A DNA stretch of 64,000 bases from Aphrocallistes beatrix (Eukaryota; Porifera; Hexactinellida; Sceptrulophora; Aphrocallistidae): positions 6,448,001 through 6,512,000 of the forward strand of contig OY725490.1 in assembly GCA_963281255.1 (NCBI GenBank), read 5' to 3'. The number at the start of each line of letters is the position of its first letter. The stretch's first letter is position 1. The notes under the pieces were generated by a model. The model was not told where the DNA came from. It was given only the letters and a program-made list of their open reading frames with translations, and searched no databases. Shown in pieces: positions 1 to 64,000 of this stretch. The translations under genes were made by a program, and so were the position numbers.

Positions 1-979
1 GTTTTTGCTTCTAAAAGTGATACTGCATGCCCGACTGCTGAAGAAATGCTACAAAAATGGTAATACTGAGGTGAGGATTGAAGATGTTCGGGCGTATAAT
101 CGAAAAACTTTAATAGTTAGAGATAGCTTTTTCTTTTTCATCTGTATAACTGAATTGTGCTTTCTCGTTTTAGTGTTTGTATCTAAATTTTACAGGACAC
201 ATCCGATCGAATATAAAAACATTACAAAATTGGGAAATTGTCCCGAGGATCTGTATACCGTGCGACACAATATCTCACCTGCAAAGCGGATCCTCGTGGG
301 ACTTAGCGATGTTTTTGCAATATTTGTATGCAGTCTTATAGCACTGTTAACTAATTTCTTGCGGAATAGAATGTTAAATAGGACAGTGAAGAATAATTTC
401 TACAAGTTCTTTCTCTTATTTGGTTTTCAAAGCTTTATAATACTTGTATTTTGTAATAAATACACGTATTTCTTCAACTTTTCTCCGCATATTTTCCTGC
501 TTTTGAATCTACTGCTACTTGTATCTGAAGGCCGGAAGTTGTCATTAGTTTTGATTGGGCGAGTAAGGGAACTGCGTCAATCTTTTGGAGAATGTAAAAT
601 GTATAAAAACGAATTCACCAAGTATAGACAGTTCAGAATATTTTACTTCAATCTTTGTGTCAGTTTTTTCATTGGTTACACCGGATATGCATTAAGATTT
701 CTTCTCAAACAAGTAACATTTGCGACGAATATTTTGAAGCCCAATTATCAATGTTTTCTCGGAATATATCCAAATATCCATTTGAAACTTATCCAAAAGG
801 AAGCTTACGTGTACATTGCTGTGTACCAATTTTCTGGTTTATTAGAATTGATCGGATTGGTACTGCTCATCATTCCTTCGTATTTATACATGTTTGAAAT
901 GCTATTGGAGAAGTGTAAGAGAAGGAACAAGGCGTATCGCTTTGGACCTGGGCTAATTCAACCCTTCCTCAAACATTAA
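1..979 (+). CDS. Polytopic membrane protein, 3' part only
   Basis: The reading frame is open from the window edge to a TAA at 977-979 (about 325 residues visible). No convincing ATG lies at the left edge, so the gene or an exon begins outside the window. At least six hydrophobic segments can be seen: near residues 40-60, 95-118, 133-150, 157-180, 208-235 and 270-295. They are separated by basic loops rich in Arg and Lys, which suits a multi-pass plasma or organelle membrane protein. An AATAAA follows 17 bases after the stop. I do not recognise the family; no receptor or transporter signature motif is obvious. It could be a receptor-like or channel-like protein specific to this lineage. Gene reality is well supported by the length of the frame and the poly(A) signal; function is unknown. 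Confidence 0.7.
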   Translation, partial: FLLLKVILHARLLKKCYKNGNTEVRIEDVRAYNRKTLIVRDSFFFFICITELCFLVLVFVSKFYRTHPIEYKNITKLGNCPEDLYTVRHNISPAKRILVGLSDVFAIFVCSLIALLTNFLRNRMLNRTVKNNFYKFFLLFGFQSFIILVFCNKYTYFFNFSPHIFLLLNLLLLVSEGRKLSLVLIGRVRELRQSFGECKMYKNEFTKYRQFRIFYFNLCVSFFIGYTGYALRFLLKQVTFATNILKPNYQCFLGIYPNIHLKLIQKEAYVYIAVYQFSGLLELIGLVLLIIPSYLYMFEMLLEKCKRRNKAYRFGPGLIQPFLKH

Positions 980-1312
980 TTGATCTGATCTCCTCAATAA
1001 AAACATCCTGTCTATATTCTGTGTGCCATTTTGATTTAATCCTACTCCATTATCTAGCTCTTTAAAAAGGGTGTTTGCTCAATTTTGATTTATTAACGTA
1101 GTTAACATTTAATTAATTCAATACCACGTGTTTATGTGTAAATATTATGATTAAAGCTCACCAGTACTAGTTTTCCGAATATATTTTTTTAAACCTTAAG
1201 GGTAGAAAATTATTATATTATACAGGAAATAGATCAGTCATCTACGTGTACACCCAAATCTAATAAACTCTACAAATATTCACTAATTCTGTAAGTTTGT
1301 TTTTAAAAGAGC
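980..1312. other. Intergenic, convergent 3' ends
   Basis: Lies between two convergent genes. Apart from the AATAAA at 996-1001 I see no feature in it. Confidence 0.5.
996..1001 (+). terminator. Polyadenylation signal AATAAA
   Basis: A canonical hexamer lies 17 bases past the stop of the upstream membrane-protein gene, in the same orientation. Confidence 0.6.
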
Positions 1313-2890
1313 TCAATCAATCTTTTCTTTTTCAGTTTCTTCTTGACTCCAGTCCCTATAGCACAGATTATAAACTATGATAGAACCGAGTAGGGTGAGA
1401 ATAACCGTTTGCAACAAGATCATTATAATGGCAATCCAACAGTTCACAATGTCAGGCACTGAGCTGGTCTGATAGTTCAGATCTAAACCTTGGTACCCTC
1501 TCTCTCCCATTCTCTCAATAATATCCACCACCTGGTTTGTCCCTCTAAACCTGTCCATCATTTTCTTAACTTTATTGTTACACTCACTAAATGCGTTTAG
1601 TTTGTGTACCATTGACTTGATTGATGAAATAATCTCGGTTACCTCTGTCGAATGCAATGTCATTCCACATCCCAGATTCTCAATTAGTTCTGTACTTGTT
1701 TGCTCATCGTTTGAAGTTGGCACAAGTAACATTGGTTTACCTTCTACACAGGCTTCCATTATGTTAGTATAGGTTGATGTCATGACTACTAGATCAACAT
1801 GTCGCAAGAGTTCTCTTGTGCCATGCTTCTCCTCCAACAATAATAAACTGCCTTTCTCAATGTTCAGCTCATCTCCAGTATTAGCTCCCAAACCTTCAGT
1901 TAATACCTCTCTCTGCCTCTGATCCAATGACCACACGGTTATATAGTCTTTAGTTTCGCTCAATTGATGGGACATTTTTCTTAAATCCATCTCACTCAAG
2001 TGCAATAAACCACTGAATGAGATCAAGACCCTGGGTTGGCTGGTGGGACCTATGAAGTTGAGCACGGCGGGAGATGCAGCCTCATCTCTGAGTTTAGGTA
2101 GAAGAGGTCCGACAATCCATCTACCTTCATGTGGCTTCACATTCTCTGATATCAGTGGCGGTGCGATGGGATAAATCTTGGGGTAGCTAGCATGTAGATT
2201 TAGTACAGCACTCTTTGGGTAGTATGAACTCAATCCGATATTCAATCTTCGGTTGTTTATGATTGAATCTTTTCGCGACATCAGCATTGGTGCCATGTTC
2301 CATGCGACACTAACAAGGAACTCCTGAAAAAGGTTCAGTTTCCCATAACCACTGTATTGTAATCTAGGAGCGGTTTCTCCATGTCCACAGCCTTGGCAGT
2401 ACTCAGTTAGAGTTGATAGAGTAATGCTATTGTAGTTCATAAGAAGAGGTGTGTCAGTATTTTCTGCTGCAAAGATGGCCCCAGTTGCTTTGTATGTTGC
2501 CAGCATTACATCTATCTTATTTTCTTGAAGATAGGTCAGGATCCTCTGGTACATATCGCAGGATTTATTTAGTACATAGTTTTCTGCCTCTACGGTGAGA
2601 AATTCTTTCTTTGAAAACGTATCCGTATATTTATCTCTCTTTGCTAGCATATCTTGTATTCCAGGCCCTTCCACCGATAACACCTCCACTCCCTGATACC
2701 CCTCTACCCACCCAACACACTCAGTAGGACATGCGAATGCAACATTGTGACCAGCCACTAAGAGTTCTTCCATGACTGCTAAGTTGGGGCTGACTTCTTC
2801 CCAGAAACAATTTGAGGCGATGAGAATGTTTAAACTTCTTGTACACGTCACAGCTGTAACCAGAAACGTTAACAATAATCTAGTAACCAT
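1313..2890 (-). CDS. UDP-glycosyltransferase-like membrane protein (GT1 family)
   Basis: 525 residues starting at an ATG at 2890. An N-terminal hydrophobic leader (about 1-20) leads into a GT-B Rossmann start, with AGHNVAFACP near 46-55 resembling the RGH-V-T/F-A-P strand of the family. The C-terminal half carries the family's GPL (261-263), the RVLISFSG strand (287-294) and a donor-site-like stretch at 364-397 ending NDEQ. A transmembrane helix at about 484-508 and a short charged tail match the ER-anchored type I topology of animal UGTs, which transfer sugars from UDP-sugars to small lipophilic substrates. Two oddities: no His at the usual catalytic position after the first strand (the sequence is SNCFWEEVSPN), and the donor signature replaces the usual T-H-G-G with TSTYT. 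Family membership is secure; activity is doubtful. Confidence 0.8.
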   Translation of the reverse strand: MVTRLLLTFLVTAVTCTRSLNILIASNCFWEEVSPNLAVMEELLVAGHNVAFACPTECVGWVEGYQGVEVLSVEGPGIQDMLAKRDKYTDTFSKKEFLTVEAENYVLNKSCDMYQRILTYLQENKIDVMLATYKATGAIFAAENTDTPLLMNYNSITLSTLTEYCQGCGHGETAPRLQYSGYGKLNLFQEFLVSVAWNMAPMLMSRKDSIINNRRLNIGLSSYYPKSAVLNLHASYPKIYPIAPPLISENVKPHEGRWIVGPLLPKLRDEAASPAVLNFIGPTSQPRVLISFSGLLHLSEMDLRKMSHQLSETKDYITVWSLDQRQREVLTEGLGANTGDELNIEKGSLLLLEEKHGTRELLRHVDLVVMTSTYTNIMEACVEGKPMLLVPTSNDEQTSTELIENLGCGMTLHSTEVTEIISSIKSMVHKLNAFSECNNKVKKMMDRFRGTNQVVDIIERMGERGYQGLDLNYQTSSVPDIVNCWIAIIMILLQTVILTLLGSIIVYNLCYRDWSQEETEKEKID

Positions 2891-3231
2891 CCTGTCTCAG
2901 TGTATAACAATATTGATCAAAATAATTAGGCCACCCAGGTTAACAAAATTTTTAAGTACCCTTGAGTGAATATTCATTTCATTAACTTGACTGAATATTC
3001 ATTCATTATACAACGCTAATAATTCCAATTTTATAGATTTTAAAATTTAATAGGTAATACTCGTAATCCTCCCCCTAATTCTAAATGCAAGTCATGATCT
3101 GTTTATAGATTATTTATTATAGAATAGTTGAAGTGTTCAGTTTATGAGTGATGAAGTTTCTGTAAGAATAGTTATCGACAATCTAACTCTAATCAATTTC
3201 AATTGATATAATTTTAAAATTAACCATACGA

Positions 3232-3980
3232 TCTAAGTTGACTCATTCATGAATTAATAATTCATAATTCGAATAATTCATAATTCATCAAGCCTGAGAA
3301 GAATTATTCAAAATTGGATTTTTACAAAAAAATATCGTGATTATATTGAATGAATTTTTCGTTATAATTCATAATTCAAGATTCTGAATTATTGGGGATA
3401 CAGACAATTCGTGACATTACAATTCGTGACATTCTTGTAGTCGTGTAAACAATCATTAGTTGAGATTAAAGAGTTTCATTCAACTTTTTTTGATTAATTA
3501 AAGATGAAAGACAATTACAACTAAAAGAATTACTTTCCGAGAGAGAAATTCATTCTCACATTCTAACATTGAATTCATCAATTCTATGTTGAATAGTCAC
3601 AAATAGCAATGTCACGAATTGTAATGTCACGAATTGTATGTCACGAATTGTAATGTCACGAATTGTAATGTCACGAATTGTCTGTATCCCGAATTATTGG
3701 AATCAGCTTCATATCTTAGTCGAAGTTGACTAATTCAAAAAATGGCAAAGAATTATGAATAATTCAAATAATTCATAATTCCTGAAATATGAATTGTTCG
3801 AATAATTCATAATTGTCATATTCAGGAATTATGAATTATTTGAATTATTCATTAATTCATGAATTTGTCAACTTAGCTTATGATTGACTAATTCATACTT
3901 GAATTATGAATTATTTGAATAATTCATAATGATTTGCCATTTTTTTTATGGATTAGTCAACTTAGACTAAGATATGTGGT
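3232..3980. repeat. AT-rich palindromic repeat block (AAGTTGACTAATTCAT family)
   Basis: Dense inverted and direct copies of attcataattc and gaataattcat units, bounded in several places by AAGTTGACTAATTCA and its reverse complement. The same family recurs at 6144-6465, including the distinctive CATCAAGCCTGAGAAG motif. It looks like a miniature inverted-repeat element that has been partly tandemly amplified. The copy here is split by a separate element at 3395-3690. Confidence 0.7.
3395..3690. mobile_element. Foldback-type miniature element with 9-bp target duplication
   Basis: 296 bp. The ends are GGGATACAGACAATTCG and its exact reverse complement. Both arms are built of 15-16-bp tandem units (ACAATTCGTGACATT), two units on the left and about four on the right. 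A perfect 9-bp direct repeat, GAATTATTG, flanks the element at 3386-3394 and 3691-3699. A 9-bp duplication plus repeat-built arms is typical of MULE-related or foldback elements. There is no coding capacity, so it depends on a transposase encoded elsewhere. Confidence 0.8.
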
Positions 3981-4237
3981 GATCGTTTTGTTCTCTCACT
4001 AGCATTTCTCAAGACAATTATTAGACATGTTGCGTGATATTTTGAGATCATATTGAATATAGTGCAAGTCCCGGGGACAGGGAATTTTTAGTCAAATTAT
4101 CACTAGATCCTAATCTAGCGCGTTAATCTAGGCTGTTACATCGGTAATAAAGATGAGATTAATAATAATAAACTATCTAAATACTATCTAATCTGTAATT
4201 TTATTTTTTCTCAATAATTAGATCCAACAGGATGGAG
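3700..4237. other. Gene-poor AT-rich sequence
   Basis: Right part of the AT-rich palindromic block up to about 3980, then unique sequence. A 60-bp segment at about 4067-4130 (containing GGGACAGGGAATTTTTAG and AAATTATCACTAG) resembles another at about 57466-57530, so it is probably a dispersed repeat. Confidence 0.4.
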
Positions 4238-4930
4238 CTAGCACTCTTCACAGGCCCAATAAGTTCCTTCTACATCTTCAATTTCAACCCCGATGCACAG
4301 ACAATGGAACCGTTTATAGCATTCCTCACATTGGACCCAGTTTCTATCCTCAGGGCAATTGTACAAAATATTGCGCAAGTGTCCTCCTGTTCACCTCTGC
4401 TGGTGTTTGTGACTATGGTTGAGGTGGAGTAGATTCCTTTACAGCAGAAAATTGTCCTTCTTTGGCACCATTGTCCAGTGGATAGGGTGAAGAGATTCAT
4501 TGTGGTTTGAGGTGTATCCTTCTTGCACCTTTCCAAAAATTCTGGAGTGTTGTAACCAAAACTTTTGAAGACGCTGATTTCATCTCAACTGCACTCTCGC
4601 TTAGCTAGTTAGAACGACGAGAGGGTACTTCTTTCTATGCTAGTGCGTATTTGTACTTACACAGCTGTCTACACCTTCAGGACAGTATTGGTGTGGAATC
4701 GCATTTACACCCTTCACAATTTCTGGAATATTCCCTGCGCTTCGTTTGACAGCTTTCTGTAGTAACTCTATTTGTGCTGCCACTGAATCTGATATGGTAC
4801 GGATTCCGCGAGATGAACTAGGGTCCCGGGCACTTCTTGTGTTCCTTCCCAGGATAATCCTTCCGAACCTCTGCTGCATTTGCTTCTGAGTCAGAAGGAG
4901 ACTATCGGTATAAAATTTCTTAGCACCAGC
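4238..4930 (-). pseudogene. Decayed gene ending in a PHD-type zinc finger, possible transposase relic
   Basis: On the minus strand an open segment from about 4930 to 4661 (residues including TDSLLLTQKQMQQRFGRI and NAIPHQYCPEGVDSC) ends exactly at a consensus donor, GTAAGTAC (4660-4653). The downstream segment finishes at a TAG at 4240-4238 with a C-terminal zinc-binding pattern: WVQC-EEC-YKRFH-CLC, then YWACEEC as the last residues, as in C4HC3 PHD fingers. Between the halves the frame must shift at least twice (near 4440 and near 4370) to stay protein-like, so the copy looks inactivated. The H-x-x-CPEGxDSC stretch recalls C-terminal regions of Mutator-like transposases known from invertebrates; that assignment is from memory and weak. 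Confidence 0.4.
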
Positions 4931-5812
4931 CTTTTCGATCTTGCCCGCAAGGGGGAGGGGAATTCAGGACAGAGTGATGTGCTCAATCCCACCACTATCA
5001 GGACTGGTGTAAAGCAGTTCGTTCCGCTCTGATATTTCTTTGTTCCCTATTCGAATCTTTGATTTGGATTTCTCGCGTAATTAGTCGGGTATAACTGTTA
5101 TGATATATATTAGGTTATTAGGCAACCAAATCTTAGTCAGATATAGGAACTACTCCTAGCGACTAGCGTCGCTCCACTAGTATGTACTTAACTAGAATTC
5201 TCTTCCCTTTGTAGCTCATGTTATGTCACAGTATGCTATATTGCTATTCCGAGTGGTTGATGCCCGCTGTCTCCAAATTCCATCGGATATTACGACTTTT
5301 GGGTAGTCTGTAACCAATTAAAATTTCACCTGTTTTGAATAAACAACTGGATTCTTACCACAATGAAAAACAGTCCTTCCGCGAGCTCCAAGGCCTCTTA
5401 GCAGACCGTCAGTTGAGGCGACTGCAGCGGTCTTCAACAACAAACTTCTTCCAGTCACCTGACAATCAGTGAGGTCTATCTATTACTTTTACATTATGTG
5501 TATTGGCTTTGTGTTCACAAATTCACATTTATCTTGACCATATAAAAAATGATAAATTTGGGGTCCATCCGGATTTAGTGACATATCGGATATAGTGACC
5601 TTTTTAGCTCACCCAAACAAATATCGTTAATCCAAATTCTCTGTACTATATTCCCATCTCTCATGATTTGTCACTTGCCATCGCACAATTTAGTGAAATT
5701 ACAGATTGAGAAGCCTGTGATTGTTTTGTTGCATGTGAGAAGTAATTTAGAATTATTTATATATCTTTAGAACTAATTAGTTAGGTTATTTTGGATTCGT
5801 AAATTGCTTACA
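4931..5812. other. No gene recognised
   Basis: Moderate GC; may contain further decayed 5' parts of the PHD-type pseudogene. No intact frame of interest on either strand. Confidence 0.35.
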
Positions 5813-5880
5813 TCAGTGGTTCTCAAACCTTTCACACCGCGTACCACCATAATGGCCGATATTTAAATACACCCACACGA
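5813..5880. mobile_element. hAT-like terminal sequence (one end only)
   Basis: CAGTGGTTCTCAAACCTTTC followed by a GCGTACCACC motif matches the well-known end consensus of hAT-derived miniature elements in animals. I could not find the opposite end (a GAGAACCACTG motif) nearby, so this is a fragment or the right end has decayed. Confidence 0.4.
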
Positions 5881-6143
5881 AATAAACCATTGGTGGATCC
5901 GAGAGTCAAAAAATGGGTCCACAAACAGGGATGTCGTCAGGATTTTTCCTCTACGTGGGAAAAACACAGCAATTTTTATGATGCAGGGACGCAACAACCA
6001 GAAGGGGCCTGGGGGAAGTATAAGCCTCCCCCGGTGGGGTCAGGGGGTGTATCACCCCGGCATTGGCATAGCCCGAAGTATAAAAAGGGGTTCATACACT
6101 GGTGAGTGCTGCAATTTTATACAGAATAAAAATCGGAGGGTTT

Positions 6144-6327
6144 TTGAATATTTCTTCTCAGGCTTGATGAATTATGAATTATTCGAATTATTCATTAACT
6201 CATGAATTAGTCAACTTAGGTTCACAGGTTGCATGTGAACCTCCTATGCAACCTGTGAACCTAAGTTGACTAATTCATGAATTAATGAATAATTCATAAT
6301 TCATCAAGCCTGAGAAGAATTATTCAA
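6144..6327. repeat. Near-perfect palindrome, arms 91 and 82 bp
   Basis: Left arm 6144-6234, right arm 6246-6327, loop 11 bp. The arms match almost base for base except for a 9-base gap in the right arm. The centre contains the inverted pair TTCACAGGTTGCAT / ATGCAACCTGTGAA. The right half continues to about 6465 as a unit ending TTAATGAATTAGTCAACTTAG, the same family as 3232-3980. Confidence 0.8.
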
Positions 6328-6772
6328 AATTGAAAGTTTTAAACAAGAAAATATCATGAAATATGTGAATGAATCATTCGAATAATTCATAATTCCTGAA
6401 CTATGAATCATTCGAATAATTCATAATTCTTTGCCATTTTTTAATGAATTAGTCAACTTAGCTGTGAACAGTGCGGTGCACGCCCCTGTAAACCATTTGA
6501 AAACATAAAATAAACAATGTAATGGTACAACAAATATACTATCCTGACATTTAATAATATTTAAAAAACCACAGAGAAACGCTGGCTGATCATTTTTACC
6601 AGCAGGTTTTTAGAATAAATATTTATAATTAGAACTGAAAATTCCATTACATAGATATAGTTTCAACAATTCCAGAACATTCATGTTACAAAAATAGATA
6701 TTGATTACGAGTGAAAAACCGCAGAAAAATGTGAGAATTTCACCATCACATGAGAGATCTAGTGTCTAGTGT

Positions 6773-6898
6773 CAACACGTGATATTTGACCTACTGCCAA
6801 CACGTGATATTTGACCTACTGCCAACACGTGATATTTGACCTACTGCCAACACGTGATATTTGACCTACTGCCAACACATGATATTTAACCTAATGCT
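6773..6898. repeat. 25-bp tandem repeat, about five copies
   Basis: Units of CAACACGTGATATTTGACCT plus ACTGC. The first four units are almost identical and the fifth is diverged. Each of the first four contains a CACGTG palindrome (E-box core). Confidence 0.85.
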
Positions 6899-7133
6899 AT
6901 GCCATGAGATTAATACATCCCAAGTGACCAGCCGAATGCTGTCTGACTAGCATTTTCAGTCCAAACCAGATTGATCATAAATTTAGAAAGTTTTTTTTCT
7001 CAATATTAACCTTAATTGCCTCCTTCAATCTAATAAATCATTATTTAATACAATAAATTAACTACATTGCACTGCAATTAAAAGTTAAATTTTTAAAAAT
7101 TTAGACTTTTTCATTATATGGCCTGTTCATGAC

Positions 7134-7422
7134 GGGCATGCCTAATTTCCGGGACGGGACAGAAAAAGTACCTAATTTCCGGGACGGGACAGAAAAAGTG
7201 CCTAATTTCCGGGACGGGACGAGTCAAGATTCCTAATCTCCGGGACGGGACAGAAAAAGTACCTAATCTCCGGGACGGGACAGAAAAAGTACCTAATTTC
7301 CGGGACGGGACGGGACGAGTTAAGATACCTAATTTCAGGGACGAGATCCCGTTCCGTCCCGGAAATTAGGTATCTAGATTTTCCGGGACGGTCCCATCCC
7401 GTCTCGGAAATTAGGCATGCCC
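7134..7422. mobile_element. Foldback-type element with 9-bp target duplication
   Basis: 289 bp. The ends GGGCATGCCTAATTTCCGGG are inverted on the right. The interior is six or so units of CCTAATTTCCGGGACGGGAC with AGAAAAAGTA spacers; the last units are inverted. A perfect 9-bp duplication, GTTCATGAC, flanks it at 7125-7133 and 7423-7431. A short relative lies inside an intron at 30134-30218. Non-coding, so mobilised in trans. Confidence 0.8.
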
Positions 7423-7669
7423 GTTCATGACTAGCATTTGAGTCTTGTAAAGTTGGGGTCTATGGAAATTCGACCTAATGCATGCGCTCCGACCAGCCCC
7501 TAATGAATGCCAGTGGAGGGGCGTTTCCTTATGCTGCTATCTTGACAAGCTTTCGTATATATAATTGTAAATCAAAAAGGATATTTAATTCATTGTCCAA
7601 GTATAGAAGATTCAATTATAACCGTCGATAAGTTAAAATTAAAAGAATAATTAGATCATTTGCAGAACA

Positions 7670-8803
7670 ATGGCCACACATTTGGTAGGAGCTCCAATAT
7701 CCGATAGAGAGACTGTATTCATGAGAGTGAGGAGAGAAATTGAAGAGATATTCCATTCTCTGATGGAGAAGATGAATGAGAGGAGAGAAGTTCTCCTGAG
7801 ACAGCTGAACCAATGGGAAGAAGATTTCAACAGAACACAAGCTAGCTATATCCAGTCTCTAGAAGAGATTCAAATGGAACAACTCATTTATCCACAAATT
7901 CAATTTAATTTTGATCGAAACTCTTTTAATGATCAAATTTCCAATTTTGGCTCATTGACCCAAGAGACTGATGTCAAGAATTACACTCAAATCTATAAAC
8001 CAAATCAAATGTTTGGCAAATTCGGGAAAGAAAAAAGTGAATTTTCTTATCCTCGTGGCATGGTCATTGATTGTGTTAACCAAAGAATGTTCATAAGTGA
8101 TTATTATTATTCTCGTATCCAAGTTTGGAGTCTCCAAGGATATTTTTTGTCTGAGTTTGGCAGTGGTATTCTTCAATATCCATGGGAAATTGTGTTGTGC
8201 GGTAATTTTATTTTCATTACAGATTTCCATAGAGGCGTCATTTACAAATGGTGTTTGCTTACACTGTCACATGTGAAGAAATCAAACACTTCCCTTGGAA
8301 CGGCACCTTCTCAATTCAAAAACCCATCCGGTCTGGATGTTAGTAAGAACGAAATATTCGTTGTAGAGTTTGGTAATAGACGAATTTCCGTGTTTGATTT
8401 GAATCTTGAATTCAAACGAGTCATGGCAGATAAGGCAATAAATGAATCCTATTGTTTGCGAGTGAGAAATGATATCATCTACGTATTGGAGAGAAAAGGT
8501 GTTATCAAACTATTCTCTAAATCAGATCAACTCCTGAAGACTATTCCAAAGCTGTCATCCTTCTCGAATGATATTTGTTCTTTCAATTTTGATTTCCAAC
8601 ATAACTTCCTCATTACGGATCGGGACAACAACTCTCTCTTTAGAATGACTCCAGATGGAGAGCTTCTCTGCTCAATTCAATTCGCTGATTTCAAACTTAA
8701 CCAACTTTTTGGTGTTGCTATGAGTGAAGATGGAAAAGTATTTGTTTCTTTTCAAAGTGGATCAAATGCTATCGCCTTACTTTCATTCGCACACTCCTTT
8801 TAA
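7670..8803 (+). CDS. NHL-repeat beta-propeller protein with N-terminal coiled coil
   Basis: 377 residues from the ATG at 7670, ending just before an AATAAA at 8815. Residues about 15-80 are a charged helical stretch (EIEEIFHSLMEKMNERREV) predicted to form a coiled coil. From about 110 onward come NHL-type blades: FGKFGKEKSEFSYPRGMVID, then MFISDYYYSRIQVWSLQGYF, repeated about five or six times. This is the coiled-coil plus NHL half of a TRIM-NHL protein, but there is no RING or B-box upstream in frame. NHL propellers bind RNA or protein; without RING it would not be a ubiquitin ligase by itself. A distant paralog sits at 35684-36547. Confidence 0.75.
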   Translation: MATHLVGAPISDRETVFMRVRREIEEIFHSLMEKMNERREVLLRQLNQWEEDFNRTQASYIQSLEEIQMEQLIYPQIQFNFDRNSFNDQISNFGSLTQETDVKNYTQIYKPNQMFGKFGKEKSEFSYPRGMVIDCVNQRMFISDYYYSRIQVWSLQGYFLSEFGSGILQYPWEIVLCGNFIFITDFHRGVIYKWCLLTLSHVKKSNTSLGTAPSQFKNPSGLDVSKNEIFVVEFGNRRISVFDLNLEFKRVMADKAINESYCLRVRNDIIYVLERKGVIKLFSKSDQLLKTIPKLSSFSNDICSFNFDFQHNFLITDRDNNSLFRMTPDGELLCSIQFADFKLNQLFGVAMSEDGKVFVSFQSGSNAIALLSFAHSF

Positions 8804-8814
8804 CTTTTTATAAC

Positions 8815-8820
8815 AATAAA
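8815..8820 (+). terminator. Polyadenylation signal AATAAA
   Basis: Canonical hexamer 12 bases after the NHL-protein stop codon. Confidence 0.6.
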
Positions 8821-9398
8821 AATTTGACACAATTGTGTTTTTCTATTTAGTCTTGTGAATTCCCAAATATATTCGTTTTTTACCTTAATTAATTGATAAA
8901 AATCTATGATAAAAATGTAAAGATAGTCAAATATAACAATGAGCAAGGAAATAATTGTGTTACTCTGTACAAATCGATTACAATTAAAGGGAACGCTAGC
9001 TACTTTCAGTTTTGTGTTTGTGCGGGGAAAACACAATTTTATAGTTGGAAGAATCTGACTTTTCTGCTACCCGGGTCACTTTTTTATTAGATCACAAAGA
9101 GAAAAGGATATCAAGTTCCAATATCAGGCTTCGTAGTTACTGTTGTGTATATGTTACTTTTAAAACGTCAAATCTCAGTTATTTAAGTTATTACTAAAAT
9201 TTTAAAAGTGTACTAGAGTCTGAGACATTTAGTTCTCACGTAATCATAATACCATATATGGGCATATTATTTGTTTGGACGCATTCTTCACTACGTATAT
9301 AGATGTTCAAATGTATTATTACAACTTTCAATTTAACTATATTAGCGTTGAAAGCTAAAATTTCTGACTTCTCGTTTAAGATATGAAGATTGGATATA
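8821..9398. other. Intergenic AT-rich sequence
   Basis: No gene or structured repeat seen before the miniature element at 9399. Confidence 0.4.
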
Positions 9399-9552
9399 CA
9401 GTAGAACTCGGTTAGTACGTACTCATTTCTCTGAACCAGAATTCATTATTATATAGATTCCTATGTAATATCAACTCGGTTAGTACGTACTTACGGATAG
9501 TGCGTACTTTTTTCCGCTTCCCGGAGGGTTACGTACTAACCGAGTTCTACTG
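9399..9552. mobile_element. TA-flanked miniature element (pogo/Tigger-like ends)
   Basis: 154 bp. The ends CAGTAGAACTCGGTTAGTAC are inverted on the right, and TA dinucleotides flank it (9397-9398, 9553-9554). An internal copy of the end motif lies near 9474. The CAGT..GAAC start and TA target are typical of pogo/Tigger-type miniatures. Confidence 0.8.
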
Positions 9553-9851
9553 TATTGTCACCCGAGGGAACTCTTGCGAATTTTCAACATTAGTGATCAT
9601 ATCATGATTTTTCTAGTGATCCGCTTAATCAAAATTCGTTCCCTTGTCCATTGTGATGTGATAAATACTGATAATCCATTGAAATAATGAAGGTCTGATT
9701 TAAAATTAATGGGACGAATCGGTAGTGTTATTTCGTTTCTAATTAGTCGATCTATGCCTTTAATAAGTTCCTATGACCTTTGTCTAGATAGTGTAGTACT
9801 AACACATTATTTAATTTAATTTTAATTCCTGTTAACTGAGTCCTATTTAGA

Positions 9852-11087
9852 ATGCCCTTAACCTGTGCTATCCCCAACAAACATGTCAGAATATTCAGTC
9901 GATGCGTGCACTCTCTGCACAAAATGAGCGAAGAATTCGTCTACATCAAAGTGTGCCCGGAAGGTCTCATCTTGAAATGCGTTAACCAAGCTTGCACTGT
10001 TTTCGGTAACTTTGCATTTCGAGTTTCGTTTTTCAATTACTTCAAGCTATACAATACTGGGAAGAAAGAAGAAGACTCTATTACGAACTACAAGATATCT
10101 GTAAAAGGGATCTTTCACGTGTTCAAATCTCTGACTACTGTAGACAAATCGGTTGAAAACTGTGTGATTGAAGTGACTTGTGACCACATTATGCTGAAAC
10201 TAGATTGCAAAATGGGTGTAGAAAAGGTGTTCAATTTACCAATTGTAAATTTTGAAACTCTGAAATCATTTTGTACAGTGGATGGATTAACGAATTCATT
10301 TGCTTGTACTTCTCGCCTGATTTCTTCAGCCATCGGCATATTCAACAAGGCTGATGAGGAAATGATTATGGAGATTGACAAGGAAGCAGTAATCTTCCGT
10401 AATTTCATCAAAGGAGCTTACAACTTCAATTCTTCCATCCACAGCCAGACTTCACTGGAGAAGTCTGAATTTATGAAATATTCCAATCGAAAAAGCACAA
10501 CTCTCCAATTTTACTTGAAAGAATTTCGAAGCATTCTGACCTTAGCGGACAATTTGGGTCAAGATTTAGATTTGTCCTTTGAAGCACCTAACCAGCCCAT
10601 TCTCATAAAACTGAACTCAGAGCGGAATTATGATGTCACCTTTATTCTTTCTACGATCTCAGATAGCGAGGACAGCTTGAACATTAGCACTGAAAATGCT
10701 TGCATTACAGATTTACTTCAATCCTCGAGTGAAAAGGACTTTACCGACCCACTTCCAAATCCTAAAAAACTGTGTCAAAGAGTCGAGAAAAATAAATCTG
10801 CCTTAATTGATGTCGATTCCGACAATGAGGTTGATATGGATATAACTTATGATTCGAAATCGTTTCTTCAGAAAATTGATTTCACTCCGAGATCTTCCAA
10901 TACTCTCCCAGACGCATCAACCTCTCAATCCCACGCCACTCAAGATCTTGATCAGACCTTAGTTCTAACACAACCAACTAAACAATTCCGATTAGAAATA
11001 CTAGCTGATATGGAGCAGGATTATTTCAATACTTTCATGAAGAATGCCGTAGTTCTCGCCTCGGAAACTGACGAAGAAACGGACTAG
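9852..11087 (+). CDS. RAD9: RAD9 checkpoint clamp subunit
   Basis: 411 residues, single exon, ATG at 9852. RAD9 is one third of the PCNA-like 9-1-1 clamp (RAD9-RAD1-HUS1) that is loaded at damaged DNA and activates ATR signalling in the nucleus. The N-terminal ~275 residues carry the two PCNA-like folds; recognisable family stretches are FSRCVHSLHKMSEEFVYI near 15-32, FKSLTTVDKSVENCVI near 91-106 and LQFYLKEFRSILTLAD near 217-232. The remaining ~135 residues are an acidic, Ser/Thr-rich tail. It holds several SQ/TQ pairs (about 345-375), candidate ATM/ATR sites, in keeping with the phosphorylated RAD9 tail that recruits TOPBP1. Length is similar to human RAD9A/B (about 390-415). Confidence 0.9.
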   Translation: MPLTCAIPNKHVRIFSRCVHSLHKMSEEFVYIKVCPEGLILKCVNQACTVFGNFAFRVSFFNYFKLYNTGKKEEDSITNYKISVKGIFHVFKSLTTVDKSVENCVIEVTCDHIMLKLDCKMGVEKVFNLPIVNFETLKSFCTVDGLTNSFACTSRLISSAIGIFNKADEEMIMEIDKEAVIFRNFIKGAYNFNSSIHSQTSLEKSEFMKYSNRKSTTLQFYLKEFRSILTLADNLGQDLDLSFEAPNQPILIKLNSERNYDVTFILSTISDSEDSLNISTENACITDLLQSSSEKDFTDPLPNPKKLCQRVEKNKSALIDVDSDNEVDMDITYDSKSFLQKIDFTPRSSNTLPDASTSQSHATQDLDQTLVLTQPTKQFRLEILADMEQDYFNTFMKNAVVLASETDEETD

Positions 11088-11429
11088 CATAGCCAGTTCG
11101 TGATTCTAACCAACCAATCACTTATAATTAGTGACTTCACTCTTTTATTTTGATTAGTTATTATTCGATTTGTCATGTGAACAATGCCAGATTTTACATC
11201 AAATGTCTCCTACGCTTGAATAATAATTATCCGGCGGGCGATCATTTGTTGTATCTCCTTTGTCCTCCAAGCGAGAAAAAATAATATTTATCATTCACAG
11301 CCATATCACCATTAGGAACTAAATTCTGCATTTAAAGTCAGTTTAGAATGTGGATCTCAGTCCACCGCTATTTGGGTTGTGTCGATTCATGAGTGGATGT
11401 TGCAGTTTATGATCATGTCTGGTGTACAA
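11088..11429. other. Intergenic
   Basis: No gene or clear signal seen between the RAD9 stop and the hAT-like element. Confidence 0.4.
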
Positions 11430-11843
11430 CAGAGTTGTATGCGGGCCGAAATTTGTAACCGCGGCCCGCAAGAAGCCCGCATAAATATTTTTGGCCCACT
11501 TTGTTAGTTACTAACTATAGAGAGACACTTAGGGAATCCTTTTATGGGAGTGAGTTTCTGCAAACATAAATAAGTGGAAACTAACAAAGTTCCGTTTACG
11601 TACTCTAGGGGTCCGAATAAACGGCCCCCCCGCTTATTAATTATTGAGAATTTTCCACCACCCCCCCCCCCCCCCCCCCCCCCGTTTATTCGGACCCCTG
11701 GAGTAAGTATTCCTTAATTGGTACCTCGTGACAGTTAAAAACATCGTCTCGGTTGTCATCGCGGGGAGTCCTGCCAAGATTTCCGGCCCGCGGAGCCCGC
11801 AAACTATTATATTCGGCCCGCGGGTAGCCCGCGTGCAACTCTG
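11430..11843. mobile_element. hAT-like miniature element containing a nested palindrome and poly-C tract
   Basis: 414 bp. The ends CAGAGTTG..GCGGGC on the left and GCCCGCGTGCAACTCTG on the right are inverted. An 8-bp duplication with one mismatch (gtgtacaa / gtatacaa at 11422-11429 and 11844-11851) points to the hAT superfamily. Inside, at about 11605-11703, sits a second inverted pair (AGGGGTCCGAATAAACGG and its complement). A run of 23 cytosines (11661-11683) abuts its right arm, so one element appears to have landed in another. Confidence 0.75.
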
Positions 11844-11851
11844 GTATACAA

Positions 11852-12226
11852 GCAGGCATGGCCATAATATTATTCATTAAAGTGCAGCAAGGATGCTATT
11901 CGAGTGACTACACTTTATCCATTGCATAGAAGACTTCAAGATAATGAGTCACACTTGTATTCACGTGATTGGATGCCATCTTACAAGTGATAGAGTATAG
12001 AACCAACACTTTTAGGCCTAGGAATTATGGTTAACAATACTTGTCGGGTACTTTATTTATTTAAATTTAATTTTAATTCACATGGTACGATAGTCGAGAT
12101 TCTATTTACGTAATTCAATGTAATCAATTGAAGTTTTCACGAGACAAATCAATTGTAAAAATAGAGAGATCTCATATTACTAATTAATGGTTCAATCCTG
12201 TATGAATAGATCTATTTTAGCATCTC
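11852..12226. other. Intergenic / upstream of TMEM184
   Basis: AT-rich; no recognisable core promoter element or repeat. Confidence 0.35.
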
Positions 12227-13414
12227 ATGCTCACGAATGTTGTGAAACGCTCCCAAACGAGTGGCATGAATAACCTGACAGAATTAACATCGAATATAAC
12301 CATCTTCATCTTCTCCCCCTACTCCAAGGGCATCAGTGGGATCGCAGTATGGGTCAGTGTCATCATTACCTCGATTCAGATATTCCTGCATCTCTACCAC
12401 TACACAGTTCCTGAGCAACAGCTCTGGATCGTTAGAATTCTCTTCATTGTCCCGATTTACGCTTTCTGCTCCTGGCTTTCACTTCTTTTCTACACCAAAA
12501 CAGTCTACTTCGACGCGATTCGATCGTGTTACGAAGCGTTTGTCATCTACAACTTCTTGAGGCTATGCATCGAGTACTTGGGCGGGGAACACTCGATCAT
12601 GGCTCAGCTGAGAGAGATGCCAATGAAGAGGAGGTGTTGGGATGGAACTTGTTGCTGCCCCAAACGGAACTATTCAATCGGATTTCTCCGTCTCTGTAAA
12701 CAGCTCACACTACAGTTCTGTGTAGTCAAGCCTGTCATGGCTGTCATCACCATCATCCTAGAGATAACCGACACGTACAAGGATGGGGAATGGTCGCTCA
12801 CAGCTGGGTATACATACATCACTATCATCTACAACATCTCCGTCTCTATTGCCTTATATGGACTCGTTATATTCTATTCAGCTACCAGTAAGATGCTGCG
12901 CCGTTACAAACCAGTGCTGAAGTTCCTGTGTGTGAAGAGTGTGGTGTTTCTCTCCTTCTGGCAGGGAGTGGCACTCTCTGTGCTTCAGCTCATCAATGTT
13001 ATTCCCACGGCGAAGGAAGCAGATGCGTATCAGAATTTCATCATTACTATTGAGATGTTCCTCGCTTCCATCCTGTTACATTTCGCGTTTCCAGTCTACC
13101 CGTATAAGAACAAGCCCCGTTCCAAGGTCCCGAGCGTATCTATTAACAGACAGGTGCGGAATCTCGGGATCAATTTCCGCGAAACTCTCAACCCACAGGA
13201 CATGATCAACGATGCGATACACAACTTCTCTAGCACATACCAGAAATATGCCTATTTCGATAACAAGAAAGAGGAGGTTGAAATTCGTGACGTCATCCCC
13301 TCACCGCCTGTAGTCAATTACCATCGTAATCACATCGAGCGCCAAGATTCACAAGAATCGTTGGATCTTGAGTTGGTAGATATTAAGGACAGCGAGAAAC
13401 TATTGAAAACTTGA
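12227..13414 (+). CDS. TMEM184: TMEM184-family (organic solute transporter-alpha-like) membrane protein
   Basis: 395 residues from the ATG at 12227. About seven transmembrane segments are visible, and the family's strongest landmarks are nearly intact: IVPIYAFCSWLSLLFY (about 75-90), YFDAIRSCYEAFVIYNFLRL (93-112), EYLGGEHSIM (114-123), IGFLRLCKQLTLQFCVVKP (151-169), IYNISVSIALY (204-214), KFLCVKSVVFLSFWQG (231-246) and YQNFIITIEMFLASI (266-280). TMEM184A/B/C proteins are seven-pass proteins of endosomal and plasma membranes; TMEM184B is linked to MAPK signalling and membrane traffic. The 80-residue C-terminal tail is cytosolic and acidic near its end. Single exon, complete. Paralogue assignment (A/B versus C) cannot be settled here. 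Confidence 0.9.
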   Translation: MLTNVVKRSQTSGMNNLTELTSNITIFIFSPYSKGISGIAVWVSVIITSIQIFLHLYHYTVPEQQLWIVRILFIVPIYAFCSWLSLLFYTKTVYFDAIRSCYEAFVIYNFLRLCIEYLGGEHSIMAQLREMPMKRRCWDGTCCCPKRNYSIGFLRLCKQLTLQFCVVKPVMAVITIILEITDTYKDGEWSLTAGYTYITIIYNISVSIALYGLVIFYSATSKMLRRYKPVLKFLCVKSVVFLSFWQGVALSVLQLINVIPTAKEADAYQNFIITIEMFLASILLHFAFPVYPYKNKPRSKVPSVSINRQVRNLGINFRETLNPQDMINDAIHNFSSTYQKYAYFDNKKEEVEIRDVIPSPPVVNYHRNHIERQDSQESLDLELVDIKDSEKLLKT

Positions 13415-13754
13415 ACATCACTATTTGTATATGTATAGCAGTTGGTAGGCTGTTGTTACAGGTTCCTGCTTGAGTGTTTTATAACATTGTGAATTATATT
13501 AGAATTACCGCGTAGACTAACATCTGTGCATTTTATGAGGTAACACTAAGATTATGTTTATTTGTTTATTCATCATTATAATGCAACTTCAACATGTTTA
13601 TCAAGCAGGAGCTTTCTCTTATATTATACTCATTCAAATTTAATCATGTATCAGTTGTCAATCTTTTTTCCCGTGTACCATCTATCACTTTATCTTGGAC
13701 CTCTCTCACACCAACCGTTTAGACCCTGTACCCCTCCCCTCTCCTCTTGCAGTA
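13415..13754. other. TMEM184 3' flank
   Basis: Probable 3' untranslated region and spacer; no canonical AATAAA identified close to the stop. Confidence 0.35.
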
Positions 13755-13912
13755 CAGTAGAACCTCCATAATCCGACACCTGTATAATCCGGAATACCTG
13801 TGTAATCCGACATCGTTTCATACCACAATTAGCGTTTGACATTACAAATTGCACTGTATAGTCCGACAGTTTTTCGTTTCCTAACGAGTGTCGGATTATG
13901 CAGGTTCTACTG
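13755..13912. mobile_element. TA-flanked miniature element (Tigger-like, TAATCCGACA ends)
   Basis: 158 bp. CAGTAGAACCTCCATAATCC at the left pairs with GGATTATGCAGGTTCTACTG at the right. The left TA target copy is intact (13753-13754), the right reads TG. Internal repeats of the TAATCCG motif are present. Ends of this type are known from Tigger/pogo DNA transposons. Confidence 0.8.
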
Positions 13913-14338
13913 TGTTAGGAATCCATGGTCTCGCATTTTGTAGGCTACCACCCTGTCATAATCAGAGTATCCAGTGTTTAGCTCTTCAGTTCCAAGAGAT
14001 ACGATACCAAGCACTGATGTGAGTGACTGCGGATCTCATGAAGTCTGTGTTAGAGGTCGTTAGAGGTCGTTTAGAATCGGGACAAATATTTGGTCCGTTG
14101 CGATCTCTAATCTGTGCTACCATTACTCTAATTATAACGTTGAACTCTGTACTTTTCACACCAAACCTTATTACTCGTAATTCAAACTCGACCTTCTGAT
14201 CCCGCTTGCGACTGTAGTTCGGTCGATTTTGAGAAAAACTTTACAAAACTACTCCATATATCCATGGTAACGCTAAAGATAGTTATTAATCGCTTAATCA
14301 AATGTCTAGTCTATTATAAAACTTCTTTCTATCCGCCC
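13913..14338. other. Intergenic, convergent 3' flanks
   Basis: Lies between the TMEM184 gene and the opposing TMEM249-like gene. A direct doublet TTAGAGGTCG occurs at about 14051-14071; nothing else seen. Confidence 0.35.
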
Positions 14339-14998
14339 TCATTCTCTTCGATGCCTCACAACGTGAGTTTTGGAAGGTTTGTGGGAATCAAAGTAATTAA
14401 TCTGGAGATTTTCTGCCAGTTCCAATGCACTGTGTTTCAATTTATCTCTATCCTTCATCTTGCACGAGATCGGGATCTCTATTTCTAGTAGATAGGCCAC
14501 CAGAATCACCTGATACGTGAGCGTTGCGCTGCTACCCTGTTCCGTCATTTTCAATGCAATATTGTGCAGCTTTCCCTCATACACCATTGTTCTGCCTTTA
14601 TGCACTGAATAGCATTGCTTATTATGATTTATCACCACTCGCACCATTGGCCAGTATTCCAATGTTAGATACATCGAACTGAATAGAACGAATGAGAATA
14701 CTGTCAAGTATTCGTACTGCGCTAGGTTTCCGCATATAATTATGCTGATAGTACAGATAAGTGTTGATGCCATGCAGTAGTATGCTTCATTCTGTCGGAT
14801 CTCCAGCTGATAGTTCTGATATCCCTCACCACCAGGAACTTTGAGGAATGGATAAATTGGATTTCTTTGGATTCTTTCTTCGAGTGTAATTCGTCTTAAG
14901 TGCTCTTTGAAGAGAGCAATCAAACTAGGTGAGCCGTTTTTCATTGCGTTAAAATTACACTGATTATTAACTTCAAATAATATCATCACTCTATGCAT
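14339..14998 (-). CDS. Two-pass membrane protein, TMEM249-like
   Basis: 219 residues from an ATG at 14998, single exon. Two adjacent hydrophobic helices span roughly 75-95 and 98-118. They are preceded by a RNPIYPF motif (45-51) and followed by a soluble domain with VYEGKLHNIALKM (138-150), a beta-rich stretch, LELAENLQINYFD (191-203) and a basic HVVRHRRE C-terminus. This order matches what I remember of TMEM249, a small two-pass protein reported as an auxiliary subunit of the sperm cation channel CatSper. The match is by recalled motif pattern, not alignment. If correct, it should be expressed in sperm-forming cells. The ATG five codons in is an alternative start. Confidence 0.5.
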   Translation of the reverse strand: MHRVMILFEVNNQCNFNAMKNGSPSLIALFKEHLRRITLEERIQRNPIYPFLKVPGGEGYQNYQLEIRQNEAYYCMASTLICTISIIICGNLAQYEYLTVFSFVLFSSMYLTLEYWPMVRVVINHNKQCYSVHKGRTMVYEGKLHNIALKMTEQGSSATLTYQVILVAYLLEIEIPISCKMKDRDKLKHSALELAENLQINYFDSHKPSKTHVVRHRRE

Positions 14999-15922
14999 AT
15001 AAATGCTTCAAAGATCTGATTGGTTGTTTTGAGAATAACGACTCATGTAATTTATTTTACTCTTTTGACATTGTTTCGTGACTTTGCGTTCGTTTTACGT
15101 TGAAACCAGAGAGGCATGTGCGCACCACATACACTGAACTGGCTTGTTACTTCCAAAAGAATTTTTGAACCTTGTTACACCTAGATTGCTCTACCCTTAG
15201 TTAAGACTTAATTTCTGGAAGAAACACCTACTGATGATTAGAACTAAATGCTAATTATGGGGGGAATCAGTAAAACTAAATTAGTAGTAACTGTCCGCTA
15301 TTAACTGTGTATTATCCGCCCTAAATAGCTCAAACAAGTACGCACTGTTCATATACAGTTTAACAATTAGCTACTTGATATCCTCTGAGATCACGTAATA
15401 CTTGTAGAAACGAGTTCTGTTCCACAGATCCAAATATATTAGTCATACCATCAGTCCATATGTGAGAGCACCAATTGTTAATAATTAATAATGCTAAGAT
15501 CACGTGTGCCATTGTGCCATGGTAGTCTAAACCAATTATCTGAATTCTCTAATTTAATATTCTAAGAATCATATGATTTGGGAAAGGATGGAAATGCTTG
15601 GGTCATATTTTAGCAGAAAAATCACGATTAAAAATCTTGATTCTTAATCTGTTCATTACTTTACTTTACAATTAATCGAGATTTTTTATCAAAATTTTAA
15701 TTCATATTAATTATGATAGAAACTGCTATATTTAATAAGAAATTAATCTGACAAAATGATTGGATAAAACTCAGGATATTTATTGTTTAGAAGTTTTTCC
15801 TGGAAACGATTTATGATATCAATTATTTCGGTGACATCGCTCCCCCATTACCACATTGGCTGTACCGCTTTTATGTGCCTTCCTACGGGCTTGCAACATC
15901 AATATCTCACTCAGACTTAGTA
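14999..15922. other. Intergenic AT-rich sequence
   Basis: Upstream flank of the minus-strand TMEM249-like gene and left flank of the receptor cluster. No gene recognised. Confidence 0.4.
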
Positions 15923-16048
15923 CAGTGGCACTTGTCTATAACGGCCCCCAAGGGACTGGAAAAAAATGACCGTTATGTACAGGTGACCGTTATCTAGAAG
16001 TTAATTGTAATGGAAAAGTTTAGGTGGCCGTTATAGTGGGTTCCACTG
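15923..16048. mobile_element. TA-flanked miniature element (ATAACGGCC type)
   Basis: 126 bp with ends CAGTGGCACTTGTCTATAAC and GTTATAGTGGGTTCCACTG (inverted), TA on both sides (15921-15922 and 16049-16050), and internal copies of the ACCGTTAT motif. Fragments of the same end motif reappear at about 42420-42465. Confidence 0.8.
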
Positions 16049-16179
16049 TAATATGAAAATTTTCAACATCCTTCGACAGTCCTCTTGAAAAAGTTATTCT
16101 TCTAGTAAGGACAGTGAAAGCATAGATTAAGACCGCAGACAATATGTAATAGTAATATCTTATTTGAGGAATTTAGAGT

Positions 16180-16308
16180 GAAAAGATTGACACATTCCTT
16201 ACTCGATTTTGGCGGTGACAGCCATGAAACCAAGATATGCAATGTTATCAAATGAGTGAGGTATAAGTACTAGCAGATCTGGATACGGATGATAGAAAAA
16301 CAGTTGAA
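16180..16308 (+). promoter_or_regulatory. Receptor promoter block, copy 1
   Basis: 129 bp immediately before the receptor ATG, almost identical to 19777-19905 (a couple of substitutions in the whole stretch), whereas sequence further upstream is only loosely similar. It contains a TATAAG box starting 47 bases before the ATG in both copies, implying a very short 5' leader. The sharp rise in identity suggests a shared core promoter duplicated, or homogenised, with the coding region. Confidence 0.6.
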
Positions 16309-17628
16309 ATGAAGATTGGTCGTGCAAAGTACTGTCTATGGAGGCTAATAGCAGTGATGTGCATTGTTTTTGCATGGGTTGCAACGCTAGCTCCTTATGC
16401 TAGTCCTGTCTACACTAAACTAATTCCTGCACCTAACATTTCTCAGAACGAACTTCTTCTTGAAAAGTTGAACTTATCAAACGTGACTGTACTGTGTCCG
16501 GATCCATTCATATATTCTGCAGGGAAACAGTTGTGTCAGGTGAAGTGTGGGACTGCATTTCTGGGTTATGATCATTACTCAAAAAGATGCCTCTACACCA
16601 TAGTTGGAATTATCAACATTGTGATTTCTGTTGCTGCCTTTATCCGCATTATTAAAATACGGAAAGAACTCAAGTTCAAGCACCACCCAATCTTTATTGG
16701 AGTCATTGTCAATCTGATTCAGTCCTTCGTCATAGGCATTCCTGACATAATTGGAAGCGACATCTTCTATTGCGAGAATAAGGACATTGACTTTAATTTC
16801 CTGAATGACAATCCTCCTATACAGCTCCAAATAGTCGGTGCGTTACTTTCTCCATTAGGTATCTCGAACAGATTGTGGTTCATCATGGCTATTGCATTGA
16901 TCTTTCTCTCAGTTAGCTTCCCATTGAAGGATTTTTTCGGACCGAGACGTAACAGGATCGTGGTCGTCGTAATTGAGATCGCTGTATGCATCGTGTACCC
17001 CTTGATTAGTGTCCTTGTCGCCTTTATTCCATTTACCGGTTACGAACTATCTGATGTAGGTTTACTTCCGGGAACCCCCAAACGAATCAATCGTCTTATC
17101 TTCGGTTTCACAACGCATATGCTAATAAGTGGTGTGACAATCACTCTTATTATTCTGATTATCTACAAGATTCACAGCAAAGTTCAAAATGGTGCAGACG
17201 AAACTGGAAAGAGACAGGCTATGCTTCCAATTGAAAAACGACTCATGTTTTTCTCCCTCATTTATTTCATCCTACTCATTCTAATTGGAATGGTTTTAAT
17301 TGCCAATTTCATAAGTATCAACCGTATAAGATACCAAAGGAATGATTTCTTTGCGATGCTGACACTACAGAGTCCATATATGTCGAATGCCATTAATTCA
17401 ACTTCTATGCTCAACCGGACTTTAACACTCCTCAGCCCTCAAGATCAGTTATTGGTGCGGGATGGAATGATGCCATTCGATTTTCAAATTAACGGTATGA
17501 TAATTCGATTGATGTTTGTCACTGTCTTGCCAGTTCTAAACTTTACTTGTTGCAAAATAGATTGTCGAAGGAAGAAAGAAAAGCAAGTAGTGGTTGAAAT
17601 CAACAAGTCTGTTGGCAACAACATTTAG
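16309..17628 (+). CDS. Frizzled-like seven-helix receptor without CRD, paralog 1
   Basis: 439 residues, ATG at 16309. After a signal-anchor-like first helix (10-28) comes a short ectodomain with several cysteines (CPDPFIYSAGKQLCQVKCG, about 64-82). Seven hydrophobic segments follow, including IVGIINIVISVAAFIRI, HHPIFIGVIVNLIQSFVIGI, RLWFIMAIALIFLSVSFPL and IVVVVIEIAVCIVYPLI. The C-P-x-P ectodomain motif and helix layout recall the frizzled/smoothened-like receptors of Dictyostelium and of sponges. The ~120-residue frizzled cysteine-rich domain and the KTxxxW motif are both missing, so Wnt binding is not expected. Ligand unknown. The first ~200 codons are nearly identical to paralog 2; the rest diverges. 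Confidence 0.55.
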   Translation: MKIGRAKYCLWRLIAVMCIVFAWVATLAPYASPVYTKLIPAPNISQNELLLEKLNLSNVTVLCPDPFIYSAGKQLCQVKCGTAFLGYDHYSKRCLYTIVGIINIVISVAAFIRIIKIRKELKFKHHPIFIGVIVNLIQSFVIGIPDIIGSDIFYCENKDIDFNFLNDNPPIQLQIVGALLSPLGISNRLWFIMAIALIFLSVSFPLKDFFGPRRNRIVVVVIEIAVCIVYPLISVLVAFIPFTGYELSDVGLLPGTPKRINRLIFGFTTHMLISGVTITLIILIIYKIHSKVQNGADETGKRQAMLPIEKRLMFFSLIYFILLILIGMVLIANFISINRIRYQRNDFFAMLTLQSPYMSNAINSTSMLNRTLTLLSPQDQLLVRDGMMPFDFQINGMIIRLMFVTVLPVLNFTCCKIDCRRKKEKQVVVEINKSVGNNI

Positions 17629-19776
17629 TTAAGCCTAATATACTATACTACTGTATATCTGTTGTGTATGCTATTACTTATTGTACATATTTGTTTTGCT
17701 CAAAAAATATTTACTGATATGTATAAACACAAAATATTTTGAGGTTGGTCTGAATTCTAATTATTAGTTTTGAATTGGGGCCTAAGCTACATATGTAATT
17801 ACTTAGACTGAGAACTGGAAGATTATTTTAATATTGTACACAGAACTGGGACTTCAGTTTGCTGTAAAAAAGCCACTCGATTTTTCAGTTTCAAAATACC
17901 ATAAAAATTGAATCATGCAAGTATAATTAGGATTTTTCACAGAATGATACGAACCTAAACCGTGATGAATCATCATTAAATTATCATTCTGCATCAATAA
18001 TTTAATAAAATACTATTATGTTATAACCGCAGAAATTTAAATGCTGCAAACTTTAAAACAAGCGCATGCATTTGATCGAACTTTCTGAAGTTTGCAATTG
18101 TCCCCTTTTGGTATCGACAGTAAGCATGAAATGTAGGAAATGTAAACTGACATACTTTTCATTTCATAGATACTTAATATTTTTATATTCAGCCAATATT
18201 CATTCTAATTTATCTCAACTAAAATGGCATAGTTCCTATTAAATATCCCGTTAACGAAATATTCATCGCCAAAATATTACTTAATATTATTTTATAGTAA
18301 ATGAATGAACAATCAAATTATTTTTAATAAACTTAATTTATGCGACGAATGTTCCACCATTCTAAATATTCGAAGTTTAATATTTTCAAAATATGAAGTT
18401 ATAGAAGTGGGCATAGGATTGATAATCTGTGAAAGTACACCCCATCCCGTCTGTGAGAGGCTTTTTCTAATCTTGGTATCATCCGAAACGGCCTGAACAG
18501 AACTAAAATGTTAGTTGTGTCATATAAAGACTGAAGTATAATTGTAATATGGCCTCTTAGCTGTGTAGTATGCCTCCATTGATAAAGTGAGAATCATACG
18601 ACACCATACAACACAAATGATTGGTAATGTAGCACTTTAGCTTGAATGCAGTACATTAATATCACGGATCCAAATAATTACTGCTAAACAAATTTCAATC
18701 CATATATACAAAACCATTTTTTGTCAATCGTTGATGATCTAACCTAACTTCTGGTAATAAAGATGATATGCACTTTATATTTAAAATTACAATATTGTTC
18801 GTCCTTTGTTATGTGAAGTTGTTAATTTAATTATCACAATTAGTCATAGGATTAGAAAAAGGAGCGACAATCTGTGTTCTATTCACCATAAAAAGTGCAA
18901 GTTTCAACTGTTATAAAATTGAATTTCAGTGACAAACATTCATGAGCCAAAGTATTGGTTTGTAAAGTATATTGCGCTTTAATTACATTGTATATATGTT
19001 CCGCACCAAGTAGGAATTCCTATTTTTAAATTGAATTGAATTCGAAATCTGCAGATTCAACATAGTCAATTAAGACTATTTCGAATTTGTAGATTTCGAA
19101 TCTGAAATCAGACTCTTAATTAATATTTATTACAGTTTGAATGCATTTCCCTTCATGAATAGACCTATTTAGTACAATTTGCATGTAAAATAATTAAGTG
19201 TTCAAATAATTTTGTCCTGGTAGTGATATGTATAGAGCCCTGAACCCCCCTACTATATTAAATAAAATATTCTAGTGTATGCAAGCAACCCCAGGACTAA
19301 TCGTATTTTATTTAATAAAGCGACAGGAATGGTTTTGCTAGCCATTCTTTATTTTAATGGAAACCACATCAAAAATTTTTAAATTGATTTTGTGGACGGA
19401 CGTATCACACCGTAGAAGCTATGAACGGTGTGAAGATACGTTTATGATTTACCTATGTTTTTCCTGAAATTTCCTATTTTTTCAGACTTCCATACATTTT
19501 AAAATGCAAAGTACTTGTAAATAAAACTCGGATACTCCATATTTGATGTGATTACGGTAAGTTACTAGTCGAACATGCCAGTGCTCGCCTCACTTTGGAA
19601 ACCCTCCTACCCCACTAATAATATAATTAATATTAAATTAATATTAAAATTTAACATTAGCCTTCAAAATCCCTGTGAAAAAGTTCTCCTCCTAGCAAAG
19701 GATGTGAAGTCATAGATTAGGCCATATACAGTAGGTTATAGTACTCTATCTTAAATTGAAAATGGAACTGAAATTT
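17629..19776. other. Spacer between tandem receptor genes
   Basis: AT-rich, no gene. The last ~150 bp before 19777 are diverged but alignable to sequence at 16060-16180. An imperfect hairpin (GTATCACACCGT / ACGGTGTGAAGATAC) lies at about 19399-19439. Confidence 0.45.
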
Positions 19777-19905
19777 GAAAAGATTGACACATTCCTTACT
19801 CGATATTGGCGGTGACAGCCATGAAACCAAGATATGCAATGTTATCAAATGAGTGAGGTATAAGTACTAGCAGATCTGGATACGGATTATAGAAAAACAG
19901 TTGAA
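19777..19905 (+). promoter_or_regulatory. Receptor promoter block, copy 2
   Basis: Near-identical to 16180-16308, with the TATAAG box at 19859-19864, again 47 bases before the ATG. Confidence 0.6.
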
Positions 19906-21240
19906 ATGAAGATTGGTCGTGCAAAGTACTGTCTATGGAAGCTAATAGCAGTGATATGCATTGTTTTTGCATGGGTTGCAACGCTAGCTCCTTATGCTAG
20001 TCCTGTCTACACTAAACTAATTCCTGCACCTAACATTTCTCAGAACGGACTTCTTCTTGAAAAGTTGAACTTATCAAACGTGACTGTACTGTGTCCGGAT
20101 CCATTCATATATTCTGCAGGGAAACAGTTGTGTCAGGTGAAGTGTGGGACTGCATTTCTGGGTTATGATCATTACTCAAAAAGATGCCTCTACACCATAG
20201 TTGGAATTATCAACATTGTGATTTCTGTTGCTGCTTTTATCCGCATTATTAAAATACGGAAAGAACTCAAGTTCGAGCACCACCCAATCTTTATTGGAGT
20301 CATTGTCAATCTGATTCAGTCCTTCGTCATAGGCATTCCTGACATAATTGGAAGCGACATCTTCTATTGTGAGAATAAGGACATTGACTTTGATTTCCTG
20401 AATGAGAATCCTCCTATACAACTCCACATAATCGGTGCGTTGGTTTCACTATTAGGTATCTCGAACAGATTGTGGTTCATCATGGCTATTGCATTGATCT
20501 TTCTCTCAGTTAGCTTCCCATTGAAGGATTTATTCAGACCGAGACGTAACAGAATCGTGATCGGGATAGTTGAGATAGCGGTATGTTTCGTGTATCCTTT
20601 GGTCGGTGCGCTTTCCGCTTTCATTCCATTCTCAGGATACAGGCTTTCTGATAGTGTGTTGCTACCGGTTCATACCAACCGAACTCTTGGTACTATTTTC
20701 AGCTACGCACCTCATTTGTTAATAAGTGCTGTGACAATCACTATTATTGTTCTGATAATATACAAGATTCACAGCAAACTTCAAAATGGTTCGGATGAAA
20801 CTGGGAAGAAACAATCTATGAACCCTCTTGAGAAACGACTCCTGCTTTTCTCTTTCATTTACTTCATTTTGATAGCTATAATATGCCTCTTTTTAATAAC
20901 CAACTCTATAAGGCAGAACCGTCTTGAACATGAACTAAATGATTTTTTTGCAATGCTTACACTACGGAGTCCATATAACTCATATGCTACTGATTCGTCT
21001 TCTATGTTGAATCAAACTTTAACTTTACTCACCCCTGAAGATCAGCTGTTAGTACAGGACAGAATTATGCCATTCCTTTTCCAGATTAATGGTATGGCAA
21101 TTCGAATAATGTTCATTTTTGTACTGCCGGTTCTTTCCTTTCCTGATATACGATGTATAAAGAAAGTCAAAACGAACCGATTAGATATACCCAAGCCTTC
21201 TTATAAACCCACAACTGTTGCATCTACAGGGATTGTCTAG
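19906..21240 (+). CDS. Frizzled-like seven-helix receptor without CRD, paralog 2
   Basis: 444 residues, ATG at 19906, 2.3 kb downstream of paralog 1 in the same orientation. Same architecture: first helix, cysteine-containing short ectodomain (about 64-93), seven helices, short tail. To about residue 205 it follows paralog 1 almost exactly. From there to about residue 305 (LFRPRRNRIVIGIVEIAVCF through HSKLQNGSDETGKK) it follows paralog 3 instead, and its C-terminus is private (ends KPTTVASTGIV). This mosaic pattern indicates gene conversion among the three copies. Function inferred only from fold: a G-protein-coupled-receptor-like sensor of unknown ligand. Confidence 0.55.
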   Translation: MKIGRAKYCLWKLIAVICIVFAWVATLAPYASPVYTKLIPAPNISQNGLLLEKLNLSNVTVLCPDPFIYSAGKQLCQVKCGTAFLGYDHYSKRCLYTIVGIINIVISVAAFIRIIKIRKELKFEHHPIFIGVIVNLIQSFVIGIPDIIGSDIFYCENKDIDFDFLNENPPIQLHIIGALVSLLGISNRLWFIMAIALIFLSVSFPLKDLFRPRRNRIVIGIVEIAVCFVYPLVGALSAFIPFSGYRLSDSVLLPVHTNRTLGTIFSYAPHLLISAVTITIIVLIIYKIHSKLQNGSDETGKKQSMNPLEKRLLLFSFIYFILIAIICLFLITNSIRQNRLEHELNDFFAMLTLRSPYNSYATDSSSMLNQTLTLLTPEDQLLVQDRIMPFLFQINGMAIRIMFIFVLPVLSFPDIRCIKKVKTNRLDIPKPSYKPTTVASTGIV

Positions 21241-21852
21241 CATCATGATGTACATTATTTATTTTATCGTAGATTCTTATATTGTTATTACTATATTTGT
21301 CTTTTAAATTGTTATAATACAGTCTCTTTAACTTAAATTATTTTATTAGTGAAAAGGGAAAAAACAATAAATCTCCAAACTATTCCGTAAATCAATTGAC
21401 CATACGCATTATTTCGCAAAATTAATTTTTAATGTATTTTTGGAAAAATACAAAATTTCAAATATACACTAGCATTACAACTAAATGTATTAATATCTGT
21501 ATTAGTAAAATGCTACAATTATTCTGATACTCGCTACGTGCTAGGTTTATTAATCTGTGAATTATAATTTTTAATTCAGTTTGTAAATTTGATTTTAACT
21601 GGTTCCTGAGGAACTTGTATAGACGAACCCAACCCAGTGTTAGACTTTTTACTTTTCTCCTTTGTAACTTAATTCGATTCCCTTACTTGTAAAAACTAAA
21701 ATCAATTTTTGGTCATAAATAATTTCATGTTACAAGTTCAATATTCAAAGTACTCACTATAATACTAAGTTTCAGGTTGAGTCTGTACAAATAAGGACGT
21801 ACGTAACGCAGTCAGTAGTTCATCCGGTTGTAAAAATTGCTATTTACTTAAA
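21241..21852. other. Intergenic AT-rich sequence
   Basis: 3' flank of receptor paralog 2 and of the opposing BTG/Tob gene. No other feature seen. Confidence 0.4.
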
Positions 21853-22335
21853 TTATGCGCATTTGCAAAATTTGATGTATTTTTTCTTATATCTTTTGCA
21901 TGATATAAAAGACTGAGTAAAATTCTCAAGAACATTTGATCCAGGCCAGAGCATTCGGATGCTACTTGAAGAGTTCTCTATCTTAAAATATGGAATTATT
22001 TTCTTGTTATCTTTGAAGGCATAATGGACTTGATTTGGGTCAATCCATATGGTGAATTCCGGTAAATAGCACAAGATTTTCTGTCCATTTGTAGCCTTGG
22101 CTGCTTTGATTAATAGAGGATCCATCTGACAGTCAGTCACTTGAAGGGATCTAAAACCGCTTCCTCTGGCAGTTTCTCCTGGATACCAGTGGTGGTCATA
22201 TTTTCTAAATAAAAGAACTTCTAATTTGTAGAGAAATTTAAGAAAATGTTGAGTGTCGACTTCATGAATAAATTTATTTGAGATTAAAAATATCCTTTGG
22301 ATTAATTTCATTGATTCCCTAATTTCTAATTTCAT
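21853..22335 (-). CDS. BTG/Tob antiproliferative family protein
   Basis: 160 residues, ATG at 22335. The two hallmark boxes are both present. Box A begins at YDHHWYPGETARGSGFRSL (46-64) and continues to CQMDPLLIKAA (69-79). Box B is LPEFTIWIDPNQVHYAF (91-107). BTG/Tob proteins bind the CAF1 (CNOT7/8) deadenylase of the CCR4-NOT complex and promote mRNA deadenylation and growth arrest. Box A/B residues W50, Y51 and the LPxxxxxWxDPxxV core that contact CAF1 are conserved. The C-terminal ~50 residues are short and basic (RYKKKYIKFCKC), closer in size to BTG1/2 than to Tob, without a PAM2 motif. Single exon, complete. Confidence 0.85.
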   Translation of the reverse strand: MKLEIRESMKLIQRIFLISNKFIHEVDTQHFLKFLYKLEVLLFRKYDHHWYPGETARGSGFRSLQVTDCQMDPLLIKAAKATNGQKILCYLPEFTIWIDPNQVHYAFKDNKKIIPYFKIENSSSSIRMLWPGSNVLENFTQSFISCKRYKKKYIKFCKCA

Positions 22336-23188
22336 TTTCGGTAATAAAAAAAGTATTTGCGTTTCAGAACTCGAATTACCCTTTTAACATTTATTCTCAC
22401 CCTTTCTTTACGCATATAGTATCTAGGAAATTGATTGGACAGTACCTCAAATACTTTTCTATCATATTTATATTGCAGCTTTTGTAAAGAGATAATATAA
22501 ATTCACTTGGTATATATGGTGCGAGGTCGTTTGTCCAAAATACCGAATAATTTAATATCTAAATTCGATTAATTCGATTGTTAAAACAATCTAATTTACG
22601 TAGCTGCACTGTTACATGATAAACTCTTAACTTGCAGAGTACATTTGATTACTAATGATAATTAATTCCAAGAAGACTTAATAAATGCCAGAGATCATTC
22701 AAGTGAATTTTGACAATAAAATTCAAAACTTATAATTCGTATCGATTGGCAATATAAGTATTCCCTCTACCTCTGATACCTTATTATCCATAAATAGCTA
22801 TGTGATATAGTTACAAATTGTAAATGAACTTTTTGATAATGATATGAAGGATTTATTGAAAGATTGTTACTCGGTTAATTTATTCATTAATTATGGGCAA
22901 GTTTCTGTTCATACGAGCTGAATCCTCAGAAGACACTTGAGTATTCAGTATAATATTCACAATAAGTTTATTAGTGGTAAAGTCAAGTATTATTTCATTG
23001 ATTATTCATGATGCCACGCACAGCATGTGAATAGAAAATGCTTGACAATATTCTACCTCGATAAATGATATTATACCATTGCTTATATATGCTTATGTGA
23101 GGCTATTATGACTTAGTGTTTTTTTGGTAGGTATAAAACCTCGTCTGAAAATCAATTGATTAGAAATAGTATCCTGAAATTATCACTG
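22336..23188. other. Divergent intergenic region (BTG / PCGF)
   Basis: About 850 bp between two genes transcribed away from each other, so it must hold both promoters. AT-rich; no specific element identified. Confidence 0.4.
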
Positions 23189-23926
23189 ATGCATCACCAA
23201 CTTAGCCTATCAGAGATAAATCAACTAATAACTTGTCCCTTATGCCAGGGCTACATTATCGACGCAACAACCATTAGTGAATGTCTGCATGCTTTCTGTA
23301 AGAGTTGCATTGTCAAGTTCCTGGAAAGTAATTTTCACTGTCCAGTGTGTAAATCAATTATTCATTCAGCTGAACCGACCCGCTATCTGATTCACGACCC
23401 GTCTCTTCAAGACATCGTGTATAAACTAGTTCCAGACCTGTATCGCAGTGAGTGTAAACGTGTACAGCAATTTTGTGAGGAGAACGACCTGGATCTAGCC
23501 TCACAGGATACTCTCCCTCTTCTCTCGCTAATGGACCTTCCGAAGATTGTAAAAGCCTATGACTTGAATTCTCCCAGTAACAAGTATCGAAGATTCGACC
23601 AGCAAGTTGGAATGTGTTTAGATTACGTTCCGAAACAGGTGTCAAGACTGACTAAAGCTTCAAAACGCGCTGCAACTACACCGAAATCGTCTGAATACAC
23701 TTTAAAACGTAAATACGTGTGTTGTTCTTATAAAGCTACTGTCCTGCAAGTTAAAAAATTTGTCAAAACAAAGCTCAGTCTTCCTGAGACAACTGAAATA
23801 ACGTTGTGTTGTGAGACAGAGGAACTGCTTAATGACAAGTTAACGTTAGAGGAGATTTGTATCACTCGCTGGCGCTATCGAGTGATCCCATTGATGCTCA
23901 ATTACAGCTTTTCTATTGATGTATGA
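23189..23926 (+). CDS. PCGF: Polycomb group RING finger protein (PCGF3/5-like)
   Basis: 245 residues from the ATG at 23189; the open frame extends 33 bases upstream but without ATG. Residues 14-56 form a C3HC4 RING: CPLC, then CLHAFCKSCIVKF and CPVC. This is followed by the family's HDPSLQDIVYKLVPDLYRSE (about 69-88). The C-terminal RAWUL domain (170-245) includes YKATVLQVKKFVKTKLSL and ITRWRYRVIPLMLNYS. PCGF proteins pair with RING1 in PRC1 to monoubiquitinate histone H2A; the RAWUL fold binds BCOR or polyhomeotic-type partners. The RFDQQVGMCL stretch before RAWUL resembles the DEQVSICLE of PCGF3/5 more than BMI1 or PCGF1. Single exon, complete. Confidence 0.88.
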   Translation: MHHQLSLSEINQLITCPLCQGYIIDATTISECLHAFCKSCIVKFLESNFHCPVCKSIIHSAEPTRYLIHDPSLQDIVYKLVPDLYRSECKRVQQFCEENDLDLASQDTLPLLSLMDLPKIVKAYDLNSPSNKYRRFDQQVGMCLDYVPKQVSRLTKASKRAATTPKSSEYTLKRKYVCCSYKATVLQVKKFVKTKLSLPETTEITLCCETEELLNDKLTLEEICITRWRYRVIPLMLNYSFSIDV

Positions 23927-26190
23927 CATTGCATGCGTTTAAAATTTTTAAAAACTATGTACACAGAATATCAATTTAAGTATCTCTTGGTAGTTTTAAA
24001 TTTTGGTGAATAACTAATTCAGATACTTGAGAGTGATAATTTCCGAATATCTCTTAAATTCCTTAAAATCGAATTTACCGTTACGGAATTTAAATGTTTA
24101 CAAATATAATCTCAGTGTTTCATCAAATAAACTAAAACTTACGAATGCCATAATATTTCTCGATAGAATACGACCTGTCTTGAGCAGATTATGTGTTGAA
24201 TACGTTTCCCTCTACACAACTGTTCTATCAATAATCCTTTTGGATCTAGATCAAAATTTACCCAAAAAATACGTATTATACTTTTTAAGTTAACACATAT
24301 TACTAGAGAGTCAGCAAATTTATTTACTGGAGCAAAATTAAATCCTTAATTTCCCCTAAAATCTTTAATTAACCCTTTCTAGCAAATATTAATAATCCAT
24401 GTCATATTATTTCTTAGGGAGTGATTCTCCAGGTTTTACTTTATAGTAATTCTAGGTTAATTAAGCTTTTTCAATTCAAGTTCATTTTATTGTTTTAGCG
24501 TTATAATGATACTATTAATAAGGGATGATTTATGCAAAATTATTTCCAATGAATTTCCTTTTAACATTTAGTGTTTTCTGAAGTAGTTTTTCTGGTTATC
24601 TTGTGAAATTAGAGCTATAAATTTTAGTTCTTTGAATGTGTAATTCATATATTCATTTTCATTAGTGAAATATTATACATGCAAGTGATTTATAATGAGC
24701 CAATGAATACTCCTTAGCTTGAAGTAGAATGAGCTCAAATTCTTATAGAAATTGCATGTGAGAACAAGAATATATTATTGCTTTTGGTTGGCGTTCATTC
24801 TCTTAACTTTATACTAATGGTCAACCTAATGTACAATCACATATCAAGCAAAGCACCTGACTGGGAACGCGATACGGTCAGATGAATACATCTGAACACA
24901 AAGTGGGATAATTTAATATTCAAATTATGAATTTGACCCGAGAGCAATTGTTTGCATATGTTGGTTTTGTGATCTTGTTGATACAAACATATGCACCACC
25001 TAGATGATGATGTACAAATACGAGATAAAGGAAACAAATCTAGTAAATGGTTAGTTGACACAATAGTCAATTATTATGGTGTCATCACCTTATGGTCATC
25101 CCACCCGAAAATAGACAAAACAATTACTTTGCATGCTAATTGTGAACGTGTGTAGAAAATCTCCCGAAATTAAATCCAGATTATTTTAATTGACCTTAAA
25201 ATCCTGTGTATTTTCAACTACTCAGAAACATTTCCACGCAAACATTGGTCTTGATATGCTTATGGCATACTAGTAGCATATGTATTAATATTTTATTAAG
25301 TAGTCAAAATAACCCACGTATCCTTTGTATAAATTATGTGCAACTAACACAACAATCATGTTCTTCAACGAGCTTATTTAATGTTTATTCAAATGATTAA
25401 ACTTGGGAAGTATAGTTTTTTTCAATTATGTTTGAACCAATGTTGTCTATTATACTATTAATTTCAAAATAATTGTTGTTTTTTTTAGAAAATTGATATT
25501 TTAATAAAGCTTCAGGGACAAGCAAATTTTGTCAAAAACAACTTCTTATATTAAATCATAAAGTTATTAGTTCATCTTAAAAAGAAGATTCATTCCAAAC
25601 ATATACATATATGTCATTATATAATGCAGTATAATATTGTATGAAGTCCAGGGTTCATATCAGTACTCAACGCCTGCAAATTTGTTCACGAGTTCTGCAA
25701 TTGAGAACAAATAACGTCACAGTTATTTATTTTTAAGTTCTATAATAACTTTAAGGGCACTTGCACGTACCGTTACTATTAATACATTATTTACACAAGA
25801 TCCCACACTGAGAGATTTCAACATTCTTTAATTTCCTGAATAAAGCTAACTATTCTGCCTGATCTAGCTGCTACATATGTAATTGCTATTCATAACGTTG
25901 AGGGAGAGCGAAATATTTAAATTGAAGCATTCATAAGAATTTCCCAACCTTGTAGTGAGAAATCCTGATTAGTATCTATTTCAGTTCAGTTGCGCACTTA
26001 ATATTTAATAATAATTAAGCAGGTGTTTTGACTAGATGAGTAAATACATAAATATTCCTGACTGAAAATCATCATTTGATTTAAGGATAAATAAACTTTT
26101 TCTAATTCAAGACAATGTTAGGACATCACCATTCTAAAATATACACGTATACACCCGCCTACATCTACAGGAATTCTATCAGCGAGCTTA
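23927..26190. other. Large gene-poor AT-rich region
   Basis: 2.2 kb without a frame I would support. The short open frames here have no protein-like composition. No inverted repeat of note was seen. Confidence 0.45.
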
Positions 26191-27675
26191 TCAAACTAAT
26201 TTTCCCTTACACCCTACTCCATGGCAATCTGGGTAAGGAAAGGTATTCGGTACAATATTGACCTGAGTAGACAGTTGGAGTATATGGAGTTTCCCGTTCA
26301 TATGCAGTTCGTACGTCGCCTCCAAAAAGCACCCACTCCACCCCACTGTAGGAACATCAATCTCCCCTCTATAAGTGAGATACCCTTGGTGATTGGCTTC
26401 CTTCTTCTTCCATAGGATTAACTGTGGGGTTGGGTTGTTGGGATCAGGACCTGCTATCAGTCGGAAATCCCTCTTAGGATTATTTGGCAAAGTGTTGGCC
26501 TGCCATAGAACAACATCTATAGGCTTCACGTTGGTGTTGAAGATTACCCTAGCTAAAGTTTGATCATTTTCAAATTTCCAGCTAACCTCCGGAAGTTTGT
26601 GATGTGTGAAAACGCTAACCAGAAACGCGCTTATATCTTCTATTGCACCTAAGACGTGTCCTGTAAGTGAGTGCTCTGCATTCGGGAGCATCTTAATGTA
26701 CTTGGGTCCAGGTAATTTGTCCCAGAAGTAGTAATTGTCATCCGGCATTAAGAACTCATCTCCACACGTGTTGATGACTAGGATGGACAAGTTACTGCGC
26801 TTGTAACGATCAAAGTACGCGTAAGGGTCTACAATCTGAAACAGTTCTGCAGTTTCAGGTGTATCTAAATTCTCAGTGACATTTGCATTGAAATAATCTT
26901 TAAATGCAAACGTCCAACCATCATAGGCTCTATACATATGATGGAGTACAGGTAGAGCATTTAGCACGTCGAGAACGATGGGAACAATCGCGACGATACG
27001 CGTATCCACCAAGGCAGATGTCCAGGTTGTCCAACCCCTTTTCGAAGCACCAGCCACTCCGAATCGTTGTATATTCAAGCCATACATCTTCCTAATGACC
27101 TCTGTGATTGTGTCCATAGCGCGTACGACTGCTTTTGTCATTGGCAATCGAGCTAGGTATTCTGGCTCACTCGTGTTTTGGATGAAATGTTTCCAGGTGT
27201 AAGCGATTAATGCGTCTTCCGTACGTCGCTTTTTATCCGGGTCTTCTGAAAAGTAGATTGGTTGATTGGGGATTTGTTTCAGATTGGCAGTGATAGCGTT
27301 GGTAGATAAAGCCAGGAGTGAACAGAATTCAACTTCTTGGTCTTTAATTCCAGGGAGACTGTCCCCGTTGTGTCCAGCTCCCACATATATCCCTGCGAAG
27401 TCATCAGTATCTCTCTTTTCGGGTACGATTATGGTCAGATAATGGTACCATTCTGACTGGCTCACCAACTTCTCATTGAGCCATGTTTGTGAAGTCATGT
27501 TAATAACGTATTGCGTGAACAACCCATCTATCACGTTTATCTCCTTTATCTCATATTTGTACGAGTCATCTTTTTTGTTGACATAATCATCTAGCGGGGT
27601 GCTAGATGTTTGGATCAACAAGATTACAAAACTAGCAAACAATAGGTCCCCAGTAAATTTCATAATTTGAATCAT
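26191..27675 (-). CDS. Secreted PhoPQ-activated-protein-type alpha/beta hydrolase
   Basis: 494 residues; ATG at 27675, with a second ATG at 27663 placed directly before a classic signal peptide (about 5-25). Family landmarks: WYHYLTIIVP (76-85), YVGAGHNGDS (97-106), nucleophile elbow GVAGASKRGW with Ser211, an acid candidate in GDEFLMPDD (Asp306 or Asp312) and His335 in NAEHSL. These match the PhoPQ-activated pathogenicity-related (PqaA-type) family, known from bacteria, Dictyostelium and a scatter of invertebrates, whose substrate is not established. The C-terminal third (about 365-480) looks like a beta-sandwich appendix. Several N-x-S/T sites suit secretion. Single exon; codon use does not look foreign. 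Confidence 0.85.
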   Translation of the reverse strand: MIQIMKFTGDLLFASFVILLIQTSSTPLDDYVNKKDDSYKYEIKEINVIDGLFTQYVINMTSQTWLNEKLVSQSEWYHYLTIIVPEKRDTDDFAGIYVGAGHNGDSLPGIKDQEVEFCSLLALSTNAITANLKQIPNQPIYFSEDPDKKRRTEDALIAYTWKHFIQNTSEPEYLARLPMTKAVVRAMDTITEVIRKMYGLNIQRFGVAGASKRGWTTWTSALVDTRIVAIVPIVLDVLNALPVLHHMYRAYDGWTFAFKDYFNANVTENLDTPETAELFQIVDPYAYFDRYKRSNLSILVINTCGDEFLMPDDNYYFWDKLPGPKYIKMLPNAEHSLTGHVLGAIEDISAFLVSVFTHHKLPEVSWKFENDQTLARVIFNTNVKPIDVVLWQANTLPNNPKRDFRLIAGPDPNNPTPQLILWKKKEANHQGYLTYRGEIDVPTVGWSGCFLEATYELHMNGKLHILQLSTQVNIVPNTFPYPDCHGVGCKGKLV

Positions 27676-29136
27676 AGATTAGCCTCACGTTGATATGTAT
27701 TATTAATCTGATATCGCCTATCCAGGTCAGGTGGTAGGTTTGATATCTGATAGTACATTTGATATGACCCTTATTAAACGAAGTCAAGATAATCAATGCA
27801 AAACATAGAGCAATACGTAGTATCATCTTGTTCACGTGTATTCTACTTCTAAAATTTGAATATTTAGTCAATCATATTTAAATCTCTTACATAATTCACA
27901 ATTGAAACTAAATTAAATTGAATTTTACTCTTTCAAATGAGTAAAGCTAACTTTTAAAGTTGTATGGTTAATTAGAGATCGTAAGGAATATATTGCAAGT
28001 GGATATGGCAACCACTTCTTAAAAGTATTATACTTGTAATAACTTTGAAGTATCAAAGAAAAGTACTTTAATTATGCTCCTCGTAGAAAGTTGTTGATTG
28101 TCCAGAAGTATCTATCTACATTCTACCAACTACCCACCATAAGCTCGAAAGTAGTTAGAACCTGCTGCAGTTATGTTTCTAGTTATAAACTATCTTTGTT
28201 TATTTTTATTCATTACATCATAAAAGATTTATATTTATAAGTTTTGAATTCACCTTTATCTCTTATTTTTAAAAATTACACTGAACATTTACTTAATTTT
28301 ATATATTTTAAAGTACAGTTCAATAAAATTGTGTTTAAGAATAGTTGATTATTTTGAAATTTTGTCGAGTTTCAACCATCTTCTAACAATAGTCTATCCT
28401 TATTTGAATCATATTCTTATATTTCCGAATTATGAACTTTTGTACTAATTTATTAGTCCAATTGGTTTTGTCAGTTTTGTCCGGTTTTAACCAGGTTTTG
28501 TCTACTGTTAATGTTCAAAACCCAACTCTCTGAAACCAATTGTCCAATTTAGAAAAATGCAATTTCTACATACGCGAACTCTCTCTATATATACGTATTA
28601 TAAAATATTTCGCACTACCCGACATATCAATGACTTCAAAGATGAAATTTTTCTAAGATCTCTGATTCATAGATACGTCTGCGATCTGATTCTGCGAAAT
28701 AGAATGCATTAATTCGTATAAAATTGGTAGAAAGACCCTAGGGCGTGGACGTACGCATGTTGTACATTTCGCGCACGACAATTACATCTAAAGAAATAAT
28801 CATTTACTTTTGAAATTGAATCCTGTCAATGTACATAATGAACTATCTCTGGATATAACGAAATATTAGGATAGCTATTAGAACTAAATTCCTCTTCATG
28901 GAAAAAAACTGAGGTCATAACAAAACCCCACTTATAATAATTAAAATCTGGCTTTGTTATAACAGAAGTTGACTGTATATTGCAAAACTATATATTTTCA
29001 CACCTCAAATCTGTTGAAATTCTTTGGAGTTGCAGGAATGTTCTCCTTGCCGACATACTTAACAGTTGCTACCGTTGAACTGAGATAACATCTTACTATT
29101 AGATATCCCGCATAATCTCCAGTTCAGTTCCTCTCA
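27676..29136. other. Divergent intergenic region (hydrolase / TLK)
   Basis: Must contain both promoters. A decayed TA-type miniature element may occupy about 28830-28978: its right end, GTTATAACAGAAGTTGACTG, is followed by TA, and a weakly similar inverted stretch lies near 28830-28865. Otherwise AT-rich sequence without genes. Confidence 0.4.
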
Positions 29137-31866
29137 ATGGAGACTCGCTACTCACCAGGTCCAGACAGTCCCCAGGTACTCGTGCACCCAGTGCAGACCT
29201 CTATTCCAGTGGGTCTGACCAACAACAACCATTCAGTGCTCGACAACACCGATCCTCAGAAGTTAGAGTTGTTGGAAGCAATTATGAAAGGGAATCCCGT
29301 TCCACACCAACAGCAGGACGCAAGCCTCCCAGGGACACAAGGGTACCAGTACTCACACCCCGGTTCTGGGTACATCGGGAGTCAGCCGTCACAAGGGTCC
29401 CAGAATGAAATGTCTCAGCAGAGCAATAGCTCTGGAATGAACAGATCCAGTCAAGGTATCATCCGAGTTTTATCCGTGTATTACCATGGATGTATATCTA
29501 GTCTAACAACCAATCTGATCCAACAGGAGATGATGTGGTGATACTGACCCAGAGCCAGTCATGTCCAGAAGTGCCAGCCACTCATAGCAACCATGGACAC
29601 AACTTCAGATCGACGAGGAAGCGGAAATACTCCGACTCAGACCAGCCTAACTCTCCTTCACAACCGCAGACCACTCCAAAGTCCAGAGCTTCTGGAAGCG
29701 TTCCCATCTCCTCCTACTTCCATTCTCTGAAAATACAGAAGAGCTGTGAAATGCCCCTCTCCCCCACCCTCCCATCTGCCTCGCTGCAGAAATGCGTGCA
29801 GACGGACTTGGGTCTGGACGGGGTGAGGGAGTTGGAGGAGCTGAGAAGTCGGAACTCAGAGCTCTCACACACAGCGGCACAGCTGACCCTCTTGTTGGAG
29901 GGGAAGGAGCGGGAGCTGTCGGTGATGCAGAACCGGCTGGACAAGTGTCACGTGGTTCTAAAGGAGATTCTGCTAGAGAGGTGTCGCCGTGAGAAGGAGG
30001 AGGCCATGGGCACGAGTCGGGCTAATAGGACACGGCTGGGGACTTTCTCCACTGAGAGACAAGGCGCTCACTTTATCGGTGAGTACTGATATTCTATATT
30101 TAAAACATTTCTTACGTATTCTCACCTTTTTGTGGGCATGCCTAATTTCCGGGACGGGACAGAAAAGGTACCTAATTTCCGGGACGGATCCCGTCCCGTC
30201 CCGGAAATTAGGCATGCCTTAATAGAATATTTTAAAAGCTGGGAGTAACCATGTTTTTCTCCATCATAATGGTATTTATTGTATGTATTTACTGTATCCG
30301 CAGAGACGTGGGTAGAAGGCAGTGCTTTTCAAGAACTGAACAAGAAAAGCTGTAATTTGGCGGTTCAAAAAGAGGATTTAGAGAAGCAGAAAAAACTCTT
30401 GGCTAAGAAAAAGTCTTCGTCTTCTGTTAGAACTACCAAAGCCGCTTCTGAATCTGAGTTCGCAACTCCACACAGACCTCCAATAGACTTGGATGAAGTG
30501 AGAAATTAAGTTTATTTATTTGTTTTTATTTATTTACATGTCTGTACAATATGACAGCTACACGAACAAGATGAAGTATTGACACTGAAGCGGTTGATGC
30601 TGAAGAAAGAAGAACAGGAGTTGCAGGTGGAGCAAGAGAAGTTGGAGAGGCAGCGCAATCTACACATCCGAGAAATGAAGCGAATCGTCCATGAGAGTGG
30701 ATCTCGCTTTAAGGATGGGACAATCCTACACAAACGCTACCTTCTTCTGCAGCTTATAGGTATAGCTCATCTCCTGTCTCCATCGTATATGGTGTGTATC
30801 AACTTGAGCCATGATAAACGCGGGACGTGGCGTTGAATTTCGCGGGACATGGCGGGACGCAATAGAAAAATATTATTTTACTCCAAAAAGCGGGACATAA
30901 TGGAGAAATTTCATGTAAAAATGGGACATTTAGCATATGAGTGTATAAAACAGATGTATTTATTCTGTTGACAATAAATATTCTGTATATTGTAGCATAG
31001 GCTGTTGACATAAATATGAATGAAATTATGTATTAGGTAAAGGAGGGTTTTCTGAAGTCCACAAAGTTTTTGATCTTCAAGAGATGCGCTTCGCCGCTTG
31101 CAAGATCCATCAGCTGCACAAAGACTGGAAGGAAGACAAGAAAGCCAACTACATCAAGCATTCCATTCGTGAGTATGAGATTCACAAGAAACTGGATAAC
31201 TCCCGAGTTGTCAAGTTCTACGACGTGTTCGAGGTAGACGATAACACATTCTGTACAGTACTGGAGTATGTAGATGGACACGATCTGGACTTCATTCTAA
31301 AACAGCAGAAATATTTATCAGAGCGAGAGGCTAAATCAGTTATAACACAGACAATGCGTGCGCTGAAATACCTCAACGAGATTAAACCTCCCATCATTCA
31401 CTACGATCTTAAGCCAGGCAACATCCTACTCGGGCCAGGGGATTCGGGCTGGGATATCAAACTTACAGACTTCGGTCTAAGCAAGGTTGTCGAGCAGGAG
31501 GGTCCTGAGGGGATGGAGCTGACGTCACAGGGTGCAGGGACCTATTGGTACCTCCCTCCAGAGTGCTTTGTCATCAGTAATGAGCCGCCTAAGATCAGTA
31601 GCAAGGTAGATGTGTGGTCAGTCGGGGTCATTTTCTACCAATGTTTATTCGGTCGAAAGCCATTTGGCAATGAACAATCGCAAGCGAGCATTCTTCAAGA
31701 AAACACGATTCTAAAGGCGACAGAAGTTACCTTTCCGGACAAAAGACCGGTAAGTAAGGAGGCGAAAGATTTCATCAGGCGATGCCTGACTTACAGAAAA
31801 GAGGAGAGGCCTGACATCCTCACTCTCTCCGTCGACCCATACCTGAAAGCTCAAAAAAATAAATGA
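29137..31866 (+). CDS. TLK: Tousled-like kinase, five exons
   Basis: Exons 29137-29455, 29527-30078, 30304-30497, 30558-30759 and 31037-31866; all junctions are GT-AG and phases join to a 698-residue frame. Introns are 71, 225, 60 and 277 bp; the 225-bp one carries a palindromic mobile element (30134-30218). Residues about 215-400 are coiled coil ([19 protein letters not shown] and the [14 protein letters not shown] helix). The kinase domain follows: GKGGFSEV loop, Lys in [20 protein letters not shown] catalytic loop, TDFGLSK, and APE-equivalent PPEC. The tail is very short. TLKs phosphorylate the histone chaperone ASF1 and act in S-phase chromatin assembly and DNA repair; the coiled coil drives dimerisation and activation. 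The N-terminal ~100 residues are Gln/Ser/Pro-rich, as in animal TLKs. Clear orthologue. Confidence 0.93.
30134..30218. mobile_element. Short copy of the CTAATTTCCGGGACGGGA foldback family inside TLK intron 2
   Basis: 85-bp palindrome whose ends GGGCATGCCTAATTTCCGGG match those of 7134-7422. Two internal units face inverted units with an almost null loop (GGATCCCGTCCC). I see no clear target duplication. Confidence 0.75.
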
Positions 31867-32543
31867 ATTGTTACTACATATAAATCAAACTGAGTATTCT
31901 TACTTCCATTGGACCAGGGATGTAGACTATCACTAGACCATTCAGGTTGGACAGATTCATTAGCAACCCTCTCGCTTATCGCCTGGTATAGTTGATTTAT
32001 CGAGTATTTTCTTGTACCCTTGTATTTCCCTCTACTTTCTACACTTTATTGCACTAATTAGAACACCTATTTAAATAATGAAGTATCATTTCATTCTTTT
32101 TGCCGCTCGTAATTTCTATTGTTATAATTGTGATCTATTCAAAATGATGGATGATTGAATTTTATATGATTTATTTGGACTTGTGGGAATAGCGGATGCC
32201 ATCGACAATTCGGATTATGTTGAACTTTGATTTTCTGGACAATTTTCTTGGAAGAATTTACATTTTTCTGGGTAGGGATATTTCTGGGTAATATTTTCAT
32301 TGATATTCTTTCTAACCAGGATGTAAAAATACACTAACTTGAACTTTTTGATACTTAATTAATTAACCCCAATCAACTGCAATCATTTTTCACAAAACTC
32401 GACTAGAACATTGGTTAGAAATTAATTTGATGCTCGGGATCCCAGACAATACACAGTGAAGTAGAATATTTATTTTATTAATTGCAGTTTATATTCTGTG
32501 TCCTTTGAAACGTTTATTTACAATCAATCATTCAGGACTTTAG
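31867..32543. other. Intergenic / TLK 3' flank
   Basis: AT-rich, nothing recognised. Confidence 0.4.
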
Positions 32544-32659
32544 ATGGATAGAGAAGTGGATGAGTCGGATGAACTCGTGATAATACAGATACGCGGAGGA
32601 AATGGAGAAATAGTCAAATTCAATGAACTGTATAAAGATAACATTGGAAGTAATGGAAC

Positions 32660-33058
32660 CAGGGTTGGCAGGTTTTGTCCACTTGGACAAAACCTAGTGG
32701 TTTTAACCAGGTTAAAACCGTCCTGTCCAAACCTCTTGGGTGGACAAAACTGGACAAAACCTCAAAATTTAATTTAATTCATAAATTCACAGTTATATCG
32801 AAGTTTTGTCCAAGTGTTGTTCGTGGCTTCCATGATAAATCGAATACGAAATATAGTTATAGTAATAAACAGGAGTTAGCAAGAAAATCCATTCATTGTC
32901 CTCACTCTCTTTCCATCTTAAACTGTTTCGTACCCACTGCAATGATTTACAGTTTCCATTAGGTTTTGTCCAGTTTTGTCCGGTTTTAACCGGTTAAAAC
33001 CAGGTTTTGTCCACTGCCCTGTCCAAAACCTGTTTTGGACGGACAAAACCCAACCCTG
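32660..33058. mobile_element. hAT-like miniature element with perfect 8-bp duplication
   Basis: 399 bp with ends CAGGGTTGGCAGGTTTTGTC and, inverted on the right, GGACAAAACCCAACCCTG. The arms contain repeated GGTTTTGTCC and GGTTTTAACC units. An exact 8-bp duplication AATGGAAC lies at 32652-32659 and 33059-33066. It starts ten bases past the exon 1 boundary, inside the intron of the zinc-finger gene. A related sequence with the same GTTTTGTCCGGTTTTAACC core is at about 28465-28500. Confidence 0.85.
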
Positions 33059-33390
33059 AATGGAACACATGCGCTTCAAACTTCAGAGGATATTTCGAAT
33101 AATATTAATTCATTCCTGAATACACAGACCGCAAATTTAATCGGCGGTTGAGAACGAATGAAGGAGACAAACTTTACAATTGTTTAATTTGTGATAAAAA
33201 GTTCTCTGCTCAGTTACACCTCAAATCTCACGTTTTCACACACACTGGTGAGAAGCCCTATGACTGTCAAGACTGCTCGAAATCCTTCGCTCAGCTTTGC
33301 AATCTGAAGAAACACCAGCTTACACACACTGGAGAAAAACCATTCAAATGTCCAACTTGTTCTAAGAAGTTCTCTCAAAGCTCGAATCTT

Positions 33391-33489
33391 AATTAATTAA
33401 AACCCTCGCCTGGCTAGGTCTCAAAAGTATAAATAGAGAAAACCCCACTTTCATTTTCACTTTCAACATTCCTAGCCAACCGCGGGTAT
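33391..33489. mobile_element. Small insertion with short inverted ends inside zinc finger 3
   Basis: 99 bp between the codons for SSNL and the codons for KVH of finger 3. It contains an inverted pair (CCCTCGCCTGGCTAGG and CCTAGCCAACCGCGGG) at about 33403-33486. It does not start with GT, so it is not a standard intron. No clear target duplication is visible. Confidence 0.55.
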
Positions 33490-33907
33490 AAAGTTCACAT
33501 TAATACAAGTATTCACTCCAAAGACAAACCTAATGAAAGGCTCTACACCTGTCATTTGTGTTCTAAAACGTTTACTCATCACTCTAACCTTAAGAAACAC
33601 AGTCTTACACACACGGGTGAGAAACCGCATCGGTGTCTAACGTGCTCGAAAACATTTTCGCAGAGTACAAATCTTAAACAACATGTGCGAATTCACACCG
33701 GAGAGAAACCGTACCAGTGCCCTGTATGTCCTAAAAGTTTACTCAAAAATCTAGTCTCAATTTTCACAATCTCAAACATTCTTCACTTACAGATGTCTAA
33801 ATGATCGAAATAGATCAATAGCATTGTTATTACATTGGATTTCGACCGTTTTAAATTATCATAAATACATATATGGATTTGATAGGTATCATTTCTACGT
33901 ACAATTC

Positions 33908-33992
33908 CAGTGAAACCTGTTCTTAACGGTCTCCTGAGGCCAAGGACTCTTCTCTCAAAAATGATCTTTACGTTTAAGCGGCTGTTTCACTG
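33908..33992. mobile_element. 85-bp miniature inverted-repeat fragment
   Basis: CAGTGAAACCTGTTCTTAAC at the left pairs with ACGTTTAAGCGGCTGTTTCACTG at the right, with mismatches; no convincing TA or other duplication. It lies about 110 bp before the RAD51 start codon, so it may be part of that promoter region. Confidence 0.5.
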
Positions 33993-34100
33993 ACACAGAC
34001 TTATCGCTATGTATTTAAATATTTAACATTATGCTATCATAATTAAATTATTCAAATTGTCTATTCCGTCGAATTAGAGTTATTACAGCTGAGTTTAGGA

Positions 34101-35120
34101 ATGGCTGAGTGCTCAGAAGCTAGAAAGGAAGATGAAAACCAACAAGACGACTCGCTAGGACCCATACCCATCGGCAAGCTCGAGGCCCGCGGGGTCAGCT
34201 CTGGGGACATCAAGAAGCTACAGGAAGTGGGCTACCACACAATCGAGTCAGTGGCGTTCGCGCCTAAGAAGCAGCTGATCGTGATAAAAGGTATCAGCGA
34301 GGCGAAAGCGGACAAAATCCTCTCAGAAGCGAGTAAACTGATCCCGATGGGCTTCACAACCGCCACTATGTACCACCTACGGAGATCTGACATTGTCCAG
34401 CTAACCACTGGCAGTTCTGAGTTGGACAAGCTGCTGAGTGGAGGGATAGAGACGGGGTCCATTACAGAGATGTTCGGCGAGTTCCGAACTGGGAAGACAC
34501 AGCTGTGCCACACACTGTCCGTCACTTGCCAGCTGCCCATCGACATGGGTGGAGGGGAGGGAAAGTGTCTCTACATTGACACCGAGGGTACCTTCCGTCC
34601 CGAGAGGATGCTAGCTGTTGCGGAGCGTTACAAATTGTCCGGGACCGATGTCCTGGACAATATCGCGTACGCGAGGGCCTACAACACGGACCATCAATTC
34701 CAGCTGTTAGTCCAGGCCAGTGCCATGATGTCGGAGAGCAGGTACGCTCTCCTGATCGTGGACTCCGCCACTTCTCTCTATCGCACGGACTACTCGGGTC
34801 GGGGCGAGTTGTCCGCTAGGCAGATGCACTTGGCTAAGTTCCTGCGTGCGCTGCAGAGAATGGCGGATGAGTTCGGAATCGCGGTTGTTATCACGAACCA
34901 GGTGGTGGCACAGGTGGATGGAGCGGCCAGCATGTTCTCAGCCGATCCCAAGAAGCCGATCGGAGGGAATATCATCGCACACGCATCCACCACCAGACTC
35001 TACCTGCGAAAAGGTAGGGCAGAGTCCCGCATCTGTAAAATATACGACTCTCCCTGCCTCCCAGAGAGTGAAGCTGTCTTCGCCATTCTCCCTGATGGCA
35101 TAGGAGATGTCAAGGACTGA
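34101..35120 (+). CDS. RAD51: RAD51 recombinase
   Basis: 339 residues, the same length as human RAD51, ATG at 34101, single exon. RAD51 forms helical filaments on single-stranded DNA and performs strand exchange in homologous recombination. The N-terminal helix-hairpin-helix domain (about 20-85) holds [20 protein letters not shown] and [10 protein letters not shown]. Walker A is GEFRTGKT (126-133), Walker B ALLIVD (216-221). Loop 2 carries [14 protein letters not shown], and [20 protein letters not shown] follows. The FTTAT polymerisation motif is at 85-89. GC content is clearly higher than in flanking DNA, as also seen in TLK and cactin, consistent with codon bias in conserved genes. Poly(A) signal at 35361-35366. 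Confidence 0.97.
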
Positions 35121-35683
35121 GCTTGCTCACGTCATCAGCATGTAACCAGATCACTTATCCATTCGTTTCTCTTTTCAAATTGCTATGAGCCACTCGGTCT
35201 TTGTAAGCATTGTTGCGTACTTCCAACTCATACTGTATTGTCCTTGGTTAAATAATATAATGGTGCTTGCTATGCTAACTCAATGATTCTCTATCACTGT
35301 TTTGCATTACTGAATTGATAGCTTAATTCATTACATTTATTCATTTGGGAGCAAATTTTTAATAAACTCAAGAATTAATGGAATAACAATGAATTTTTTT
35401 TACATATGTGTGTCGTCTATCTTGATTTTCTGTGACGACATACCAATGACACGCGCTGTGGCATTTCCATACTAGGGAATACATACGGTGTGTTCACTTA
35501 GTCTAGAAAGAATATTTTAAACCAAAAGGTGTATTATACGGCTCCATTAGCGATTTGTATGTTTCGTGGAAATTCATTAATAGTTATAAGCTCTAAATAT
35601 GTATTCGTTTCAATGTTATATAAGCACATAAAATATATATATATATATATACCTACGGTTAATCTTACTGCTTGATAGCTACA
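35121..35683. other. RAD51 3' flank with AT microsatellite
   Basis: Contains the poly(A) signal at 35361 and an (AT)n run at about 35633-35651, shortly before the next start codon. Confidence 0.5.
35361..35366 (+). terminator. Polyadenylation signal AATAAA
   Basis: Canonical hexamer about 240 bases after the RAD51 stop codon, in the RAD51 direction. Confidence 0.45.
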
Positions 35684-36547
35684 ATGTTGAGGAAAAAAGT
35701 AAAGAGAAATTGTGATGAAAAAAACTTCCAGGTTAATAAGAAAATGAAAGTTCGAGACGTTCCGGAACAACAATTTGAGGAGATTGGCACTTTTGGGCAG
35801 AGTGGAATAGGTTGGAGTAAACTCCAAAATCCAACTGAGTTTCGAATTTTCAAAAATTTGATCTTCATAAGCGATATTTTAAAATGGTCTATGGATATTT
35901 TTACACTTGATGGTTTTTACGTTTCATCTTTTAAGCATAAATCGATCACCAAACCATGTGGGATTGTCTTAAATGACCAGATAATGTACATCACTTTTCT
36001 CCGAGGATATTCTTGGTATCTGGCAAAAGTAACTGAATTCGGTGTTAAAGAGAAGGCAGTGATGGTTGCTCGCTCGCTTAAACTTGCTTGTGATGACAAT
36101 TCCAACGTTTATATAGCTTGTTTATTTGGTGACATTATAACTGTTTACGATTCAGATTTAGTAGCGTCCAATTTTACAGATGCTTCCATTCCTAAAATAC
36201 AAGACATTGAATGCTTCTCTCAACACCTGATTCTACTTTCAGACCAACCCCAGTCAGTTACTTTCTTCAGTTTGTTAGGGATTAAAATCAAAACGATTCC
36301 ATTCAATATCCCATTTTATTACCCAAAGACGATATCTGTCGACCCATACGGGAAAGTTCTGACCTCAAGTGCGACTGGAGAATGGTTAGTGAGTGTGGGA
36401 GCAGGCAAGATCCGAAGATTTAAAACTGCTTACGTACCTTCTGCTGCGATAATCAGTTTTTCAGTATCCACCGATTCTCAAATTTATTTCCTGTTAAAAG
36501 GCACGAATCCTCACTTCGTGGTTTTTCAAGGTCAATTTCATCCTTAA
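35684..36547 (+). CDS. NHL-like beta-propeller protein
   Basis: 287 residues from the ATG at 35684; the open frame extends four codons upstream without ATG. A basic N-terminus (LRKKVKRNCDEKNFQVNKKM) precedes NHL-like blades: FEEIGTFGQSGIGWSKLQNP, then LIFISDILKWSMDIFTLDGF, and four or so weaker repeats. It resembles the second half of the NHL protein at 7670-8803 in blade wording (F-G, FISD, L-G-F/Y) but lacks the coiled coil. No RING, B-box or signal peptide. It probably forms a single six-bladed propeller. The basic start could be a nuclear or RNA-contacting segment. A lineage-specific small paralogous family is likely; function unknown. Confidence 0.65.
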   Translation: MLRKKVKRNCDEKNFQVNKKMKVRDVPEQQFEEIGTFGQSGIGWSKLQNPTEFRIFKNLIFISDILKWSMDIFTLDGFYVSSFKHKSITKPCGIVLNDQIMYITFLRGYSWYLAKVTEFGVKEKAVMVARSLKLACDDNSNVYIACLFGDIITVYDSDLVASNFTDASIPKIQDIECFSQHLILLSDQPQSVTFFSLLGIKIKTIPFNIPFYYPKTISVDPYGKVLTSSATGEWLVSVGAGKIRRFKTAYVPSAAIISFSVSTDSQIYFLLKGTNPHFVVFQGQFHP

Positions 36548-36743
36548 TAATCAATTCCATCTGTGCTACACTTGTATAATATAAATGTGTTTGCATATTT
36601 TTTAAGAAAATATAGAGTATTGATGTATATTTCATTATTTTAAGAGATTTAATTTGACATTGTATGTAATGAAGATATGAACAAAGAACCATTACTTTTG
36701 CTAGTTTTTTAGTATAAATCCATTTGGGATTATATAATACGTA

Positions 36744-36896
36744 CAGTGGAATTCGCTTATTATCGAGTTTTGCTCATAAAATGGTTGCTAATACGCGAAG
36801 TTGCTAATAAGGAAACAGAATTAACACAAAATCTTCACCTGGGACCTGAAGATTGGTTGCTAATAGAGCAATATTGTTAATAAGCAAATTCCACTG
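36744..36896. mobile_element. TA-flanked miniature element (GGTTGCTAATA type), copy 1
   Basis: 153 bp. Ends CAGTGGAATTCGCTTATTA and TAATAAGCAAATTCCACTG are inverted; TA flanks at 36742-36743 and 36897-36898. The interior has GGTTGCTAATA repeats and CCTGGGACCTGAAGATTGG. Confidence 0.85.
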
Positions 36897-37076
36897 TAGT
36901 TTCAAATCAGATACATTATTTTATCTACATTTGTATTTTCTAATTCCTTGTGATCTGAAACTCACAGCGTTTATATGTAATTTTTCAATATTTATACAAT
37001 ATTGAAATTGATATACCTAAATATCATGAGACAATATTTTTAACAAATACCTATAGTCACCTTAAAATTATACATA

Positions 37077-37231
37077 CAGTGGAATTCGCATTTATTAGTA
37101 ACCTAAGTTTTGCTCACAAAATGGTTGCTAATAAGACAGAATTAATACAAAATCTACACCTGGGACCTGAAAATTGGTTGCTAGTAAAGCAATATTGCTA
37201 ATAGGGGAGTTGGTAATAAGCAACTCTACTG
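37077..37231. mobile_element. TA-flanked miniature element (GGTTGCTAATA type), copy 2
   Basis: 155 bp, a diverged sibling of 36744-36896 only 180 bp away in the same orientation, sharing the interior CACCTGGGACCTGAA motif. TA flanks at 37075-37076 and 37232-37233. It ends about 80 bp before the next start codon. Confidence 0.85.
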
Positions 37232-37309
37232 TATTTAGTATAATATTCAAGTTTTACATTCATACAACATATAAGTGATATTATCTAGAATCTTAGGTTA
37301 ATTATTTCA

Positions 37310-37807
37310 ATGTCTCAAGAAGACTCAGTCACAACATCTGGGTGGAATGATCCTCCCTCATTCACTTACACTACCAACATAATTACCACAATCCCCACTT
37401 CAACACCTCTTAAACCAATCCTCCTCCCCTCTCCCCAATTAGACACTCAACCCAAGTTAGAAGAAGATGCTGTTACGCTCTATGCCGCATCCCATCAACC
37501 TGAGTCTAACTCAGAATTGTCAATTTGTGAACTGTTAAGAAAATGTCTCTCCAATTCAGAACTTAAATTCAAACCTAGCGTGTTCGATAGTTTGTCTTCT
37601 AAACTAGAATTACTTGAAACATCTCTGCAAACCGATTCATTGCCAGCGCCTGTGCTTACAGTACTATCTGAGCTAGCTAATGCTATCTCAGCACGAGATT
37701 GGAGCAGATCTTATCAATTACACATCAGTTTGCTAGCTGACTACCCTACCCACGTTAACAGCTGGATTCTGGCTATTAAGAAGATTATTTTAGTTTCACA
37801 ACAGTAA
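37310..37807 (+). CDS. SRA1: SRA1 domain protein (steroid receptor RNA activator 1)
   Basis: 165 residues, ATG at 37310, single exon. The N-terminus has GWNDPPSFTY (12-21), the short conserved motif at the start of SRA1 proteins. A Pro/Ser-rich linker (25-60) follows, then a helical C-terminal domain (about 70-160: VFDSLSSKLELLETSLQ, ANAISARDWSRSYQLHISLL, WILAIKKII) that matches the five-helix SRA1 fold. That fold is also found in yeast PRP18 and in SEC31-type proteins. In mammals SRAP is a nuclear transcription coregulator. Length is a little below human (about 224-236), mostly in the linker. The COX18 gene follows after a gap of only 142 bp on the same strand. Confidence 0.8.
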   Translation: MSQEDSVTTSGWNDPPSFTYTTNIITTIPTSTPLKPILLPSPQLDTQPKLEEDAVTLYAASHQPESNSELSICELLRKCLSNSELKFKPSVFDSLSSKLELLETSLQTDSLPAPVLTVLSELANAISARDWSRSYQLHISLLADYPTHVNSWILAIKKIILVSQQ

Positions 37808-37949
37808 TTCTATTAACAGTGCTGCCTATCAGTTATTAATTTAAGTTCCAATTAATTGAATTGATGTATTAGGCTGTAATATTTAATTTTCAATTCATTA
37901 CCATTCATATTTTGGACATTGACACATTTATTCAGTGAACTATTGTAGT

Positions 37950-38921
37950 ATGCTGTTATCTAGATCAGTATGTCCTCTTTCCAAATCAGCTATATTGCCC
38001 GCATACAAACAATTCTCCTCTCATACAATCGCAAGTGCGGTTTTCAACACTTTTGACTTTCCAGCTAGTTGCATAGAATCTATTCTCTTAACTTCACACA
38101 ATGCTCTACACCTGCCATGGTGGAGTGTGATAGTTGCTACCACGTTAACACTACGAGCTATAACCACCCTTCCAATCCAAATCTACATACAGAAGAGGAC
38201 TGCAGAAGTAGAGATAGCTCACTCTGAGATTACAGAATTTAGCGGACCTTTGATGTCTAAAATAATGACTCAGTGTAAGCGGGATAACCTAACTATCGAA
38301 GAAGCTAATAAGAAAGTGAAAATTGCATACAATCAGCTGAGACGTGACAAATTAGCCCAACATAATATTAACCTAAAAATCTATCGACTCCAGTCTTTCA
38401 TTTTACCTTTCTTCCAACTTCCTCTATTTATATCAATTTCTATAGCGGTTCGGAATTTGACAGGTGCTCTGCCTGACTGGTATAAGTCTACTTCTCCTCT
38501 GCCATCTATGAGGTCAGAGGGAGTAGCTTGGTTTCAAGATTTGACCATTCCAGATCCTTACTTCGTGATTCCAGTCGTATTCCTGATATCTAATTTGGTT
38601 AATATATCGGTTTACTCAAATCAAATGCGGCAGCAATCTACTGCATTGAAAATAGTTAACAACACGTTTCGCTCTCTCTCTATTGCAATGGCTTATGTTT
38701 CTACTCAGATGCCAGCTGGACTAACTCTCTACTGGATGGTATCAGCTTGTTACGGGCTAGGACAGAATGTTGTTTTGAAATTGCCGAAGTTTCGAAGAGT
38801 TTTTCGAATTCCTAAGACGAATTATGAATCAGAACATCCAATTCGATCCTTGGCGAATAAATACAAGTCGAAGTGGACAGAATTCGTTAAGTTTCAGAAA
38901 CAATATCAGGAGACAAGATAG
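37950..38921 (+). CDS. COX18: COX18 mitochondrial inner-membrane insertase (OXA1/YidC family)
   Basis: 323 residues from the ATG at 37950; the frame upstream has no ATG. An N-terminal segment rich in Ser, Lys and Arg looks like a mitochondrial presequence. Transmembrane segments follow at about 58-75 (WWSVIVATTLTLRAITTLPIQIY), 153-175 (FILPFFQLPLFISISIAVRNL), 210-228 and 243-270. The first carries the basic residue typical of the YidC/OXA1 groove, and the spacing 'WW..I...T..LR...TLP' is characteristic. COX18 exports the C-terminal tail of COX2 across the inner membrane during cytochrome oxidase assembly. Compared with OXA1L it lacks a long matrix ribosome-binding coiled coil, which supports COX18. 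Single exon. Confidence 0.85.
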   Translation: MLLSRSVCPLSKSAILPAYKQFSSHTIASAVFNTFDFPASCIESILLTSHNALHLPWWSVIVATTLTLRAITTLPIQIYIQKRTAEVEIAHSEITEFSGPLMSKIMTQCKRDNLTIEEANKKVKIAYNQLRRDKLAQHNINLKIYRLQSFILPFFQLPLFISISIAVRNLTGALPDWYKSTSPLPSMRSEGVAWFQDLTIPDPYFVIPVVFLISNLVNISVYSNQMRQQSTALKIVNNTFRSLSIAMAYVSTQMPAGLTLYWMVSACYGLGQNVVLKLPKFRRVFRIPKTNYESEHPIRSLANKYKSKWTEFVKFQKQYQETR

Positions 38922-39327
38922 TTATATCATCCTGCTCGTATTCCTAAATTAATAGAGTTAATATTAAAACTATTAATTATATTTCAATAATTGGAAATGA
39001 ACTTTCAATTCAATTCAATTCAATATCAGTGCGAAACGCAATTACAAATGATATGGTTATGAAGTATCAAAGAATTAAGTGTCAGTATTTCTGAAAACAG
39101 TCATTATGTTCCCCGATGCTAATGCCTAAAATACGATTTGTTCTAAATTCATAAAGAAATAGATCTGTTCTAAACCAATTAACCCAAAGCAAGTGAGAAC
39201 TTTACTTATATTATACTAATTAATTAATACATCAAGTAACACACACATTAAATCTTTGTATGCTCTGGACTTCGTTGATTCTATGATAATCAGATTCATG
39301 TGTTTCTTTTTGTTGCAATATTCAATG
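38922..39327. other. Intergenic, convergent 3' flanks
   Basis: AT-rich sequence between COX18 and the opposing receptor paralog 3; a short AATTC tandem (about 39008-39023) is present, nothing else. Confidence 0.4.
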
Positions 39328-40641
39328 CTATTGCATTTTCTTTATGAATGGGACATTGAAGTTAGAAAAGCTTAACATTGGCATCGTAAAAATGTACATC
39401 ACTCTTATAGCGATATCACTAAGCCCGAGAAAGAATGGCATTGTTCTGTCCTGGACCGATAACTGGTCTTTAGGGGTGAGTAGTGTTGAAGTTTGATTCA
39501 GCATAAATGACGAGTTAGCATCATTTCCTTGTATGAGATATGGACTCTGTAGTGTAAGCATTGCGAGGAACTCATTCATTTCTTCGATACGATTCCGTTT
39601 GATAAAATTGATTACTAATGAAACGCAGATTATTGATATCAAGCTGAAGTAAACGACGAAGAAAGACAGGAGTCGTTTCTCAAGAGGGTGCATAGATAGT
39701 TTTTTTCCTGTTTCATCCGAACCATTTTGAAGTTTGCTGTGAATCTTGTATATAATCAGAACAATAATAGTGATTGTCACAGCACTTATTAACAAATGAG
39801 GTGCGTAGCTGAAAATAGTACCAAGAGTTCGGTTGGTATGAACCGGTAGCAACACACTATCAGAAAGCCTGTATCCTGAGAATGGAATGAAAGCGGAAAG
39901 CGCACCGACCAAAGGATACACGAAACATACCGCTATCTCAACTATCCCGATCACGATTCTGTTACGTCTCGGTCTGAATAAATCCTTCAATGGGAAGCTA
40001 ACTGAGAGAAAGATCAATGCAATAGCCATGATGAACCACAATCTGTTCGAGATACCTAATGGAGAAAGTAACGCACCGACGATGTGGAGTTGTATAGGAG
40101 GATTGTCATTCAGGAAATCAAAGTCAATGTCCTTATTCTCACAATAGAAGATGTCGCTTCCAATTATGTCAGGAATGCCTATGACGAAGGACTGAATCAG
40201 ATTGACAATGACTCCAATAAAGATTGGGTGGTGCTCGAACTTGAGTTCTTTCCGTATTTTAATAATGCGGATAAAAGCAGCAACAGAAATCACAATGTTG
40301 ATAATTCCAACTATGGTGTAGAGGCATCTTTTTGAGTAATGATCATAACCCATAAATGCAGTCCCACACTTCACCTGACACAACTGTTTCCCTGCAGAAT
40401 ATATGAATGGATCCGGGCAGAATATCATCACGTTTGATAAGTTTAGTTTTTCAAGAAGAAGTTCGTTCTGTGAAATGCTGGGTGCAGGAATAGTTTCTAC
40501 AAATGGAGAGGTGCCAAAAGGCGATAACGATATTACCCAAGCAAGAACTATGCAAATCACTGTCATTATCCGCCATTTATAAAACTTGGTCGGGCAATCC
40601 TGCATAATTAAAGATGGAATTTTTTCTAAGAACCATTCCAT
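39328..40641 (-). CDS. Frizzled-like seven-helix receptor without CRD, paralog 3 (inverted)
   Basis: 437 residues, ATG at 40641, on the strand opposite to paralogs 1 and 2 and about 18 kb away. The first ~45 residues (MEWFLEKIPSLIMQDCPTK onward) and the upstream DNA are unlike the other two. From IPAPSISQNELLLEKLNLSN to about residue 310 it is nearly identical to paralog 2, and the final third diverges again. Same short cysteine ectodomain (CPDPFIYSAGKQLCQVKCG) and seven hydrophobic segments. The internal block of near identity with divergent ends argues for gene conversion between inverted copies, not a recent whole-gene duplication. Ligand and signalling partners unknown. Confidence 0.55.
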   Translation of the reverse strand: MEWFLEKIPSLIMQDCPTKFYKWRIMTVICIVLAWVISLSPFGTSPFVETIPAPSISQNELLLEKLNLSNVMIFCPDPFIYSAGKQLCQVKCGTAFMGYDHYSKRCLYTIVGIINIVISVAAFIRIIKIRKELKFEHHPIFIGVIVNLIQSFVIGIPDIIGSDIFYCENKDIDFDFLNDNPPIQLHIVGALLSPLGISNRLWFIMAIALIFLSVSFPLKDLFRPRRNRIVIGIVEIAVCFVYPLVGALSAFIPFSGYRLSDSVLLPVHTNRTLGTIFSYAPHLLISAVTITIIVLIIYKIHSKLQNGSDETGKKLSMHPLEKRLLSFFVVYFSLISIICVSLVINFIKRNRIEEMNEFLAMLTLQSPYLIQGNDANSSFMLNQTSTLLTPKDQLSVQDRTMPFFLGLSDIAIRVMYIFTMPMLSFSNFNVPFIKKMQ

Positions 40642-41214
40642 TACTGATGAAGTCTTGTGATCAATATCTGAAGTACACTTGTTAGCACAAGTCTCTACTT
40701 ATACGCTGCTTTACAGACCACCTGTATTCATCTAGTAAGTGTCGACCACACACATATTCTCTCTTCCACTATCCAGTGTACAGCAGTTATCATTTGCATT
40801 GTTGATTAACATTCTCGCACTCTCCATATCGTACTAATTTATCCTTTTCTTGAAGCACTTTATACCCACCCATGTAGTCACTGATATCAGAGTATTGATG
40901 ATGATGCTAAACCATAAATAGAAAGGTGTGAAATATGATTCAATATTGACACAAGATATTGTCTATTCACCCAATACAAATGACCGTAAACAGAGTACAG
41001 ACCCAGGCAAGTGATATCAGCTGGTTGTCGTAGGAATGAGAATTCACATTGGAATACCCACTGAAACCTTGTGGAAATGGAATGGAACCCTGGTATTTAT
41101 ATACTCGTATAACAAGATGGGAATATTATTTTGTAACACAAAGTAATATATGAAATTCACTAATAATAAACGAAATATGTGTCTGAGTCCTATCTAATTA
41201 ACCTATCTCTAAGT
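40642..41214. other. Upstream of receptor paralog 3 / downstream of PARP exon
   Basis: No gene seen. It does not contain the promoter block shared by paralogs 1 and 2. Confidence 0.45.
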
Positions 41215-44200
41215 TCAAGGTATGTATGTTATGAGGTAGGAAGGGTAGGCCATACAATTCTTGTAGACGGTATGGATCAGCTCACCTTCTCGCCTACCCT
41301 GTACGCTATGGTACCTGTGCCCACTATTCGGCATCGGAGGAGGTCCAGTGAGGTTCCTATCTTGATCTAGTTCTTTTGCATAGCCTACAAACACAGTTGC
41401 TAGAAACACACAACACACATTACTTTTTGTTGTGTGTCGATATCTAGTATTATGGGAATAGGAGCAATTGGTAGCAAAATATATCCCTCTTCCCCAGAGT
41501 CCTCCTTGTGCGAAAGCCATATTAAACCCCTCCGTGTCGCTGATAATCGAATCAGGACTTGTGTTACCAGACCCATGGAAGAGAGAACGGATGAATAGGC
41601 AGCTTTGAGGGTGTCTGACTGTTTCTCGGATAATGTTCTGTGTGAACGCTCTCCAGCTTGTGGGATTGTATATCTTCTCTATAAGCATGATCTTAGAGTA
41701 AGGCATTGAGGTGTAGAAGCATCGTGATACCCTCCTGAATTCGTCGAGTTCAGGGTTTAGCCTGTCTCGTTTAAATTCTGTCCCAACGTCAACTAAAATA
41801 TAATAAAACACAACTAATTTCAGGCGAATAACATTGAAATACCAAGTGTACCATAGTATTATCATTGCTACAAGCGCGCTTCGCTTGCTTGCGCTGCGCG
41901 GCTGGCGGACACTCTGTGTCCGCCGGAGTCGCCCTTCGGGAGCCTGGGGTCACATTGATTAATCAAAAGGGAGATAACATCTCTAAATATGTCCGTCTTA
42001 CTGTCATAATCGATATCACTCAAAAATCATCAAATTTGTCAATTTTTTCATTTTTGATGCGTAATGATGACGTCATAACAGTGATGAGTCATCATTTTTT
42101 GAATATAGTTGTATTATATGTGAGATATATTAATATACACATTCTATTAAAATTTCAGCCTTCTATCACTTAAAATGGCCGAGTTATGATCGAGAAACTG
42201 AAATTTCTAATTATTAAAAAAGGTGACAATGACGTCATAATTCCATGATGAGTCGACATTTTCGTCTGAGCTCAGAACTTAGTGGAGCCATAGCCAAAAG
42301 ACTCCCACATGCCAAAAATCAGTCCCGTCCGAAATTCCATAATATTGAACCTGTGTATAGCGGTCACCTGCTCAACGCGGCCAGCGGCCACCCGTTTGTA
42401 GTCCCTTACTGACCCTAAACTGTGTATAACGGCCATCACCTGTCTATAACGACCATCACCTTTTTCACCTTTTTATGTGTTTATTACAGGACCTGTTACG
42501 AACGAAAAACAAATTTCATGTAATTACTTCAAATAATGGATTTCTAAAACTTGATATTTATTGCACTACGTTGATACAGGGTGTCAGATAATTATTTTCA
42601 AAACATTGTTTTATCATTCATGGTTTCAGAACCTAGAGCAACTATGACTAGCTGCATTTTGCTGGTGGAAATGAACCTAAGTAGGCTTTGACTAAATTTA
42701 AAATCATTCATTTAAGTGGACAATTTGATTTTTAGGTTGAAAATCGTTACGTCATCATGATGACGCGACTTTTTTTATTGATTTTTATTTATTGATATTT
42801 TTACAATTATTTGCTAGATAATTTGTTCTATTATGTCTCAACTATCAAAGTGCATTCACATACGAATCTTATTAGATGGTAAAAAGCACTCGATTGAAGA
42901 AATTAGTCGACTTGTAGGTGTGTCTACCAGGACTGTTTACAATGTAAATTCTAGCATTAAATCAGGAGTTGGGATTAAACACAAGAAAGGCGCAGGTAGA
43001 CCCTCTAAACTTATTCCTCAAATAAAGAAATTTGTCGCGAAATCCATCAGCTTGGATCCTACTACCTCTATACGAACATTGACATCAAAATCACCAGTGA
43101 TTATCTCTCGAGATACAGTACACAGATGTCTTCGTAACCTTGAGTACTCGAAGCCGTATCCAGTAAAAATTCCGATGTTAAGCGAAAAGAATCGCCTTTA
43201 TAGGGTAGAATGGGCTAAGTGCAATATGTCAAGAAGATGGGAACACTCAATTTTTGCTGATGAAGCTTCTATATGGCTATCAAGAGGTCGTGTCAGAATG
43301 TGGACCAAAAAAGGTCAAATTCGCCTGCAACCCACTTGCAAACATACACAGAAAATACACATCTGGGCTGCATTTTCGTCCGTAGGAACATTTCCTTTAT
43401 GCATATTCACTCAAAATCTTGACTCGTCCCTATTTACAAAGATATTGGAGGTTCATTTATTAGCACAAGCAAAAGTATTTCACAATAAAGAGTGGGTTTT
43501 GGTTATGGACAACGATCCAAAGCACACCTCGAAGGCAACAAAGGCTTGGATGAACGAAAATATGCCTAATAGGAGGTTAGAGTGGCCAAGCCAAAGTCCA
43601 GATGTTAATCCAATAGAAAATCTCTTTGGTTGGATCAAGTACGAACTGTCCAAACGCAGTCCAAAGAACATTTCGGCCCTTAAAAGTGAGCTTAATGACA
43701 TTTGGAGCAATATCGATCCTGTATTCCTAGAGCCTTACTGGTCTTCTATGCCTAAAAGATGCCGTCTCTTAATAGATGGAGATGGTTATAAAATTGATTA
43801 TTAATATATTATCATAAATGAACACATAAAATGATTGATATATGCCTGCAACATCTACTTCTTCGCATATAATCAAATTAAAATTTGAAAATAATTATCT
43901 GACACCCTGTACCTTTTGGGGATTAAGACAATCACCTGTATATAAATATATACAGATTAATCGAGTTTTAATAGTAAGGATTTATGGATACATAATATAC
44001 ATTTGTATCAAAAATTGTCAGCGGACAAACCAATAGTAGTAAGAGTCGAACGATTACATTTGGTTGATGAAGATTTTGTACTAAACTTCCTAAAGATAAA
44101 CTTATTTAAATTGAAAGAAGAATACTAATTGCTAAATGCTAAGTCAGCCATAGTATTTTAACTTACACGTAATAATTTCAGCGATGATAGGTGGATTGGG

Positions 44201-47200
44201 TGAGGGTTGAGATCTTAACATCGCTTCACTTTCGTTCAAAACCATAGCATTCATCTCTGGAAACTCTCTTATTAGCAGTTGAATAAACAATCTGGCATTT
44301 GTTCTAGCCTCAATAGCCTGGTCTGCGGTAAATATTTGCTGAGGAATATAACAGCCCATTCCTGGAGTACAGGTGACAGATGGTACACGTGTCTCCATGT
44401 CGTAATTCATTAGAGGAATAATGTATCGTTCAATTTCATTTCGAATATCTTCACTTGGTATTAAGAACTTAAGATGGTCTAAATAAAAACGTAAATTTCT
44501 CTCAAACTCGGGTCTATTGCTAGATCCCTTGTAATGGAGGAGAGCAATGAAAGCCTTCACGACAGCTTCAAAGCTGCAGAAGCAGGCGTGAGCTGGGAAC
44601 AGATGTCCTCTTTCACACGATATTGCCATTAATCGATCTGCAGCGTACATGTCGCACTGTGATACCATTAACCAGCGTTTAGCTGCTGGGATATCTGGCT
44701 CGCCCATCGTGATGCCCATGTTTTCTGGGTTTAAACGAGGCCCATACATTGGAACTCTACAAGTAACAGTATTAATAGCCATTGGGTGGTCAGTTGAAAT
44801 GTCTGGAGTGGGTAGAGGAGGTGTGACTGCTATTGGAACATCCATCCTTTGAGGATGAATGGGGGGCTGTTGAGTCCAAGGATCGATTGCTATATTGTAT
44901 TGATTCAATTTATCCATTAATTTTGTTGGACACAGCATGAAGCATAGTTCAAAAGGTGAGAGAGCTTCTGTAAAAATATTTCCGAGGTGTGTATTTATCG
45001 CAAAAGCGATATCCTTATAAATACAAGTATCTGTCGAATAACATTGTGAGATCAGAAATTGGTTATTACCGTCTATATAACAACCACACGAGTTAGTGAG
45101 TGGATGAGAAATTTGTTGATTATCAATGATAAGAAGATCGATCTGTTCCACAGATATAACTTGGAGATTGTGCAGGAGCTGAGATACGGAGAGGAAACCG
45201 GGGTGAGGTTGGCCATCATCAAAACAGGTTTCTCCGTTTCTCAGTAAAAGCTTCTCCAAATCTTTCCTTGTTAAATGAAAGTACAAACGTCTCATCGCAC
45301 TGAAAACGGTTCTATTTCTAAGTCGATCTTTCAAATAATTAGCTAAAGTACCATTTGGTATCTGTTGGCGATATACATTTGGGTTAATTTCTTCCCTAAC
45401 GAGTTCGTTTAATTTCCTCAAACGTAAGCACAAAGGCGGAACGCACGATTTGTTCTCATCTGGTTCTAACGGTTTCAAAATGTTGAATTGGAGTTGAAGT
45501 TCATTTATCCTTGAAAGAAGTGATGGGTTATCTCCAAATACCACTTCTCCACTAGGAAATAGTCTAGAATCATTGGTTAACAATATTATTTGTGCTAGGT
45601 CTAGATTGAGTGGGGTGCACGAGTTATCCAATTCTCTTAAAGCATGAATCAAATGATTGAATACTGTCTCAGCTTGTTGGAGGTAACGACTATCGTTCAA
45701 CTCAATATTTGAAGTTTCTAGATACGCATGTATGCTTAGTAACACCAGAGCAAAGTGTTTATAATTTGCCTTCATCTCAACTCCGATTCTTGAAAAAAAG
45801 TTCGGACATCGACCTGCTAATGCAAGAGGTAACTGTATTACGAATGGTGAGAGACCTTCGCTTGAGGTGAAGAGCATATTAATAGGACAGTACAATTCAC
45901 CCTGACACAAAATACACGCCAAATCAAAGAGTTCATTGAAATTAGTGTATGTGTTGTAATGCGATTCTAAATATTCGTATGAAGAAGTAAAACACTTACT
46001 CAAATCATCTGAGATATTGTTCATCTCATAAGACATTAATTGCCTAGTTATCTTAATTAGATGCTTTTTAACTAAATCGGGATCTGGTTGTTCAATGATA
46101 CCAAGATATCGATAGCATGCTGGAGGAATCTTAAAGGGGTATTCGTGTATCCACGCAGTTGTAGAGCAACAGTGTTCGAATTCGTTTAATTGTGCATCAC
46201 AGAATCTAACCAATTCTAGCTGGTGAGGAGATTGGTTGATGAGGATATCTTCCATGATCCAAGCAGGAAGGAATTTAACTTGTTTGATTTGTTGAAGCAC
46301 TTCGGTACTATTAGGATCAAAATTATGCTCAAAAGTCATTTTATTTAAAATATCTGCCAGTGTATCTAAAAGATAAGGCAAATTCTCAAAAGGAATTTCA
46401 TCTCTAGAAAATTTATGCGCTACCTTCAATATGTCCTTCAGAGTCACAATGTTCTGAAGTCCTAGTACATTAAAAAGATGTCTGAAATTATCATCTCTCC
46501 AGATTTCAGGGAGGGTATTAAATGCTAAAAACTTGCAGAAAAAATCGCTTTCATATGAATAAAGATTTTTAATTGTATAATTATGATCTTCTAGACAGAT
46601 GAATGGAATTTCCCTTAAAACATTGATCAAATTGATTGATTCTTGATCTATCCTTCCTCCAGCTAGTTTTTGTGCAAACAAACTTAGTATATTTTTCTGT
46701 TCTTTGATCTGAAGACTGGGAAAATTGGGGAAAATAAATCTCAAAAGTAATCCTTTTACGTCTACGAGCTCCTTCTGAAGTTTGGAGAATAACAACTTCA
46801 AGAAATTTTCTTCATGGTATCGGAAAATAACCAAGTTGTAACCATCCTGAAGTATTCCTAGAATCTCGGGACCAAGATGAAGTGACTCAATGTTCATAAA
46901 ACATCTCTCACATTGGTTCAATGATAAATATTCTCCTGAAAGAGCTTGAAATAGCTTTAACTCGGATATGATATCTAGGTTTCTGCGTGAATTGAATTGT
47001 CCGGGGTTCATTTGAGAAAATATATGATATAACTTGCTTGCCTCTTTCGGCTCCAGATTTGCTGCTAAGTTGGTACAAAAGGAAAGTGAACCAAGGATAA
47101 ATTCACCAGCACGTAATTGTGAAATTGCTATTTTATCAAGATAAGATTTTATCTTAGACTGGGAACATGAATATCGATCAAAAAATTCAAAAAACAAAAG

Positions 47201-50200
47201 GGGACATCCTAATGCAGTTAATGCGTTGAATAAAATTGGAAATTTAGTCACATCATTGAGAGTTTGACTGACCATGTATTTCAGATCTTGTATTGGATAA
47301 AAAGTGCATGGCACATCGTCAGATTTAACTGGGACTAATTTATGTTTACTGAAACAATTTAAATCTTCAATATCTAGATTATTCTGTATCACAAATTCCC
47401 AGAATAACGAGTACTGCTCAGGTTTATCAAACTTTTCAACATCCAAATGCTTAGAAAGGAAACTACAATCCATCTCACACACATAACCGTGCATCGACAT
47501 CTTTGCTACAATACTAGGAAGATATCCTTCAGATATAAATCTATCTGAACAGTGAGGTAATAGAGGAGAGAATTGATGTCGGAATGAAGGCTTATCTCTT
47601 CTAAAGCAGCCTACATTATTTTCAATATCAATACACAATGGAATAATGGGATTTCTTGTAAATAATTCATCACCAGCAGTTAGTATGTATTCTAAAATGG
47701 TTTGAAATTGTTCAAAATCAAGCTTGGAACTGTTAAGACAATAAGAAGAAGCGTTTGCTTGAAATAGAGAGTGTTTGTTGTTATTAAGATGACTGAGTAG
47801 CAGAGATTGATTTAACTTAACCAATCTAAAATCTTTAAAACAGTTGGGAGCAAGAGAAAGTGGAAACTGAATGAGAATTAATGATTTCCGGAGCTGGTAC
47901 TCCTTTCGTTTCGATTCAGTATCATCATTTGTATTGATTTGTTCAGTATTTGATATAGTTAATTCATCTGTCGGTTTAATTACACCACAATCGGGGCCAT
48001 GTAATGTGTACCATTTTGGCTCGTCTCCTTCCGCTAACATATCAAGGTTGTCGCATAACAGAATGGGCTGATTAATCTTGTAGAGGAAAGAGTATAATGT
48101 TCTACTCAAATTGGCTAAGAATGGATCATTGCCTTCGTCAGGGAAGAGAGAATAAAACCATTTAAAATATTCTTGTTTGGCTTCCAAACAATTTAGAGGC
48201 TGGGATGGCTCTCTTAAGTCGTATAACAGCAAGGTGTAGAGAGGTACTAGGATGGTTTCTGTGATAGAAGAATGCCAGGCCTCTCTCCAATCAGAAAATT
48301 GGTTACTAAAATGCTGCCTTGAAGCATCAGAAATAAGTGGGGCATTAATAAAAACGGGAAATTGATCTCCTGGAAAAGGCAGAAAATTAAATAATGAGAA
48401 TCTTTTTACTGGATGATAATCAGAAATGCAAACTGCAATTGCGCCAAAACCCCATAACTTTTCTTCACATAGTTTCCCACGAAATTGTTCAAGTTCTGGT
48501 CGACTACTCAGATACTGTTCGATGTCTGATTCAGGGAAAAAGTAAACGACATATTCGAATTGAGATTTTCTAAAATTAAACGAAATCGTGCAGGATTTTC
48601 TCTGTACTTTTAGATTATCTTCAGTGTTAATACGCGGAAAATAATCTGGAATTGGCCTTGGTATTGAATCTAACGTTTGAAAAGTGTGTAAACATTCCAA
48701 AGTAAGCTTCTGATTATTATCAATACTAACAACTTTCAAAGATTGAACATTATTTAAGAAAAGTAACATCTCAGGACAATTGTTTAACTGATCTATTATG
48801 GTGTTCTTGAGGCTCTCGAGTGAGCAATGTTTCCTTGATTCTACTTTACTATAAGGTATCTTAGAGTTCTCCAAATTACAACATATGTCAAGAGGGAATC
48901 TGAACATTGTGAACTCACTATTTATCCACAAGTTAGCGAGACTGTTAACCATTTCAGGATTTTCAGAAAATTCATCGAATTTAAATGGGAAAAACTGGTC
49001 GGGGAATTGGGCATAATTCTCACTTTTTACATCAATTCTCTTTCCTCTCTTTTCCTTATAACTTCTTGAGTCAAAACTTGTAGCTGTGTACTTAATAAAA
49101 GGATCAATGCAACAAAAGGTCAATCCTTCCTGTCCATTTTGCGTAGTAATGAATGTTGGTGCATCAGTTATTTGATAGACAGAGTTGAATCCTAGGCCAA
49201 ACTTCCCAATACTCTTTCTATATTGAGCTTTTCCTCCCACACTCAAAGTTTGAATTCCTTCTAAATCTTCCTCAGTGAATCCCTTGTTATTGTACACTGA
49301 GAGAGATGGAACGGAGTGGAGAAGTTTCCAATTAGGATACACTTCTCCTGGAAGTGACAGAGTCTCCCCACACCTAGTGTAATCTTGGTCATCTAAGATG
49401 AATACAATTTCGGTCGCCTTGGCATCTTCTGCATTCTGGATGAGTTCTTTAACCAAATTAGCCATTGGAATGTCTCGAACTAAACTCTGAATTCTATCAG
49501 TGATCTCCTCCTCTACACCAAAATCTGATTCATTGAGATCAATGTTAGTAGAAAATAGCTCTTCTGATGTCTTAGCTCCAAGTATTGAAGCTGTGATATG
49601 GTTGATCTCCTGATGCACAAACAAGTTTAAATCTTTATTTTGTAAGCGTGGAGATATGTTAAATAAATGTAGTTTACAAGGAGACTGGAGAATATTTGTT
49701 TGACTAAGAAGGTATATTTTACCCCGACAACTTTCACAATCATCAATTAATGAAATCAATTTTAAAACCAATCGGACTAGGTTCTGAGGGAGGCGTGCCG
49801 CTCCAAATTCCTCACATATTTTATGTAAACAAACGATTATCGTGTTGTCATCAATTCCTTCTTTTACACCAACGGTGATTAAGAATCTCTTAAATTTCAG
49901 ATCTCTCAAAGGATCAATGTAAGGGAAGGCGATTATATACTTATTTTCATCCAATGTCTTAAACTCTGTAGAGAGAATGACTTGATTGGAAGGGTAGAAT
50001 TGTTTATAGTCTGGATGCCAAATCCATGGTCCATCTTTTAGCTTCTCTCTAATGAGATCCATTTCCGGATCATTGGTTTCATATCGAGATAGATTTTTGT
50101 AGATTTCCAGAAATTTCTCATCAATGTTGAAATCACAATCCTTAATACAATCTACTTCAGAAATTAGAGTGTTTAAGCATTCTAAAACTATTTCAGTTGA

Positions 50201-53200
50201 TGGGACCGAATTGATTTCAAACCTGGGAGGTATAGAAACAGCGTTGGAAGCACAGGGGTATAGAGGTGAAACAAAGTGTCGACATGAAAATGTATAACAC
50301 TCTTCTGGAGAAGTGAATTGTATGTGATCGATGGAGAGTGTTTCAAAGAGATCATCTTTATGTGTCGGAATGAATGAAATTGATTTAATCTGTGGATAGA
50401 TTGAGTCAAAGAGAGCCCTATCTTCCCGAGAAAGATACTCAATCAGAGTCGTGGCATGTCGAGTTGATTCTTCAACATTGAGAGTAGACGTGATGTGACA
50501 GCGACTGATCACTTCACACTCTGGTAGTCTCTCATAGATAACACCCATCTTCTTCAGGACAGTAGAAATCAGTTCTAGTTTGCTAAGGTCGAACTGTTCA
50601 TGAAGTTCTGATACAGGAATTCTCATCTCATCACGCTGATACAATGAAGCTATCTTCGTATTGGGACAAACAACTTCTGAAGGTTTTCTTAATTGAAATC
50701 CAGACTCAATACTTCCACAGGGAATGAATGCGACATTGCACAATGAATTCAGTAACCAATTTTCCGAATCTTCAATGCATAAAGGAATAAGACTGTTAAA
50801 AATTAGCACAAGTTTCTCTAAGGGAAAATTGGCTACATTTTGAAAGATAATACCCTCACAAATTTTCTTGAGATCGAATACTTTTTCGGGTTTCAACTCT
50901 GCAAATATTTTGTATATCTTAGTTGACATAAAAAACGATGGAAGGTATGCGAATATCAATCTATGTTGATAAGCTTTCGTATAAATAAATTGAAGAAAAT
51001 CATTATCAAGGGGGTGATTAACAGATAAGAATGATATCTCATCAAATGAAACCCAAACAGAAGGATCGTGTGCACAAGAAAACAATTTCGATGAGGAAAA
51101 CGATTCAACAATGCGTCTTGCAAAGTATTCGGGAAATGCCTTCCAAATAATATATGGATTGTCCTTGACAGGCCAAAGAGAATAATAGTTTTTATAATGT
51201 TCTGCCTGTCCACTGCCACGTAGAGGTTCGAACTGAGGCAATGCCTCGAGAGCACAAATCAGAGCATTGGAGAGAGCATCATTGAAGATAGCAATATTCC
51301 AATCTGTACGTAGATCTGTGTTCTCACTACTGGATACATCTACGTCGCTCAAGTTTTTCCTCGAAGTAGAGAGAGAAAAATATCCATTTATGTGCAGGGG
51401 AAGTGGACTTCTGATAGTAAGGGGCAGGAATGTGTACAGTTTACCCGGGTTTCTTGGTGTATTCTCAATATTTTCTAAAGGGACAGTTACACCACATAAA
51501 GGTAGGAATGTCTTACCTGAATTTGTGAATTTCTTTAAAACGTCAAAACATTCTTTAACACCAGTGGCATAAGAAATAATGCATTTCTTTTCTTGAGAAT
51601 CTTTGCAGATTGATATTCTGTCAACAGATTTCACCGAGTCTGGCCTACAATTTTCCCTTATTTTAAGCAAATAGTTTTCAAAGTATTTCTTATTATTTTG
51701 CAAGAAATGTGTAGTTGGACATTCACTCTTAGAAATGGTCAACAATTTATCGATAGAATTCTTTCCTATACTTCTCTCATATACCTCAATGCTAGTAACA
51801 TTCTGAAGGAACAAAATAAAATTTGGAATTTCCCTTATAATGTATTTCTGAAGTTCAGCTATAGCCTCGCAGCTAAATGTCTTATCTGAGAGCTGACTGC
51901 GATTTGTCCGGAAAGGCAAACGGAAAAGAGTGTATTTATAGGGATTACGATTCAAAATATCACAGTCGAAGATATCTTGATACACTCGGAACTGATCCTG
52001 AAAAGTAGAGATAGCGGCTTCATCATCTGTGAAACGGATCTTAATGCCTGAGTCTCTGCTAAGAGGACCGATGTACTTCCTAAGAGGATCGAAGATCTGG
52101 ACTCTGCGGTCACTTACAAAGCTGGGACAATCAGTGAAGTTATACACTGCATTGAATCCTACACCGAATCGACCTACTTTTGAAGGATCGTTCAGTTTAT
52201 TTCCGGAGGAGAGTTTGAGAATACTCGCGAAATCCTGATCTGTGAATCTAGAATCGTTAAACACGTAGAGAGCAGGTCCATGCACTCCTTCCATGTTCTT
52301 ATGCAATACTGAACTGCAAGGATGAGATTTGTAGTCGAAGAGGATTTTAACCTGTTTAGCACCTGCATCGTCTGAATTCTGAATCAGCTCTGAGAAAACA
52401 TCCCATTGGACACGGTACCCCTCAAGGATGCCTCTGAGTCTTTGGACCAAATCCTCACTCTGTCCAGCATCCGATATGAATGAGTAGGAAATGCTCTCAG
52501 CTGTTGGAGTCATTTCAAGGCTTGCTGGTAAGCAGCCGATCTTATTCGCAATTGTGTTGGACACGCCTGAATGAACGATAGGCTTGATAGTCGCTAACTC
52601 GGACCTCTCCATCCAAGGTAAATCATTGAATACACACTGATCAGCTGGGTATATCATACAGTCCTGTGCTATCACTAGGGACTGATCGAATTCATGAATT
52701 AAGTCTGCAGACATTTGTACTACTCTTAGTGCCAACTTAACTTCGCTCGGAGAGAGACAAAGTATTTGAAGTTGTTCTAAAATAAATTGACATTTAAGAA
52801 AGGTTATCTCAAGATCAATGTCGAAAGTCGTAAAAAATGAAGTAAATATTTTTCCATAATACTTTTCAAGTGAGAACACATGTGGTGTTAGTATATCATC
52901 ACATGAAAGAACTACGCGACCAGTGTCGTAAAATCCAAACTCAGGTATATAAACAAATTTATCTGGTAAATCTATCTCTCTTTTAACATTGTTGTCAGAG
53001 AAGATTTCCTGTTGAAAATACTTGTAGATTTCTTTCACGTTATGGAAAAGATCTTGATGATTTATATTTGACCGTTCTGAAACAAGACTTTTCAACTTCT
53101 GGCAAACTAAAGATATTGGGAATGTGGTTTCGAACCCCATGCACCGAAATATAGCACCATAATTACAGCTTTCATCTGACTTATCAACTATCAGAGGAGC

Positions 53201-56200
53201 CATGCCCTCTATTAAGCATGAATTATGTTCAGAGCACAAATACGATTCAGAAGGCTTGAAATATGATCCATTGGACAAAATAAATTTGGAAAATTTAAAT
53301 AGATTATTCCAGAAATTGTGACGGTTACGGAGATCAAATTCAATCATATGTAAGCTAATTAACTGTACCAGAGCAGAGATCCATTTTTTATAGTCTCTTA
53401 TCTTCTCTACGTTCTCAATTGCCTTCTTTATATTTCTTTCGAGGATTGAAAATTCCAATTTACTACTTGATTGCAAGCCAAGAGCTCTTAAATAATCTAT
53501 ATTATATATTTCATTCGGAAATATACCTTCTATGCCTGTTTCCTGGACACACATGAGCTGTGACATGATTGTGTCTTGCGGATCACATAAATTGGAGGGA
53601 GAAAAGAGTTTGAATTGTCCTCTCAAGTTGGGATTAGCATTCGAATCCAATAACCACTTAGTATTAGATAAAAACTTTCTAGCATCTTCATTAAGAAGTG
53701 AAAAATTTCGCAAAATCCATAAGGAGAGATATTTACGTTTTTTTGGTTGGTCTGTAAGACTATTCGAAGAGATCAAGGGTAATAAATGGTACTGAATCAT
53801 TTCATCAAAAGAAATCGACTTTATACCTAATTTCCAACAAAGCCTAACATTTAGATTATCGCGAGGATTTATAAAACTTGGAAAACAATCTAGCTCGATT
53901 GGAATCAAGTCGTGCGGGATACAATAACTTGTATTACGATCGAGGGCGGAATAGTAGGTCTCGCCGATTAAGAGAAATATTGGAAATGATTTGATCAGAT
54001 TCTCTTCAGCATTATCCATACTCTCGATTGATAGAATGGCATTTATTAAAGATTTTACTATTGAGATGCTTGCATTGGCAATGTTTTTAACGAACGATAT
54101 TTGTATTTCAGTTGGCAATTTTAGGATGGAGAGTAACCCCCGAGGGATGGACGGTTGTACAAATTCATGGTAAGGCAATATGAAGGCATGGCGATGACAA
54201 ATATGACAGCCACTCGCTCGAATCAGCTGTTCAATTCCTGAGTGAGTGGGTGTTGAACTGTGTTCGAAGTATGGCATGGTTGTGGTACTGAGTGGGAGGA
54301 GATCTATTCGAGGAGTGTGGAGATCTTGCTTTGGTAGAAGAGGTAGTTGGTGTTTCTTAAGTACACCAATAATTGCCTTATCTTGATCAATAAATTTCCA
54401 CACTTGCTCTATCCAACTCTTGTCAGGTTGGTTATCAAGACCTGGAGTCCAGACTACAGGAAAATCGAAACTGAAGAATGCTTTCATTGAGGATTGCAAA
54501 AAGTCTACAAAATATCGAGCATCACTACGAATATTTGTTATATCTTGTATATTGATGCGTCCAGATCTGCTCAAACTTAATAGAGAAACATTAATTGGAT
54601 GGGGAAGGGACCGCTTAACAAAATATCGTCCAGGAAATATTTTACTAAAATCTTGAGAACCATCACTAATGAAGCAAGTTTCGTCTCCAAAACACACTGG
54701 AAGTTCTGAATTGCTCACTGGAATCAGTTGGATTCCCTCCAGCATATCGGAAACATCATTAGATGAAAAATCGAGATCACACAAAACAATTTCTAATAAT
54801 GCATACACATTCTGATCATGTCGAAGGAAATAAATTAATGTTTCGCTTTCAAAACGAATTAACATCTGCCTTATCAAAGCAGGACTTATGATCGATTCAG
54901 AAAGTTGTTGTTCTAAGAACTCATAATTTCTAATAACATTAGACACTTCAGGAGTCAATTCAACTATTGGCTGAGAGAGTTTGAGAAGAAGGTCAGTACA
55001 CACCTCCTCATGAGGGATAGTTCTACCGAATGATGAAGGCAGATAGTAGCCTTTGCAAAGTTCTATCCAAGTGGAGTCTAATTTAGAACAGACTAATTTC
55101 GAGTTTCGTAGGATGTGCAGAGCTCCTGAATGGATGATGGATTGCAACTCATCTGTCTCGCTATCAGAAGGGAGACAAGACCACAAGCTGTAATGGAGCA
55201 TGCTCCTTCCCTGTGTGCGGAATCTAGAGACCGCCAAGTGTATTAGAACGGCGTATGAAATGGTTCCTAACTGCTCCACCAGGTCCTTGTTCCACTTCGC
55301 TTCATCACTCAGATCGTCAAATCGAGGCCATTTAATGAAGCGACGATTCGTACTCAGCGCAAAATAGCCGTGAATATGAAATGGAAGTTTAGAACTCGCG
55401 GCTATTGGCAAGAAGCAGAACAGATTTCCAACAAAATTCCTCATCTCACAGGATAATGGAATGCTAGGAATGTTATTATCAATAAAACTAAAGAAAAGAG
55501 CTGTATCGATAAATTCCTCTGACCAACAACAGTCCTGATCTAGAAGCGCGTGCAATGTGTGTTGAGAATGAGGGAGAGGGAGAGCAACGGCGAACCAAGG
55601 CAAGTAACTCTCGAATTGTCTCGATCCAGACCTGCCAGCTTGATCAGGTAGACCCAGCATGTTCATTACTAGCCAGAGACGCACTGTTTTGGTTTGGTCA
55701 CAGTTTATGAAGCAAGTTGGAAATATGGTTATAAAAATCCTCGATGAATGATTGTGAAATTTACTTTGAATGAATTCAAACATGTTCTTTCTGTATAGAT
55801 TCAATTTCTCTCTGAATGAGCTGTCCACTTCAACAGAATAGAGCAGTTTTGTTCCTGAATTGTCTTTAACTGACACTTTTACTGAATAAACACTCTTCAT
55901 GAACAAGAGACAGTTCTCAACTTCCTGTTTGAATGGATCGAAAAGACGAGTTCTTATTTTGTCCGGATCATAGATATTCTCAGGAAGGGAAATGTTGGAT
56001 GCATTTGTCCTGAGTGGAAACCGAAAAATTGTTCCATTATATGGATGTGTACCTGTGTAGCCGAAATAAGTGTTGAATGATTCAAAGTGACTTCGTATAC
56101 GGCGAGCTGAAACAAATTTATTTAATTCTATGATGAGACCGCCTTCTTTGTCAATCACCTTGTGCGGGTCGAACAGAAGAACATTTTCGTTGCTCAGAAT

Positions 56201-57130
56201 GCAAGGAAAGTCTGCGAATGCAAATAATAAAAAATTGTAAATCATTATACAAGTACGTATATACCTCTAGCTTATTTCAGATATACGTATATCAAAAATT
56301 TATTAAATTTCTCGATTTTTTTCAATAATCGAATTACAAGTACAATTTGATTCCCTCGGGCCACCCACGATCCTGTTCCCAAGATAGTTCTGAAATATGT
56401 AGTATATTTAAAATCACTTGATTAGCATGATATTTCAAACTAACCTGTAATATGATAAACAGAAATAAAACCCAGTCCGAACCGTCCAACTTTGAGAACT
56501 TCATTCTCCTTCAAGCTCATACTGATGTTTTGAATTCCCACCCAATCATCTTCTCTGAAGACGGCATCATTCCATGCGTACAGCGCTGGTCCCTGGTACT
56601 TCGCAACATCAGGATGTAGGAGGTGATCTGTGCTATGATGTGTTTCGTCGAGTAGGAATTCTACCTCACTCGCACCTGCATCATCTGCGTTTTGTATCAG
56701 CTCCTGAATTTTTTAAAAATGGATTTATAATATGTCGGTCGCCGATAATATTTATCTTATGAAGTGATGTTTTAGGTTTTTTGCTCGATGATGCAAGTTC
56801 AAGGCGTTTTAAAATCTCGAGATATATCGGCGGTCGACGTATGCTTTAATCTTCTGAAATCTAGATACTGTTCTGACACTTAATTGCATTTAAAATAAGA
56901 AAAGTCCTTAATTGAGTATGTTAATATCACAAATATAGAGTAATTTGAATACTTTTAATATCTGACTTCCATCAGGATAATTCCGCAGAATACTCGTGAT
57001 CTGTACTGTTAGTGGTGGAACTCGTTGACCATGCGATCCTATAAAACAAGTACGAATTGAACGAATTGAAGGCAATACAACTCTTCAACAAAGTAAAAAA
57101 CTTACTGCCAATATCATCATCTGAGGCCAT
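41215..57130 (-). CDS. Giant sacsin-like ATPase-HEPN protein with predicted C-terminal PARP domain
   Basis: Predicted exons on the minus strand: 57130-57106, 57038-56953, 56703-56445, 56211-44167 and 41792-41215. All junctions are GT-AG and phases join to 4,330 residues. Three sacsin repeats begin with HSP90/GHKL N-boxes: [10 protein letters not shown] (38), [10 protein letters not shown] (1398) and ELIQNAEDA (2379). Their glycine boxes are GRFGLGF, GRFGVGF and GKFGLGF. A HEPN-like helical domain spans about 3965-4110 ([15 protein letters not shown] onward). Past the junction near residue 4139 comes a PARP catalytic fold: [26 protein letters not shown] (His4211), GRGIYFA (Tyr4243) and IHTVYKN with Ile4311. 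An H-Y-I triad implies mono-ADP-ribosylation. The last junction is inferred: if that 2.4-kb intron is retained, the protein would stop at 44144. Sacsins act in protein quality control; the joint role here is unknown. Confidence 0.7.
41866..41960. repeat. GC-rich hairpin segment inside the sacsin-PARP intron
   Basis: A GC-dense island in AT-rich DNA: repeated GCTTCGCTTGC / GCGCTGCGCG words, then a 9-bp perfect hairpin at 41903-41923 (GGCGGACAC, 3-base loop, GTGTCCGCC), then GCCCTTCGGG. Composition is sharply unlike its surroundings. It resembles a mobile-element terminus but I could not find its partner. Confidence 0.4.
42420..42470. mobile_element. Fragment of the ATAACGGCC miniature family
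   Basis: TGTGTATAACGGCCATCACC followed by TGTCTATAACGACCATCACC repeats the terminal motif of the element at 15923-16048. No intact ends. Confidence 0.45.
42577..43909 (+). mobile_element. Intact Tc1/mariner element, DD35E type
   Basis: 1,333 bp. The first 26 bases (starting CAGGGTGTCAGATAATTATT) are an exact inverted copy of the last 26, and TA dinucleotides flank both ends (42575-42576, 43910-43911). One uninterrupted transposase frame lies inside (42833-43804). It is inserted, in the opposite orientation, in the intron between the sacsin-HEPN exon and the PARP exon. Perfect ends and an open frame suggest recent arrival and possible autonomy. Confidence 0.92.
42833..43804 (+). CDS. Tc1/mariner transposase, DD35E
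   Basis: 323 residues, ATG at 42833. The N-terminal helix-turn-helix region (about 17-60) contains [19 protein letters not shown] and a GRPSKL AT-hook-like/nuclear signal (55-60). The catalytic triad is Asp143 (FADEASIW), Asp226 (first Asp of MDNDPKHTS) and Glu262 (SPDVNPIEN). There are 35 residues between the second and third acids, hence DD35E, not the DD34E of classical Tc1. It cuts and pastes the element at TA sites. The start lies 256 bases inside the left end. No stops or frameshifts. The ORF is slightly shorter than typical Tc1 transposases (about 340), with no missing core motif. Confidence 0.95.
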   Translation: MSQLSKCIHIRILLDGKKHSIEEISRLVGVSTRTVYNVNSSIKSGVGIKHKKGAGRPSKLIPQIKKFVAKSISLDPTTSIRTLTSKSPVIISRDTVHRCLRNLEYSKPYPVKIPMLSEKNRLYRVEWAKCNMSRRWEHSIFADEASIWLSRGRVRMWTKKGQIRLQPTCKHTQKIHIWAAFSSVGTFPLCIFTQNLDSSLFTKILEVHLLAQAKVFHNKEWVLVMDNDPKHTSKATKAWMNENMPNRRLEWPSQSPDVNPIENLFGWIKYELSKRSPKNISALKSELNDIWSNIDPVFLEPYWSSMPKRCRLLIDGDGYKIDY

Positions 57131-58034
57131 TTCAGTTAATAAGTGGTTGGTCTAATACTCGAAATGCAGTTGAACATACGTAGATAAGTACTGCTATAAA
57201 ACTTGTAATAATTCTATAACTACTCCTGTATATGTGTATGAGTGATTTCCATATAGGCCATTGGTTTAATTTAATGTAGATCATGTGATAATTGAGAATT
57301 GAATCAAGTTTTTCAATTAAAATTCACTGTGAAAATATAGTAAATCACTAGCATCTCAAAACATGAATATCTTAAATAATCATGTGGTCATACGTAATTT
57401 GAATAATGTATATATTCTAATGAATAAAACTCATCTTTGAATTACAGGATTGTTGGATGTAGTGATGATGCCCGGACAGGGAATTTTCGGCCAAATTATC
57501 ACTAGTACCAATATATCACCATATCCAACAACATTTGTATGGAATATCATCGACGGAGGCTCAATTATCACTAGAACCATATACCAGAATATCCAAGATT
57601 ACTATACCTACTGTTGTATCGAGACCAACATTTAACTTTTTCTTACTACATATTTTATTAAGGGTACAGCAATATGTAGCCTTTGATTTTTAATTGTTTT
57701 CCTGGGTTTCAGAAGTCTAATGAATTGATACAAATAATGACAGTATTAACTAATTGCTTATAGGACTAATCAAATCTGCGTATAAGATTTCATTAAAATG
57801 ATAGTCTCCATTGTATAATTCATCCTTGATGAGGAAAATATATTATAATATGTACTGTACAGTATACGTATACAACTTAACTCAAAACTTTGCTTTTGCC
57901 AATATCTTTACTCTCAGAACTTCAAATTCAGTTTGGAGCAGACTTGATGTATAATTGTTCATCATATTCTAACAATTTGTATAACCAATGTACAGCTACC
58001 TGAGAATGAATCTTATTTTGTGTTCCCTATATAA
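57131..58034. other. Upstream of the sacsin-PARP gene; dispersed repeat
   Basis: AT-rich, no gene supported. Around 57466-57530 lies a segment similar to about 4067-4130 (GGACAGGGAATTTTCGGCC and AAATTATCACTAG), with AATTATCACTAG repeated again near 57563-57574. Confidence 0.4.
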
Positions 58035-58438
58035 CAGGAACCATGGATTTACAACTTGCGTGAAACATTTGTGAAATTCTGAGACATTCGCTTAGAAGCC
58101 TTAGCAAGCTCGGATCTAATATTATGTAACTTGTAGTTTCTATTATACAGAATGATATTTCACAAAACATGATAATTTGGTTCTATTTTGTAGCTATAAG
58201 TTATAATGATTCTTGCTTACGGCTATTAATTAACAATTTCGAAAACTCAATAATGTATATGGTGATCCTAGAAATAGAATATGATTTGGAATCAAAATAG
58301 AACCAAATTATCATGTTTTGTGAAATATCATTCTGTAATAGGAACTACAAGTTGCATAATATTAGATCCGAGTTGCTTCTAAAAGAATGTCTCAGAATTT
58401 AACGCAAGTTATACATCCATGGTTCCTGATTCAACTCT
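58035..58438. repeat. Long inverted repeat, arms about 155 bp
   Basis: Left arm about 58035-58195 and right arm about 58288-58438 are reverse complements at roughly 85-90 percent by eye, starting CAGGAACCATGGAT and ending ATCCATGGTTCCTG. Spacer about 90 bp. No coding capacity and no clear target duplication. It is either a miniature transposon or a transcribed hairpin source. Confidence 0.7.
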
Positions 58439-58882
58439 TCGGACTGTCATTATTAGCTAAGTAGATAATAGTAAAAAGTTTAGCCACACTGTTGGGAACT
58501 TTATTCAGCTCCCGTGCGCGTCTAAATTTTGGCATCGCACGTTAGTCTGGAGTGACGAGATGGCACTTTTTTTGCCCTGGACAGTCCAGGTTGTTTTAAA
58601 AATTTTAATGATGTCCAGTTTTTTGTCATTTTTCTTATACGACGATGTCAAGGAAAGAAAAAATGTAAATTTCCAGGTTTTAGTAAAATCCTCTTAGCCC
58701 CCAGACTCACAAGTTTCAAATCACCCTGCCATAGGGCCAGAGTCAGGGGAGGGAAAGGTGTAGTTGTACAAGAGGACTGCTGGGCTATGCATATGCCACA
58801 GCCCAACTCTCTGGGGCATCAGACCGGACCAGTAATGGTTGATATAACCGGTCTCTCCCAACCAATTATGCGTCTATAACTA

Positions 58883-58957
58883 GGACTTACCTAATTTACG
58901 GAATGGAACGGAACGGAACCATTCCGTTCCGTTCCAATCCGTAAATTATGTATGTCC
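58883..58957. mobile_element. 75-bp palindromic element with near-perfect 9-bp duplication
   Basis: GGACTTACCTAATTTACGG at the left pairs with CCGTAAATTATGTATGTCC at the right; the centre is tandem GGAACGGAACGG against its complement, with almost no loop. The flanks CTATAACTA (58874-58882) and TTATAACTA (58958-58966) differ at one base of nine. Confidence 0.7.
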
Positions 58958-59054
58958 TTATAACTAACCATTGCAATAATATGAAACCTTTGAAACAAAC
59001 TCAATATTTTCTCACAAAACCCCGATTTAGAATTTTCTGTTTTCAAGTACATAG

Positions 59055-60677
59055 ATGTCGAGAGCTTATGAAGACTTGGGGAATATAGATGCTGGGAATG
59101 ATTTCGGAGATGGAGGTCTCACCACACCTTTCGTTTGGGACAAAAAGAGGCAAGCGACTGAAAAGAAAATTAAAAAACGGTTGTCGAAAAGCGAGCACAC
59201 ACACCGTGAAACCGAGCGTCAGACACAGAACAGAGAAGAGCTGTCACGTGTGAAAAAGCGCAGAAAAGAACGTGAGATGGAGATAAAGGAACGAGAAGAT
59301 GAGAGGTATCGAGAACAGAGGCAGAAAGAGACGGATCGATTCAAGGAGTGGGAAAAGCAAGAAGACGATTTCCATCTCAAACAGGCCAAACTTCGTTCTG
59401 AGATTAGACTCGGAAGTAACAGAGCTAAGCCAATTGACAAGTTGGCCAGATACGTTAGTTTATCTGCGTCTGAGAGTGCATTGGACGTCGAAGTGCAAGA
59501 GCCATACAAGATACTGATGGGACTCGGTAGGGATGATTTGGAGGACTTACTCGAAGACATCAAAGTATATGTGAGTATGGAGAAGGGAGAAAATCAGCAT
59601 TTTTGGAAAAATATCACTATTATTGTTGAGGAAGAAATAAGAACTGCGAAGAATGAGAAGAAAAGTTCAAACTCAAGGGCCGTTATAAATGCTCAACTTT
59701 ATCCAGAGATGATTGCAATGTTTGAGGGCAAATCTCACTCCGAGCTAGCCTCTCTCTTTGTCGAGATTGAAAGGAATCTAGAAACACAGGAACTTGAAGG
59801 GAGGACCTACTGGGAGTCAGTGTTGAGGCAGTTAAAGGCACACATGGCGAAGTTGAGACTGAAGGAGGGGCACCAGGATATGCTGAATAGGAAGTTGGTG
59901 TCCTTGAAGGAGGAGAGTTGTATGCAGCAAAGAGAGCAAGGGCACCAGGAATTAGCAACGGAAGCAGAGGAGCCTAGCATTGTAACAGGACCATCGTCTA
60001 GTCGTGACATAGCGCCGCATGAAGATAATACAAACGAAGACTTCTGCCTTTCTCTGTATGAACAGTCAAGCTACTCTCCTACACTCTTGTCTCCGACCGA
60101 GGTTCCGAATGAACGTGTCTTCTCCTGGGACCAAGCGAAGACTGAGCTCCTGCTGGCCCAGTCCCGCGTCATGCGGGGAGAAATGGCCGAAACGAACCTC
60201 TCCACTTCTGAGTCGGAGTTGGTGAGCCGAGCGGAACAGGACGGGTTCGTGGATGGGGAGGAGTTCTCGTCTGAAATTCGGATCGAGCATAGCTACTTGT
60301 GGATGGACAAGTATCGGCCTAGGAAGCCACGTTACTTCAACCGAGTTCACACCGGGTTTGAGTGGAATAAATACAACCAGACACACTATGACCACGACAA
60401 CCCTCCGCCGAAAATAGTACAGGGGTACAAATTCAATATTTTCTATCCAGACCTCATCGACAAGACGAAGACTCCGGAGTATTTCTTCGAATCGTGTAAA
60501 GATGGCAAAGAATTCGTCATTCTACGGTTTCACGCAGGCCCCCCGTACGAAGACATCGCGTTCAAGGTGGTGAACAGGGAGTGGGAGTACTCGTGTAAGC
60601 ACGGATTCAGATCCCAGTTCAACTGCAATATATTCCAACTCTGGTTTCACTTCAAACGAAACCGATACCGGAAATGA
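59055..60677 (+). CDS. CACTIN: Cactin
   Basis: 540 residues, ATG at 59055, single exon. The N-terminal part has NDFGDGGLTTPFVWDKKRQ (14-32) and a long charged coiled coil (about 35-125) ending in WEKQEDDFHLKQAKLRSEIR, followed by RAKPIDKLARY. The central cactin domain includes EPYKILMGLGRDDLEDLLED and YWESVLRQLKAHMAKLRL. The C-terminal CactinC domain is almost unchanged from other animals: DKYRPRKPRYFNRVHTGFEW, YKFNIFYPDLIDKTKTPEYF, and the final IFQLWFHFKRNRYRK. Cactin is a nuclear protein tied to pre-mRNA splicing fidelity and, in flies, to NF-kB/cactus regulation. The RS-rich N-terminus of the ~750-residue vertebrate protein is absent; an upstream exon cannot be excluded. Confidence 0.93.
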   Translation: MSRAYEDLGNIDAGNDFGDGGLTTPFVWDKKRQATEKKIKKRLSKSEHTHRETERQTQNREELSRVKKRRKEREMEIKEREDERYREQRQKETDRFKEWEKQEDDFHLKQAKLRSEIRLGSNRAKPIDKLARYVSLSASESALDVEVQEPYKILMGLGRDDLEDLLEDIKVYVSMEKGENQHFWKNITIIVEEEIRTAKNEKKSSNSRAVINAQLYPEMIAMFEGKSHSELASLFVEIERNLETQELEGRTYWESVLRQLKAHMAKLRLKEGHQDMLNRKLVSLKEESCMQQREQGHQELATEAEEPSIVTGPSSSRDIAPHEDNTNEDFCLSLYEQSSYSPTLLSPTEVPNERVFSWDQAKTELLLAQSRVMRGEMAETNLSTSESELVSRAEQDGFVDGEEFSSEIRIEHSYLWMDKYRPRKPRYFNRVHTGFEWNKYNQTHYDHDNPPPKIVQGYKFNIFYPDLIDKTKTPEYFFESCKDGKEFVILRFHAGPPYEDIAFKVVNREWEYSCKHGFRSQFNCNIFQLWFHFKRNRYRK

Positions 60678-60881
60678 ACAGGTATACTATTGCATGTGAT
60701 TAATTACTCTTTATTCTGTTATTTGCATACTTGACTAATATCTCCCTCTTATTAAAGTGTCAGATGACAGGTGTGTATCCTCGACACTTGTCCTAGAAAT
60801 ATTTTGAGCTAGATGTTTATCATTCCAATCGTTTTAATCGCAATCCCAAATTGCGCTTTTATAAAGTCTATCACTATTATC
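60678..60881. other. Cactin 3' flank
   Basis: Short spacer up to the hAT-like element; nothing specific. Confidence 0.4.
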
Positions 60882-61188
60882 CAGCGGTGGGCAACCTGGG
60901 GCCCGCGAGACTAAATTTGATGGCCCGCGTGTTAGTGATTGTAATACAAAATGGGCCCGCCTAATTTTGGTGTGAATTGATGCTGAATATCAATATATTT
61001 TCTATAATCATTATATAATGATTCAATTTTTACTTATTTTTGCTTTTATAAGTATAATTTTAGTTATTACATTGCTTCCACATACTTGTAGGTTTCTAAT
61101 GTCAGTTCTTGCTACGGCCATGATGGTGTGACCGAACAAGAACTGACAGATTTGGGGCCCACTTAAGGATTAAGGTTGCCCGCCACTT
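60882..61188. mobile_element. hAT-like miniature element (GGTGGGCAACCT / GGCCCGC ends)
   Basis: CAGCGGTGGGCAACCTGGGG followed by CCCGCG matches a common hAT end pattern. The right end, AAGGTTGCCCGCCACTT, is its inverted, slightly diverged partner. Flanking octamers ctattatc and ttataatc agree at 6 of 8 positions, so the duplication has drifted. It lies between cactin and WRAP53. Confidence 0.65.
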
Positions 61189-61234
61189 TTATAATCTTAT
61201 TGTGATCCATTGTTTATTTCAGTTTGTTATTAGA

Positions 61235-62377
61235 ATGGATTCAGAGAGTAAAACTTCTGCTTCCTTGCTGGTAGATAAAATCCCTAGTCTGATCGCTACC
61301 CTCTCATCAGATTTTGTTTCCACTCCTGACCACAATAACTTCTTACGAGGGTGCAAATGGTCCCCAGACGGAACCTGCCTCTTAACAGCCAGTCAGGATA
61401 ACTGTCTTCGTGTGTTTGAGTTAGACATCATTCGAGATGTAGAGCTTGCAAAGTCCTCCTCCTTAGCAGCTCTCGTCATGCAGGAACCAGAAATAATATA
61501 CGACTACTGCTGGTACCCCGGTATGAGTTCCGATGACCCGTCTACTTGCTGTGTTGCAGCTGCCTCGAGAGATTGTCCGGTCCATCTATGGGACGCGTAC
61601 TCTGGAATGGTCAGGTGTTCTTATATCCCCTATAACCACCTCCAAGAAATCCATGCTCCTTACTCGCTTTGTTTTTCCTCCGACGGCTCAAAGCTTATCT
61701 GTGGTATGAAGCATTATATTAAATACTTCCACACCGCTATCCCTGGTTCGTTTAGTATAAATGTTCCTCTTTCCATCGGTAAGAAGCAAATTCCGAACAA
61801 TATCGTGTCAGCTCTAGCCACGCGCCCAAGCAAACAGCATGAAATCATATTCGGTACTTTTGGCGGGAATGTAGGACTAATCGGAGAAGATGGACAAGTA
61901 CAGTTCCTGTTAGAAGCTCAACCTCAAGGGGTGACGCATGTTAAGATCAGTTCGGATGAATACTTTTTAATCGTTGGCGCTCGGAAAAATAATGAAATTA
62001 TCATTTGGGACTTAAGGTATCCTTCAGATGTGTTTGCACGTCTATCCAGGCTGTCTCCTACTAGCCAGAGAATATACTTTGATGTGGATCCTGTCACGAA
62101 TCTTCTCGCTTCAGGGAATCAAGATGGGACTATCAGCTTATGGGACGAAATCACTTGGAAATCACCTGGTGCGGAAGAGAACTTAATAAAGGCCGATTGG
62201 AATTTTTTAGCTCATCAAGATTCAGTAAACGGAGTTTGCATCCATCCTAAGCTAGGATTGTTAGGAAGTGTTTCTGGAGAGAAAAAGTTTTTTCTGGACT
62301 TCAGCCTGGAAAATGAAGAAGAAGATATCAAAATTGTAACAGATAATTGTATAAAGGTATGGGAATTTTATAAGTAA
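61235..62377 (+). CDS. WRAP53: WRAP53/TCAB1 WD40 protein
   Basis: 380 residues from the ATG at 61235; the frame runs further upstream without ATG, and a TTTATTTCAG at about 61213-61222 could be a splice acceptor in the 5' leader. Family stretches: NNFLRGCKWSPDGTCLLT (about 34-51), DNCLRVFEL, IYDYCWYPGMSSDDPSTCCV (about 88-107), ASRDCPVHLWDAYSGMVRCSY (111-131), YSLCFSSDGSKLICGM, and SGNQDGTISLWDE (288-300). Six to seven WD40 blades fill the chain. WRAP53 binds the CAB box of scaRNAs and of telomerase RNA and brings them to Cajal bodies. The vertebrate protein's disordered N-terminal ~150 residues are missing. The C-terminus has an acidic insertion (ENEEEDIK) before the last strand. Confidence 0.88.
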   Translation: MDSESKTSASLLVDKIPSLIATLSSDFVSTPDHNNFLRGCKWSPDGTCLLTASQDNCLRVFELDIIRDVELAKSSSLAALVMQEPEIIYDYCWYPGMSSDDPSTCCVAAASRDCPVHLWDAYSGMVRCSYIPYNHLQEIHAPYSLCFSSDGSKLICGMKHYIKYFHTAIPGSFSINVPLSIGKKQIPNNIVSALATRPSKQHEIIFGTFGGNVGLIGEDGQVQFLLEAQPQGVTHVKISSDEYFLIVGARKNNEIIIWDLRYPSDVFARLSRLSPTSQRIYFDVDPVTNLLASGNQDGTISLWDEITWKSPGAEENLIKADWNFLAHQDSVNGVCIHPKLGLLGSVSGEKKFFLDFSLENEEEDIKIVTDNCIKVWEFYK

Positions 62378-63379
62378 TGATTTTAGTTTCGAAAGACTTG
62401 AACTAAAAGATTCAATATTTTTAGTTTTAATTTACAAGTAGAAAGACTTAGAAAGACAAGAATTGAAAAATGCAATTCAGTACAAGAATATTTATCAGAG
62501 AAATTAAAATTCCTGAAAATTTGCTCTTAAAGTCATGCTTATTCTATCGTCTGCACCTGGATGCATGATCTTATTCATAAGATTTCGTACTACATTTTAA
62601 GTAGCAATAGAACATATATTTAACTACATCAATACATGGATTAAACCTTATGATGTATGGAGATGGAATCCTGATCACATTCCTCTACTCGAATCACTAA
62701 TTAGCTCACAACTGATAGAACTCACAAAAAGTGCACAGTTTTTTTTCCATATTCAATTTGCAGATGTTTTTTAATCAAGTAGTATTGAAACGTTAAAATT
62801 TAAATTATACCCTATACGTAAAGAGATAAACGTATTTAACAATTGACACTATGTGGTTAAGACTAGTCTAGTAAATATAATGTTGAGACATCAAATATTA
62901 ATTACTCTACATTGAAACGACAGTAGAAACAAAGTTTGTTCAGGTACGCATGACGATTAGGTGGTAAATTCATTTTCAAGTCCTTAAATATAATTTTTAT
63001 GATTTATATTTTGATTGACATCCTGAAACGGTCACAGTTTGTTTCAGTTTACAAGACAAATTTTAGATTAGACCTTTTTGGACCTTTCATCCTCTCCCAA
63101 AAATGCAGATTCAACCCTATTGTTCTAGTACGTATTTCCGTACATTTTTGTGCGGCCATAAAAAATGCACTGCCTGATGAAAATATTTTAAAATACAATA
63201 TTCATCATAAATATCTAAACTGTCCAATTCGCGCTTGGAGACAGCCAATCAAACTATAAAATATGATATACTTGTAACATCAAATTCGTATTCTACATTA
63301 TTGAATGGTTCATTTCAAATTTCCTACGGAATTCTTTCCAAAGGTTAATAATTATCCTCCTATGCGCGTGTGCCAATTA
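62378..63379. other. Intergenic AT-rich sequence
   Basis: No gene supported; a short open frame at 62999-63259 has no convincing protein features. Confidence 0.4.
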
Positions 63380-63532
63380 CAGTCAACTCCGCTTAATTGG
63401 GACAGGTCTCCAGGAACTGAATAGTTCCCTTACATATAAGCTAATAGTAAATTTCATCGGTTAATTGGGAACTCCGCTTAATCGGGACAAAATATCCGGG
63501 ACCAAAGTGTCCCAATTAAGCGGAGTCACCTG
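63380..63532. mobile_element. TA-flanked miniature element (CCGCTTAATTGGGACA type)
   Basis: 153 bp with ends CAGTCAACTCCGCTTAATTG and its inverted partner CAATTAAGCGGAGTCACCTG, TA on both sides (63378-63379, 63533-63534), and an internal copy of the end motif near 63472-63488. Confidence 0.85.
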
Positions 63533-63942
63533 TATAATGATCGTGTATAATGGTCGTGACTGGTGACAAATGTCTCAAGGTAGATGAACCCAGATTCAGT
63601 AACCAGTTTCTTTACTGAGTAATTTGAAATGTATAGAATATGTATGGATTTGATATCAGAAGCAGTAGAACATGTGATATATCACTAGTTTTAAGTTTTA
63701 ACTGCGCTGGGTTATATCTGAAATCGAATTCCAAAGGGAATCAAATGCTACTAGGATCCTTCATTTCGCTATAACTCGCGTTAACTCATCCCTGTTAATT
63801 CAATAAACAAATCTTCAAATTAGTTAGATCACGAATATAATTTCTTCTTGCCTATATATGTATTAAATCTGGGCAGTTCTTTTTTGAGTCTTCACAAATA
63901 ACGTCTAAATGACCAATACTATGGGTTACGTTTAATTTTCAG

Positions 63943-64000
63943 ATCTCGGCGTGTACCATGGGTTCACCACACACCTACTCGAGATGACAGCATTCAACTA
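63943..64000 (+). CDS. Possible exon at the right edge
   Basis: After a pyrimidine-rich TTTAATTTTCAG the sequence becomes open in one frame (LGVYHGFTTHLLEMTAFN) to the window end, with higher GC than the preceding DNA. Too short to assign. It could be an internal exon of a gene continuing beyond the window. Confidence 0.3.

Follow-up and report, generated by a model that had tools for sequence, protein, structure and literature searches.

Gene structure at the locus

The window, that is, the whole 64,000-nucleotide stretch of the Aphrocallistes beatrix genome analysed here, carries on its minus strand a gene for which a joined model of five exons gives 4,330 residues with a stop codon only at the end, exactly the length of the joined protein put forward in a first-pass annotation of the same DNA. 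The minus strand has a long open frame (56266-44144) and a PARP frame (41949-41215), and the predicted protein starts with three sacsin-type ATPase (SIRPT) modules, followed by a HEPN-like region and, at its end, a PARP domain. The features of the locus are as follows.

57106..57130, minus strand: exon 1, from the start codon through codon 8 (MASDDDIG), with a GTAAGT donor; the start is putative, read from this locus alone
56953..57038, minus strand: exon 2, beginning of SIRPT module 1; acceptor TTTTATAG; phase 1 in, phase 0 out
56445..56703, minus strand: exon 3, which encodes the ATP-binding core of SIRPT 1 (ELIQNADDA ... GRFGLGF)
44167..56211, minus strand: exon 4, 12,045 bp, remainder of SIRPT 1, SIRPT 2, SIRPT 3, linker and HEPN-like region
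51755..52456, minus strand: ATPase core of SIRPT 2 (PF25794), in a module that matches the solved sacsin structures 5v44-5v47
48707..49510, minus strand: ATPase core of SIRPT 3 (PF25794), a Pfam match
44168..44740, minus strand: HEPN-like region, without a conserved Rx4-6H RNase motif
41793..44166, minus strand: phase-1 intron, 2,374 bp, its position aligned across seven copies
42575..43911, plus strand: Tc1/mariner-like transposon in the phase-1 intron, with a transposase ORF (42818-43804) and 43-nt terminal inverted repeats, 84% complementary
41215..41792, minus strand: exon 5, which carries the PARP catalytic domain (triad H-Y-I) and closes with the stop codon

At the junction between the long exon and the PARP exon, the donor GTAAGT starts from 44166, and the last base of the acceptor, TATATTTTAG, is 41793. 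Each interrupts a codon between its first and second bases, which keeps the reading frame intact. The compatible phase claimed for this junction at first pass is thus borne out by the donor, the acceptor and the single terminal stop.

A family of paralogous loci

The genome contains 11 sacsin-type loci, and a match to the first piece (of the exon 3 type) is listed at all 11. The HEPN-like region matches seven places in the genome, every one of them at a sacsin-type locus, and with the PARP exon of one paralogue (copy G) as the query, the seven best of 12 matches are the exons immediately downstream of these seven HEPN-like regions. The remaining four sacsin loci have neither a HEPN-like region nor a PARP. 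A PARP within 6 kb downstream was observed at seven of the 11 sacsin loci against about 0.009 expected, which excludes chance for the sacsin-PARP neighbourhood. Moreover, the window and all six paralogues have, at aligned positions, a GTAAGT donor in phase 1 (7/7) and an acceptor of matching phase (7/7); where several AGs lay close together the acceptor was chosen from its alignment and phase, copy G alone offering a single candidate. By matches, each locus has three or four SIRPT modules; copy K shows frame changes in its long exon, and none of the five Death domain matches listed for the genome lies at a sacsin locus. The genome also gives MH2 (Smad) matches, which speak for an animal, Smads not being known outside animals; a search for Wnt gave no match, and its controls gave none either. 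Judged from these comparisons, the window gene belongs to a multigene family of predicted giant proteins, in which the fused structure is common to seven copies.

The paralogues bear directly on the possibility that the PARP domain belongs to a separate downstream gene and that the apparent fusion reflects neighbours duplicated together. Compatible with this are the introns between the HEPN-like and PARP parts, which attain 2.4 kb, and the in-frame ATG found upstream of the domain in four of the seven copies (window, G, H and B), that of the window lying at 41865, upstream of the acceptor. The first-pass statement that no other start for the PARP is visible accordingly fails for the window and stands for copies K, F and E, which have no such ATG. 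However, a 60-bp intron leaves no room for a separate 5′ exon in copy E; this, together with the three copies devoid of the ATG and the agreement of phase in all seven, makes a separate PARP gene very improbable.

Another alternative is that the intron is kept in most transcripts, or that most of them end before 44144, in which case sacsin-HEPN would be the main product, the PARP form a minor isoform and the intron a switch. Indeed, the unspliced frame stops shortly past the donor in the window and in the six other copies, and a transposon sits in the window intron. The GTAAGT donor and the phase-matched acceptor shared by all seven copies speak against such an arrangement, as does the purifying selection on the PARP exon described below, and we consider it unlikely. 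The comparison with the paralogues strengthens the case for fusion beyond what the window sequence by itself had given and, with respect to the fusion alone, we hold with high confidence that the sacsin, HEPN-like and PARP parts are encoded as one polypeptide.

Domains of the predicted protein

In Pfam searches, the long frame of the window contains three PF25794 (SACS) stretches (E 3.4e-138) and the PARP frame matches PF00644 above the cut-off (E 1.9e-13), in agreement with two parts of the first-pass domain prediction; the third, a HEPN domain, found no match in the window at E<=1. Both the E/N box and the glycine box are present in all three window modules, and the best PDB matches of the SIRPT 2 module are sacsin structures (E 1.7e-39). 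The SIRPT modules also match seven PADLOC TmtA models, with a best E of 2.7e-84; the best stretch aligns residues 1268-1666 of the long frame with positions 12-337 of a model of 1370. No PADLOC model matched the PARP frame at E<=0.01, and no DnaJ (J domain) match was found at E<=1 in the 4,040-residue long frame. Ahead of the first SIRPT exon the model has 8 residues, its 5′ end being putative.

The HEPN identity of the region that follows the modules rests on sub-threshold matches in four of the seven copies: four of the six copies other than that of the window match PF05168, near end to end and at one place, with E from 0.0028 to 0.21, below the curated cut-off. No HEPN structure came up when the PDB was searched with a profile of this region, and a PDB fold search with a low-confidence structural model of the window piece alone (mean pLDDT 53.6) gave a best E of 0.64, with 0 of 60 matches at E<=0.001. 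Strings of the Rx4-6H form occur in five of the seven copies in columns that are not shared; the alignment has one invariant R, followed five to seven places on by an H in at most two copies. As the motif is not conserved among the seven copies, a nuclease reading of the HEPN-like region is unsupported, and we reject an RNase role.

For the PARP exon, a profile of the seven copies has PARP12 as the closest solved structures (E 9.2e-26), with PARP14 and PARP15 among the best. Of the catalytic triad, H and Y are present in 7/7 copies, and the third position, non-glutamate throughout, is I in five and V in two. An H-Y-I/V triad is of the mono-ADP-ribosyltransferase type; together with the kinship to PARP12 and PARP14 it supports, at the level of sequence, the activity predicted at first pass. 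Structure prediction of the window PARP piece alone gave a mean pLDDT of 31.8, and the PARP tree leaves open whether the seven fused PARPs form one clade apart from PARP14-like genes. Searched with the PARP alignment, prokaryote genomes gave 33 stretches that matched the pattern, none of which was confirmed; viral contigs gave 13, of which one was confirmed, a WGR-PARP_reg-PARP protein of different architecture.

Selection and probable gene conversion

In the PARP exon, dN/dS is 0.15 between the window and copy K and 0.125 between the window and copy F, both of them close copies, values that indicate purifying selection and on which a dead exon is rejected. Wherever dN/dS could be computed, purifying selection prevails along the gene. 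Between the window and copy K, the sacsin part shows a mosaic of gene-conversion-like tracts, including the following two.

54914..55654, minus strand: conversion-like tract 1, nearly identical in the window and copy K; residues 310-556, dS 0.05; likely gene conversion
52007..52594, minus strand: conversion-like tract 2, window and copy K; residues 1330-1525, dS 0.09

No conversion-like tract was found between the window and copy F in the 2,797 codons compared. Calculated from dN and dS, dN/dS in five tracts is 0.46, 0.40, 0.40, 0.10 and 0.25; positive selection in the converted tracts is not seen, and since dN/dS stays below 1 even there, they do not directly point to an arms race.

Proposed function and implications

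With respect to function, we propose that the SIRPT modules would undergo ATP-dependent cycling driven by the binding of clients, which could be misfolded, aggregated or foreign proteins. The HEPN-like part might bind nucleotide or RNA, or dimerise, and assembly through it would join SIRPT cycling to position or release the PARP domain, which would then mono-ADP-ribosylate bound clients or nearby host proteins from NAD+ as part of a stress or antimicrobial response. We give close to an even chance to this scheme as a whole, in which client-driven cycling and HEPN-like assembly would control the predicted mono-ADP-ribosyltransferase in such a response.

Alternatively, a real fusion might serve as a housekeeping or proteostasis factor, in which mono-ADP-ribosylation marks chaperone clients and has no special immune role. 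The description of sacsin as a chaperone in the available text of PMC3710099 and the dominance of purifying selection favor such a factor, which we regard as possible, if clearly short of an even chance. By contrast, 11 loci, seven of them with PARP, and the mosaic exceed what one housekeeping gene would need; furthermore, the portions of the literature available report that both PARP12/14-type enzymes and sacsin take part in the response of other animals to viruses. According to the available text of the respective papers, several fish show raised sacsin in the virus-infected brain (PMC8875540), and sacsin rises with viral RNA in oysters (PMC8195618), in both cases as sacsin without PARP, and sacsin and PARP12 of Aplysia belong to one interferon-like co-expression module (PMC8195618). 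The TmtA match, the existence of a multigene family, its conversion-like mosaic and these papers on viral induction make the defence or stress reading more plausible, and we infer, as did the first-pass annotation, that the protein may sense infection or stress, with the ATPase repeats gating the PARP domain. An extension that we advance as a speculation, and consider rather doubtful, is that these proteins are intracellular sensors of animals in which sacsin modules occupy the place that the STAND NTPase has in NLR receptors, with a predicted mono-ADP-ribosyltransferase as effector, the sacsin modules diversifying by gene conversion and the effector being conserved.

The predicted fusion would couple a machine of chaperone-like character with a type of enzyme that acts in stress and antiviral responses, and tagging of proteins with ADP-ribose is predicted. 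A repeatedly duplicated natural fusion to an enzyme whose activity is easy to read out offers a direct assay, in that ADP-ribosylated targets would be candidate substrates of the sacsin platform. If the function is immune, animal immunity would gain a class of sensors based on Hsp90-like ATPases, with a possible link to sacsin-like defence candidates of prokaryotes.

Comparison with known systems

No description of a sacsin-HEPN-PARP architecture was found in the literature searched. Sacsin (SACS) itself is described, in the available text of PMC3710099, as combining a ubiquitin-like domain, Hsp90-like modules, a J domain and HEPN. The window protein resembles it in the SIRPT modules, for which sacsin structures are the best PDB match, in the very long coding exon and in the C-terminal HEPN-like region; it differs in the lack of a match to the J domain that precedes HEPN in human sacsin, in the PARP exon after the HEPN-like region and in having three or four modules per locus. 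The window model includes no counterpart of the N-terminal ubiquitin-like domain of vertebrate sacsin, but its 5′ end is putative and further exons may precede it. The sponge Amphimedon has sacsin-like proteins with DEATH domains, for which a role in conflict was proposed (PMC3710099, available text); as in Aphrocallistes, there are several in one animal, with a DEATH adaptor there in contrast to the C-terminal PARP here.

The prokaryotic defence candidates designated TmtA in PADLOC are matched by the SIRPT modules in seven models, the best stretch lying near the start of its model, and the PARP frame has no counterpart among the PADLOC models at the threshold given above; no paper under the name TmtA was found in the phage literature. 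Among immune-type animal proteins, the cnidarian TRADD-N proteins come close: some have HEPN, Macro and PARP, and thus combine HEPN with a C-terminal PARP, and in others sacsin is fused to TRADD-N, whereas no protein that carries both sacsin modules and a PARP was found in the available text of the source (PMC8195603).

Finally, PARP12, PARP14 and PARP15 share the catalytic domain with the window protein, and the H-Y-I triad of the latter aligns with that of PARP12. The accessory domains of PARP12 and PARP14 are zinc fingers, WWE, RRM/KH and macro domains; in the predicted sponge protein, sacsin ATPase and HEPN-like parts stand in their place.

Gene Model and Splice Junction

On the minus strand of the window, an open frame of 4,040 codons (56266-44144) encodes three SACS domains (PF25794) and two HATPase_c_3 stretches, and a further frame (41949-41215) encodes a PARP catalytic domain (PF00644, E 1.9e-13). 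At both the GTAAGT donor (44166) and the acceptor (ending at 41793), the codon is interrupted between its first and second bases. The coordinates, splice junction and 4,330-residue length that the first-pass annotation had put forward for a sacsin-HEPN-PARP fusion are borne out by the frames, the donor and acceptor phases and the following exon model, the 5' side of which consists of three small exons, with an intron of 67 bp between exons 1 and 2.

Predicted exons of the gene (4,330 residues and a terminal stop)
57130-57106, minus strand, exon 1
57038-56953, minus strand, exon 2
56703-56445, minus strand, exon 3
56211-44167, minus strand, exon 4 (the long exon)
41792-41215, minus strand, exon 5 (PARP)

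The accompanying statement that no other start is visible for the PARP domain is not strictly correct: an in-frame ATG is present at 41865, upstream of the acceptor of the PARP exon.

In each of six paralogues in the same genome (copies K, F, G, H, E, and B), the first GTAAGT 3' of the HEPN match interrupts the frame in phase 1, and a pyrimidine-rich AG of matching phase lies ahead of the PARP domain. Both features recur in the window gene. Candidate acceptors were AGs within about 45 bases, the chosen one being in phase and aligned with those of the other copies; because the AG was picked by alignment and phase, the phase of the acceptor carries less independent weight than that of the donor.

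Length of the HEPN-PARP intron and candidate acceptors
Window gene: 2374 bp
K: 522 bp; two AGs, one in phase
F: 1597 bp; two AGs, both in phase
G: 370 bp; one AG
H: 2382 bp; two AGs, both in phase
E: 60 bp; two AGs, one in phase
B: 425 bp; five AGs, one in phase

With respect to an independent start for PARP, an in-frame ATG upstream of the domain is present in G, H, B, and the window gene and absent from K, F, and E; in E, the 60-bp intron leaves no room for another 5' exon. In all six copies and the window gene the unspliced frame reaches a stop shortly past the donor, so that an isoform lacking PARP is possible.

The intron in the window also contains a Tc1/mariner-like element (42575-43911) with a transposase ORF and 43-nt inverted repeats (84% complementary). 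Elsewhere in the window, a Cactin gene (59055-60677) adjoins the sacsin-PARP gene on the opposite strand, and a 495-residue frame (26191-27678) matches PhoPQ_related (PF10142) across the whole profile.

Paralogous Loci and Their History

A SACS family search of the genome (100.5 Mb, 28 contigs) gave at least 47 matches, which group by position into 11 loci. All seven matches listed for the window HEPN-like region lie at sacsin loci (contigs C1; C3, two, one being the window; C7 minus; C11; C12, two). A search with the C1 copy's PARP exon listed 12 matches. The best seven (E 6.9e-136 to 2.8e-35) correspond to the exons that follow these HEPN-like regions, and the other five (E 2.2e-17 or weaker) map to other places. 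Chance alone would place about 0.009 PARP hits within 6 kb downstream of the 11 loci, an estimate based on 28 PARP matches in the genome, some of which are exons of a single gene. The loci on C20, C7 plus, C8 plus, and C8 minus contain sacsin modules, but the genome-wide matches listed include neither a HEPN nor a close PARP match there, these searches being the sole basis of the absence for parts of the four loci. Thus, HEPN and PARP are jointly present or jointly absent across the 11 loci, given that seven match both and the other four neither. Three of the latter have a long frame that terminates near window residue 3900, ahead of HEPN; that of the C8 minus copy stops slightly earlier and may be broken. 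Beside a C8 sacsin locus there is an inverted duplication (L044), namely two pairs of nearly identical frames in opposite orientation.

The window gene, K, F, and G group together in the trees of SIRPT modules (sacsin-type Hsp90-like ATPase modules), where it is their second modules that cluster (100/99), of HEPN (100/99), and of PARP (100/99). E pairs with B in the first two (99/97 and 99/98); in the PARP tree, which took in only five other PARP exons of the genome, E and B are unresolved, with two PARP14-like genes of the same genome among them. For the four-copy group, these trees give good support to duplication of the whole fused gene; the intron common to all seven fused genes makes a single origin likely, although not proven.

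The window gene and K lie 247 kb apart on one contig, on opposite strands, with about 35-65% of third positions differing along most of the gene. The 247 codons of residues 310-556 (window 54914-55654), however, carry only 8 synonymous and 11 non-synonymous differences (dS 0.05), and further near-identical tracts cover residues 1330-1525 (window 52007-52594), 1750-1880, 1960-2000, and 2361-2450. The windowed third-position difference has a variance of 0.033, while the highest value among 1000 shuffles was 0.0097; between the window gene and F, no near-identical tract was found in the 2,797 codons compared. The simplest reading of this pattern is gene conversion restricted to the sacsin part. 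K (L042-L043, C3:6226000-6245999) has three frame changes inside the long exon, which could be either real decay or assembly errors, and an open PARP exon.

Predicted Domains

Each of the three SIRPT modules of the window gene has both the E/N box and the glycine box. In a survey of 24 modules from 30 SACS loci, one of which was unreadable (internal stop), each box was missed in one of the 23 modules read (the E/N box in the last module of K, which begins late in the domain; the glycine box in the second module of H). The SIRPT modules match seven TmtA models of PADLOC (best E 2.7e-84), and the strong match of SIRPT 2 and 3 in exon 4 suggests that sacsin-like proteins are found among prokaryotic defense candidates. 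The name TmtA was not found together with 'phage' in the papers searched; for the PARP frame, no PADLOC model matched at E<=0.01.

The HEPN-like region of the window gene gave no Pfam hit at E<=1. Four of the six other copies match PF05168 nearly end to end and at the same place (E 0.0028, 0.13, 0.14, and 0.21), below the cut-off (22 bits; best score 18.2); the remaining two gave, respectively, a match to an unrelated family alone (E 3.4) and no match. A PDB profile search and a fold search with a poor structural model were of no help in identification. One R is invariant in the seven copies, with an H five to seven places on in at most two of them, and Rx4-6H strings are scattered over five copies in columns that are not common. 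Because this motif is not conserved, the region is unlikely to function as an RNase. Human sacsin HEPN is reported to lack the RNase motif, which several other animals retain (PMC3710099).

The closest solved structures to the PARP domain, for both the window exon and a seven-copy profile, are PARP12, followed by PARP14 and PARP15. The H and Y of the catalytic triad are conserved in all seven copies, and the third position is occupied by I in five copies and by V in two; this I aligns with its counterpart in PARP12. PARP14 is held to mono-ADP-ribosylation by a leucine at the position of the catalytic glutamate (PMC13224862), and by analogy we infer that the sacsin-linked PARPs would be similarly limited. 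The dN/dS values (NG86) for the window gene with K and F are 0.15 and 0.125 in the PARP part and 0.24 and 0.28 in the HEPN part; 21 pairs were computed per part, many with saturated or uncomputable dS, and close pairs alone are relied on.

Other PARP genes in the data include adjacent genes at C11:4341873-4355684 (L007, L008), with Macro-WWE-PARP within one frame in L007, and a further match at C11:4361265. A WGR-PARP_reg-PARP protein is encoded at L052:2035-3459, on a 210-kb viral contig.

Discussion

At the level of sequence, these results establish a fusion family with a conserved active site of the mono-ART type, and the encoded proteins represent a sacsin-family variant with a new architecture. 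We propose that ATPase cycling, driven by a client or a nucleotide, would control PARP, and that the ADP-ribose tag would mark clients or, alternatively, signal stress or infection. A role in defense or protein quality control is plausible.

Several accounts in the literature are relevant to function. Sacsin-like DEATH fusions occur in a sponge (PMC3710099), PARP, HEPN, and sacsin are each found in fusions with TRADD-N (PMC8195603), and PARP14-like genes are expanded in sponges (PMC4245714). The gene set diversified in corals includes sacsin (PMC6208414), sacsin is raised in the virus-infected brain of several fish (PMC8875540) and by viral RNA in oysters (PMC8195618), and in Aplysia sacsin and PARP12 belong to one co-expression module (PMC8195618). 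The sacsin-PARP architecture is not described in the available text of the papers searched; subscription papers and protein databases lie outside this search, and an annotated record may exist. The function papers cited concern other animals and sacsin without PARP.
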